The position numbers were made by a program, and so were the translations under genes. A stretch of 40,354 nucleotides of DNA from Bacteroidales bacterium (GTDB lineage Bacteria > Bacteroidota > Bacteroidia > Bacteroidales > UBA932), in NCBI GenBank assembly GCA_017554335.1, contig JAFZIO010000028.1, positions 1 through 40,354 on the forward strand. Direction: 5' to 3'. Under the pieces are notes generated by a model. That model was not told where the DNA came from, did not search any database, and saw only the letters and a program-made list of their open reading frames with translations. Shown here in pieces: positions 1 through 40,354 of the stretch (position 1 is its first letter; every line of letters begins with the position of its first letter).

Positions 1-8
1 GAAACCGG

Positions 9-39
9 CTTGTATTAAGCCATAGATTTCATACCTTTG
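9..39 (+). promoter_or_regulatory. Promoter, possibly for a small RNA
   Basis: A -33-like CTTG at 9-12 and a -7 box TACCTTTG at 32-39 are separated by 19 bp, the Bacteroidetes sigma-ABfr arrangement. No open reading frame follows before the terminator at 110-136. Confidence 0.45.
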
Positions 40-44
40 CCTTT

Positions 45-136
45 CGGATAAGTGCTTCATCTGTGACTGAGTTTTGGCGAATGAGGCCACAAGATAGGCA
101 GTTTTCCTCGGGTATCCCAATGTGGATACCCTTTTT
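45..136 (+). ncRNA. Candidate intergenic small RNA
   Basis: A promoter at 9-39 is followed by about 90 nt of non-coding DNA that ends in a strong intrinsic terminator. The extent is inferred from these two signals. No known RNA family was recognised. It could instead be the 3' tail of a transcript entering from the left of the window. Confidence 0.3.
110..136 (+). terminator. Intrinsic terminator
   Basis: An 8-bp perfect stem GGGTATCC/GGATACCC (110-117 and 124-131) with a 6-nt loop is followed directly by TTTTT. This is the clearest rho-independent terminator in the window. Confidence 0.75.
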
Positions 137-245
137 ACTCAATTTTAACGACCTTTGTCTCAGTCCTTATCTAAAAAATTGCATTTAAAACTTGATACCT
201 GCGCAAATTTTTTGATTAGTGTCAAAAGTTGACACTCAGGGCCTG

Positions 246-253
246 TACCTTTG
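246..253 (+). promoter_or_regulatory. -7 box upstream of the 33-aa ORF
   Basis: TACCTTTG matches the TAnnTTTG consensus and lies 27 bp before the ATG at 281. No TTTG sits at the expected -33 position, so support is partial. Confidence 0.35.
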
Positions 254-280
254 CATTGTAATTTAAAAGCACAGGCTATT

Positions 281-382
281 ATGGAACTCTTTATCACAGC
301 CAATTTCTCCAACGCGGACGAGGTCCGCGCCCTCATCGACGATCTCGGTCTCATTCTCGATACCGCACCCTTGCAGAACTAA
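281..382 (+). CDS. Possible 33-aa small protein
   Basis: An ATG-started ORF of 33 codons begins MELFITANF and ends TAPLQN. It sits between a -7 box (246-253) and the next promoter (399-427), so it would be a separate short transcript. It has no signal peptide and lacks the leader pattern of the peptides at 451 and 29461. Coding status rests only on position and an open frame; chance is quite possible. Confidence 0.3.
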   Translation: MELFITANFSNADEVRALIDDLGLILDTAPLQN

Positions 383-398
383 AAGATTTACAGTCCCT

Positions 399-427
399 TT
401 TGTTTTAGGGAAAGATTTGTAACTTTG
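399..427 (+). promoter_or_regulatory. Promoter of the peptide-lipoprotein pair
   Basis: TTTG at 399-402 and TAACTTTG at 420-427 are 17 bp apart. The -7 box ends 23 bp before the ATG at 451, giving a leader of about 20 nt. Confidence 0.6.
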
Positions 428-450
428 CTGGTCAGCAAGTAGTTTATATA

Positions 451-576
451 ATGAACCCCAAGATTGTTTATAAGGCTCCTGTGACAATAGTCGGGGAGCT
501 GGATTTGACGGATGCGATGCTGGTTGCGTCTGATCCTGCAGATTTAAATGTGTTTTATGGCGAGGAGGACTGGTAG
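451..576 (+). CDS. 41-aa peptide with RiPP-like leader pattern
   Basis: A 41-codon ORF sits directly behind a good promoter and ends 1 nt before the ATG of the lipoprotein at 578, so the two are probably translated together. The peptide has Tyr7, Pro10, Glu16-Leu17, Leu24 and Ala26-Ser27, the same positions as in the peptide at 29461-29336 that sits beside a radical SAM enzyme. After Ser27 comes an acidic, aromatic tail ending GEEDW. Small peptides of this style are common near Bacteroidales surface lipoprotein genes. Whether this one is processed, modified or simply a coupling ORF is unknown. Confidence 0.6.
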   Translation: MNPKIVYKAPVTIVGELDLTDAMLVASDPADLNVFYGEEDW

Positions 577-577
577 T

Positions 578-2011
578 ATGAAGAAGATTATTGTTCTTGC
601 CATATTTGCATTGGCCATGGCATCATGCCAAAATAAGATTGATATAGACGTTAACCTTGTTACCGATAAAGTTCATGTAACTGCCGGCGCCGGCTTCTTA
701 CAGACCAAGAGTTCTGTAGTAATCAACGGCTCCGACCGCAGCCTGGCTTTCACCGCCGGAGATCAGTTGTATGTACGGGGCGAAATAGCAGGCACATATC
801 CGCTAAAGATTGTTGCCGGCTATCTGGACATTGTAGGGACGCCTGCTGAAGGTGCGACCAGCGCAAGGTTTGCCGGAGACCTGAGCGTCTATGTATATAA
901 TCCCGATGATAATGTATTTGACGCCTCAACCCACGAATTTGCAAACGCTTCCGACCCCTTTGCAGAATGTACCTTTGCCGTGGGCACGCTGGTCCACAAC
1001 GGGGCCGTGGGATTTACCGTCGATATCGGGAAGAGGGGCTTCTTCACAAATAAAACCGCAGCTACTGTAAACGAGTTGATGAGCAAGCAGTTGTATGTTT
1101 ACGGTTTCTATGATGAAGGTTCCTTCTCGTTGAGCGTGGAAGACGATGATGACCTCTGTACGCCGATCTTCAACTGTTACATCAGCGAATTGTCCGCCGA
1201 TACCAACTATCAGCTATCATATTTGAACGGCTTCAACAGGAACAGCCTGGACACCATTGAGACACTGGGTTACGTTACTACCGATGCTCTCGGCGAAGTC
1301 ACATTTGCCTGTTATATATCTGAGGCCACTACCGCCAGTGAGTATCACGCATTGCGCTTTGCCAATTCTTCTGACCCCTCAGACTACAAGATAGTTGAGC
1401 TGGGCTATAATAATCTCAGCAGCAAGGTGTACAACATAGAGCGCGAAGTCTCATTCTCCTCGCTTGATTCTCCCCTCTATTCCGTAACTGCAGAAGATAT
1501 CGGAAAAGTGATTGCCGGGAATGGCAATATATATAGCAACGCCTCTGCCGCCTCCGCAGCCGGTGCCACGGCAAAAGCTATGATTGCCTACGTAGGCAGA
1601 AGGGATGGAGTTTGCGAGCATGGCCTTGCCATATCTCTGGAAGACGTTCTCGAGTATGCCTGCACGTTTGATCTGACCGTCGGAGACTGGGGCCTTTACT
1701 ACTGGGCGGCTTCCAACTCCTTGTTAGGCGGCAGCTGGCAGCTTCCTACGTTTGAACAATGGCAGCTTATGCTTTGGGGCTACTATGCCGAAGACCCCGC
1801 AGTAACTGATATCAGCGGCTTCTGCGCCAGGCTGACGGATGCCGGAGGAAGTGTTTTAGGTTCGGGAAGTTCATGCTCATATTGGACCTATACAGACGGA
1901 TCTGATGAAGATCATGCCAAGTGCCTCTATTATGACGGGAGCAAATGGTCAAGCTTCATTGACTCGCCCAAAACTGAAAACTGGCTCATCCGCGCCTGCT
2001 TTGCGTTCTGA
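578..2011 (+). CDS. Fimbrillin-like lipoprotein
   Basis: The 477-aa product starts with a lipoprotein signal (MKKIIVLAIFALAMASC, lipobox Cys17), so it should be exported and lipid-anchored, probably on the outer surface. Residues from about 30 to 300 resemble Bacteroidetes fimbrillin-like domains (TKS... motif after the signal, 'FTAGDQLYVRG'). The C-terminal third (about 305-477) has a Trp- and Cys-rich pattern with 'SWQLPTFEQW', 'YWTYTDG' and 'WLIRACFAF', like the DUF1566/Fib_succ-type modules often attached to these lipoproteins. The start at 578 is chosen over upstream in-frame Met codons because it opens the signal peptide and follows the small ORF stop. Ligand or fimbrial role is unknown. 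Confidence 0.75.
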   Translation: MKKIIVLAIFALAMASCQNKIDIDVNLVTDKVHVTAGAGFLQTKSSVVINGSDRSLAFTAGDQLYVRGEIAGTYPLKIVAGYLDIVGTPAEGATSARFAGDLSVYVYNPDDNVFDASTHEFANASDPFAECTFAVGTLVHNGAVGFTVDIGKRGFFTNKTAATVNELMSKQLYVYGFYDEGSFSLSVEDDDDLCTPIFNCYISELSADTNYQLSYLNGFNRNSLDTIETLGYVTTDALGEVTFACYISEATTASEYHALRFANSSDPSDYKIVELGYNNLSSKVYNIEREVSFSSLDSPLYSVTAEDIGKVIAGNGNIYSNASAASAAGATAKAMIAYVGRRDGVCEHGLAISLEDVLEYACTFDLTVGDWGLYYWAASNSLLGGSWQLPTFEQWQLMLWGYYAEDPAVTDISGFCARLTDAGGSVLGSGSSCSYWTYTDGSDEDHAKCLYYDGSKWSSFIDSPKTENWLIRACFAF

Positions 2012-2033
2012 CATTTTGCCATGACGGCGGCAC

Positions 2034-2064
2034 TTTGATTTCCCGCAGAATAAAATTATATTTG
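2034..2064 (+). promoter_or_regulatory. Promoter of the aromatic amino acid operon
   Basis: TTTG at 2034-2037 and TATATTTG at 2057-2064 are 19 bp apart. They precede the rubredoxin ATG (2088) by 23 bp. No other promoter of this quality is seen until the end of the operon at 8895. Confidence 0.7.
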
Positions 2065-2087
2065 CATTTCTACAAATATTATTAAGT

Positions 2088-2222
2088 ATGAAGTACGTTT
2101 GCACAGTTTGCGGTTACGTCCATGACGAGGAAGCCGAAGGAGTAAAGTTCGAGCAGCTGCCCGATGATTATGTGTGCCCGGTATGCGGCGTGGGCAAGGA
2201 TATGTTCGAGCCTGAGCAGTAG
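2088..2222 (+). CDS. Rubredoxin, short-loop type
   Basis: A 44-aa one-iron redox protein. Two Cys pairs bind the Fe(SCys)4 centre: CTVCGY (Cys5, Cys8) and [12 protein letters not shown] (Cys30, Cys33). Classical rubredoxins have about 52 residues; this one lacks about eight in the loop between the Cys pairs, as reported for the 45-residue Desulfovibrio desulfuricans protein. It is the first gene behind the promoter at 2034-2064 and ends 13 nt before pheA. Why an electron carrier leads an aromatic amino acid operon is not clear from sequence; shared transcription may be incidental. Confidence 0.9.
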
Positions 2223-2235
2223 GATTTAATCAAAT

Positions 2236-3330
2236 ATGAACGAACTTGAAGAAGCACGGCTGGGCATTGCCTCAGTCGATAAAGATATTGCCGCCCTTTT
2301 TGAAGAGCGGATGCGTCTTGTTGGCAAGATTCTGGACTACAAGAAGGGCAACGGCCTCCCCATCCTGGACGCCAGGCAAGAGGAGCGCGTGATAGCGAAC
2401 AACATCGGCAACATAAAGGATCCGGCCATCCAGGAGTATTATGTCCTCTTCCTGAAGGACATGATGAAAATCTCCAGGGCCTTCCAGGGCAGGCTGATGC
2501 ACGGCATGCGTATAGCCTACTGCGGCGTACCCGGAGCCTTCGCACACATAGCGTCCGGCAAGGCATTCCCGGAGGCGACCACCATCCCCTTCCCCGATTT
2601 CGAGGATGCATACAAGGCCTGCGAGAACGGAGATGCCGACGTGGCCGTACTCCCTGTGGAGAACAGTTTCGCCGGCGACGTAGGCGGAGTCATGGACCTC
2701 TGCTTCAGCGGCAGCCTCTACATCAACCTGATGCTGGAGCTCGACGTCTCCCAGAACCTTCTGGGCCTGCCGGGGGCCGGCAGCAGCGACATCAGAACCG
2801 TCGTCAGCCACCCCCAGGCACTCGCACAGTGCGCCAAATTCATAACCGACCGCGGCTTGGAGTCGAAGGAATTCGCCAACACGGCCATGGCGGCAAAATA
2901 TGTCGCGGAGACGGGCGACAAGAGCATCGGGGCCATCGCATCCCGCGAGACGGCAGAGCTTTACGGGCTCGAGATCCTGGAGCCCGGAATCAACGCCTCC
3001 GTCAACAACACCACCCGCTTTGCCGTTTTCTCCCGTGCCCTCAACAAGTCTTCCCTGCCCGGCCGCAGCGGCGAGCATTTCATACTGGTATTCACCGTAC
3101 GCAACGAAGCCGGCGCCCTTGCCAAGATCCTGAATATAATCGGTTCGCACGGATTCAACATGAGTAGCCTGCACAGCCGTCCGGTAGCCGGCCCGCTCTG
3201 GAACCACTACTTCTTTGCAGAGCTCGAAGGATGCGTGGACACCGAGAACGGCCAGGACCTGCTGCGCCAGCTGAAGACCGTCTGCGACCGTCTTAAGTTT
3301 ATAGGTTCCTACAACAGCCTGGCACTGTAA
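2236..3330 (+). CDS. pheA: Chorismate mutase/prephenate dehydratase (P-protein)
   Basis: This bifunctional 364-aa enzyme converts chorismate to prephenate and then to phenylpyruvate. Residues 1-85 are an AroQ-type chorismate mutase; Arg8, Arg25, Lys36, Asp45 and Glu49 fall at the spacing of the E. coli catalytic residues. Residues 91-270 are prephenate dehydratase, with the TRF motif at 260-262. Residues 280-360 are an ACT domain with 'GALAK' and 'SRP' (314-316), the usual phenylalanine feedback site. The aroB ATG follows the stop by 1 nt. The E. coli-like mutase-dehydratase order is seen rather than the DAHP synthase-mutase fusion found in many Bacteroides. Confidence 0.93.
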   Translation: MNELEEARLGIASVDKDIAALFEERMRLVGKILDYKKGNGLPILDARQEERVIANNIGNIKDPAIQEYYVLFLKDMMKISRAFQGRLMHGMRIAYCGVPGAFAHIASGKAFPEATTIPFPDFEDAYKACENGDADVAVLPVENSFAGDVGGVMDLCFSGSLYINLMLELDVSQNLLGLPGAGSSDIRTVVSHPQALAQCAKFITDRGLESKEFANTAMAAKYVAETGDKSIGAIASRETAELYGLEILEPGINASVNNTTRFAVFSRALNKSSLPGRSGEHFILVFTVRNEAGALAKILNIIGSHGFNMSSLHSRPVAGPLWNHYFFAELEGCVDTENGQDLLRQLKTVCDRLKFIGSYNSLAL

Positions 3331-3331
3331 G

Positions 3332-4696
3332 ATGACTTTGCAGTACAACAACGAAGCCGTATCGTACAAGATTACGATAGCCCCCGGGGCGCTCGCCCAG
3401 GCTGGGGAGTTGTTGTGTCTGCAACGCAAGGTGCTGGTAGTCACGGACAAAGGCGTGCCGTCGCAATATGCGGAAGCCGTACTGGCACAATGCCCGGAAG
3501 GCTATCTGCTCGTTCTAGACGGAGGCGAAGAAAACAAGAGCCTGGATTCCGTGCGGCAGATTCTGGCGGCACTGCTGGAGCATGGCTTCACACGCAAAGA
3601 CGCAGTAGTCGCCGTAGGCGGCGGCGTTGTGGGCGACACCGCCGGCTTTGCCGCATCCTGCTACATGAGGGGCATAGACTGGTACAACGTGCCCACTACC
3701 CTGCTGTCGCAAGTCGACTCTTCCGTGGGCGGCAAGACCGGAGTCAACTTCCAGGGCATCAAGAACATAGTCGGCGCCTTCCACCACCCGTCCGGCGTCA
3801 TCATCGACACCCGGACCCTCGACACACTGAGCCCGCGGCTCTTCGCCGAAGGTCTTGCCGAGGTCATCAAGATGGCCGCCACCAGCGACGCCGCCCTCTT
3901 CCGCCTCCTGGAAGATACCGATGACCTGCGCCCCATCATGGAGCAAGTCATTTCAGCGGCCCTCAGCATCAAGCTCCGCGTCGTCACCGAAGACCCCACC
4001 GAGCACGGCCTCCGTGCAGTTTTAAACTTCGGCCACACGATCGGCCACGCCATCGAAGCAGCGGCAGGATGCTCCACTTCGCGGGAATTGCCTCCGGAAG
4101 ACTTCGCTTCGCTCATCCCTCCCACGCCTGACGGCGCGGGCCCCTCCCATCTCTCCGAGATGTTAGCTCCCCCTGTAGTCCCCCAGGGGACATCTGCCCT
4201 TCGGGGCGGCCATGGGCGGCCACGGTCTCCGGAGGCAATCCCCGCAGCCGTTTCGCACACTGCCGCCGATAATTCCGGAGTGGTGCCTCAGGCCCCAGTA
4301 TCCGTGTCCACCCTCGGACACGTTAGAGGGAGGGGCCCACAAGCGGAGCGCAGTGGGAGGGATGAGCCAGCTTTGCGGGCGAAGATATCTGGGGCCGAGG
4401 CACCAGTAGGAATTCAAAACGGCGGCAGCATCTACCATGGGGAAGCGATAGCTATCGGAATGCTGTATATGGCAACCGGAGAGGCGAAGGAGAGGATAGA
4501 GGGGCTGCTGAAGAAGTACGGTCTGCCGACTGAAGACCCCTTCAGCGTAGACGAGCTGATGGAATTCGCCGCCCACGACAAAAAACGCAGCGGCAAGACA
4601 GTCAAGCTCGTAAAGGTAGACCAAATCGGCAGCTTCAGGTTCGAAGAAGCCGGCCCCGAGGAGCTCAGAAGCATAATACAAGCACGCAAAATATGA
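3332..4696 (+). CDS. aroB: 3-dehydroquinate synthase with large in-frame insertion
   Basis: Makes 3-dehydroquinate from DAHP using NAD and a divalent metal. The NAD-binding GGGVVGD lies at 96-102, 'VGGKTGVN' at 132-139, and the metal ligands are the Glu in 'AEGLAEVIK', a His in 'GHTIGHA' and His369 of 'YHGEA'. The 454-aa length exceeds the usual 340-360. The excess is one block, residues 247-364, placed between the GHTIGHA helix and the YHGEA motif, rich in Pro, Gly, Ser and Arg and encoded by palindromic repeat DNA. All catalytic motifs on both sides remain in frame, so activity is possible if the block loops out, but this is unproven. The gene overlaps aroC by 4 nt (ATGA). Confidence 0.88.
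   Translation: MTLQYNNEAVSYKITIAPGALAQAGELLCLQRKVLVVTDKGVPSQYAEAVLAQCPEGYLLVLDGGEENKSLDSVRQILAALLEHGFTRKDAVVAVGGGVVGDTAGFAASCYMRGIDWYNVPTTLLSQVDSSVGGKTGVNFQGIKNIVGAFHHPSGVIIDTRTLDTLSPRLFAEGLAEVIKMAATSDAALFRLLEDTDDLRPIMEQVISAALSIKLRVVTEDPTEHGLRAVLNFGHTIGHAIEAAAGCSTSRELPPEDFASLIPPTPDGAGPSHLSEMLAPPVVPQGTSALRGGHGRPRSPEAIPAAVSHTAADNSGVVPQAPVSVSTLGHVRGRGPQAERSGRDEPALRAKISGAEAPVGIQNGGSIYHGEAIAIGMLYMATGEAKERIEGLLKKYGLPTEDPFSVDELMEFAAHDKKRSGKTVKLVKVDQIGSFRFEEAGPEELRSIIQARKI
4082..4404. repeat. Composite palindromic element inside aroB
   Basis: Several long inverted repeats interlock here: 4082-4097 with 4229-4244 (CGGGAATTGCCTCCGG, one mismatch); 4111-4125 with 4353-4367 (GCTCATCCCTCCCAC, perfect) continued by 4138-4148 with 4328-4338 (GGGCCCCTCCC, perfect); 4282-4302 with 4384-4404 (imperfect); and a small hairpin 4303-4309/4316-4322 (CGTGTCC). 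The strand could fold on itself over most of its length. The TCATCCCTCCC...GGGCCCCTCCC block also resembles 8977-8991 in the intergenic repeat after aroF, so it belongs to a dispersed family. Confidence 0.8.
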
Positions 4697-5793
4697 AAAA
4701 CAGCATAGGCACAAGCGTCATACTCACCCTCGCAGGCGAATCCCACGGCGAGGCAATAGTAGCCGTGCTGGACGGCATCGCCCCCGGCATCCCCGTGAAC
4801 GAAGCGTTCATTGCAGAACAACTCGCAAAACGCCGCCCCCAGGGCCCGACCGACACCGCCCGCCGCGAGCCAGACGACTACCGCATAGTCAGCGGAGTTT
4901 TCAACGGCTGCACCACCGGCGCTCCGCTAACCATCGTCATACCCAACGTCAACGTTCGCAGCGCCGACTACGAAGCCACGCACACGCTCGCACGCCCCTC
5001 CCACGCCGACTACACCGCACACGTCAAATACGGCGGATTCGAAGACTGGCGCGGCGGCGGGCACTTCAGCGGACGCATAACCGCCGGCATAGTCGCCGCC
5101 GGAGCCATCGCCATCGACGCCCTGAGCCGCAAAGGCATCAAGATAGGCACGCACATACTCGAGTGCGCCGGAGTCGCCGACGCCCCGTTCGAAGCAGCCA
5201 ACCCGGAGGCCCTCGGCGCCCAGCTGGACAGCATAGCAAAGCTCGACTTCCCCGTACTGAGCGAGGTACGCGAGGCCATGGAAGCCCGCATCCTTGAGGC
5301 AAAGGCCGACGGAGACTCGGTAGGAGGCATCATCCAGACGGCGGTCTGCGGCCTCCCGGCGGGAGTCGGCGAACCCTGGTTCAGCAGCATCGAAGGAGAG
5401 CTTGCGAACGCCATCTTCTCCATAGGCGGCATCAAGGGAGTCGAGTTCGGCAGCGGCTTCGCGCTCGCCGGCATGAAGGGCTCGGAAGCCAACGACAGCT
5501 TCTGCATTGAGGGCGGCGAGGTACGCACCCGCAGCAACCACAACGGCGGCGTCAACGGAGGCATCTCCAACGGTATGCCGCTGATTTTCAACGCCGCGGT
5601 CAAGCCCACCCCGTCAATCGCCAAGTCCCAGGACACCATAGACATGGACGGCTGCAACGAGGCCGTGCTCGAGCTCAAGGGACGCCACGACCCGGCTATC
5701 ATCCGCCGTATCTGCATAGTTGTAAGCAGCCTTACAGCAATAGTTCTCTGCGACCAGCTGGCGCTGCGCTACGGAACCGACTGGCTAAGATAA
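4693..5793 (+). CDS. aroC: Chorismate synthase
   Basis: Converts EPSP to chorismate in the last common step of the shikimate pathway, using reduced FMN. The 366-aa length is normal. Family signatures are present: 'GESHGEAI' near 16, 'RRPQGPTDTARREPD' near 47-62, 'RPSHADYT' and 'RGGGHFSGRIT' in the first 130 residues, and 'GGVNGGISNGMPL' near 280. The start overlaps the aroB stop (ATGA), and the stop overlaps the next start (TAATG), so translation is probably coupled. Confidence 0.95.
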   Translation: MKNSIGTSVILTLAGESHGEAIVAVLDGIAPGIPVNEAFIAEQLAKRRPQGPTDTARREPDDYRIVSGVFNGCTTGAPLTIVIPNVNVRSADYEATHTLARPSHADYTAHVKYGGFEDWRGGGHFSGRITAGIVAAGAIAIDALSRKGIKIGTHILECAGVADAPFEAANPEALGAQLDSIAKLDFPVLSEVREAMEARILEAKADGDSVGGIIQTAVCGLPAGVGEPWFSSIEGELANAIFSIGGIKGVEFGSGFALAGMKGSEANDSFCIEGGEVRTRSNHNGGVNGGISNGMPLIFNAAVKPTPSIAKSQDTIDMDGCNEAVLELKGRHDPAIIRRICIVVSSLTAIVLCDQLALRYGTDWLR

Positions 5794-7022
5794 TGGAATT
5801 CGGACTCATAGGCGAACATCTGGGACACAGCTTCTCGCGGGAAATCCACGGGATGCTATGCAGCGAGCCCTATGAGCTCCGCGAACTAAGCCGCGAAGAA
5901 CTGCCCGGGTTCCTGAAAGAAAGGGACTTCCGCGGCATAAACGTAACCATCCCCTACAAGCGCGAGGTGATGCCGCATCTGGACGGTATTGCGGAATCTG
6001 CTCTTGCCTGCGGAGCCGTCAACTGCATAGTAAACAACAACGGAAAGCTTACCGGCTACAATACTGATTACGACGGCTTTATCGCCCTTGCGCGCCATGC
6101 GGGGGTGGATTTCAAAGACACCAAAGTGATTGTTCTCGGAGCCGGAGGTGCCGCTTCCGCCGTTGCCGCTGCAGCCAGCAGCATGGGCGCGGCAAGCGTC
6201 AGCAACGCCTGCCGCAGACCAGCAGAAGGCCAACTTCAGCTGGCAGATCCCGAATCCTGGAGCGACTGCGACATAATAGTTAACGCCACCCCCGTGGGCA
6301 TGTACCCCGACTGGCAGGGCAGGCTGCTGGACCTCAGCCTCTTCCCCAAGCTCCGGGGAGTACTGGACTGCATATACAACCCCCTCCGGACGCAACTCGT
6401 GCTGGACGCCCAGGCGCGCGGCATCCCCGCCGACGGAGGCCTCTATATGCTTGTAGGCCAGGCGATTCGCGCCCGCGAACTCTTCGACGGCAGCACCATC
6501 CCGGAGGAACGTTGCGCAGAAGTCTACGGCCGCATCCTCAACGGCAAACGCAACATAGTGCTTACCGGCATGCCGTCCTGCGGCAAGACTACCGTTGGCC
6601 GCGAGCTGGCAGCACGTACCGGCAGGCACTACATAGACATAGACGAAGTAATCAGCCTGCAGGCAGGGATGGAGATTCCGGAAATCTTCTCACGCGAGGG
6701 CGAGGAAGGCTTCCGCAAACGGGAGACCGTGGCGATAGAGTCGGTCGCTGCCGAGCAGGGGGTAATAATCGCCACCGGCGGCGGAGCGGTGCTGAAGGAC
6801 GAAAACGTGCGCCTGCTGCGTCACAACGGCATAATCTGCCTGCTGCAGCGCAACCTGGGGCTCCTCACGCCTACCGCCGACCGCCCGCTTTCCCGCGACC
6901 GTGCCTCCCTTCAGGCACTCTACGAGCGCAGACTCCCCTTCTACCTCAGGGCCGCGGAACTTAAGATAGACAACAATGGCCCGCTGGAGCGGACGATAGA
7001 AGAATTGGAAAAGCTATGTTGA
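5793..7022 (+). CDS. aroE/aroK: Shikimate dehydrogenase-shikimate kinase fusion
   Basis: One 409-aa chain carries two consecutive shikimate-pathway activities. Residues 1-245 are AroE: 'NVTIPYK' with catalytic Lys56, 'NTDYDGF' with Asp92, and the NADP-binding GAGGAA at 116-121. Residues 252-409 are AroK: the P-loop G-MPSCGKTT at 259-267, 'DIDE' near 282-285 and 'ATGGGAV' at 327-333. The joint near 246-252 has no stop or frameshift, and both halves are close to full length. The ATG overlaps the aroC stop by 1 nt, and the end overlaps tyrA by 7 nt. Fusion of these two adjacent steps in one protein is uncommon. Confidence 0.92.
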   Translation: MEFGLIGEHLGHSFSREIHGMLCSEPYELRELSREELPGFLKERDFRGINVTIPYKREVMPHLDGIAESALACGAVNCIVNNNGKLTGYNTDYDGFIALARHAGVDFKDTKVIVLGAGGAASAVAAAASSMGAASVSNACRRPAEGQLQLADPESWSDCDIIVNATPVGMYPDWQGRLLDLSLFPKLRGVLDCIYNPLRTQLVLDAQARGIPADGGLYMLVGQAIRARELFDGSTIPEERCAEVYGRILNGKRNIVLTGMPSCGKTTVGRELAARTGRHYIDIDEVISLQAGMEIPEIFSREGEEGFRKRETVAIESVAAEQGVIIATGGGAVLKDENVRLLRHNGIICLLQRNLGLLTPTADRPLSRDRASLQALYERRLPFYLRAAELKIDNNGPLERTIEELEKLC

Positions 7023-7867
7023 GCAAGGACAAGAAGATACTGATTGTGGGTCTGGGCCTCATAGGCGGCAGCTACGCCCAGGCGCTCAAGCGTCAGGGCT
7101 ACGAAGTGGGAGCCGTCACCCGGTCCCAGGACACCATAGTTTACGCCCTCGGGCAGGGACTCATAGACCGCGGCACAACCGTACCGACGGCGGATTTCGT
7201 GGGGGCGTACGACATTGTGGTCTTCGCCCTTTATCCACATATCTTCCTTCAGTGGATAGCTGATTACCAGCAGTTTATCAAGCCGGGGGCGCTGCTGACC
7301 GACGTCACCGGCGTCAAGTGTTCGGTGGTTTACGAAGTACAGAAGGCCCTGCGGCCGGACCTGGAATTCGTGGGCGCGCACCCTATGGCCGGCCGCGAGG
7401 TATACGGCGTACGCAATGCCAACTGCGAGATTTTCAAAGGGGCAAACTACATTGTCACGCCTACGGACTCCAACACGGAGGAGGCCATACGCGTGATAGA
7501 GCAACTCGGTGAGACTCTGGGCTTTGCCCGCCTCTCCCGCCTCTCCCCGGAGAAGCACGACGAGATGATTGGCTTCCTGAGCCAGCTGACGCACTGCATC
7601 GCAGTGGCCCTCATGACCTGCAAGAACGTGGAGCACATGTCGGCATACACCGGCGACTCTTTCCGCGACCTCACCCGCATCGCCAAAATCAATGATGAAA
7701 TGTGGAGCGAGCTGTTCCTGCTGAACAGGGACGAGCTGCTCTCCCAGATAGACCAGTTTTCAGGCAAACTGGAAGAACTGAGAAGCGCCATAGCATCCGG
7801 AGATACCGATTCCCTCCGTCAGCTTATGCGCCTTTCGACTGAACGTAGAACTTTTTTCGATAAGTGA
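7016..7867 (+). CDS. tyrA: Prephenate dehydrogenase
   Basis: Oxidatively decarboxylates prephenate to 4-hydroxyphenylpyruvate for tyrosine. The 283-aa chain starts with a Rossmann motif 'VGLGLIGGSYA' (residues 10-20). 'TDVTGVK', 'GAHPMAGRE' and the helical C-terminal dimer domain follow the TyrA pattern. There is no ACT domain, so tyrosine feedback through this protein is not evident. It overlaps the upstream fusion by 7 nt and the DAHP synthase start by 1 nt (TGATG). Confidence 0.9.
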   Translation: MLSKDKKILIVGLGLIGGSYAQALKRQGYEVGAVTRSQDTIVYALGQGLIDRGTTVPTADFVGAYDIVVFALYPHIFLQWIADYQQFIKPGALLTDVTGVKCSVVYEVQKALRPDLEFVGAHPMAGREVYGVRNANCEIFKGANYIVTPTDSNTEEAIRVIEQLGETLGFARLSRLSPEKHDEMIGFLSQLTHCIAVALMTCKNVEHMSAYTGDSFRDLTRIAKINDEMWSELFLLNRDELLSQIDQFSGKLEELRSAIASGDTDSLRQLMRLSTERRTFFDK

Positions 7868-8895
7868 TGAATATGCGATTCAACCGCGAGCTCTTCAGCC
7901 CGCAGGAACTGAAACAGATGTACTCGCTGAGCCCTGAGGCGGCGGCGAACAAGGCAGAGAACGACAAGGCGGTCAAGGCGGTCCTGGACGGCAGCTCGGA
8001 CAAGCTGCTGCTGGTCATAGGCCCTTGCTCGGCAGACCGGGAGGACTCGGTGCTGGATTATATTTCCCGACTGCGGCCGGTTCAGGAGAAGGTGGCCGAC
8101 AAGATTGTCATAGTGCCGCGTATCTATACCAACAAGCCCCGCACTACCGGTGCCGGCTACAAGGGCATGCTGCACCAGCCGGATCCAATTGCCGACCCGG
8201 ACCTCTTCAAAGGACTTGTGTCTATCCGCAAGCTGCATCTGAAAGCCCTGGAGCAGACTGGCTTCTCCTGTGCCGACGAAATGCTCTACCCGGAGAACCA
8301 CTTGTTCCTGTCCGACCTGCTGTCGTACGTGGCAGTGGGCGCCCGCAGCGTTGAAAACCAGCAGCACCGTCTGGTGGCGAGCGGAGTCGACATCCCCGTG
8401 GGCATGAAGAACCCTACCGGAGGCGACCTGAGCGTTATGATGAATTCAATCAACGCCGCACAGCATTCGCATTCGTTCATCTATCGCAACTGGGACGTGA
8501 CGAGCGAGGGCAACCCGTACGCCCACGCCATCCTTCGCGGCTACGTGGACAGCCATGGCACCAGCCATCCGAACTATCACTACGAGGACCTGCGGCGCCT
8601 GGCCGACCTTTATGCCGCCGGCACTTACGCCAACCCTGCGGTCATAGTGGACTGCAACCACTCGAACTCCGGCAAGAAGCACCTGGAGCAGGGGCGCATC
8701 GCCAAAGAGGTGCTGCACAGCGCCCGCGAGTGCGACGTGGTAAGCAAGCTCGTAAAAGGCTTGATGATAGAGTCTTACATCGAGGACGGAGCCCAAAAGT
8801 CAGGCGACCATGTCTACGGCTGCTCCATCACCGACCCTTGCCTCGGCTGGGAGAAAACCGAGCGTCTCATCTACGAGATCGCAGATCTTCGCTAG
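7867..8895 (+). CDS. aroF: Class I DAHP synthase (AroFGH type)
   Basis: Condenses PEP and erythrose 4-phosphate, the first committed shikimate step. The protein of about 342 aa has 'VIGPCSADRED', 'PRIYTNKPRTTGAGYKG', 'GARSVENQQHR', 'MKNPTGGDLSVM' and 'DCNHSNSGKK', all typical of E. coli AroF/G/H-type metal-dependent enzymes. The ATG at 7867 is chosen because it overlaps the tyrA stop (TGATG); GTG 7864 and ATG 7873 are alternatives. It is last in the operon, and its stop lies in the palindrome at 8893-8908. Many Bacteroidales instead use a DAHP synthase fused to chorismate mutase; no such fusion is here. Symbol paralogue (F, G or H) is arbitrary. Confidence 0.9.
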   Translation: MNMRFNRELFSPQELKQMYSLSPEAAANKAENDKAVKAVLDGSSDKLLLVIGPCSADREDSVLDYISRLRPVQEKVADKIVIVPRIYTNKPRTTGAGYKGMLHQPDPIADPDLFKGLVSIRKLHLKALEQTGFSCADEMLYPENHLFLSDLLSYVAVGARSVENQQHRLVASGVDIPVGMKNPTGGDLSVMMNSINAAQHSHSFIYRNWDVTSEGNPYAHAILRGYVDSHGTSHPNYHYEDLRRLADLYAAGTYANPAVIVDCNHSNSGKKHLEQGRIAKEVLHSARECDVVSKLVKGLMIESYIEDGAQKSGDHVYGCSITDPCLGWEKTERLIYEIADLR

Positions 8896-9054
8896 CGGAG
8901 CTCCGCTATATTCGCAGCAGCACCCTCTGATTAGCCTTCGGACCTTCGGTCCTCGTCCCTCCCCCTGCTTCGCAGCGGGCCCCTCCCGTTCACGTGGCCA
9001 CGGGCGGCAACGGCTCTCAGAGGGCCGCAGCTGCTGTTTGCGGAGCTCCGCAAA
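8893..9054. repeat. Intergenic palindromic repeat element
   Basis: The element is bounded by two perfect palindromes sharing the core GCGGAGCTCCGC: 8893-8908 (overlapping the aroF stop) and 9037-9054. Inside are an imperfect inverted pair (8911-8928 region with 9016-9034, both carrying a CCCTCTGA-like block) and small hairpins such as GGACC-TTC-GGTCC and CTGCTTCGCAG. The CGTCCCTCCC...GCGGGCCCCTCCC part matches the arm of the aroB insertion. It may also act as the operon terminator, although no T-run follows. No gene is seen between 8896 and 9165. Confidence 0.65.
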
Positions 9055-9165
9055 AGAAGCAGGAGCAGGCAAGTTTTGCTGAAAGAATCAGCCCGTTCGC
9101 TGAATCTTTTCCGCCGTGGCTCGAGCTTTGTTTCGAAACCCATCGAAACATTAAAGCAAATCGTT

Positions 9166-9294
9166 ATGAAAACTGAAACCTACCTCAAACCCGACTGCGC
9201 CATTCCCGGCGCCTGGCTGGAGCATCTCCTGTGTTCCAGCGACGCTACCGGCTCCACCGAGAGCTATGATGATCTTATCGAGTATGAATGGTAA
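9166..9294 (+). CDS. 42-aa peptide preceding a Cthe_2159-like lipoprotein
   Basis: A 42-codon ORF (start MKTETYLKP) lies 21 nt upstream of the lipoprotein at 9316. It has Tyr6, Pro9 and a Leu21-Leu22-Cys-Ser24-Ser25 block followed by an acidic tail ending EYEW. This layout matches the peptide at 451, which also precedes a surface lipoprotein gene and ends in EEDW. It has no signal peptide. Function is unknown; it could be a precursor peptide or a conserved leader ORF for the downstream gene. Confidence 0.55.
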   Translation: MKTETYLKPDCAIPGAWLEHLLCSSDATGSTESYDDLIEYEW

Positions 9295-9315
9295 CTCTTA
9301 AACAACGATTTGGAT

Positions 9316-12006
9316 ATGAAAACAATAGTAAGAAGTATGGCAGCAGCCGCAATGGCATTTCTGACGGCCTGCGCATCAGATGATATAGTAATAGAAGTCC
9401 CTCAGGAAGATACCACAACTTCATCTGCCGAGCTCAGTTATGTAACCCTGCAAGCATCTGCCGAGTCTGTCGACAGCAAGGTGTCCGTCAGCGACGGTAA
9501 CCTGACGCCTAATTGGACGGAGACTGATGTTATCGCCGTTTTCGATGATTCAAAACGGGTATTTACCGTAAAGGAATGCAACGGAAACAGCGCAGTATTC
9601 GAAGGGAGCCTGAGCAGTGAGTATACAGGGACTCTATATGCGTCTTATCCCTACGATGCTGTATCTTCCCGCAGCGGCGAAAGCGTTTCCCTTGTGCTTC
9701 CTTCTGCACAGAAAGTGTCAGAATCTTCTTGTGTCGACAAGGATGCGCTGCTGTCGGTAGCTGCAACACAAAGCTCCTCCCTGCACTTTCTTAATGTATC
9801 AGGTCTGGTACGCATCCAGCTGGCAGCAGAGGATATCGTGTCCGTCAAGCTTGAAGGCAACAACTCGGAACTGCTTGCCGGTACTGTAACTGCTGCTTTC
9901 GCTACCGGAACCATCAGCTCTGGCGGCTCCTCGTCATCCGTCACCCTGAGCGCGTCGTCCGGCGGGGCTATTCCTGCCGGAGTGTACTATATGGCAGTCG
10001 TGCCGGTCAGTCTGAGCAAGGGCCTTACGCTTACCTTTACCAACAGTTCAGGTAAGGTAGCCACCAAGACAAGCTCATCAGCCATAGAGATTGTCCGCTC
10101 CGGCGGCATCGATCTGGGTGACGTCACTACCGGACTGAGCTGGGGAGACACAACAGAAGAAGAAGAAGAAGAGGAGGAGGACCTGGGCGGCGGCGTAATC
10201 GAGTCTGATGATTCTGATGCTAACGATGATGACATCGTGAGCAACACCACTTTCGATTATACCGTTCGCGTTATCTTCTCCGCATCCGGTGACGCCGTGG
10301 TGAAGAACGCCACAGACCTCAGCGTGACGGTAAACGGAAATGACGTCACCATAACCAACGGCACCAAGAAAAACATCATCTACGAGCTCTCCGGCAGCAC
10401 CTCCGACGGCTTCTTCAAGCTCTACAGCGCCAAGAAGCAGGCAATCGTTCTGAACGGGGTGAGCATCACCAACAAGAACGGCGCCGCCATCAACAACCAG
10501 AGCAAGAAGCGCACATACGTTGTGGTAAAGGGCACAAACAGCCTCGCAGACGGCTCCAGCTATACCGATACGCCGGCAGATGAGGACGAAAAAGCGGCAT
10601 TCTTCAGCGAGGGCCAGCTGGTATTCAGCGGCAGCGGATCGCTTTCCGTCACCGCCTCCGGCAAGGCAGGTATCAGCTCTGATGACTACGTCCGCTTTAT
10701 GTCGAGTCCTACCGTGAAGATCACTTCTTCCGCGGGCCACGGCGTGCGCGGCAAGGACTACATCCTGGTATCGAACGGTAGCATAGAAGCCACGGTGAGC
10801 GCCGCCACAAAGAAGGGCTTCGCTTCCGATTCGCTGGTGGTATTCAACGGAGGATCTACCGTGCTCAAGGTCTCCGGCGCATCAGCATACGACAGCGAAG
10901 ATGCAGAATTCAAAAATGCTGCAGGCGTGAAGGCCGACAAAGGCGTATACATCAACGGCGGGACGCTGAACGTCACCTGCACCGGAAACGGCGCCAAGGG
11001 CATAAGCAGCGATGAGCTGGTGAATGTAGCGGGCGGTACTACCACCATCACCATGAGCGGAGGAGTCGTGTACGACAGCGTGGGCAAAGATTACAAAGGC
11101 ACCGCAGGCATCAAAGCGGACAACTTCTTTACAATGTCTGCCGGCTCGCTTACGATTAAGAATTCCGGCAAAGGCGGCAAGGGAATTCGTGCCGGAGACT
11201 ATGACTACGACAGCACCAACCACACCGTAGCCGACAGCTACATTACCGGCGGCTCCATCAATATCACCACCACCGGCTCAGAGACCAACGACGTGTCCTG
11301 CAAGGCTATAAAAATCGGTTGGGTGACCAAGAACGGCACCGGTGACCACGCTACCGTGACGGGAAACGCCGGCAACCTGATCATCAGCGGCGGCAGCATG
11401 GTCTTGAGCTGCTCCGGGGCAGAATGCCTCGAAACCAAAGGTAACCTAACGGTGAACGGCGGACAGATATATGCCACATCTTCTGCAGACGACGCCATCA
11501 ACAGCCAGGGCGAGATGAACTTCAACGGCGGTTATGTGTATGCCTACTCATCCCAGAACGACGCCATAGATGCCAACCACGACCTCATCCTTTCCGGCGG
11601 ATATGTTGTGGCAATCACCACCAAAGGCAGCCCGGAAGTCGCTCTTGACGCCAATACAGAGAGTAGATACAAGCTTTATATCAACAGCGGCGCGACCGTA
11701 GTCGCATACGGTGGACTGGAAAGCGGATACTCTGCTTCGCAAACTGTCAAGACCATGAGTTGCACGGCAGGTTCCTGGAACGCCCTATATGGCAACGGCA
11801 CCTACCTCTGCGCCTTCAAACTGCCTTCCGGTATCTCCAGCGTCGCTGTTACCGCGCCCTCGCTGTCATCAGGCTACAAGAGCGTCAGCGTCGGCAGCAC
11901 CACCTACTGCAACGGCGTCTGGGCTACCTCCGGCATCTCCGGCGGCAACTCGGTTACCCTGGGAACCTACAGCGGCGGCAGCTCGGGCGGCGGTGGCCGT
12001 CGCTAA
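9316..12006 (+). CDS. Fimbrillin-like plus Cthe_2159-type beta-helix lipoprotein
   Basis: An 896-aa predicted surface lipoprotein (lipobox Cys19, 'FLTAC'). Residues about 38-270 resemble a fimbrillin-like module. A run of eight Glu, encoded by GAA/GAG repeats at 10156-10179, forms an acidic linker. The rest, about 310-880, is a repetitive beta-helix with recurring 'GKAGISSDDYVRF', 'GVRGKDYI', 'GAKGIS', 'KGSPEVALDANTE' units, matching the Cthe_2159 family whose founder binds cellulose and acidic polysaccharides. The C-terminus is Gly/Ser-rich, ending GGGGRR. ATG 9316 is preferred to TTG 9310 because it opens the signal peptide. A shorter paralogue lies at 14721-16493 and also ends in GGRR. Confidence 0.8.
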   Translation: MKTIVRSMAAAAMAFLTACASDDIVIEVPQEDTTTSSAELSYVTLQASAESVDSKVSVSDGNLTPNWTETDVIAVFDDSKRVFTVKECNGNSAVFEGSLSSEYTGTLYASYPYDAVSSRSGESVSLVLPSAQKVSESSCVDKDALLSVAATQSSSLHFLNVSGLVRIQLAAEDIVSVKLEGNNSELLAGTVTAAFATGTISSGGSSSSVTLSASSGGAIPAGVYYMAVVPVSLSKGLTLTFTNSSGKVATKTSSSAIEIVRSGGIDLGDVTTGLSWGDTTEEEEEEEEDLGGGVIESDDSDANDDDIVSNTTFDYTVRVIFSASGDAVVKNATDLSVTVNGNDVTITNGTKKNIIYELSGSTSDGFFKLYSAKKQAIVLNGVSITNKNGAAINNQSKKRTYVVVKGTNSLADGSSYTDTPADEDEKAAFFSEGQLVFSGSGSLSVTASGKAGISSDDYVRFMSSPTVKITSSAGHGVRGKDYILVSNGSIEATVSAATKKGFASDSLVVFNGGSTVLKVSGASAYDSEDAEFKNAAGVKADKGVYINGGTLNVTCTGNGAKGISSDELVNVAGGTTTITMSGGVVYDSVGKDYKGTAGIKADNFFTMSAGSLTIKNSGKGGKGIRAGDYDYDSTNHTVADSYITGGSINITTTGSETNDVSCKAIKIGWVTKNGTGDHATVTGNAGNLIISGGSMVLSCSGAECLETKGNLTVNGGQIYATSSADDAINSQGEMNFNGGYVYAYSSQNDAIDANHDLILSGGYVVAITTKGSPEVALDANTESRYKLYINSGATVVAYGGLESGYSASQTVKTMSCTAGSWNALYGNGTYLCAFKLPSGISSVAVTAPSLSSGYKSVSVGSTTYCNGVWATSGISGGNSVTLGTYSGGSSGGGGRR

Positions 12007-12015
12007 CGGGCTCCG

Positions 12016-12780
12016 CTAATAGGTAAAGCTGAATTCGTCGACGTAGAGGACTGTACCTGAGGCGCCGGTCTGGGTGTCGCCGAAGCGGCTGGCGGAGATA
12101 GTGAAAGAAGCGTAGGAGGGTGCGCTGTCGCTTCGATACACGAAAGGGATCTCGAAAGGAACGTAACCTGAGGTCCCTTTCTTAATAATAAGATGCGCGC
12201 GTGCTATAACGTGCGGATCGGTGTCGGGGTCGATAAAACCGGTCTTGTGAGTGATCTGCCTGTAAGGCTTGGACCAATCCATCAGCAAAACATCAATGAT
12301 AGCCTCATCCGTTTTGCCCTTCAGGTTCTCCCGAGGGGCCTTGGCATGGTTAATCTTTTGCGGGATGTAATGATAATAACCTTTCAGGGTCTTGGGGCGG
12401 CCAGTGAAGGGAGTACCCAATTCAGCCTCCGCTCCGGCCAGATCCACGACCTTAACATAATGGCCGTTATACAAGTTGCCGGCAACGAACGCCCAGGCGA
12501 CAGTCCGGCTTTCCAGCCGCGCCGCAGCCTTACCCCCGCCCGGTACCGCCACATGCTCATATTCAGGCGTAGCCAGGTTCACGCCCAGCTTGCCCGTTCC
12601 CGGATTGGCGGAATCCCAGACACGCTCAGACGCCGGTGTATTCTTGGGGCAAAGATACCAGATACCTCCAGACTTGGACCAGATGTCGAAGCCCATATTA
12701 TACAGCTGCGGCTCCCCTTGAGCCGCAAGGCAGAACGGAAACGCCATGATGGTGACTAGAGCTGATAGCAACTTTCTCAT
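12016..12780 (-). CDS. Secreted PCMD-domain protein
   Basis: The 254-aa product has a signal peptide (about 1-20, ending CLAAQ) and no lipobox at the cleavage site. The body matches the Bacteroidetes putative carbohydrate metabolism domain (PCMD, PF13201): an early 'MGFDIW', 'NPGTGKLG', 'GNLYNGHY', 'GTPFTGRPKTLKGYYHY' and a late 'VPFEIPFVYRS' with 'LYVDEFSF'. It directly follows the LytTR regulator gene with no gap, so it is probably the third gene of the kinase-regulator operon. Its 3' end nearly meets the Cthe_2159-like gene on the other strand. Substrate is unknown. Confidence 0.78.
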   Translation of the reverse strand: MRKLLSALVTIMAFPFCLAAQGEPQLYNMGFDIWSKSGGIWYLCPKNTPASERVWDSANPGTGKLGVNLATPEYEHVAVPGGGKAAARLESRTVAWAFVAGNLYNGHYVKVVDLAGAEAELGTPFTGRPKTLKGYYHYIPQKINHAKAPRENLKGKTDEAIIDVLLMDWSKPYRQITHKTGFIDPDTDPHVIARAHLIIKKGTSGYVPFEIPFVYRSDSAPSYASFTISASRFGDTQTGASGTVLYVDEFSFTY

Positions 12781-13506
12781 TTACAGACTGTTCTTACTAA
12801 GATAATCCTTCAGTTCCTGACGGTACAGATCACCGATAGGAACCACGCTGCCGTCCTCCAGGACCAACTCGGACTTCCCCACTTCCTTGATGCGACGAAG
12901 CGGCACTATAAAAGACCGGTGGACTCGCATAAAGCGGTCTGCAGGCAGCTTTTCAATTAGATGTTTAAGTCCAAGCAGCACAATCAGCGGACTTTTCTCC
13001 CTGTCGGTGTAGACCTTGATATACTCGCTCATGCTTTCCACGTAGCGTATCTCATCCAGCTTCACACGCACGGATTTATAATCGGTACGTAAAAACAACG
13101 AGTCTTCTGCCGGTGTAGCGGCTACGGGCGCCGGAGCGGAGGCTTGAAGCGCTTCATAACGCGCCTTCACCCTATCGGACGTCTTCAGGAAGTCGGCCAG
13201 GCTGAAGGGTTTAAGCAGATAATCCACAGCATCTACCCGGAAACCTTCCACCGCGTATTCTGAATATGCTGTAGTAAAAACAACCAGAGGCGGATTGTCC
13301 AGCAACCGGACAAATTCCATTCCGGACAGATCAGGCATGTTGATATCCAGGAACATGGCATCCACCACTTTCTCATCCAACAACGCCCGGGCCTCGAGCG
13401 CACTGCGGCAAGTCCCGGTCAGCTCGAAGTATGGAACCTTGGAAATATATGTCTCCAGTTGTCTGAGGGCCAGAGGTTCGTCGTCTACTGCTATAACTCT
13501 TATCAT
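12781..13506 (-). CDS. LytTR-family response regulator
   Basis: A 241-aa DNA-binding regulator. The receiver domain (1-115) has Asp8-Asp9, the phospho-acceptor Asp54 in 'MFLDINMPDLSG' and Lys99 in 'LLKPF'. An Ala/Pro linker (about 125-135) leads to a LytTR domain (about 136-238) with 'YVESMSEYIKVYT' and 'FMRVHRSFIV'. Its start overlaps the kinase stop by 4 nt, so kinase and regulator are a pair. The locus context suggests control of the flanking beta-helix lipoprotein genes or the polymerase operon, but no binding site was identified. Confidence 0.9.
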   Translation of the reverse strand: MIRVIAVDDEPLALRQLETYISKVPYFELTGTCRSALEARALLDEKVVDAMFLDINMPDLSGMEFVRLLDNPPLVVFTTAYSEYAVEGFRVDAVDYLLKPFSLADFLKTSDRVKARYEALQASAPAPVAATPAEDSLFLRTDYKSVRVKLDEIRYVESMSEYIKVYTDREKSPLIVLLGLKHLIEKLPADRFMRVHRSFIVPLRRIKEVGKSELVLEDGSVVPIGDLYRQELKDYLSKNSL

Positions 13507-14597
13507 ACTCTGTCAGAAGGTTTGGCCGGTATCACGAGCAACACCTCGAAAATATCGGATTCATCATCAATATGCAATGTACATGCCTCGCCGTACAGCA
13601 GTTCGAAGCGATGACGCGAATTAGCCATTCCCAAACCGCTGCCGTATTCGCTGCGCTTAGGATTATTGCTGTTTCTGCACCTGAATATAATCTTACCGGA
13701 ATCCACGGCCACGCTTATATGCACATAACTCGGGCGCTCGTAACTGATGCCATGCTTAAACGCGTTCTCTACGAATGAAGCGAAGGCCAGCGGAGGAACT
13801 TCTGCTCCGGCAGTATCCTCAGGCCGCAGAAACTCAATTTCCACATTGTCTCCGAAGCGCATTCGCATAAGGGATACATAGTTATCCAAAAAATCCAGCT
13901 CCTGGTCCAGCGATATTGTGGCCTTGTCCGAATCGTACAGCACATGTCTCATGAGCTTGCTAAGTTCAACTATGCTCTCCTTGGCCTTCTCTGGATCCAG
14001 ATCCACTAGCGCATGGATATTGTTGAGCGTGTTCATGAAGAAATGCGGATTAATCTGGTAACGCAGACTCTCCAGCTGATGCTGCAGGTTTTCCTTTTCA
14101 AGGCGTTGAACCTTAAGCCGCTCATTCTCTGAATGGAAAAGCACCTTAATGCCAGCGTTGACGGCAAGCAGCATCACAGCTATCAGGACCCGCAGCACGT
14201 TGGGATGCATGGGCCTGCCCCATCTGCCGTCAGGAGGCGGCAAAAAGCTACGGTCCGGTTCCGGCTCAGGAGGGGTCAAACCCGGCTCCGGAGAGTCCTT
14301 CAAGAACCAGAGCCAAAAGATATACAGCGCAAGAAGCAAAACGGTCAGAACAGCATAAAGACCCGTCTGCTTACGATATACAAGCAAAGGTGCAACGCAG
14401 AAATTATGCAGGAGGAACAGAATCAGGAAAGGAAGCACCTGCCCCCAGGAAGCCAGGATAGCACGAAAGTCGATAGCCGCTTCCCGACGAACTATACACT
14501 CTATGGCAATGCGCAGGGCAAGAACCATAAAGACGGCCATCCAGGTGATCAGGTAAACACGGTTTTCCCGCTGTTCTTCGTTTCTGATTACTTTCAT
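13503..14597 (-). CDS. LytS-type sensor histidine kinase
   Basis: A 364-aa membrane kinase with about four hydrophobic segments in the first 180 residues and a long charged loop. The HisKA_7TM/His_kinase (PF06580) core is clear: 'YQINPHFFMNTLNNIHALV' carries the phospho-acceptor His, and a HATPase part follows with 'PPLAFASFVENAFKHG' and 'GSGLGMANSRHR'. The ATG at 14597 is chosen over 14615 because a -7 box TATTTTTG at 14610-14603 ends 5 nt before it; the upstream ATG would lie before that box. It is divergent from the lipoprotein at 14721, with 123 bp between the starts. Confidence 0.88.
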   Translation of the reverse strand: MKVIRNEEQRENRVYLITWMAVFMVLALRIAIECIVRREAAIDFRAILASWGQVLPFLILFLLHNFCVAPLLVYRKQTGLYAVLTVLLLALYIFWLWFLKDSPEPGLTPPEPEPDRSFLPPPDGRWGRPMHPNVLRVLIAVMLLAVNAGIKVLFHSENERLKVQRLEKENLQHQLESLRYQINPHFFMNTLNNIHALVDLDPEKAKESIVELSKLMRHVLYDSDKATISLDQELDFLDNYVSLMRMRFGDNVEIEFLRPEDTAGAEVPPLAFASFVENAFKHGISYERPSYVHISVAVDSGKIIFRCRNSNNPKRSEYGSGLGMANSRHRFELLYGEACTLHIDDESDIFEVLLVIPAKPSDRV

Positions 14598-14602
14598 TTC
14601 CA

Positions 14603-14610
14603 CAAAAATA
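14603..14610 (-). promoter_or_regulatory. -7 box of the kinase operon
   Basis: TATTTTTG on the minus strand ends 5 nt before the ATG at 14597, implying a leaderless or nearly leaderless transcript. No clear TTTG lies at -33. Confidence 0.45.
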
Positions 14611-14695
14611 GCCATTTCAATGCAAAGCCGATAAAGATTCGCTGAAAAAATTGGCGGTTTTACTGAGACAATTGAAGAATGGCCGGGAAATTGCT

Positions 14696-14703
14696 TACCT
14701 TAG
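14696..14703 (+). promoter_or_regulatory. Weak -7 box of the polymerase operon
   Basis: TACCTTAG differs by one base from TAnnTTTG. ATTG at 14671-14674 is 21 bp upstream as a weak -33. The start codon at 14721 follows by 17 nt. The poor match suggests dependence on an activator such as the divergent LytTR system, which is inference. Confidence 0.35.
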
Positions 14704-14720
14704 GAGTAAAGAATCGCACT

Positions 14721-16493
14721 ATGAAACGTGTACTATTATTAATCGCTTTATCGGGCTTCGCCTTTGCCTCCTGCCAGGAGGATATTATTGCGACGACAGA
14801 CGAACCCGTAGAGAATCCCAGTACGAACGATGACGACGGTGACCCCGAGGAGGGCCAGGGCAACTGGGACGATATCAACCTCACTGATTTTTCCCGAACC
14901 ATAAGCATTAAATGGGACGGCAGCAAGGCATCCGTAGAAGGCGACGAGAACGGCATAGTGAGCGTCAGCGGCGCCGACGTGACCGTGGACAACCGCAACT
15001 ACGACGAATTCGTGCGTTACGAGCTCTCCGGCAGCTCCTCCGACGGCAGCCTGAAAGTCTATAGCCTCCGGCGTCTTGCGCTGGTGCTCAACAGCCTGGA
15101 CCTCACCAACGCCGGCGGTGCCGCAATCAACGTGCAGACCCACAAACGCACCTTCGTGGTGCTTAACGGCAGCAGCAAGCTGGCCGACGGTTCCGTGAAC
15201 GCATCCGGCGACTACCCCGAAGAGACGAGCACCGAAGACATGAAGGCCGCCTTCTTCAGCGAAGCGCAGCTGGTCTTTAGCGGCGGCGGCTCCCTTACCG
15301 TGAACGCCAAAGGCAAGGCAGGCATCACTTCCGACGACTACCTCCGCTTCATGGGCACCCAGACCGTCACTTCCACGTCGGCCAACGGGCACGCCCTCCG
15401 AGGCAAGGACGGCATCATCGTGGATGACGGTTTCCTTTCCGCAAGCGCCTCTGCCGCAGGCAAGAAGGGCATGAGCTCCGACGGCTCCGTAACAATTAAC
15501 GGCGGCGACATCAGGATAACAGTCAGCGGCGGAGTGCTCAAGGAGGCGGTAACGTCCGGCAGCTCCTATACTTACGAATACACCGCATCCGCCGGCATCA
15601 AGGCAGACTCTACCTTCGTCATGACGGGCGGCGTGCTTGACATCACCAACACCGGCGACGGCGGCAAGGGCATCAGCGGCGACATGGGCGCCCGCTTCGA
15701 AGGGGGCAACGTGAGAGTGGGAGTATCTGGCGGCAACTACGGTTCCTCCAGCAGCGGAGGCGGCCCCGGAGGACGTCCGGGCGGCGGCAACAGCAGCAGC
15801 TCCAATAGCGACGACAGCTCCAAATCGGCCAAGGGCATCAAATTCGACGGCGACATTGTCATAAGCGGCGGCAGCATAAGCGTCACCAGCAAAAACCACG
15901 AGGCCATCGAGGCTAAGGGCAAACTTACCGTCACCGGCGGCGAACTGTATGCCTACTCCACATCCGACGACGCCATCAATTCGGCGGGCGACATGACCCT
16001 CAGCGGCGGCTACGTTTGCGGCTGGTCCACAGGGAACGACGGCCTGGACGCCAACGGCAACCTCTATATCGACGGCGCCTGCGTGTACGCCGTAAGCACC
16101 AAGGGCAGCCCGGAAGTGGCGGTGGACGCCAACACCGAGCAGCAGAAGAAGCTCTACCTCAAGAGCGGCACGCTGGTGGCCATAGGCGGCATCGAGAGCG
16201 GCTCCTCCATCACCGGAACGGCCTACAGCACCTCCTCCTGGGGCAAGGGCAAATGGCTCGCGGTGTACGACAAGAGCGGGAACGCGGTGTTCGGATTCAA
16301 AACGCCCGAATCCAGCGGCAACTCCACGATGGTGGTGTACTGCAACGGCGCCACTGCCACCCTGAAGTCCGACGTGAGCACATCCGGCGGAGAGATTATC
16401 TGGGGCGGCTTCGGGTATGAACCCGGCAGTTTCTCCGGAGGCAGCAACATCAGCCTCTCCACTTATTCCGGAAACAGCGGCGGACGCAGATAG
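14721..16493 (+). CDS. Cthe_2159-type beta-helix lipoprotein
   Basis: A 590-aa lipoprotein (MKRVLLLIALSGFAFASC, Cys18), a paralogue of the protein at 9316 without its fimbrillin-like front half. The beta-helix repeats are nearly superimposable ('GKAGITSDDYLRF', 'ALRGKDGI', 'KGMSSDGSV', 'KGSPEVAVDANTEQQ'). A Gly/Ser/Asn-rich low-complexity stretch (about 340-370) splits the helix. The family founder, Cthe_2159 of Clostridium thermocellum, binds cellulose and acidic sugars; members are often found beside VTC and DUF4956 genes, as here. It heads the operon running to 19224. It probably binds or anchors a surface polymer, which is inferred from context. Confidence 0.82.
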   Translation: MKRVLLLIALSGFAFASCQEDIIATTDEPVENPSTNDDDGDPEEGQGNWDDINLTDFSRTISIKWDGSKASVEGDENGIVSVSGADVTVDNRNYDEFVRYELSGSSSDGSLKVYSLRRLALVLNSLDLTNAGGAAINVQTHKRTFVVLNGSSKLADGSVNASGDYPEETSTEDMKAAFFSEAQLVFSGGGSLTVNAKGKAGITSDDYLRFMGTQTVTSTSANGHALRGKDGIIVDDGFLSASASAAGKKGMSSDGSVTINGGDIRITVSGGVLKEAVTSGSSYTYEYTASAGIKADSTFVMTGGVLDITNTGDGGKGISGDMGARFEGGNVRVGVSGGNYGSSSSGGGPGGRPGGGNSSSSNSDDSSKSAKGIKFDGDIVISGGSISVTSKNHEAIEAKGKLTVTGGELYAYSTSDDAINSAGDMTLSGGYVCGWSTGNDGLDANGNLYIDGACVYAVSTKGSPEVAVDANTEQQKKLYLKSGTLVAIGGIESGSSITGTAYSTSSWGKGKWLAVYDKSGNAVFGFKTPESSGNSTMVVYCNGATATLKSDVSTSGGEIIWGGFGYEPGSFSGGSNISLSTYSGNSGGRR

Positions 16494-16504
16494 ATCTGTT
16501 GATT

Positions 16505-16912
16505 ATGAGACGATTACTTACTATATTTACTGCTCTGTTGCTCCTGGCACCGGCACTGTGCGCCCAGGAACAGCAGAAGATAAACAAGAAGAACCTTATC
16601 ATAAAGGAGTGGAACACCGACGCCAAAACCAACGCCCGCGTCCTGGACCACCAGACCACCTATAGTCCTGAGGGAAAGAAGATTGAGGAGATTGAATACG
16701 GGCAGAGCAAGCAGAAATGGCGCAAGCGCTACGAGCACGGAGCCGACGGCAAGGTGACCCGCGAGCTGCTGTACGACGAGCACAACAAGCTTGTAAGCAT
16801 CAAGAAGTTCGAATACAACGAATTCGGACGCAAGAAGAAGCAATATACTTACGACGCCAAAGGCAAACTAAGGACAATAAAGGTGTTTGAATATCTGACG
16901 GAAGATGCTTGA
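16505..16912 (+). CDS. Small secreted protein with YD/MORN-like repeats
   Basis: A 135-aa product with a signal peptide cut near 'LCAQ' (residue about 19). The mature part has about three repeats of the form Y-x-(D/H)-x-x-x-K-x-(x)-R/K ('YEHGADGKVTRELLY', 'YDEHNKLVSIKKFEY', 'YDAKGKLRTIKVFEY'), like wide-range YD or MORN-type hairpins seen in secreted Bacteroidetes proteins. Basic and hydrophilic otherwise. The ATG at 16505 opens the signal peptide. The 3' end overlaps the VTC gene by 8 nt, which ties it to that operon. Role unknown. Confidence 0.7.
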   Translation: MRRLLTIFTALLLLAPALCAQEQQKINKKNLIIKEWNTDAKTNARVLDHQTTYSPEGKKIEEIEYGQSKQKWRKRYEHGADGKVTRELLYDEHNKLVSIKKFEYNEFGRKKKQYTYDAKGKLRTIKVFEYLTEDA

Positions 16913-17678
16913 TTCAAGGCTCATAGATGCTTTCCCGCCCGTTTCCCTGGAGGAGATGGACGGAGTGAAGCTTATGAACCGTATCGACACAAAATACCTT
17001 ACCGACGAGCAGACGCTGGCGGGAATTCTGGAGGATGCTTTTAACAGCGGCTACCGGGCCTTGGTAACGGACGGCAGCAAGATGGCCTCCTACGACACCC
17101 TGTACTTCGACACCCCGGAACTGCGCATGTTCATGGACCACCACAACAGGCGGCTTGTACGCCAGAAGGTCCGCACACGTGTGTACGTGGGTTCAGGGAC
17201 CACTTTCCTGGAAATAAAGCGCAAAAACAACCACGGGCGCACCAAGAAGAAAAGGGTGGAAATCCCATTGGCCGAGTTCAAGGATTTCAGCGCAGACGTG
17301 ACTGCCTGCGAGTATCTGGAGGCAAAGTCCTGGTTCACCGCTGCCGAGCTCAGCCCTTCGCTGGAAACCATATTCAGGCGCATTACTCTGGTGAACCCCG
17401 CAATGACGGAACGCATCACGATAGACAGCAGTCTGGGATTCAACAACTTCCGCACAGGGCTGGACGCCTCCCTGCGCAACGGGGTTGTGATAGAGCTCAA
17501 GCAGGACGGAAGGGCGGAAAGCACAATGAAACGCATACTGCTGGACCACAGGGTTAAGCCAATACGCGTAAGCAAATACTGCGTAGGCATTACACTTACC
17601 TCGCCCGGGCTAAAGACCAACCGATTCAAACCCAAGATACGCAAGATAGAAAAACAAATAAACAATAAACTGATATGA
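16905..17678 (+). CDS. VTC-domain (polyphosphate polymerase-like) protein
   Basis: A 257-aa cytosolic tunnel-fold enzyme candidate of the VTC4/CYTH-like family. Basic and acidic tunnel residues are in place: 'RIDTKY' (26-31), 'KVRTRVY' with Arg90 and Arg92, 'EIKRK' (103-107), 'ERITID' near 169-174, 'ELKQDG' with Glu197 and Lys199, and 'SKYCVG' at 223-228. In yeast the domain polymerises ATP gamma-phosphate into polyphosphate; the bacterial homologues' product is less certain. It lacks its own membrane anchor and overlaps the DUF4956 membrane gene by 4 nt, suggesting that the two form one complex. Confidence 0.85.
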   Translation: MLDSRLIDAFPPVSLEEMDGVKLMNRIDTKYLTDEQTLAGILEDAFNSGYRALVTDGSKMASYDTLYFDTPELRMFMDHHNRRLVRQKVRTRVYVGSGTTFLEIKRKNNHGRTKKKRVEIPLAEFKDFSADVTACEYLEAKSWFTAAELSPSLETIFRRITLVNPAMTERITIDSSLGFNNFRTGLDASLRNGVVIELKQDGRAESTMKRILLDHRVKPIRVSKYCVGITLTSPGLKTNRFKPKIRKIEKQINNKLI

Positions 17679-18412
17679 TAGACATCGACGAAGAAGTCAT
17701 TGACGTACAGACCATTATCGACGCCATGATGACCACATCGCAGAGCCTTGCCGAGCTCGCCATCCGCTTCTTCCTGAACCTGGCGGTATGCTGGATACTG
17801 GTACAGTTCTTCTACTACCGCAAGAGCCGCAGGCGCGACTACTATTTCACCTTCATGGTGTTCTCTTCCGCCATGCTGCTGCTCCTTTATATGATGGGCA
17901 ATGCCGAGGTGGGCGTGGGCCTTACCCTGGGTCTGTTCGCCATCTTCGGAGTAATACGCTACAGGACGGAGACTGTGCCCATCAGGGAGATGACCTATCT
18001 GTTCATCATTATCGCAGTTGCCGCGGTAAACGGCCTCTCCCCTCTCTATAAAATAGTAGGAGCGTCCGGCGACTATCCTCATTACGAATTGTCGCTCGGT
18101 TCGCTGGGTGTGCTGGTCATATCCAACCTGCTGGTAGTCATACTGGTGTGGGTTCTGGAGAGCGGACGCGCGCTCAAGCACACCGCCACCCGCCTGGTGC
18201 TCTACGACCGCATCGAGCTTATAGTTCCGGAAAGGCGTGCCGAACTCATTGCGGACCTCGAAAAGCGCATCGGCGGCAAGGTGGACAACGTGGAGATAGG
18301 CCACGTGGACTTCCTGCGCGACGCTGCATACATCAAAGTGTATTACACCTTGGGCAAGGGCGAGAGCTCGTCGATAGGCGAACTTACCAAGGCAAAGAAT
18401 TACGTGGAATAG
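17675..18412 (+). CDS. DUF4956 inner-membrane protein
   Basis: A 245-aa protein with about five hydrophobic segments (roughly 27-48, 57-74, 77-94, 106-122, 143-162), the signature 'VIRYRTETVPIREMTYLF' between them, and a soluble C-terminal part (165-245) ending in an alpha/beta pattern with 'IGHVDFLRDAAYIKVYY'. DUF4956 genes are typically next to VTC genes. The overlap here (ATGA) supports co-translation and a membrane-bound polymerase/transport pair. No enzyme motif was recognised in it. Confidence 0.85.
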   Translation: MIDIDEEVIDVQTIIDAMMTTSQSLAELAIRFFLNLAVCWILVQFFYYRKSRRRDYYFTFMVFSSAMLLLLYMMGNAEVGVGLTLGLFAIFGVIRYRTETVPIREMTYLFIIIAVAAVNGLSPLYKIVGASGDYPHYELSLGSLGVLVISNLLVVILVWVLESGRALKHTATRLVLYDRIELIVPERRAELIADLEKRIGGKVDNVEIGHVDFLRDAAYIKVYYTLGKGESSSIGELTKAKNYVE

Positions 18413-18414
18413 CT

Positions 18415-19224
18415 ATGAAACGTCTGTTGTTACTTGCTCTGACGGCGTTCGCGGCACTGCCTGCGATTGCCCAGAATTACGACGAATACGGCATACTGAC
18501 CTACGATCCCGTGTACGACTTCCAGACACGAAGCTCGGTGGCGCTTGACTGGAAAATCGCCAAGGGGCTGCACCTGGAGGCAGAATACGAGCTGCGCACG
18601 GAAGATCTGCTGTCGCGCCTCGACAGGCATCAGGCCACCTTGGGCCTGAGCTACAAGATAGCACCCTGGCTGAAGGCCGGCGTCAGCTACAGCTACCTCT
18701 ATCACCATAAGACAGACAGCTGGACTCCCAGGCACAGGTTCAATACAGACCTGACTTTCTCCTGGAAGTCGGGCGACTGGCGTTTCTCCGTCAAGGAGCA
18801 GCTTCGCCTCACCCACAAGACGGAGTCTGTAAACCCCTGTCAGGAAGTGCAGAACCCGCTTGTGCTGAAATCCAGGGCGAAGGTGCAGTACAAGGGATTT
18901 GAATACATAGAGCCTTACGCCTTCGTGGAAGTGAGGAATATCTTCAACGACCCGTCCTTCTCCGCTACATGGAGCAGCACCAGCCTCAATTATGCAGACT
19001 ATGTATTCACAGGATATAATTCCGCGTATTTCAACCGCTACCGCGGCGCCCTGGGCCTGGAATGGAACCTTTCCAAGCACCACTCCATAGATATCTGCAC
19101 CATGCTGGATTACTGCTACGACAAGAAAATCGACGTAGATAAGACCGGCACCGTCCTGAAGCTGAATTCCAGGGAGCAGGCCATCAACGGAATCCTGAGC
19201 ATAGGTTATAAGTTCTCGTTCTAA
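18415..19224 (+). CDS. DUF2490-like outer-membrane beta-barrel
   Basis: A 269-aa exported protein: signal peptide to about residue 20 (ends AIAQ), then alternating amphipathic strands ('SSVALDWKIAKGLHLEAEYELR', here cited by its first and last residues around 36-56) and a terminal aromatic residue (IGYKFSF), typical of outer-membrane barrels of the DUF2490 group. It starts 2 nt after DUF4956 and closes the operon. A reasonable role is passage or anchoring of the polymer made by the VTC/DUF4956 pair, but this is inferred from position only. Confidence 0.75.
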   Translation: MKRLLLLALTAFAALPAIAQNYDEYGILTYDPVYDFQTRSSVALDWKIAKGLHLEAEYELRTEDLLSRLDRHQATLGLSYKIAPWLKAGVSYSYLYHHKTDSWTPRHRFNTDLTFSWKSGDWRFSVKEQLRLTHKTESVNPCQEVQNPLVLKSRAKVQYKGFEYIEPYAFVEVRNIFNDPSFSATWSSTSLNYADYVFTGYNSAYFNRYRGALGLEWNLSKHHSIDICTMLDYCYDKKIDVDKTGTVLKLNSREQAINGILSIGYKFSF

Positions 19225-19229
19225 ATGAT

Positions 19230-19237
19230 TATATTTG
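19230..19237 (+). promoter_or_regulatory. -7 box of the acyltransferase gene
   Basis: TATATTTG matches TAnnTTTG and lies 17 nt before the ATG at 19255. No clear -33 TTTG is present at 19-21 bp upstream. Confidence 0.45.
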
Positions 19238-19254
19238 GACAAGATTTTTAACCT

Positions 19255-20532
19255 ATGAGACTAACCTTAGCCGAACGTCTTAAAAGACGAATGGTGCACA
19301 AGCCCAATATTGTGCTCTACTCCTTATTGTACGGGACACTTATCAATATCTTCCGGATAAAGCTCCATACCCATTTTACGTTTAAAGCCCGCCCGGGAAA
19401 GGAAAAAGGGCCTATAGTCCTGGTGAGCAACCACGCCGCCCGAATGGATTACGTATTCTGCAGCCCGGCGGTATGGCCTAAGCGCCTCAATTATGTAGTG
19501 GGCTACAACGAATTTTTTGTAACTCCTACCACTATCCTCCTGCACTGGCTGCAGGTTATACCCAAACGGAATTTCGTCCCCGACCCCTCCACTATCATCT
19601 CCGTAAAGAGGATTATCAAGAAAGGCGGAAACATCTGTTTCATGCCTTCCGGGATGAGTTCCATTACCGGTATGCAGCAGCCCGTGATGCCCGGTACCGG
19701 AAAACTGGTAAAGCATCTGGGAGTGCCCGTTTATTACACCAAAATCAAAGGAGGCTACCTGTTCAATCCCAAGCATTGCCTTGATCAGCGCCCTGGCCGC
19801 GTAGACATAGTGGTTGACCGCATGTTCACTCCGGAACAGCTGGCAGCAATGAGTGTTGAAGAGATAGAAGACACCATGAACCGCCTGCTGGCCCAGGACG
19901 ATTATCTCTGGAATTCCGAGGAGCATGTCAAGTTCAAGAACAAAGGGAATCTTGCAGAAGGCCTGGACACCCTGCTCTACATGTGCCCCAAATGCGGCAA
20001 GATAGCCGATATGAGCACCCACGGCAATACCATGACCTGCAACGCCTGCGGCAACACCATAGAGATGGACGACGAATACGCTATTCATCCGGTCGGAGAA
20101 GGTTCGGTTTGCCCGCCCATCGTGAGCGACTGGGTTATCATGGAGCGCGAAAAGGCCAAGGAAGACGTCAAGGATTCCGACTTCTGCTTCTCCGAGCATT
20201 GCAAGCTCGGCACTCTGCCGGACTACAAATATGTGCCGGTCTCCCGTTCTTCCGAGATTACCGGAGACGGTATCCTGTGCCTCAAACCGGACGGAGTTCA
20301 CTTCGACGGCACCAACAACGGCAAGCCTTTCAACTTCTTCATCCCCTTGGAAAAGATTCCGACCTTCGGAATGGTCACGGACATCACCCACATCGCCACG
20401 TACGTAGACAATGTGTTTTACGAGTTCTACCCGGACAGCCGCGACGCCCTTCGCTGGGACTTCCTGTTGGAAGAAATGCACCGCTTCCGCGGCGGAGAAT
20501 GGAAAGAAAACCCTTACAGGCACACCAAATAG
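19255..20532 (+). CDS. PlsC-like acyltransferase with zinc ribbon
   Basis: A 425-aa protein. The first 220 residues are a glycerolipid acyltransferase domain: 'SNHAARMDY' supplies the HX4D catalytic pair, and 'FMPSGMSS' takes the place of the usual FPEG-type phosphate-binding block, which differs (PSG for PEG). Residues about 243-265 are a zinc-ribbon, CPKCGK and CNACG. The C-terminal part (about 280-420) is of unknown fold. The substrate is not evident; a lysophospholipid or a peptidoglycan/lipid precursor is possible. It has its own -7 box and is followed 9 nt later by the phosphoesterase gene. Confidence 0.75.
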   Translation: MRLTLAERLKRRMVHKPNIVLYSLLYGTLINIFRIKLHTHFTFKARPGKEKGPIVLVSNHAARMDYVFCSPAVWPKRLNYVVGYNEFFVTPTTILLHWLQVIPKRNFVPDPSTIISVKRIIKKGGNICFMPSGMSSITGMQQPVMPGTGKLVKHLGVPVYYTKIKGGYLFNPKHCLDQRPGRVDIVVDRMFTPEQLAAMSVEEIEDTMNRLLAQDDYLWNSEEHVKFKNKGNLAEGLDTLLYMCPKCGKIADMSTHGNTMTCNACGNTIEMDDEYAIHPVGEGSVCPPIVSDWVIMEREKAKEDVKDSDFCFSEHCKLGTLPDYKYVPVSRSSEITGDGILCLKPDGVHFDGTNNGKPFNFFIPLEKIPTFGMVTDITHIATYVDNVFYEFYPDSRDALRWDFLLEEMHRFRGGEWKENPYRHTK

Positions 20533-20541
20533 CAGCCGCTT

Positions 20542-22443
20542 ATGCTTAAGAAACTAATATTCCCGGTAGCAATGCTGCTGGGATTGGTGTCGTATGAAGG
20601 GAGGGCCGAGAACCCCTTGCGTTTTGCCTTCCTCACAGACACTCACCTCGCCAAAGGTTCGCACTCGGTGACCGATTTGCGGCGCTGCATAGAAGATATC
20701 AACAGCCTGGATTCGCTGGACTTCGTGCTGTTCGGCGGCGACATGACCGACTTCGGTGCAGACGACGAGATACGTATGGCAAAGAAGATGCTGGACTCCC
20801 TGCGTTACAAGTATTGGGTGGTAGCCGGCAACCACGACGCAAAGTGGTCGGAGAGCGGCTGCAACACCTTCAGGAACGTCTTCGGTTACGAGCAGTTCGA
20901 GTTCGAAGCCGGCGGCTGGAGGTTCCTCGGATGCAACAGCGGCCCCGACATGCGTATGGCGCCCGCCCTGCTGCCCCGCGAGAGCATGGAGTGGCTGGAG
21001 ACCCTCGAGCCCGGGCGCAAGAGCATCTTCATCAACCACTACCCCCAGGACACGTCGGTGCTGAACTACTTCGACGTCACCCGCGCCCTCAAGCGGGCCG
21101 GCGTGCAGCTGGAAATAGGCGGCCACTGGCATCAGAACCGGGTGATGGACTACGACGGACTGCCGGCGGTGCTCTGCCGCTCCAGCATGACGGACAAGTC
21201 GCGCCCGGCGGGATACAACGTCGTACGTCTCTGGGCCGACAGCGTCAGCATAAGCGAGCGCAGGCTGTCCGACACCGGCTGGGTGCAGCTGGAGCCGTGG
21301 TACTCACGCCGGCTGGCGGAGGTCGCAGACACCGTCCGGTACGACTCCCACGGCATCGCCGCTTCCTACCCCTGGCTGCGGTACGACGTCAACGACCGCT
21401 TCCCGCAGGTGCAGGAGGTCTGGAAGCTCCAGGACAACAGCAACATAGCCGCAGGCTTCGCAGCCCAGGGCAGGCGTGCCTGGTACACCACCGCATCGGG
21501 CAGCGTGCGCTGCATCGACGTCCGCAACGGCAAGCGCCTGTGGAGTAAGGACTTCCCCGGCAAGATATTCTCCACCCCGGCCGTAAGCGGCAGGTATCTG
21601 GTGTTCGGATGCACGGACGGCGGCATCTATGCCCTCGACGCCCGCAGCGGCCGCACGCTGTGGACGGCACGCGCCGGCAAGTCGGTGCTCGCCTCCCCCG
21701 TCATCTTCGGCGGCAAGGTGTTCATAGGCGCCTCCGACGGAGTCTTCCGGGCGCTCGACCTGCGTACGGGAGCCCCTGTATGGTCGTTCGAAGGAGTGGA
21801 GGGGTTCGTGGAGTGCCGTGCGTACGTGGATGAGCAGCAGGTGGTCTTCGGCAGCTGGGCGAACAAGCTGTACTCGCTGGACACCGGGAGCGGAGAGCTA
21901 AAGTGGGTTTGGAAGTGCAGCAAGCCGTCGCGCATGTACTCCCCTGCCGCCACATGGCCCGTAAAGGCCGCAGGACGCATCTTCATTGCAGTTCCGGACA
22001 GGCGCGTGTACGTGCTGGACGCCTCCAGCGGAAAGGAGCTTTTCCACGTTGAAGGCGGGCGGGAGGCCATAGGGCTCAGCTCGGACGGAGAGGTCGTGCT
22101 GGCCAAGACCATGCACAATACGTCATACGCCTTCCGTGCCGACGTGCCCGTACCCGCCGGCGGAGAGCTGCCCGTGGACGCACAGCTCTGGCGCGTGCCC
22201 AACGGTATGCATTACGAGATTGGGCCCACTCAGCTGGTGGAGGCCGGCGGCATGGTGATTACAGCCTCCGACAAGGGAAACATTCACGCCTATTCCCTGG
22301 CAGACGGCAGCCCGCTGTGGACGCACAAGATTTCCGTGGCTCTGGTGAACCCCATGCAGATATGGAAAAGAGGCCAAGATGTCTATATCCTGGCCTCCTC
22401 TATGGATGGTGTTGTAGTTCTCTTAAGAGTAAGTATCAGTTAG
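20542..22443 (+). CDS. Secreted metallophosphoesterase with PQQ-type beta-propeller
   Basis: A 633-aa exported protein. After a signal peptide (to about 22, ends GRA), a calcineurin-like domain has all metal motifs: 'DTH' (33-35), 'GGDMTD' (65-70), 'GNHD' (96-99), 'NHYP' and 'GGHWH'. From about residue 295 to 630 it has repeating 'DGGIYALDARSGRTLWT' units, typical of PQQ-like eight-bladed propellers, although nothing shows that PQQ is bound. The pair suggests a periplasmic phosphodiester hydrolase with a propeller for binding substrate or partner. It ends 8 nt from the convergent epimerase gene. Confidence 0.85.
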   Translation: MLKKLIFPVAMLLGLVSYEGRAENPLRFAFLTDTHLAKGSHSVTDLRRCIEDINSLDSLDFVLFGGDMTDFGADDEIRMAKKMLDSLRYKYWVVAGNHDAKWSESGCNTFRNVFGYEQFEFEAGGWRFLGCNSGPDMRMAPALLPRESMEWLETLEPGRKSIFINHYPQDTSVLNYFDVTRALKRAGVQLEIGGHWHQNRVMDYDGLPAVLCRSSMTDKSRPAGYNVVRLWADSVSISERRLSDTGWVQLEPWYSRRLAEVADTVRYDSHGIAASYPWLRYDVNDRFPQVQEVWKLQDNSNIAAGFAAQGRRAWYTTASGSVRCIDVRNGKRLWSKDFPGKIFSTPAVSGRYLVFGCTDGGIYALDARSGRTLWTARAGKSVLASPVIFGGKVFIGASDGVFRALDLRTGAPVWSFEGVEGFVECRAYVDEQQVVFGSWANKLYSLDTGSGELKWVWKCSKPSRMYSPAATWPVKAAGRIFIAVPDRRVYVLDASSGKELFHVEGGREAIGLSSDGEVVLAKTMHNTSYAFRADVPVPAGGELPVDAQLWRVPNGMHYEIGPTQLVEAGGMVITASDKGNIHAYSLADGSPLWTHKISVALVNPMQIWKRGQDVYILASSMDGVVVLLRVSIS

Positions 22444-22451
22444 TCAGGGTT

Positions 22452-24461
22452 TTACTGCCCCCCCCCGGCCGAAATTTCGGCATCGAGCTGCTCATAAACT
22501 GAGTTGTTGCTCTTGTACTCAGGGACCATCTCCTTCATCTTGCGGACGGTCTCCATGTTTTCGTACTTTTTAGCCGTCTCCACAAGCTGCTCGATGGCCT
22601 GGTTGACTTCATCGTAGTCATACTCACGCACCTGGGCTATACGTATCTTCTCGTGGAATGTAGGCTTGGTGCCCTCCATCTCGTTGAGAACCTCCTCATA
22701 GAGCTTCTCACCTTCGCGGAGACCGGTGAATTCAATCTTCACATTCTTGGCTCCGGACAAGGCAATCATACGCTTGGCAAGGTCTGCAATCTTAACCGGC
22801 TTGCCCATGTCGAATACGAATATCTCGCCTCCGTTACCCTTGGTTCCGGCTTCAAGCACCAGCTTGCAGGCCTCGGGGATAAGCATGAAGAAACGCACGA
22901 TACGCTCGTCTGTAACCGTGACGGGGCCGCCGTTCTTGATCTGCTCCTTGAAGAGAGGAATGACGCTTCCGTTGCTGCCCAGGACGTTACCGAAGCGGGT
23001 GGTGACGAACTGGGTATAGTCCAGCCTTTCCTTCGAGCCTGTGCGGCCGGCCACCTGCTTCTTGCGGTTCTCCAGGGCCTCCAGCTTCAGCTTACGGTCC
23101 AGGCTCTGGACATAAATCTCGCAGATACGCTTGCTGCAGCCCATTACGTTGGTGGGGTTCACGGCCTTGTCTGTTGAGATCATCACGAACTTCTTGACAC
23201 CCACTTTGACGCTCAAGTCAGCAATTATCTTGGTGCCGTAAATATTGTTAATCACGGCCTCGGATGGATTGTCCTCCATCATAGGCACGTGCTTGTAGGC
23301 AGCGGCGTGGAACACATACTCAGGTTTGAACTGATTGAATATGTTCTCCATTCGGGTGCGACGGTCGATGCTCGCCACCACCACCTCACAGGGCACATCC
23401 GGGAAGTCCTTGGCCATCATCAGACGAATGTCGTGCTGAGGGGTCTCGGCCTGATCTATAAGCATCATCTTGGCAGGCTTGAACTTGGCCACCTGGCGTA
23501 CAATTTCAGAGCCGATGGACCCGGCGGCACCGGTAATAAGGATACGCTTTCCCTGCAATTGCTCGCCGACCGATTTCATGTCCACGCGTATCTCGTTGCG
23601 GGGCAGAAGGTCTTCCACACTCACCTCTTTGAGCTGGATATTATCCATCTCCTCTACAATCTCGCCGTTCTTTACGTTTGCCTCGCTGGCTTCGTGGGAA
23701 AGGAATATCTTGCAGCCGGCATCGATGAATACGTCCTGCAGCTTCTGGTTCTGGCGGAACTCATCGATCTTCAGGGGACTTACGAGAACCGCTTCTATGC
23801 GTTCCTTTTTTATGACTGCAGCAAGGTCATCGTCTACCGAATAAACCATCACGCCCATCAGCTTCATGTTCTTCATCTTAGGTGAGTCGGAAATGAAGCC
23901 GCACAACTCAAAACGGGCCGGGCTCTGTGAACGTATGTATTTGGCGATTCCCACACCGCCGGACATAGCCCCGTAAATCAGGACGCGCATGGCCTTGGCG
24001 TCGGAAATGGCGGCGTCGTACACCATCTTGACCATGATTCTGGATGCCCACATGAGCATTGTAGCCAGCAGGAAGACCAGTACCGTTCCCAATGGCGACA
24101 GGGCAGAGACAAACTCCCATCCCTGCCATTTACCGACAAGGCAAACGGCCAGGGCAATGACAAGGTTAAGGGTGTTGGCGTACAAAAGCTTCATCAGATC
24201 CACGAAGCTCGAGAAACGCAAAACGCCTGAATATGTACGGAAGGTTTTCGCGCCTATCCAGCTGAGGACGGCGTAAGTCAAAGCCGTATAAAGTACAGAA
24301 TCTCTATTGTCGAAAGTAATCTGGGACCGGTTTGCTATCCAGTAGATGAAAACGCTGGATAAAAACACAATAGTTGAGTCTGCCAGCAGAATAACCCAGT
24401 AGGGCAGAACATTCTTGCTGAAATACCACGACGAAATCTTCTTAATGAAGCTCTTTATCAT
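22452..24461 (-). CDS. NDP-sugar 4,6-dehydratase/epimerase (WbpM/CapD family)
   Basis: A 669-aa inner-membrane enzyme for surface-polysaccharide precursor synthesis. Four hydrophobic segments (about 20-41, 57-71, 96-111, 122-140) are followed by a CoA-binding-like Rossmann domain and a catalytic short-chain dehydrogenase domain with 'GAAGSIGSE' (311-319), 'HAAAYKHVPMMED' (385-397) and 'STDKAVNPTNVMG' (429-441). Members make UDP-2-acetamido-2,6-dideoxy sugars. The last codons contain nine consecutive G on the coding strand (22466-22458, three Gly codons before Gln-stop), a site prone to slippage that would change only the final residues. The gene is monocistronic, with a -7 box at 24494-24487. 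Confidence 0.9.
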   Translation of the reverse strand: MIKSFIKKISSWYFSKNVLPYWVILLADSTIVFLSSVFIYWIANRSQITFDNRDSVLYTALTYAVLSWIGAKTFRTYSGVLRFSSFVDLMKLLYANTLNLVIALAVCLVGKWQGWEFVSALSPLGTVLVFLLATMLMWASRIMVKMVYDAAISDAKAMRVLIYGAMSGGVGIAKYIRSQSPARFELCGFISDSPKMKNMKLMGVMVYSVDDDLAAVIKKERIEAVLVSPLKIDEFRQNQKLQDVFIDAGCKIFLSHEASEANVKNGEIVEEMDNIQLKEVSVEDLLPRNEIRVDMKSVGEQLQGKRILITGAAGSIGSEIVRQVAKFKPAKMMLIDQAETPQHDIRLMMAKDFPDVPCEVVVASIDRRTRMENIFNQFKPEYVFHAAAYKHVPMMEDNPSEAVINNIYGTKIIADLSVKVGVKKFVMISTDKAVNPTNVMGCSKRICEIYVQSLDRKLKLEALENRKKQVAGRTGSKERLDYTQFVTTRFGNVLGSNGSVIPLFKEQIKNGGPVTVTDERIVRFFMLIPEACKLVLEAGTKGNGGEIFVFDMGKPVKIADLAKRMIALSGAKNVKIEFTGLREGEKLYEEVLNEMEGTKPTFHEKIRIAQVREYDYDEVNQAIEQLVETAKKYENMETVRKMKEMVPEYKSNNSVYEQLDAEISAGGGQ

Positions 24462-24486
24462 GCGTTATCAATAATGGTCTAGTTCA

Positions 24487-24494
24487 CAAATGTA
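24487..24494 (-). promoter_or_regulatory. -7 box of the dehydratase gene
   Basis: TACATTTG on the minus strand lies 25 nt before the ATG at 24461. The -33 position has no TTTG. Confidence 0.45.
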
Positions 24495-24504
24495 GTAATT
24501 ATTT

Positions 24505-25689
24505 TTATAATACCCGCACTTTAAGCTTGGCATATGCGCGCTCCACTTTGGCGAGGGCCTTTTCTACGCTCTCGTCGCGGGCCAGGAGGACGCCCATACG
24601 GCGGTGGCCCTTGATGAAGGGCTTGCCGAAGATGCGGATTTGTACATCCGGCTCTGCGAGCACTTCTTCAAGGTTTTCGAATACTACTTCTGTTGTGTCG
24701 CCTTCTACGACTATGGCCTTGGAGGCACTGGGGCCGAAGAAATTGACCTTGGGGATGGGGAGGCCGAGGACGGCACGGGCATGCAGCGCGAACTCGCTCA
24801 GGTCCTGGGAAATCATGGTGACCATGCCGGTATCGTGGGGACGGGGTGAGACTTCGCTGAAAAGGACCTGGTCCCCGCAGACGAACATTTCCACACCGAA
24901 GATGCCGTAGCCGCCCAAGGCGTCGGTAATCTTTTTGGCGATGTCCTGCGCCTGCCCCAGGGCCGTCTCGCTCATGGGTTGCGCCTGCCAGGATTCGCGG
25001 TAGTCGCCGTCCACCTGGTGGTGGCCGATGGGGTTTAGGAAGGTGGTGCCGCCTGCTTGACGTACGGTGAGCAGGGTGATTTCGTAGTCGAATTTGACGA
25101 AGCCTTCCACGATGACCTCGCCGGCGCCGGCACGCCCGCCTTCCTGGGCGATGGCCCAGCTGTTATCGGCATCTGCGGGCGTTTTGCAGACGCTCTGGCC
25201 GTGGCCGGAGGAACTCATGATGGGCTTCACCACGCAGGGGGTGCCGACGGCTTTGATGGCCGCGTCGAACTCCTCGCGGGTGGCGGCAAAACGGTAGTTG
25301 GAGGTGGGCAGGCCCAGGGTTTCATGGGCCAGCTGGCGTATGCCCTTGCGGTTCATCGTCAGGAACGTGGCGTTGGCCGTAGGTATCACGTTGTAGCCCT
25401 CTTTCTCCAGCTGGACCAGCGTGGGCGTGGCGATGGCCTCTACTTCGGGGATGATGATATCGGGCTGCTCCTTCTCTATTATTTCCCGGAGCTTGGCGCC
25501 GTCCAGCATGGACAGCACGTAGCTGCGGTGGGCCACCTGCATGGCGGGTGCGTTTTCGTAGCGGTCGAGCGCAATAACCTCAACGCCGTAGCGCTGAAGC
25601 TCGATTGCCACCTCTTTTCCTAATTCACCAGAGCCGCACAGCAGTGCCTTCTTTGCTACCTTCGTAAGCGGAGTACCGATTTTTACCAT
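24505..25689 (-). CDS. purT: Formate-dependent GAR transformylase
   Basis: A 394-aa ATP-grasp ligase that formylates glycinamide ribonucleotide with formate and ATP in purine synthesis, bypassing folate-dependent PurN. Motifs include the N-terminal 'GSGELGKEV', 'VEAIATPTL', '[15 protein letters not shown]' in the ATP-grasp lid and '[15 protein letters not shown]' in the metal site. The ATG at 25689 is chosen because family members begin with 'KIGTPL' and a -7 box (25723-25716) lies 26 nt upstream; the longer open frame upstream is unrelated to the family. Confidence 0.93.
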
Positions 25690-25715
25690 ATGCCTAAGTT
25701 TTGAGTTTGCGGGCA

Positions 25716-25723
25716 CAAATGTA
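25716..25723 (-). promoter_or_regulatory. -7 box of purT
   Basis: TACATTTG on the minus strand is identical to the box before the dehydratase gene and has similar spacing to its start codon (26 nt). Confidence 0.5.
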
Positions 25724-25744
25724 CATAAAAACGGAGATTTTCCG

Positions 25745-25752
25745 TAATTTTG
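25745..25752 (+). promoter_or_regulatory. -7 box of the alkD-like gene
   Basis: TAATTTTG ends 5 nt before the ATG at 25758, so the mRNA would be leaderless or nearly so. It is divergent from the purT box 22 bp away. Confidence 0.45.
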
Positions 25753-25757
25753 CTGAC

Positions 25758-26522
25758 ATGAATATACTCCTTTCAAAGATGCTTGCGCATGCCGACCCTT
25801 CACAGGTTCCCGGCCTGGCGCGTTTCTTCAAAACAGCCCCCGGGCAATACGGCTTCGGAGACAAGTTCCTGGGCATCAAGGTGCCGGTGACGCGGGATGT
25901 GGTGCGCGAGTGCTGGAAGGAGCTCTCGTTTGACGATTTGGAAGAGTGCGTTTCTTCCGAATACCACGAGCTGCGGCTGGCGGCGCTCCTGGCCCTGGTG
26001 GAGGTGTTCAAGCATGCGAAGAAGGCTCCTGCGCTTCGCCGGCAGTGCATCGACTTCTACCTGACACATACTGAGCACATCAACAACTGGGACCTGGTAG
26101 ACCTCAGCTGCTATCCCCTTCTGGGCGAATGGCTTCTGAACTCTTCCGACCGCTCCCTGCTGTACGACCTGGCCCGCAACGGGAAGACCATGTGGGAGCA
26201 GCGCATCGGCATGGTCTCCACCATGACCTTCGTGCGCCACGGCCAGCTGCAGGACACTTTTGCCATTGCCGACATTCTGCTGCACCATGAGCATGATCTG
26301 ATTCACAAGGCCGTGGGCTGGCTGCTCCGCGAGGCCGGCAAGAAGGACAAGGCGGCGCTGGAGGGGTATCTGCAGGGGCCTGACCCTTATGCCGGGGCCA
26401 CCCTCCCTCATTCCGGGCTTGACCCGGAATCCCCCCGCTATCAGGTCATGCCCCGCACTATGCTGCGCTACGCAATCGAGAAGTTCCCCGAGGCCGAGCG
26501 CCAACAATACCTCCGCAAGTAA
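25758..26522 (+). CDS. AlkD-like DNA alkylation repair protein
   Basis: A 254-aa HEAT-repeat-like DNA glycosylase candidate that would remove alkylated bases. Family features are '[21 protein letters not shown]', here seen at about 22-42, 'NNWDLVDLS' with the Trp and Asp typical of AlkD sites, and '[18 protein letters not shown]' near the C-terminus. Residues about 211-228 ('[12 protein letters not shown]') are not part of the family; they are encoded by the palindromic repeat at 26410-26430 inserted in frame just before the last helix. The insertion is short and may be tolerated. GNAT follows 4 nt after the stop. Confidence 0.85.
26410..26430. repeat. Palindromic repeat inserted in the alkD-like gene
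   Basis: ATTCCGGG and CCCGGAAT form a perfect 8-bp stem around a CTTGA loop. It resembles the dispersed 'TCATTCCGGGCTTGACCCGG' repeats known from many bacterial genomes, and translation gives the usual 'HSGLDPES' peptide. Confidence 0.7.
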
Positions 26523-26526
26523 GCCT

Positions 26527-26958
26527 ATGGAAATAATCGAATTGACAAGCCCCCTGACGCCCTGGCAGACAGCCGACATCCTCGCCCTCATGCCCGAGCT
26601 GGACGCTACCATCACCTTCACGCCCGAAATGCTGCAGGCCGCGGTTGCTGATCCCGCCACCCACCAGTTTGCGGTAGTCGAGGACGGGCACATAATCGGC
26701 ACCGCCAGCCTCTGCGTCAGCCATTCCCCTACCGGCCGCAAGGGAGGAATCGAGGACGTCGTCGTCAGCAGCGCCTTCCGCGGCAGGCACCTCGGCCGCC
26801 TGCTGATGGAGCACATAATCGGCTACGCTCGCCGGGAGCTGGCTCCCATCGAGCTGCACCTCACCTCACGTCCGTTCCGCGAGAGCGCCAACCGCCTCTA
26901 CCGGGCTGTCGGCTTCCGGCCCTACGAGACCAATGTTTACAAGTTGCCTATTGATTGA
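26527..26958 (+). CDS. GNAT-family N-acetyltransferase
   Basis: A 143-aa single-domain acetyltransferase. The acetyl-CoA site is visible as 'VVVSSAFRGRHLGRLLMEHII' (Q/RxxGxG/A-like 'RGRHLGR', about 77-97), preceded by 'GTASLCV' strand 4 and followed by 'LTSRPFRESANRLYRAVGF', the usual N-terminal-to-beta6 ending. The nearby prolyl-tRNA editing gene may share its transcript. Substrate is unknown. Confidence 0.85.
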   Translation: MEIIELTSPLTPWQTADILALMPELDATITFTPEMLQAAVADPATHQFAVVEDGHIIGTASLCVSHSPTGRKGGIEDVVVSSAFRGRHLGRLLMEHIIGYARRELAPIELHLTSRPFRESANRLYRAVGFRPYETNVYKLPID

Positions 26959-26970
26959 GCCTTCCGTATT

Positions 26971-27504
26971 ATGAACGATTTCTTTGTCAGCGCCCCCCTT
27001 TCCACGCCTCCCGCCAAGTTCGAGACGCCACTGCAACAGCTTGTTTATGAGACGTTTGCCTCGAGCGGAATAGCGTTTGAGAGGGTGGATACCGACCCCG
27101 GCATCACCATGGAGGACTGCGCCCACATCAGCGCCCGGATCGGCGTGCAGATTGTCAAGACCATTTTTGTGTGCAACCGCCAGCAGACCGAGTTCTACCT
27201 CTACGTCACCTCCCACGACAAGCCGTTTGTGACCCGCGAGTTCTGCGGGGCGCTTGGCATTCCGCGGGTGTCGTTCGCCTCTTCTGATAAGCTTTGGGAA
27301 CTCACCGGCGTGCACGTCGGCGCCACTACTATTTTGAGTGCCGCCTGGCCCGCCTGCGCCCCCGTTCACCTGGTCATGGACGCCCCCATCGCCTCCGCAG
27401 ACTGGTTCGCCTGCACCGACGGCACCCCCACCTGCTTCGTGAAGCTCAAGACCGCCGATTTGCTGGAAAAGTACCTGCGTGGCAAGCAGGTGACGATGAT
27501 TTAA
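26971..27504 (+). CDS. YbaK/ProX-type prolyl-tRNA editing protein
   Basis: A 177-aa trans-editing hydrolase that would clear mischarged Ala- or Cys-tRNA(Pro). 'TMEDCAHISARIGVQIVKTIFVCN' spans about 47-70 in the family position, with Lys in 'VKTIFV'; 'LGIPRVSFASSDKLWELTGVHVG' matches the PrdX/ProX 'G..PG.vsP' part, though 'VGATTIL' replaces the common PG-S-VSPFG block. The length is normal. It follows the GNAT gene by 12 nt and ends just before the 51-bp repeat array. Confidence 0.8.
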   Translation: MNDFFVSAPLSTPPAKFETPLQQLVYETFASSGIAFERVDTDPGITMEDCAHISARIGVQIVKTIFVCNRQQTEFYLYVTSHDKPFVTREFCGALGIPRVSFASSDKLWELTGVHVGATTILSAAWPACAPVHLVMDAPIASADWFACTDGTPTCFVKLKTADLLEKYLRGKQVTMI

Positions 27505-27520
27505 CGGTTTGTCGCCCCGC

Positions 27521-27703
27521 TCCTGACGCATTTTGGCCGTATTTCTGTCAGATTGGAGGAATTATCACCGTTCCTGACAGGTTTCGCTCGTTTTTCTGTC
27601 AGATTGAAGGAATTTTCACCGTTCCTGACAGGTTTCGGCCGTTTTTCTGTCAGATTGAAGGAATTTCCACCGTCCCTGACAGGTTTTGGCCGAAAATCTG
27701 TCA
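27521..27703. repeat. 51-bp tandem repeat array with internal hairpins
   Basis: Three full 51-bp units start at 27521, 27572 and 27623, and a partial fourth runs 27674-27703. Units 2-4 carry CTGACAG and CTGTCAG about 16 nt apart as an inverted pair, and in the last unit this widens to a nearly perfect 27-nt palindrome (27677-27703). Because 51 is a multiple of three, reading frames across it stay open on both strands without meaning that they are coded. It lies between convergent genes and may terminate both. Confidence 0.85.
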
Positions 27704-27725
27704 TCGATCACGATTGGACTAGTGG

Positions 27726-27989
27726 TTATTCCGCCCAACCGTTTTCTATAAGCATGGTGATAAAGGCGTTCACCTCGTCAGTTGCTTGTTGCTGATTCAC
27801 GTCGTATTTCGACAGAAGAAGAGCAACAATATCAGAGACGTCTTTGCCATCTTGCAGGGCCTGAAGGATGATGGCTCCCGTCTCGTTGAGGTTGAAAACC
27901 TTCTCAACGGTTTGCGTCTCGAGGTTCTTGGCTACTGCCACAAACATGTCGGCCACCTCCTGGATGGAAAACTCATATTTCAGCTTCAT
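27726..27989 (-). CDS. PqqD-like peptide chaperone
   Basis: An 87-aa PqqD-family protein. It has the family core 'VFNLNETGAIILQALQDG' (about 34-51) followed by 'DIVALLLSKYDV' and a C-terminal helix. Such proteins carry the RiPP recognition element that holds precursor leaders for radical SAM enzymes. Its start at 27989 overlaps the end of the radical SAM gene by 17 nt, so the two are one translational unit. The longer upstream frame consists only of the radical SAM gene's repeat-like tail read in another frame, so ATG 27989 is chosen. Confidence 0.8.
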   Translation of the reverse strand: MKLKYEFSIQEVADMFVAVAKNLETQTVEKVFNLNETGAIILQALQDGKDVSDIVALLLSKYDVNQQQATDEVNAFITMLIENGWAE

Positions 27990-29313
27990 CGTCGTTTTCG
28001 TTATCGTTTTCGTTCTTATTAAGCCAGAGCTCATACTCGTTCTTCATGGCTTCGATGGTGTTGTAGATACGTTCCTTCTGCCGTTCAGGTGTGCAGTACC
28101 AACCGTTATCGCACATCGTCAGACGTACACACTGGGGATAACAGGGACAGGTGGCGCAAGCCTCTATTTCTGCAGGACGCTCCTTAAACTTACGCAGAAT
28201 AGTCTCGTTATGTTCCAGGCTGTCAATATGCCCATAAAACTCGCGGTCGATATAATGCTCACACTTGCCGAGATATCCGGAAGGGCTAATCATCACACTT
28301 TGGTCGTTATCGGCCATGCAGCAATTCAGCTTGATGTCCTTCTGCAGTTTTTGTTTCTGGCCATAGCCATTGGCTGCAATCTGCTGCTCCAACTGCATAC
28401 GCTTTTCATAGAGCAGGGCGCTTTCCTCCTGCGTGCGTTCGCCATAAAGCACGCGCGAATAGACAGAAAGACTCTTGTTGGCTCCAAACCGCTGATGCAA
28501 CAACGCGACCAACTGTGCCATCTCGCCCATATTGTGATGATCTACATTCAGGCGTATGGGCACCCTGATTCCTTCAGCCGTCAGTAGTTCGATATTCCTT
28601 AATACCCGTTCAAAGGCATTGACGTTCTTGTAGACGTAGGCCTTCACCTGGTTATAAGTATGCCCCGTGCCGTCAAGGGTAATCTGCACCCGCTTTAGCT
28701 GCCACAGTTCCTTAGCTCTGTGCACCATGTCGGCATCAAACAAATAGCCATTGGATATCATCGAAGAGCGGAAAGGCACATCATGCTCCTTTAGGTCGGT
28801 GCATATCCGGTCAATCACTTTGGCGTTCACCAACGGCTCTCCGCCAAACCAACGGATACTGACCTTCTCTTCCCCTCGATGTTCCCTGATATATAGGCTC
28901 ACCTTGTCGGCCGTATCAGCCGTCATTGTTACGGGCTTCGTCCCTTTTTCGTAGCAATAGAAACAGCGGGCATTGCATCCCGTAGTAGGTAAAATAGTAT
29001 AGCTTTTAATGTTCTTGGCAGGAGGCAGGAAGAGAGCTGCCATTTGTCGAATTTGCGCACAAAGCTTGAGGTCATCGTGTTCCTCAGGCACCAGGAACCA
29101 ATTGTCGACCAACTCCTGCTGCGACGTCATGTTGGCGGCTTCCTCGTGGCAAAGCAATACCATACAACAGGTCAGCGTATGATAAAGCAATACCCCGTCT
29201 TCGACAGGGCATTGGATTACATAGGTCATCAGCCGATAGGTCTGACCTTCTTTGCGCTTTTGTTTGCCGACTACTTGGTCAACAAGTGATGATGCAGGAG
29301 AGATGACCCGCAT
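27973..29313 (-). CDS. Radical SAM/SPASM peptide-modifying enzyme
   Basis: A 446-aa iron-sulfur enzyme. The SAM cluster motif CNARCFYC gives Cys113, Cys117 and Cys120; 'WFGGEPL' is the GGE motif. A C-terminal SPASM region has Cys in 'LNCCMADN', 'GKCEHYI' and 'CATCPCYPQCVRLTMC' for auxiliary clusters. The N-terminal 90 residues match the RiPP-recognition-like front of Bacteroidetes peptide maturases. The tail is a run of Asn/Asp/Glu. ATG 29313 is 22 nt after the stop of the small ORF at 29461-29336, and PqqD overlaps its end. Together these form a precursor-enzyme-chaperone set, most likely for thioether or other carbon-centred crosslinks in the peptide. Upstream in-frame Met codons (29418, 29367) are alternatives. 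Confidence 0.88.
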   Translation of the reverse strand: MRVISPASSLVDQVVGKQKRKEGQTYRLMTYVIQCPVEDGVLLYHTLTCCMVLLCHEEAANMTSQQELVDNWFLVPEEHDDLKLCAQIRQMAALFLPPAKNIKSYTILPTTGCNARCFYCYEKGTKPVTMTADTADKVSLYIREHRGEEKVSIRWFGGEPLVNAKVIDRICTDLKEHDVPFRSSMISNGYLFDADMVHRAKELWQLKRVQITLDGTGHTYNQVKAYVYKNVNAFERVLRNIELLTAEGIRVPIRLNVDHHNMGEMAQLVALLHQRFGANKSLSVYSRVLYGERTQEESALLYEKRMQLEQQIAANGYGQKQKLQKDIKLNCCMADNDQSVMISPSGYLGKCEHYIDREFYGHIDSLEHNETILRKFKERPAEIEACATCPCYPQCVRLTMCDNGWYCTPERQKERIYNTIEAMKNEYELWLNKNENDNENDDEAEI

Positions 29314-29335
29314 AGGTAAACCAAAATTTCGGCAT

Positions 29336-29461
29336 TTATTCGTCACTGACAGGGTTTTGACAAGCATCATAAATAGTACATGACGCCTGCAAGATACTTG
29401 CTTTTGACCGCAACTCAATAACCAGCATCGATGGCTCTTCGAACTTCTTCTTTTCTTCCAT
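29336..29461 (-). CDS. Candidate RiPP precursor peptide
   Basis: A 41-aa ORF directly upstream of the radical SAM gene. It starts MEEKKKFEEP, a charged leader, and continues to 'SILQAS' at 22-27. The putative core from residue 28 has two Cys five residues apart (CTIYDAC) and an acidic end PVSDE. Leader positions Phe7, Pro10, Glu16-Leu17, Leu24 and Ala26-Ser27 match the peptide at 451 without a gap. The Ala-Ser/Cys boundary would be a natural cleavage point, but no protease or transporter is seen next to it. The product is unknown. It falls below common gene-length cut-offs, so automated calls may miss it. Confidence 0.7.
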   Translation of the reverse strand: MEEKKKFEEPSMLVIELRSKASILQASCTIYDACQNPVSDE

Positions 29462-29584
29462 GATTGAATTTGAAAATTGGTACACTATTTATAAACTAAC
29501 GTAACTAACTTACTAAATTACATAGTATTTTGCAATGCTGCAAATTAATTCGTATAAAAATGAGTGCGTGTCTGAATCTTTTGT

Positions 29585-29592
29585 TACCTTTG
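29585..29592 (+). promoter_or_regulatory. -7 box of the glycosyltransferase
   Basis: TACCTTTG lies 8 nt before the ATG at 29601. This supports 29601 as the start over ATG 29535, which precedes the box. Confidence 0.45.
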
Positions 29593-29600
29593 AACTTGAT

Positions 29601-30599
29601 ATGCATGAAAATGAAGATATTATTACCATTTCGCTGATTATTCCGGTCTATAATGTTTCCAGATATATAGAGCGGTGTCTGAAATCTGTCATCAAGCAGA
29701 CATACAACATTTTTGAGTGCATTCTGGTAGACGATGCTTCGCCCGATGACAGTATTGCCATTTGTGAGCGGATAATTGCGGCTTATGACGGTCCCATCAC
29801 CTTCCGCATCCTTCATCATGAGCATAACCGAGGTCTCTCTGCTGCTCGCAACACGGGTATAGATGCAGCCACAGGTGACTACATCCTGTTTATCGACAGT
29901 GACGACATCATTAGCAACGATTGTGTAGAAAAGTTGATGGCACCGGTGCTGAATAATAAGAATATTGAAATGGTGATTGGAGAGCATCTGCACTTTTCTA
30001 ACAACGGGCTGTTGGATCAGCATAAAAGCAACTGGCGTTGTAAGGAGGACTTATCATCACATGATGCAGTTCGCGATTTGTATTTAACTATCGATCGCCG
30101 CTTGCCACCCGCAGCATGGAACAAGCTTACCAGCAGGGATTTTATTAATCGGCATCAGCTGCGGTTTAAAGAAGGAATGATTTGGGAAGATACTTTGTGG
30201 ACGTTTTTCGAAATGAAGTATCTCAGCCATGTTTATACCATTCCAGATGTAACGTACTTCTACTACAACCATCATGATTCCATCTGCAAAGGCACCCCTC
30301 AAAATGTCCTTAGCACTCACGGATGTCTGGTTTGCGACATCATCTCGACAAATTTTACTCCAGGAGAAGAGAATCGAGAGGCAGCAAAACATTTGGAGCG
30401 TTTTTTATATAACTACTTTGGAATTCCGCAAAGCAAGCGGTTTCAGGACACCGCCCGTCGCTTCGCCAAAGCCCTTCCTTTCCGGAAATACCCTCACGAA
30501 AGAATCCTTCTTTGGGCAGCTATGTGGCTCCCGCATAATGAAACGGGACGGAATATCTTCAAATGGCTTCAGAAGAAGAATAAGCGGCCGCACGCTTAA
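29601..30599 (+). CDS. Family 2 glycosyltransferase
   Basis: A 332-aa GT-A enzyme that transfers a sugar from a nucleotide donor. 'ISLIIPVYNVSRYIERCLKS' opens the domain; 'LVDDASPDDS' and 'NRGLSAARNTGID' follow, and 'LFIDSDD' is the DxD metal site near 107-113. The C-terminal half with 'WEDTLWTFFEMK' fits cytosolic polysaccharide GTs. It has no membrane anchor. The gene is divergent from the RiPP set, separated by 140 bp of AT-rich DNA, and its codon use is less GC-rich than the core genes. A link to the peptide set is possible but not shown. Confidence 0.88.
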   Translation: MHENEDIITISLIIPVYNVSRYIERCLKSVIKQTYNIFECILVDDASPDDSIAICERIIAAYDGPITFRILHHEHNRGLSAARNTGIDAATGDYILFIDSDDIISNDCVEKLMAPVLNNKNIEMVIGEHLHFSNNGLLDQHKSNWRCKEDLSSHDAVRDLYLTIDRRLPPAAWNKLTSRDFINRHQLRFKEGMIWEDTLWTFFEMKYLSHVYTIPDVTYFYYNHHDSICKGTPQNVLSTHGCLVCDIISTNFTPGEENREAAKHLERFLYNYFGIPQSKRFQDTARRFAKALPFRKYPHERILLWAAMWLPHNETGRNIFKWLQKKNKRPHA

Positions 30600-30623
30600 A
30601 CAGCCAGCTATCTTCGCAATAGA

Positions 30624-31232
30624 ATGAATACCGAAAAGCACCCCTTCGAGCCCTTCCTGCCCGCGAACGCACGCATCCTGTTCCTGGGCAGCTTCCCGCC
30701 GCAGGAGCACAGGTGGTGCATGCCGTTCTACTACCCCAACTGGATCAACGACTTCTGGCGCATCATGGGGCTGATTCACTTCGGGGACAAGGAGCACTTC
30801 TGCGTGCCCGCGGAGAAGCGGTTCGACGAGGCTGCGATCCGGGCGTTCTGCACACGGGAAGGCCTGGCGTTCTACGACACCGCCACCGAAGTCCGCCGCC
30901 TCAAGGACAACGCCTCCGACGCATTCCTGGAGGTGGTCACCCCCACCGACATCCCGGCACTGCTGGCCCGGATCCCGTCCTGCCACACCCTCGTCACCAC
31001 CGGCGAAAAAGCCAGCAGCATCGTCGCCCAGACTTTCGGCTGCCCGGTGCCAAAAGTTGGAGGCTATGTCAACATAGAGACCCCCGATCAAGTCGGGGGT
31101 GACGTCATGCCCGGCCCCGACCGGGCATCCCTTCGCTTCTGGCGCATGCCCTCCACCTCCCGCGCCTACCCCCTGCCGCTGGAGAGAAAGGCCGACGCCT
31201 ACCGTCAACTATTCCCTACTGCATCTGCCTGA
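30624..31232 (+). CDS. Uracil-DNA glycosylase-superfamily protein
   Basis: A 202-aa protein of the G/U-mismatch (Mug-like) branch. The active-site loop is 'ILFLGSFPPQEHRWCMPFYY' near 17-36, and 'FWRMPSTSRAYPLPLE' near 174-189 is the conserved C-terminal block. 'NPFW'-type base recognition is replaced by 'WINDFWRIMG'. Residues about 153-168 ('TPDQVGGDVMPGPDRASL') come from an in-frame palindromic repeat (31080-31128) placed just before that block. The reading frame is not disturbed. An upstream TATCTTCG is a possible weak -7. Confidence 0.8.
   Translation: MNTEKHPFEPFLPANARILFLGSFPPQEHRWCMPFYYPNWINDFWRIMGLIHFGDKEHFCVPAEKRFDEAAIRAFCTREGLAFYDTATEVRRLKDNASDAFLEVVTPTDIPALLARIPSCHTLVTTGEKASSIVAQTFGCPVPKVGGYVNIETPDQVGGDVMPGPDRASLRFWRMPSTSRAYPLPLERKADAYRQLFPTASA
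31080..31128. repeat. Double-hairpin repeat inserted in the glycosylase gene
   Basis: Two stems sit side by side: ACCCCCGA/TCGGGGGT (31080-31087, 31093-31100) and ATGCCCGG/CCGGGCAT (31107-31114, 31121-31128), joined by TGACGTCA. Such paired palindromes are known as dispersed intergenic repeats in many genomes; here the unit is translated. Confidence 0.72.
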
Positions 31233-31273
31233 GCCTGACGTGAATCCCTGGAAGGGATGCAAAAAGGCCATAA

Positions 31274-31894
31274 TTACTCATCCCCGAACCAATGTACCAG
31301 CAGCGAATTCAGCGGTATCCTTCGCGGATGGCCGTTATACCCATGGATCTTATAGTCCTCCGCCGTACCCGCCGGGAGCAGTTCCTCAAGCCGGGCATTG
31401 AGCACCGACGCCTTCTCGCTGAATGAGTTGTCCTGCAGGTTCACCAGCCGCCCGACGCGCGCCCGGACATCTTCAACGGCGGTGTTCGGGCAGATGACGG
31501 CATAAATCTCCTCCAACTCCTGCCGATACTGGTCCCGCTGCTTTAGCAGAATGCCCTCCGGATGCCGCAGGAACAGGATAAACAGTGCCTTAACCAGCGG
31601 CCGCAACGGCAATGCCGGGCCGTCGGGGGCCTCCATACGAATCGTGTACTGCCGGTCGATATAAAGCTCCACCGGTGCCGCAGCATCGGACCCCAGCATC
31701 GCTCCGGTGGCGTCCGCACTTACGCCCATCGCCTTCAGCCGCTCCTGCACCTTCGCCATCAGCGCCAGCAGCTCCTCCGCCTCCATCCGCTCCAGCATGC
31801 CGCCATAATCCACCGCCGGCTCCTCCAGCACCCCTTGGGCCCCGGATAGCAGCATCCACATCAAACGCGCCTCTATGCCTCCATGAATCGCCAT
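31274..31894 (-). CDS. Unknown protein, winged-helix-like paralogue of the divergent gene
   Basis: A 206-aa protein not recognised as a named family. Residues about 82-190 contain 'LFILFLRHPEGILL', a helix-rich stretch, and 'LQDNSFSEKASVLNARLEEL'. This part aligns by eye with the protein at 32005-32391 ('LYRLFLAHPDGIPSD', then 'FYANISRIKKKFVSAL'), so the two divergent genes are paralogous. The start at 31894 is preferred to 31933 because a -33/-7 pair (31929-31899) ends 4 nt before it. The pattern could be a DNA-binding domain, which is only a suggestion. Confidence 0.6.
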   Translation of the reverse strand: MAIHGGIEARLMWMLLSGAQGVLEEPAVDYGGMLERMEAEELLALMAKVQERLKAMGVSADATGAMLGSDAAAPVELYIDRQYTIRMEAPDGPALPLRPLVKALFILFLRHPEGILLKQRDQYRQELEEIYAVICPNTAVEDVRARVGRLVNLQDNSFSEKASVLNARLEELLPAGTAEDYKIHGYNGHPRRIPLNSLLVHWFGDE

Positions 31895-31898
31895 GTCA

Positions 31899-31929
31899 TA
31901 AAGGTACGAAAAGTTCATCGCATAGCAAA
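31899..31929 (-). promoter_or_regulatory. Promoter of the 31894 gene
   Basis: On the minus strand TTTG (31929-31926) and TACCTTTA (31906-31899) are 19 bp apart. The -7 ends 4 nt before the ATG. Confidence 0.55.
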
Positions 31930-31949
31930 ACAATCGACATCTCCAAGCA

Positions 31950-31965
31950 ATTACAAGCTTGTAAT
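31950..31965. promoter_or_regulatory. Operator-like palindrome between divergent promoters
   Basis: ATTACAAGCTTGTAAT is a perfect 16-bp palindrome. It lies 2 bp before the -33 box of the + gene (31968) and 20 bp behind the -33 box of the - gene (31929). A related palindrome centred on CAAGCTTG is at 33011-33044. Confidence 0.5.
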
Positions 31966-31967
31966 CG

Positions 31968-31999
31968 TTTGAAATCGCCGATTTCTCGACTGACCTTTG
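31968..31999 (+). promoter_or_regulatory. Promoter of the 32005 gene
   Basis: TTTG at 31968-31971 and GACCTTTG at 31992-31999 (one base off TAnnTTTG counting T and A) are 20 bp apart. The -7 ends 5 nt before the ATG at 32005. Confidence 0.5.
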
Positions 32000-32004
32000 T
32001 GGTC

Positions 32005-32391
32005 ATGAGAAGGCGGCACAGCATAATCATCGGCCAGCGGCGGGGAATCATCCTCCTGCCCGACGAAAACCGGTACGTAGCTCTCAACCCGATGGAGCGC
32101 ACCCTCTACCGGCTGTTCCTGGCGCACCCCGACGGAATCCCTTCCGACAGCCTCCTGGCCCATTGGCAAGAGCTCTGCCGCATCTACGAGCAGGAATCCT
32201 GCTTCGACGACAAACCCCTGCGGGAAGAGGCTCTGGAGTCCCTCTGCTCCGAGTCCAAAAGGGTCTTTTACGCCAACATCTCCCGCATCAAGAAGAAGTT
32301 CGTCAGCGCCTTAGGTTCTCGTAAAGCGCAACCATATTACATTGCGAGAGATGGTTCCGGACTCTACCGAACCAAGGCGTCTATTGGATAG
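32005..32391 (+). CDS. Unknown protein, paralogue of the 31894 gene
   Basis: A 128-aa basic protein (starts MRRRHSIIIG). It is the short version of the divergent neighbour: a strand-like front, 'LYRLFLAHPDGIPSD', a helical block, then 'FYANISRIKKKFVSAL' and a tail with 'YYIARDGSGLY'. The layout suggests a small alpha/beta or winged-helix domain like those ending response regulators, with no receiver. Known relatives in Bacteroidales are annotated as hypothetical as far as I recall. No catalytic motif is visible. Confidence 0.6.
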   Translation: MRRRHSIIIGQRRGIILLPDENRYVALNPMERTLYRLFLAHPDGIPSDSLLAHWQELCRIYEQESCFDDKPLREEALESLCSESKRVFYANISRIKKKFVSALGSRKAQPYYIARDGSGLYRTKASIG

Positions 32392-32398
32392 GGACTAT

Positions 32399-32521
32399 CT
32401 ATCCCTTATTCATTTTCGCCGGAATAATGCGGTCCACAATCACAAAGCCATCCTCTACGTGAAACACATAATCCCAACGCCAGTTATGAGACACCATATG
32501 CCGAGCTTCATAGATTTGCAT
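32399..32521 (-). CDS. 40-aa ORF overlapping the 32675 gene
   Basis: A 40-codon ORF starts within the end of the 32675 gene (14-nt overlap). It has aromatic and charged strands ('HNWRWDYVFHVEDGFVIVDR') near 12-31 and could be the core of a small beta-sheet toxin or a remnant of a longer RelE-like protein. The short length and unusual overlap make this tentative. It is followed by the 32005 gene on the opposite strand. Confidence 0.4.
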   Translation of the reverse strand: MQIYEARHMVSHNWRWDYVFHVEDGFVIVDRIIPAKMNKG

Positions 32522-32675
32522 AGTCCTGGCGCACCTTTTCAATCAGCTCATCGAAGTACTCGTCTACCGACACCGTACTTGCCATCACGCGCTCACGGGG
32601 AGAGACTCCATATGCCACCGCAGGCTCTTCAAGAACATGCGGCAGCTCCTCTTTCACTGGATATCTCTTTGCCAT
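32508..32675 (-). CDS. 55-aa antitoxin-like small protein
   Basis: A 55-aa acidic protein with 'ASTVSVDEYFDELIEKVRQDY' spanning about 32-52, a form seen in AbrB/Phd-like and similar antitoxin tails; no family was recognised firmly. It has a good promoter (32728-32697) and ends inside the next small ORF, which fits a toxin-antitoxin pair. The ATG at 32675 is chosen because it lies closest to the promoter-coupled leader. Confidence 0.5.
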   Translation of the reverse strand: MAKRYPVKEELPHVLEEPAVAYGVSPRERVMASTVSVDEYFDELIEKVRQDYANL

Positions 32676-32696
32676 AATACTATGCATTATCATAGG

Positions 32697-32728
32697 CAAA
32701 AATAGCGATTATCGTTTAACAATACAAA
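32697..32728 (-). promoter_or_regulatory. Promoter of the 32675 gene
   Basis: On the minus strand TTTG (32728-32725) and TATTTTTG (32704-32697) are 20 bp apart, 21 nt before the ATG. The leader contains CTATG...CATAG, a small inverted pair that may serve in autoregulation. Confidence 0.6.
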
Positions 32729-32962
32729 TCAATCACCATAATACTCTGCTTCCGCCAAATCGTGTTCCAGCAATTCGGGTAACAGACCAATATCATAGAT
32801 AAACTCTTTGTAAGCTTCTTGAGACACTACCTGGTAACTTTTGATGCATGTCACAGCACCGCGGGTTAATAACTCATTGATTAACCTTTCTGACATCAAA
32901 ACCTCAGGGACCGTTTCCCCGTCTCTAAGTTTAATAAGGGTTTGTAAAAACTGTTTTCTCAT
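32729..32962 (-). CDS. Unknown 77-aa protein
   Basis: A 77-aa, mostly helical acidic protein (starts MRKQFLQTLIK, ends AEAEYYGD). No family was recognised, and it has neither a signal peptide nor membrane segment. It ends within the promoter of the 32675 gene. It may belong to the same small accessory cluster. Confidence 0.5.
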   Translation of the reverse strand: MRKQFLQTLIKLRDGETVPEVLMSERLINELLTRGAVTCIKSYQVVSQEAYKEFIYDIGLLPELLEHDLAEAEYYGD

Positions 32963-33010
32963 AATTCGTCTTTAATCTATTATATGGCAATTATCGTCAC
33001 AGATATCTAC

Positions 33011-33044
33011 CCAATCAAACAATTTCAAGCTTGAATTCGATTGG
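33011..33044. promoter_or_regulatory. Operator-like nested palindrome
   Basis: An inner palindrome TTCAAGCTTGAA (33024-33035) is flanked by CCAAT (33011-33015) and ATTGG (33040-33044). It shares the CAAGCTTG centre and nearby bases with the palindrome at 31950-31965. It lies between two - strand genes, about 50 bp upstream of the 32962 gene. Confidence 0.4.
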
Positions 33045-33079
33045 ATTTGCGGATTGTTTACTTTCCGAACAGAATCTCG

Positions 33080-33850
33080 CTATTGTAGCTCTACAACGGC
33101 TTTCCCGTCAAAGTACAGATGTTCATTCTGGAAAACGTAGCCAAGCTGGTTGCAAAGGAGTGTAGTCTCGCCGATCTTGGTGCCCGAACCTCCAGCAAAG
33201 TGCGTGTGTCCATAGATCCAATAATCTACGCCTGAGGCCTCAATAAAGGCATCCAAATCTACCTGGAAGGCTGTATTGAGCGCGCCTCCGGGATAGCTAT
33301 TGAACTCTTTGCGAAGCGTAGGACAATGATGAGTCACAACAACCTTATGCGTTGCTTCCGACGCCTCCAGCGCTCCCGACAGCCAGTCCATACACTGCTG
33401 ATGCAACTCATCGACATCGTTGGCACAAAAGCGCTTCCCGTTCAGCTTCCCGTACCGATAATCGTTCATCCCCTGCTGCACCGTCCATAGGCGCGTCGGG
33501 TCAATCTTGGTCCAGAGCGTCGTAAAAAACAGCTCCGTATCCCCCAGCACGACACTCCTATTGTTCAGGTATCGCACATTCGGCCGAACCTCCAGCTCAT
33601 AATCAACCATCGTCCGGCCGATGTCAAACCCGCCGTAGAACTCGTGATTTCCAGGCACCACGTACGTCTCCCGGAAGTGCTCCGCACACCAGTCCCAGAA
33701 CGGCCGCTTCCACATCTTCCGGTCCCCCAGGTACGACACATCCCCCGCCAGCACCAGAACGTCACCCACCGGCTCCAAGCCCCCGTACTCTATGAAACTC
33801 TTATTCTCTGCAAACTCCAAATGCAGATCCGATGCGTATTGTATCTTCAT
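33080..33850 (-). CDS. Metallophosphoesterase
   Basis: A 256-aa cytosolic calcineurin-like phosphoesterase with all metal motifs: 'DLHLE' (8-12), 'AGDVSYLGD' near 35-43, 'GNHEFYGG' near 66-73, 'THHCPT' near 174-179 and 'GHTHF' near 214-218. It belongs to a different subgroup from the proteins at 34520 and 38109. Its first 50 nt overlap the end of the 34520 gene, so the two are co-transcribed. Substrate is unknown; RNA or cyclic phosphate ends are possible. Confidence 0.85.
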   Translation of the reverse strand: MKIQYASDLHLEFAENKSFIEYGGLEPVGDVLVLAGDVSYLGDRKMWKRPFWDWCAEHFRETYVVPGNHEFYGGFDIGRTMVDYELEVRPNVRYLNNRSVVLGDTELFFTTLWTKIDPTRLWTVQQGMNDYRYGKLNGKRFCANDVDELHQQCMDWLSGALEASEATHKVVVTHHCPTLRKEFNSYPGGALNTAFQVDLDAFIEASGVDYWIYGHTHFAGGSGTKIGETTLLCNQLGYVFQNEHLYFDGKAVVELQ

Positions 33851-34520
33851 ATTTTTTATTCTTTACTTCAGACCTATAGTTATTCTTTGCATACTTAGCA
33901 AACGAGTTACACTTATACTGCGTAATCTTCTCGGTTGCAGCGTTATAGATATCCTCAAGCGTTAGGAATCTTAGGTTAGCCAGAGAGCCATCAAGTCCAA
34001 CATCAAACCTGAGTTCCGGTGATTTCGAGTTATACTTATCCAAAGCCCCATGGCAATGGCCGTGCAGCATCACCGCCCCCTTCTGTTTCTTATTCCAGGT
34101 AATCATAGGATAATGGCACATCACCACCTGGAAATCCTCTTTCAAAAAGGGATAATCGGCCGGTTTAAACCGTTTCTCCATCACCTGGTAAACCCCTTGA
34201 AAATAGCTGCCGTAAGGATAAACTGAGCAATCGTGATTTCCCTCAATTAGGTACTTTCGTCCGGGCAGCTTCTCCAACAGTTGCCGGGCCGCTTCATCCC
34301 TGTAACAGGTCAAATCACCAAGGATATAAACCGTATCACCATAATCCACGGTCCTCCACCACAAGTCCAGCAGCCACGCATCGTGGGCTGCCATCTCATC
34401 CTTGTCCACAAAAGGCCGCTTCAAGGAATGCTTCAGCACATTATAATGGCCAAAGTGAAGATCTGCTGTGAAGTATACTCGGTTCATATCCTTATGAAAC
34501 TCTTCTGCTGACCGCTGCAT
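33801..34520 (-). CDS. Metallophosphoesterase (DLHFGH type)
   Basis: A 239-aa phosphoesterase: 'FTADLHFGHYNVLKH' near 17-31, 'GDLTCYRD', 'GNHD', 'CHYPMITW' and 'HGHCHG' give a full metal site. It is a paralogue of the protein at 38109. The C-terminal 18 residues are encoded inside the next gene's start (50-nt overlap, 33801-33850), longer than normal and perhaps due to loss of an earlier stop. ATG 34520 is placed 18 nt after the -7 box; ATG 34487 (MNRVYFTAD) is an alternative that starts at the conserved domain. Confidence 0.82.
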   Translation of the reverse strand: MQRSAEEFHKDMNRVYFTADLHFGHYNVLKHSLKRPFVDKDEMAAHDAWLLDLWWRTVDYGDTVYILGDLTCYRDEAARQLLEKLPGRKYLIEGNHDCSVYPYGSYFQGVYQVMEKRFKPADYPFLKEDFQVVMCHYPMITWNKKQKGAVMLHGHCHGALDKYNSKSPELRFDVGLDGSLANLRFLTLEDIYNAATEKITQYKCNSFAKYAKNNYRSEVKNKKYEDTIRIGSAFGVCRE

Positions 34521-34538
34521 AACCCCGCCGGTTTGATG

Positions 34539-34571
34539 CAAAGGTAGGGCGTCGTTTCGCCCCCCTGCAAA
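34539..34571 (-). promoter_or_regulatory. Promoter of the 34520 gene
   Basis: The -33 TTTG (34571-34568) is the outer end of the 101-bp element; the -7 TACCTTTG (34546-34539) lies outside it, 21 bp away. Confidence 0.62.
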
Positions 34572-34668
34572 TCTTTGCAAGGTTTGCAAAGACTTGCATA
34601 TCTCGATCCTTTTTCTATTACACTTATCTCGCTCATTTCCAAATTCTTGCAAACCTTGCAAAGATTTG
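34568..34668. repeat. 101-bp inverted-repeat regulatory element, copy 1
   Basis: The ends are 22-bp perfect inverted repeats (34568-34589 and 34647-34668; CAAATCTTTGCAAGG... and its complement). Each end is in turn a near-palindrome around TTTGCAAGG/CCTTGCAAA. The outermost CAAA and TTTG are the -33 boxes of the divergent promoters on each side. A second copy of identical length is at 37247-37347. Confidence 0.85.
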
Positions 34669-34696
34669 AAAACCGCTCCAGAGCCTCCTATCTTTG
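34665..34696 (+). promoter_or_regulatory. Promoter of the 34714 gene
   Basis: TTTG (34665-34668), the last bases of the 101-bp element, and TATCTTTG (34689-34696) are 20 bp apart; the ATG follows 17 nt later. Confidence 0.65.
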
Positions 34697-34713
34697 CCAA
34701 AAAGAACGATAAT

Positions 34714-35259
34714 ATGAGCAAACTATTCAATATCCTCCTTCAAATCGAGGATCGTAGCGGTGCTAGATTAAACCGCCTGTACAGTATTAAATGCTACCTT
34801 AGTTTTCCATTAACAAATGCCTTCCAAAAAATTCATTCAGAGAATTATAGTCGAAGGAGCGGCCAACCTGATATTTTTGAGTTCTTCACCCAAAGAGTCA
34901 AAGAGATAGATGGGATTGAACAGATAGATATAGATTGTGGCAACTATGACTTTAAAAAGCTGGAGGATTGCAGGGACCTGCTTGTTCTTTGCGGGAATGA
35001 AAATGGTGCAATGGATCTTATCATTATTGAAGACCAACAGGATTTCATCATCCCTTCTTATAAAGTCGGTTACCTATTAGGCCCCCATAAATTGGAAGGA
35101 GAAATCCCCTTCTCCAGATGGGTTAGCCCATCTGAGTTCTTGTCTCATCTACAAGAAGTAGAGAATCAGCAATACGCCAATAACGCCAATCCCTATAATT
35201 ATATCACAGGTACCAGAAGAACTGAGTTCCTGGTTAGAAACAAGCTTTGCGGAGTCTAA
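34714..35259 (+). CDS. Unknown protein with a remnant paralogue downstream
   Basis: A 181-aa soluble protein of no recognised family. It opens with 'NILLQIEDRSGARLNRLY', and a truncated match ('NLLLQIEGRTGARVGRE') is at 38006-38086, so the family was present twice. The rest is mixed alpha/beta with no evident catalytic motif. It is divergent from a metallophosphoesterase across the 101-bp element, and its stop overlaps the HigA gene by 4 nt on the opposite strand. It is likely co-regulated with that phosphoesterase. Confidence 0.65.
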   Translation: MSKLFNILLQIEDRSGARLNRLYSIKCYLSFPLTNAFQKIHSENYSRRSGQPDIFEFFTQRVKEIDGIEQIDIDCGNYDFKKLEDCRDLLVLCGNENGAMDLIIIEDQQDFIIPSYKVGYLLGPHKLEGEIPFSRWVSPSEFLSHLQEVENQQYANNANPYNYITGTRRTEFLVRNKLCGV

Positions 35260-35570
35260 GTTGCCATCGGCCGCACGATCTCCACCCTAAGCCCAAGCGC
35301 GCTTACAATCCGGTAGAACGTGCTCACACTCGGGGTCATTGTACCGTTCTCAATTTTGGAAATATAGCTTTTAGTAGTGCCAATTCTGGAGGCCAGTTCC
35401 GACTGGGTTACCTTTTCCCCCTTCCGGACGTCCCGGATAATTTGCCCAGAGTAGAAAGCATACGCCTGTTCCTCCGCCGCAGCCCTTTCAGGCGTGCCGG
35501 GGGCACCGAATTCGGCATCCAGGACAACATCGTAATCCCTTACCTGATTGTCGTTAACGTGTTCTTTCAT
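35256..35570 (-). CDS. higA: HigA-type XRE antitoxin
   Basis: A 104-aa helix-turn-helix antitoxin. An N-terminal 35-residue extension precedes the XRE domain with 'TQSELASRIGTTKSYISKIE' near 55-74 and 'PSVSTFYRIVSALGL'. It follows the toxin gene with a 17-nt overlap, the toxin-first order of HigBA. It should neutralise HigB and repress the operon. Confidence 0.88.
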   Translation of the reverse strand: MKEHVNDNQVRDYDVVLDAEFGAPGTPERAAAEEQAYAFYSGQIIRDVRKGEKVTQSELASRIGTTKSYISKIENGTMTPSVSTFYRIVSALGLRVEIVRPMAT

Positions 35571-35883
35571 AATATGCTTTCTTTATCTGTTTTGCCTTTT
35601 CAATCTCAATCTTGGGCGTTTTCTGGCTCTTCTTCTGAAAACCGTTGAAGAGCACCACAACATTCCCCTCATCAAAGATGAAGAACGTCCGAAAGATATT
35701 CCCCTCAAATTCAGTCCTCAACTCATAAATCCCGTCTTCAATATGTCGGACGAACTTAGCTGGTAGTCGATTAACGGTCTTCAACAAAAGAATGCCGTAG
35801 TTGACCTTCCTCCGCTGGTCCTCCGTGAGGGTCGCCATAAACGCCTCGAAGTATCCGCCATATGTGCGTATCCTCCTTTCCAT
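35554..35883 (-). CDS. higB: HigB/RelE-type toxin (Gp49-like)
   Basis: A 109-aa ribosome-dependent mRNA endonuclease candidate of the phage Gp49-like group. Family blocks are 'KFVRHIEDGIYELRTEF' near 44-60, 'FRTFFIFDEGNVVVLFNGF' near 65-83 and the basic 'QKKSQKTPKIEIEKAKQIKK' near 84-103. ATG 35883 matches the family N-terminus (MERRIRTYGGYF); the longer frame from 35916 adds residues unlike it. A -7 box ends 2 nt before this ATG. Confidence 0.88.
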   Translation of the reverse strand: MERRIRTYGGYFEAFMATLTEDQRRKVNYGILLLKTVNRLPAKFVRHIEDGIYELRTEFEGNIFRTFFIFDEGNVVVLFNGFQKKSQKTPKIEIEKAKQIKKAYYERTR

Positions 35884-35885
35884 CG

Positions 35886-35893
35886 CAAAGGTA
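35886..35893 (-). promoter_or_regulatory. -7 box of higBA
   Basis: TACCTTTG on the minus strand is followed by CG and the ATG at 35883. This is the shortest spacing in the window and implies a leaderless transcript. Confidence 0.5.
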
Positions 35894-35928
35894 TTAAAAG
35901 TTTCCGTATAATGCAACTTTGTCCAGGT

Positions 35929-36261
35929 CTAAGTCCATGTCTTGACAGGGAAACCTGGCGCACCCGCCATGTTTAACTCCTGATCTTCCGGATGCCACAA
36001 CAAGTCGTATAATGTCAGATTTGTTCCTTCAACAGGTACCTCACGGGCCATCTGCCCCATATTATGGGTAATGTTCCCATGCCAGTAGTTATCATCCTCA
36101 TAATCAAACTCCTGGATATGTGACAAATCCCTATCCGGGAAATGCGCCCGCACCTCATCCTTCGTTTTCAGCTCAAGCGTTTGTTCATTCTCTCGGACAT
36201 AGACACCCGTCCCATGCTTAATGACGGGTTCCGGTGCAATAATGTAAAGATCCAAAGACAT
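35929..36261 (-). CDS. Unknown protein with NITHN motif
   Basis: A 110-aa protein that starts MSLDLYII and contains 'WHGNITHNMGQMA' near 60-72 and 'YDLLWHPEDQE' near 84-94. This recalls small phage- or plasmid-borne proteins of the form 'NITHNLGKMA...LWRPE' found in many bacteria, whose function is not known to me. It is upstream of higBA on the same strand, with 46 nt between. The 225 bp from 36262 to 36485 hold no supported gene. Confidence 0.6.
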   Translation of the reverse strand: MSLDLYIIAPEPVIKHGTGVYVRENEQTLELKTKDEVRAHFPDRDLSHIQEFDYEDDNYWHGNITHNMGQMAREVPVEGTNLTLYDLLWHPEDQELNMAGAPGFPVKTWT

Positions 36262-36485
36262 AGTTCAATTCATTTTGCCCGCAAGGTGGAGAAAAGAAAT
36301 TTGAAAAACGAAGAAGAAACGTTTAACTAACAAAACGCTGATGTATAATTAATTACGTAAATGAACAGATTCATTTTCACAAAAGCATACTCATGTAAGT
36401 GGTTCATTATTAAGTCCTCAAAAGACAAACTGCAACTAAACGTTTATTCCTTGGAAAAGAAGTTTCTTTTTCGTATGACATGGGC

Positions 36486-37199
36486 TCAAACCGATACTAT
36501 TCCATCATCATTCAGCCTAAACGCACATCGCACATCCAAGCACATATAGTAATCGCAGATAACAGGTTGAGACATCTGCTGGGTATGCCCGAAAACTTGA
36601 ACGAATCCTGGAATCTCTTGCTGGCCTTCTACCATATCTCTAACATCATTCCAAACCGGGCTCCCATATGGACTGTTCCCCCAGCGGATATATGGGATAT
36701 CCGCCATCATATTGAGCAATTGAGGGCGCTTAGATGAGTCAAGCCATAGTGTATTCAGTCGGTCTGCTATTTCATCGGGATTAGGATTACCAAGCACATC
36801 TTGATAGACTTGAAGCCATCCCTTTTTGACACCAGCGTGCGTGAAAAGGTAATTCTTACCACCAATAGCTGCAGACTCGGCAATGCGGAACAGCTCGGCA
36901 TTATCGGTGATATCATTGATAATCTGCTCCCGCCTCTTGTAATCCAGCCGGCCGCCCTCCATATCAGGATTCAAATAATGCAGGTCGTGATTCCCCAGCA
37001 ACAGCGTGATATCGTTTGGATGCGCCTTCTTTAAGTCAATAATCTCATGAAATACCTGATACGCATCCGCGGGAGTAATGCCTTCGTATGCATATGGATC
37101 CAAATAGTCTCCAAGGAAAAGGATGGGCTCCTTCCCTAAGCATTCATTAACTGCCTTTCGCCAAAAGGTGCGACCGTGGACATCGGGTATTATAATCAT
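36486..37199 (-). CDS. PPP-type metallophosphatase
   Basis: A 237-aa phosphatase of the PPP/serine-threonine-like branch of the calcineurin fold: 'PDVHGR' (5-10, with P in place of G), 'LGDYLDPY' near 29-36, 'GNHDLHY' near 71-77, 'FTHAG' near 120-124 and 'FGHTQQ' near 206-211. Only this one of the four phosphoesterases has the 'DVHG' start. It is divergent from the gene at 37391 across copy 2 of the 101-bp element. ATG 37199 is 19 nt after the -7 box; the longer open frame upstream is the repeat element read through. Confidence 0.82.
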   Translation of the reverse strand: MIIIPDVHGRTFWRKAVNECLGKEPILFLGDYLDPYAYEGITPADAYQVFHEIIDLKKAHPNDITLLLGNHDLHYLNPDMEGGRLDYKRREQIINDITDNAELFRIAESAAIGGKNYLFTHAGVKKGWLQVYQDVLGNPNPDEIADRLNTLWLDSSKRPQLLNMMADIPYIRWGNSPYGSPVWNDVRDMVEGQQEIPGFVQVFGHTQQMSQPVICDYYMCLDVRCAFRLNDDGIVSV

Positions 37200-37218
37200 A
37201 GTCGATCCTGTTTTTCGG

Positions 37219-37250
37219 CAAAGATACTCGGCCCATCTACACTCTGCAAA
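37219..37250 (-). promoter_or_regulatory. Promoter of the 37199 gene
   Basis: TTTG (37250-37247), the outer end of the 101-bp element, and TATCTTTG (37226-37219) are 20 bp apart. Confidence 0.65.
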
Positions 37251-37347
37251 TCTTTGCAAGGTTTGCAAAGATTTGCATTTCTCCATTCTTTTTCTATTAC
37301 ACTTATCTCTCTCATTTCCAAATTCTTGCAAACCTTGCAAAGATTTG
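37247..37347. repeat. 101-bp inverted-repeat regulatory element, copy 2
   Basis: This copy has the same length and the same 22-bp ends (37247-37268, 37326-37347) as copy 1, and the inner part also matches with few changes (CTTTTTCTATTACACTTATC is shared). It again lies between a phosphoesterase on the minus strand and an unknown gene on the plus strand. Confidence 0.85.
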
Positions 37348-37375
37348 GATACACCATCCGGAACGGCGAAATTTG
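37344..37375 (+). promoter_or_regulatory. Promoter of the 37391 gene
   Basis: TTTG (37344-37347) and GAAATTTG (37368-37375) are 20 bp apart, and the ATG follows 15 nt later. The first base of the -7 is off consensus. Confidence 0.5.
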
Positions 37376-37390
37376 CAGAAAAAAACAAAC

Positions 37391-37987
37391 ATGGGAGTAT
37401 ACGCACACAGATTCATAGAGATCCTGGGCAAGGACAACAAATGGCACGCCCTGCCACTTTGGAGCAAATTTAATGAGGGTATTTATAGCCAGCCTGATCT
37501 AATCGCCGGGGACCTGAAACTGACAAAGCACAGTTGCTTCCTCAGCAGGACATCTTCCGGTTTCTACTCCACCGGATCACTTTACTCCGATGAAGACATC
37601 AGCCACTCAATGGCTCCGGGCGAACTGAGCGAGGAAGCACAACAGTATGTTGAGGGCTGGGAATACCCTGTCAGATGGGAAGGCTTCTCGCTCGTCGAAC
37701 TGGAAGCCTATGCCGACAAGTGTAGGGAGAAAATCTATTCTGAACTTGCCGAGGCATTCCACGACAACAACTTGAGGCTGATTGTGGGTATGCTTGCCTC
37801 GGCCCAGGGAAAAGAAAAGCCTGAAGACTCTGAGGAGTATTACCATACGCCCAGATACATCTTTAACGAGTATCTTGAGAGCTATCAAATCGTTGTGGAT
37901 GAACTGAATACCATTCTCTTCCTTGTAGATGAGTTTAGCGATACCTTCGACTTCAGCAAAGTAAGAGTCGTCTACTTTTGCGCTTAA
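37391..37987 (+). CDS. Unknown 198-aa protein
   Basis: A soluble acidic protein of no recognised family (starts MGVYAHRFIEILGKD). It has an N-terminal strand-rich part with 'WHALPLW' and a helical C-terminal half (about 95-195) with 'YHTPRYIFNEYLESYQIVVD'. The first residues 'AHRFIEI...D..W..LP' recall phage-like proteins that begin 'YDIKIFAEKK..GKW', but this is weak. It shares the 101-bp control element with the phosphoesterase at 37199. Confidence 0.6.
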   Translation: MGVYAHRFIEILGKDNKWHALPLWSKFNEGIYSQPDLIAGDLKLTKHSCFLSRTSSGFYSTGSLYSDEDISHSMAPGELSEEAQQYVEGWEYPVRWEGFSLVELEAYADKCREKIYSELAEAFHDNNLRLIVGMLASAQGKEKPEDSEEYYHTPRYIFNEYLESYQIVVDELNTILFLVDEFSDTFDFSKVRVVYFCA

Positions 37988-38005
37988 CCTTAATTCATTA
38001 TTATC

Positions 38006-38086
38006 ATGGGCCAACGAACCAACCTCCTCCTGCAAATCGAAGGGCGCACTGGTGCCCGAGTTGGACGAGAATTGCTGGATACTTGA
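38006..38086 (+). pseudogene. Truncated remnant of the 34714-type gene
   Basis: A 26-codon ORF whose residues 6-18 ('NLLLQIEGRTGAR') match residues 6-18 of the 181-aa protein at 34714 ('NILLQIEDRSGAR') and then stops at TGA. The following 22 nt lead straight into the phosphoesterase ATG at 38109. This looks like the front of a second paralogue that was deleted, or a short leader ORF kept for coupling. Confidence 0.55.
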
Positions 38087-38108
38087 AGAAGAATAAACAA
38101 GAAGAAAA

Positions 38109-38687
38109 ATGAACTTCAATTTTGATCCAGAACACACATTCTTCACCTCCGACACGCATTTCAACCATGCGAACATCATCAAGTTCTGTTATCGTCCGTT
38201 CAAGGATGTTGAGCAGATGAATGAAACGATGATTGCAAATTGGAATCGTGTGGTTGGAATGGACGATACGGTGTTCCACTTAGGCGATTTCTGCCTGGGT
38301 GGTGCCGCCGAGTGGACAAAGGTGCTTGACCGGTTGAACGGCAAGATTTATCTGATACTCGGCAATCACGACTTGAAGAACCTGCGCCAAGGCTTCATCG
38401 GCCGCTTTGAGCATGTGGCGATGCAGATGCATATTACTATCGGCAAGCAGCGGATCTATCTGTGTCACTATCCATTCCTCTGCTTTGAGGGTGGTTACAG
38501 GGAGGTCTGGCAACTCTTCGGCCATGTCCACTCCCGAAAGAATAACACCGGTTTAGATGCCGAAAGGCTGCAGTACCTGTATCCGACACAATACGATGTC
38601 GGAGTAGATAACAACGATTTCACCCCTGTATCGTTTGAGCGAGTGAATCAGATAATTAAGAAGCAACTAGACAAACAAAAACGATGA
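38109..38687 (+). CDS. Metallophosphoesterase (DTHFNH type)
   Basis: A 192-aa phosphoesterase with 'FTSDTHFNHANIIKF' near 12-26, 'LGDFCLGG' near 58-65, 'GNHD' near 84-87, 'CHYPFLCF' near 119-126 and 'GHVHS' near 138-142. It is the closest paralogue of the 34520 protein. It overlaps the next gene by 4 nt (ATGA), starting a tight three-gene unit with the Thg1-like gene. Confidence 0.87.
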   Translation: MNFNFDPEHTFFTSDTHFNHANIIKFCYRPFKDVEQMNETMIANWNRVVGMDDTVFHLGDFCLGGAAEWTKVLDRLNGKIYLILGNHDLKNLRQGFIGRFEHVAMQMHITIGKQRIYLCHYPFLCFEGGYREVWQLFGHVHSRKNNTGLDAERLQYLYPTQYDVGVDNNDFTPVSFERVNQIIKKQLDKQKR

Positions 38688-38935
38688 TGGAAAAAGAGAA
38701 TCTAATAGACAAACTCCACGAAGCGGACATGCTCTACTTTGTACTCGGTTCCCTCATAAGTGCCGAATCCCTGGTAGATATTGATGCCTGTCACAAAGCA
38801 TTGAATTGCCTTGAGGATCTTAAACGGGATTTCGAGACATCTAAACTGATGGACGATCCCAAACTGAGGTCCTATTTGGACAATGCAGAGAGCATTATCA
38901 AGCGAGATATGGAACACTTTAAAGAAACCCATTAA
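38684..38935 (+). CDS. Unknown 83-aa helical protein
   Basis: A helix-rich acidic protein (starts MMEKENLIDKL) with no recognised family. Both ends overlap neighbours, ATGA with the phosphoesterase and TAATG with the Thg1-like gene, so it is made with them. An adaptor or small subunit role is plausible but unproven. ATG 38687 is an equally possible start. Confidence 0.65.
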   Translation: MMEKENLIDKLHEADMLYFVLGSLISAESLVDIDACHKALNCLEDLKRDFETSKLMDDPKLRSYLDNAESIIKRDMEHFKETH

Positions 38936-39675
38936 TGACCTTCAACTGCCTTGACACCAAAATGCGCGTCTACGAGCAATCGCTCGACCAAATCATCCCG
39001 CCTGAGAATTACCTGCTGGCCCGCATTGACGGGCGCAGTTTCACACGCCTCACAAAAGAAATCTGCCAGTTCGAAGCCCCTTTTGACGAGCGTTTCAACC
39101 GGATGATGGTGGAAACCGTCAAGGCCCTGGTGGCCGATACCGGGATGGAAATCACCTATGGATACACCCAGAGCGACGAGATTTCCCTCCTCTTCGCCAA
39201 AGACGCCCAGGTATTCGGCCGCAAAGTCCGAAAACTCAACTCCATCCTTGCAGGCACCGCCAGTGCCCGCTTCTCCCTACTCCTGGGCCAGCCCGCCGTC
39301 TTCGACTGCCGCATCATCCCCCTCCCCAACCAGGAGCTGGTTGCCGATTACTTCCGCTGGCGCATGGAAGACGCCCACCGCAACTGCCTCAAATCCTGGT
39401 GCTACTGGACGCTCCGCAAGGAAGGTCTAAGCGCATCAAAAGCCAGCAAAGAGCTCGAAGGCAAGAGCATTGCTTTCAAGAACGAGCTCCTCTTCCAACG
39501 TGGCATCAACTTCAATGACCTACCCGTCTGGCAACGCCGAGGTGTTGGTGTCTACTGGCATGAATATCAGAAGATTGGGCACAATCCCATCACCGGGGAA
39601 GACATACCCACCACCCGCCGGGAAGTCTATGCCGATTATGATTTGCCGAAAGGGTTTGTACCAATCATTCAATAG
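38935..39675 (+). CDS. Thg1-like 3'-5' tRNA polymerase
   Basis: A 246-aa Thg1-like protein (TLP). 'LLARIDGRSFTRLTKE' near 27-42 with Asp32 and 'YGYTQSDEISLLF' near 75-87 with Asp81 give the two-metal palm site. Eukaryotic Thg1 has a HINNLYN motif; here 'HRNCLKS' occupies that place, as expected for bacterial TLPs that repair truncated tRNA 5' ends rather than add G-1 to tRNA(His). It is translationally coupled to the helical protein and phosphoesterase upstream, which suggests RNA end processing before 3'-5' repair. An RNA ligase or kinase is not present in the window. Confidence 0.9.
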   Translation: MTFNCLDTKMRVYEQSLDQIIPPENYLLARIDGRSFTRLTKEICQFEAPFDERFNRMMVETVKALVADTGMEITYGYTQSDEISLLFAKDAQVFGRKVRKLNSILAGTASARFSLLLGQPAVFDCRIIPLPNQELVADYFRWRMEDAHRNCLKSWCYWTLRKEGLSASKASKELEGKSIAFKNELLFQRGINFNDLPVWQRRGVGVYWHEYQKIGHNPITGEDIPTTRREVYADYDLPKGFVPIIQ

Positions 39676-39699
39676 CGACCACTAAATGATCATCAACCC

Positions 39700-40354
39700 T
39701 CAGTCTTCATTCAACGACTCCGCAACATCGGCACACGCTTCCAAGTCGAGGAGTTCAGGATCAAAGCAGTCATCATAATCACCGGAATACCATTCCAGAC
39801 GTTCCCGTTCATCCTTGTTCAGCCGCATCCCTGCCGCTTTCTTCTTGACTATCCCGCATAGCTCTTCATAGCCCCACACTCCGCCACAGTCTTCCGGAGG
39901 ACACGCCCGCTTTCCGCTGACAAAGCGAATCTTCCGGGGCTCGCCATCGGCATATTCAGAAACAGAAGAAAGACGCACCTCGTGCTCCCAGCCGTCCCCA
40001 AAATCATAATCGAAGGAGAAACTCCGTCCCTTCTCCTCCAAGATCTGGCCGATAGAAAACTCCTCTTGATTGAAATGGCGGATACGCACATCGGAGAAAT
40101 CCTCCATATCTCCATCCCGCTGATAACAAGGTTCATAATACGTATCCAGGCCCTTCCGGAACTGGTTCAGATGTCCCCCGCTCCAACCCATCACAGCCAT
40201 TATCAGTTCCGACAAATGTCGGAGGGATATGTTTGATGGAACTTCAACCTTGCGCCAGATAGACGGGCTGATATTCTTCAACGTGATGCGAAGTGTGTAT
40301 TTCAGCACATGGTCAGAATGAAGATAGTGTGGATAATCATCTTCGGTGAATTGC
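39700..40354 (-). CDS. pRiA4b ORF-3-like protein, partial at window edge
   Basis: The frame has no stop up to the right edge, so the 5' end lies outside. The visible part is a pRiA4b ORF-3-like domain (PF07929): 'LRITLKNISPSIWRKVEVP' near the GTG at 40308, 'FDYDFGDGWEHEV' and 'CPPEDCGGVWGYEEL', then an acidic end. A GTG start at 40308 would give 202 aa, a normal length, but the codons before it are also open ('EDDYPHYLHSDH'), so a longer protein is possible. The function of this widespread family is not established. Confidence 0.8.
   Translation of the reverse strand, partial: QFTEDDYPHYLHSDHVLKYTLRITLKNISPSIWRKVEVPSNISLRHLSELIMAVMGWSGGHLNQFRKGLDTYYEPCYQRDGDMEDFSDVRIRHFNQEEFSIGQILEEKGRSFSFDYDFGDGWEHEVRLSSVSEYADGEPRKIRFVSGKRACPPEDCGGVWGYEELCGIVKKKAAGMRLNKDERERLEWYSGDYDDCFDPELLDLEACADVAESLNED

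What the first reader, a model, noticed from the sequence alone, without database searches (positions are those of the whole stretch)
27726..29461. Candidate RiPP locus with a previously uncalled 41-aa precursor
A 41-aa ORF (29461-29336) with a charged leader, an Ala-Ser boundary and a two-Cys tail lies 22 nt before a radical SAM/SPASM gene, whose end overlaps a PqqD-like gene. Precursor, enzyme and recognition protein are the minimal set for a radical SAM-modified peptide. SPASM plus PqqD-like pairs are well known in RiPP maturation; this peptide's Cys spacing (CTIYDAC) does not match the six-Cys SCIFF or PQQ classes that I know.
Basis: partly seen in the sequence, partly recalled or inferred. 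Interest (0 to 1): 0.82.

Follow-up and report, generated by a model that had tools for sequence, protein, structure and literature searches.

The report
Bacteroidales cassette for modifying cysteine peptides
A tiny gene in a gut or rumen bacterium encodes a short cysteine-containing peptide that is very probably reshaped by the radical enzyme and carrier protein encoded beside it, and its front half is shared with many other small genes that may use a common export pathway.

Summary
A 41-aa ORF (29461-29336) lies 22 nt before a 446-aa radical SAM/SPASM gene that overlaps a PqqD gene. Relatives confirm the precursor: 10 similar ORFs lie upstream of homologous enzymes, with a conserved leader (K-K-x-[FY]-E-x-P-x-M) under purifying selection and a hypervariable core with Cys. 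The leader carries the YxxP-type motif of lasso and PqqD-type recognition proteins; the window's PqqD is closest, among solved structures, to the lasso protein TfuB1. The enzyme model resembles CteB (a thioether-forming peptide maturase) best and over the greatest length, tied in score with anSME.

(1) A divergent family-2 glycosyltransferase is adjacent in all four members found of this enzyme clade. (2) The leader belongs to a wider set of small ORFs, in this genus Cys-free and next to exported-protein genes in 26 of 26 examined. (3) That set co-occurs with an HprK-like / S26-like / PqqD / ABC-exporter module (8 of 8 genomes versus 3 of 50), present elsewhere in this genome, which could cleave and export the peptide.

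Best explanation: a RiPP cassette, probably installing Cys thioethers, that uses a shared export pathway. Chemistry and function are untested. New variant of a known kind.

The parts
29336..29461 (-). 41-aa precursor peptide gene
   Evidence: Homologues upstream of rSAM in L006, L007, L008, L009, L010, L012, L013, L014, L015, L058; leader dN<dS
29381..29461 (-). Leader, residues 1-27, ending ILQAS
   Evidence: K4, K5, E8, P10, M12 invariant in 11 of 11 aligned precursors, L058 given from its inner part on
29426..29443 (-). FEEPSM, the [FY]xxP-type recognition motif of the leader
   Evidence: Y and P are the only invariant residues in 16 non-rSAM relatives; YxxP as RRE motif: PMC12710340 passages
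29339..29380 (-). Predicted core CTIYDACQNPVSDE (boundary inferred)
   Evidence: First core Cys invariant, remainder hypervariable
27973..29313 (-). Radical SAM/SPASM maturase, 446 aa, with an N-terminal domain that may be a recognition domain
27726..27989 (-). PqqD-family RiPP recognition element, 87 aa
   Evidence: PF05402 5.2e-16; best solved relative TfuB1 1.7e-7
29601..30599 (+). Family-2 glycosyltransferase, divergent partner gene (ORF could start at 29535; two relatives start near 29601)
   Evidence: PF00535 1.9e-37; adjacent in WIN, L006, L014, L058
29513..29544 (-). Candidate Bacteroidales promoter TTTG-N20-TAATTTAG (1 mismatch) of the precursor operon
   Evidence: without mismatch in L006, L014, L058
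27517..27692 (.). 51-bp tandem repeat x3.5 between PqqD and ybaK; downstream flank of the cassette, dispersed in the genome

Best explanation
A RiPP cassette. The 41-aa peptide is the precursor. Its FEEP leader motif is bound by the adjacent PqqD protein, and perhaps also by the N-terminal domain of the maturase, which presents the short C-terminal core (CTIYDACQNPVSDE) to the radical SAM/SPASM enzyme. That enzyme most likely makes Cys-to-side-chain thioether crosslinks (minus 2 Da each). The divergent glycosyltransferase may add a sugar to the peptide or to something that acts with it. The leader is then probably cut near AS|C and the product exported by the HprK-like / S26-like protease / PqqD / ABC-transporter module encoded elsewhere in the genome (contig C51), since no protease or transporter gene was seen in the cassette. 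Shown: gene content, conservation, leader selection, predicted enzyme fold, co-occurrence of leader family and module. Inferred: binding, crosslink type, glycosylation target, cleavage site, export, biological role.
For: Conserved precursor-rSAM-PqqD order and leader; purifying selection on the leader; promoter pattern 4 of 4; rSAM+PqqD in one ORF in L017; PqqD closest to TfuB1, a lasso leader-binding protein (role recalled), and YxxP listed as a recognition motif, with W/Y/LxxP/L/I for PqqD- and FusE-type RREs. Nearest named maturase families act on Cys-rich peptides (TIGR04463, Clo7bot, CefB, PapB); best fold match CteB, tied with anSME. GT2 homologue (E<=1e-50) in 2 of 400 genus genomes, both beside the cassette, and also in L006 and L014, while the six other window neighbours tested are absent from L006, L014 and L058. 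HprK-like gene in 8 of 8 genomes with A3 (YxxP small ORF) hits versus 3 of 50 without, Fisher 8.6e-8; YxxP ORF, lipoprotein and the whole module on one strand in L235, and YxxP ORF next to HprK in L231; several rSAM loci of a second architecture carry their own HprK/S26/PqqD2 genes. Module with S26, PqqD2 and ABC in the genomes of G000, L006 and L014. S26-like Ser, His-Arg and Gly-Asp-Gly-Asn invariant in 10 of 10.
Against: No product is known. rSAM scores are far below every NCBIfam cut-off among the 25 models shown of 54 (best 122.7 bits versus 525). Cys-acceptor spacing gives no clear rule; the recalled PapB CX3D spacing is not enriched (12 of 66, as expected). 27 of 43 rSAM rows lack a strict-motif ORF within 500 nt; some have precursors elsewhere or of looser form (L011, L025, L028, L035), but L018-L023 show none. 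PqqD was not found in 15 of 41 rSAM loci (some contigs end nearby). The leader occurs mostly without any rSAM. In G390 only the HprK-like gene of the module was found (genome 65% complete). 'HprK-like' rests on weak matches, 16-28 bits, below every cut-off, and no Pfam hit for the C51 copy. The GT2 linkage is one clade, so possibly one event.
Confidence: 0.72

Rival explanations
1. The small ORF is the precursor, but the enzyme does other chemistry: epimerisation, C-C or ether crosslinks, or cutting a small redox cofactor out of the peptide as in PQQ or mycofactocin, with the product staying inside the cell.
For: Radical SAM/SPASM enzymes do all of these (recalled); no acceptor rule emerges from the cores; anSME is tied with CteB in fold score and TigE is near; no export gene seen in the cassette.
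Against: A core Cys is present in 11 of 11 near-relative precursors; the best family matches are Cys-peptide maturases; cores are hypervariable, unlike a cofactor source.
Confidence: 0.2
2. The small ORF is another member of the wide YxxP small-ORF family with a non-RiPP role (for example a regulatory or processed peptide), and the neighbouring rSAM acts on something else.
For: 26 of 26 non-rSAM leader hits examined have Cys-free tails and precede an exported-protein gene, with no rSAM.
Against: In rSAM loci the same leader carries Cys cores, sits just upstream of the enzyme, and comes with a distinct PqqD subtype.
Confidence: 0.07
3. The glycosyltransferase is a bystander that travels with the cassette, or protects the producer by altering its own surface, and does not modify the peptide.
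For: Best NCBIfam and PDB matches are polysaccharide-type GT2 enzymes; SunS peptide glycosyltransferase scores only 39.1 versus cut-off 350; one monophyletic clade.
Against: Adjacency kept at 58-65% protein identity while the other neighbours tested differ; close homologues rare otherwise.
Confidence: 0.45

Closest known systems
Ranthipeptide (SCIFF) maturase CteB and its class
   Same: Radical SAM/SPASM fold; best solved match by sequence (2.1e-6) and longest good match by fold; Cys-containing substrate
   Different: 14% identity over 373 aligned residues; the precursor is not the six-Cys SCIFF peptide; a separate PqqD protein and a GT2 are present
TIGR04463, Clo7bot and CefB Cys-rich peptide maturases
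   Same: Top NCBIfam matches; Cys-rich targets annotated beside two plasmid relatives
   Different: 122.7, 120.6 and 108.4 bits against cut-offs 525, 600 and 600; different partners
Discrete lasso-peptide recognition proteins (TfuB1/FusE type) with YxxP leaders
   Same: PqqD closest in the PDB to TfuB1; [FY]xxP leader motif
   Different: No lasso cyclase or transglutaminase-type B2 protease among the window proteins scanned
Published Bacteroidales RiPP clusters with GG leaders and PCAT exporters (PMC10352776)
   Same: rSAM-centred Bacteroidales loci; that paper also reports rSAM areas with a peptide S-glycosyltransferase domain and two of nine clusters with glycosyltransferases, so rSAM plus glycosyltransferase is not new as such
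   Different: No GG boundary here; YxxP leader, and an S26/ABC module elsewhere in the genome. I did not search this genome for PCATs
HPr kinase / PqqD / nucleotidyltransferase genes of rumen and Paenibacillus lasso clusters (PMC7533575 passages)
   Same: HprK-like, PqqD and, in some, nucleotidyltransferase genes together
   Different: The Bacteroidales module has an S26-like protease and an ABC exporter and goes with YxxP small ORFs; no lasso cyclase noticed in the stretches of the module read

Membership tests
RiPP biosynthetic locus (general) | Ribosomal precursor with conserved leader and variable core next to a modifying enzyme | tested here: met
RiPP biosynthetic locus (general) | Modified mature peptide | not testable with these tools
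   Needs mass spectrometry
Radical SAM/SPASM peptide maturase | CX3CX2C plus SPASM cysteines | tested here: met
   C113, C117, C120 and C332, C351, C386, C389, C395, C401, C407 invariant in 38 of 38; no Pfam SPASM hit for the window protein
SCIFF / TIGR03974 ranthipeptide | Six-Cys SCIFF precursor | tested here: not met
   Two Cys in the window peptide; TIGR03974 not among the best 25 of 54 NCBIfam matches listed
Ranthipeptide chemistry | Thioether from Cys to a non-alpha carbon | not testable with these tools
   Inferred from the enzyme relatives only
PapB type | CX3D/E acceptor spacing (recalled) | tested here: inconclusive
   CTIYD fits in the window, but D/E at C+4 is 12 of 66 over 20 cores, equal to shuffles; PapB model 82.1 versus cut-off 340
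TIGR04463 maturase | Score over the curated cut-off of 525 bits | tested here: not met
   122.7 bits
Clo7bot maturase (TIGR04334) | Score over the curated cut-off of 600 bits | tested here: not met
   120.6 bits
Lasso peptide locus | YxxP leader bound by a PqqD-type B1 protein | tested here: inconclusive
   Motif present, PqqD nearest TfuB1; binding not tested
Lasso peptide locus | Asn-synthetase-like cyclase and B2 protease in the cluster | tested here: not met
   None among the window proteins scanned, which are the main ORFs and not every ORF
PQQ biosynthesis | PqqD equivalog (TIGR03859) | tested here: not met
   34.3 bits versus cut-off 46
Glycocin (SunS-type) | SunS S-glycosyltransferase equivalog (TIGR04195) | tested here: not met
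   39.1 bits versus cut-off 350

The most novel reading that the evidence does not exclude
The window cassette is a radical SAM plus glycosyltransferase plug-in to a general, apparently undescribed Bacteroidales peptide pathway. Many small genes with a YxxP leader, in this genus usually just upstream of surface-lipoprotein genes, would encode RiPP-like precursors that are recognised by PqqD, handled by an HprK-like kinase and, where present, a nucleotidyltransferase, cut by a soluble S26-type protease and exported by an ABC transporter. The Cys-core branch gained its own PqqD, maturase and, in one clade, a glycosyltransferase, giving glycosylated crosslinked peptides.
Probability: 0.4. Interest if true: 0.85.

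Novelty: new variant of a known kind. Interest (0 to 1): 0.62.

Why it matters
The Bacteroidales RiPP survey that I could read in part reports GG leaders and peptidase-containing ABC transporters for most of its nine clusters (PMC10352776). This cassette and its relatives suggest a second logic: a YxxP leader, PqqD subtypes and a separate protease/exporter module. The same leader marks small ORFs in 23 of 400 genus genomes at E<=0.001 and 90 of 400 at E<=0.05 (about 0.4 and 20 expected by chance), which gives a handle on many small genes next to surface lipoproteins and a directly testable set of enzymes, including one in a Prevotella record not marked as a MAG (L006).

Tried and rejected
Chance ORF: rejected by position, leader conservation and dN<dS. 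A PapB-like CX3D rule for the crosslink: not supported; D/E at C+3 (21 of 70, p 0.009), Cys four or five residues apart, and S/T at C+1 (20 of 70, p 0.004) are mild excesses among 44 uncorrected tests. A looser motif without the boundary and Cys was too permissive (22 of 43 against 0.29 expected per locus). Empty-site comparison: the neighbouring UDG-like gene was found in 16 of 40 relatives, but the fetched stretches reach only about 1.5 kb, two of them held another window neighbour, and no empty site was shown. Mobile carriers: best plasmid relative 29% identity (E limit 1e-20) and best full-length viral-contig relatives 35-37%, none close. Low GC of the cassette (0.46 against 0.54 for the window) is within the range of the window, 36 of 375 windows being lower. 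Genus-level presence of PqqD (36 of 41) did not separate genomes with and without YxxP ORFs: 19 of 20 versus 16 of 20; the order-level test with the HprK-like gene did. Of the three HprK-positive genomes counted as lacking YxxP ORFs, G078 turned out to have one beside the module; G270 and G452 were not examined. Of the fold libraries only the second look (pdb_via) was run. Papers: nine searches listed no paper whose title or abstract start describes this cassette or the YxxP/HprK/S26 module; the library holds only open-licence PMC texts and I read few of them.

Full report
What is there. On the minus strand, a 41-aa ORF (29461-29336) is followed after 22 nt by a 446-aa radical SAM gene (29313-27973), whose end overlaps an 87-aa PqqD gene (27989-27726). 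Pfam gives Radical_SAM 1.1e-17, PqqD 5.2e-16, and for the divergent upstream gene Glycos_transf_2 1.9e-37; the small ORF has no family. The window lies in a 2.35 Mb, 75-contig genome estimated 88% complete.

Relatives. The rSAM protein has homologues at E<=1e-60 in 12 of 400 genomes of the genus, the window's own included, and 39 loci were fetched from named bacterial genomes, mostly rumen and gut Prevotellaceae, Bacteroidales and Clostridia. The nearest (57-70% identity) are mostly in Prevotellaceae records and in two genomes of the same genus, so the tree mixes lineages. PqqD was found in 25 of 41 rSAM loci, plus a fragment in L015; several contigs end close by. In L017 the rSAM and PqqD are one 530-aa ORF.

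The precursor. Ten similar ORFs lie upstream of near relatives: 11-21 nt before the rSAM gene in L006, L014 and L058, and about 150-275 nt in the others. In the alignment of 11 (L058 given from its inner part on), K4, K5, E8, P10, M12 and the first core Cys are invariant; the rest of the core differs in length, Cys number and spacing. More distant loci have small ORFs with the same plan, for example L017, L024, L026, L027, L028 and L031. L011 and L025 keep theirs further upstream, before a PqqD gene; that of G057 is cut by the contig end. Leader codons are under purifying selection. A strict motif is present near 16 of 43 rSAM rows against 0.016 expected each. The clade L018-L023 shows no such ORF, nor does L016, which counts against a universal rule.

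The neighbouring glycosyltransferase. A GT2 gene starts opposite the precursor. It is adjacent in all four members found of the window's rSAM clade (WIN, L006, L014, and G390 = L058), which is one side of a branch with support 96/98. GT2 proteins are 58-65% identical. Searching with the GT2 itself, 2 of 400 genus genomes match at E<=1e-50 and both carry the cassette (there at most five candidates per genome were scored, so others could be missed). With all candidates scored, 2 of 61 relatives match at E<=1e-40: the window's genome and G063, another family, 42% identity. Six other window neighbours were not found in L006, L014 or L058. Homologues and the promoter position suggest that translation starts at 29601, not 29535. 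Radical SAM plus glycosyltransferase combinations are known in Bacteroidales (PMC10352776).

Second architecture. Other near relatives (L007, L008, L012, L013, G057) have no GT2 seen but an HprK-like gene, mostly an S26/S24-like protease gene, and a second PqqD subtype after the first PqqD. L007 has two HprK-like genes and no S26 hit. The name HprK-like rests on weak matches. The S26-like proteins keep Ser, His-Arg and Gly-Asp-Gly-Asn in 10 of 10, as expected for an active serine protease of the signal-peptidase type (motif reading recalled), and reach Pfam's S24 cut-off in L011, L159 and L235, though not in L008.

A shared pathway. The same kind of module with an ABC transporter sits at contig C51 of this genome (L157). 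Of 30 PqqD loci fetched from the genus, the window's included, 25 have the S26-like gene beside them (my count of its rows). The genomes of L006 and L014 also have HprK-like, S26, PqqD2 and ABC together; in G390 only the HprK-like gene was seen. The window cassette therefore could use this module for cleavage and export; that is inference.

The wider leader family. The precursor profile matches 90 of 400 genus genomes at E<=0.05, where about 20 would match by chance, and 23 of 400 at E<=0.001, rSAM-bearing ones included (my count). I examined 26 matches without an rSAM (25 fetched as loci plus one in the window's own genome): 26 of 26 have [YFW]xxP, 26 of 26 have a Cys-free tail, and 26 of 26 lie within -41 to +28 nt of the first long downstream ATG frame, with a lipobox by pattern in 17; the other nine have hydrophobic N-termini by eye. 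A profile built from 16 of them has only Y and P invariant and matches 8 places in the window's genome, one of them the window precursor; of the other seven, six were read, four of them with an exported-protein gene next, one with none found and one at a contig end. Outside the genus the link to exported-protein genes is looser: of nine ORFs with a next gene looked for, four have a lipoprotein-like gene next.

Co-occurrence. Across the order, 8 of 247 genomes match that profile at E<=0.01, about 2.5 being expected by chance; a YxxP small ORF could be read in each (in G646 the frame runs on). The HprK-like gene occurs in 8 of 8 of these and in 3 of 50 others (Fisher 8.6e-8, or 2.0e-7 for 7 of 7 versus 2 of 47 outside the genus and family). 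The 50 were chosen before the result: three named as same genus or family without a match, the rest by handle number, not all of them named in that call's shortened list. There was no phylogenetic correction. In L235 a YxxP ORF, a lipoprotein gene, HprK-like, S26-like, PqqD, NTP-transferase and ABC genes follow one another on one strand; in L231 a YxxP ORF lies just before the HprK-like gene.

How it most likely works. Leader binding by PqqD through FEEP, presentation to the maturase, Cys-based crosslinking, possible glycosylation, then leader removal and export by the shared module. The first part rests on conserved gene content, motif and fold; the rest is inference.

Comparison with the literature. 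I read passages, and section 12, of PMC10352776, passages of PMC12710340 (YxxP and W/Y/LxxP/L/I recognition), of PMC13289728 (2 ranthipeptide clusters in rumen Bacteroidota) and of PMC7533575 (HPr kinase, PqqD and nucleotidyltransferase in rumen genomes and lasso clusters). For PMC9413430 I saw only the start of the abstract in a listing. None of the nine searches named in Tried and rejected listed a paper on this cassette.

Noticed in passing
L002, L099-L103, L105-L110, L112-L118, L120-L126: Small ORFs with the same YxxP leader but Cys-free tails lie directly upstream of exported or lipoprotein genes: 26 of 26 examined.
   Followed up: yes
L157 3126-6365 (G000:C51); also L131, L141, L143, L159, L235, L237: HprK-like / S26-like / PqqD / ABC exporter module, with an NTP_transf_5 gene in some; co-occurs with the YxxP small ORFs.
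   Followed up: partly
G000:C62 3074-10240: Four YxxP profile matches within about 7 kb of the window's own genome; three of them read, each before an exported-protein gene.
   Followed up: partly
window 27517-27692: 51-bp tandem repeat between PqqD and ybaK; similar DNA at 17 places of the genome, the window included.
   Followed up: partly
L009 3332-6308, L015 3505-5404, L059 4918-7540: Tandem duplicate rSAM genes behind one visible precursor, that of L059 cut by the contig end.
   Followed up: no
L011 919-2004 and L025 465-1544: A second, distantly related radical SAM gene (SPASM hit in L011) before the precursor, PqqD and S26-like genes.
   Followed up: no
window 38935-39675: Thg1-type tRNA-His guanylyltransferase in a bacterial genome (PF04446 6.3e-32).
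   Followed up: no
window 14679-18412: Cthe_2159, VTC-domain and DUF4956 genes close together.
   Followed up: no
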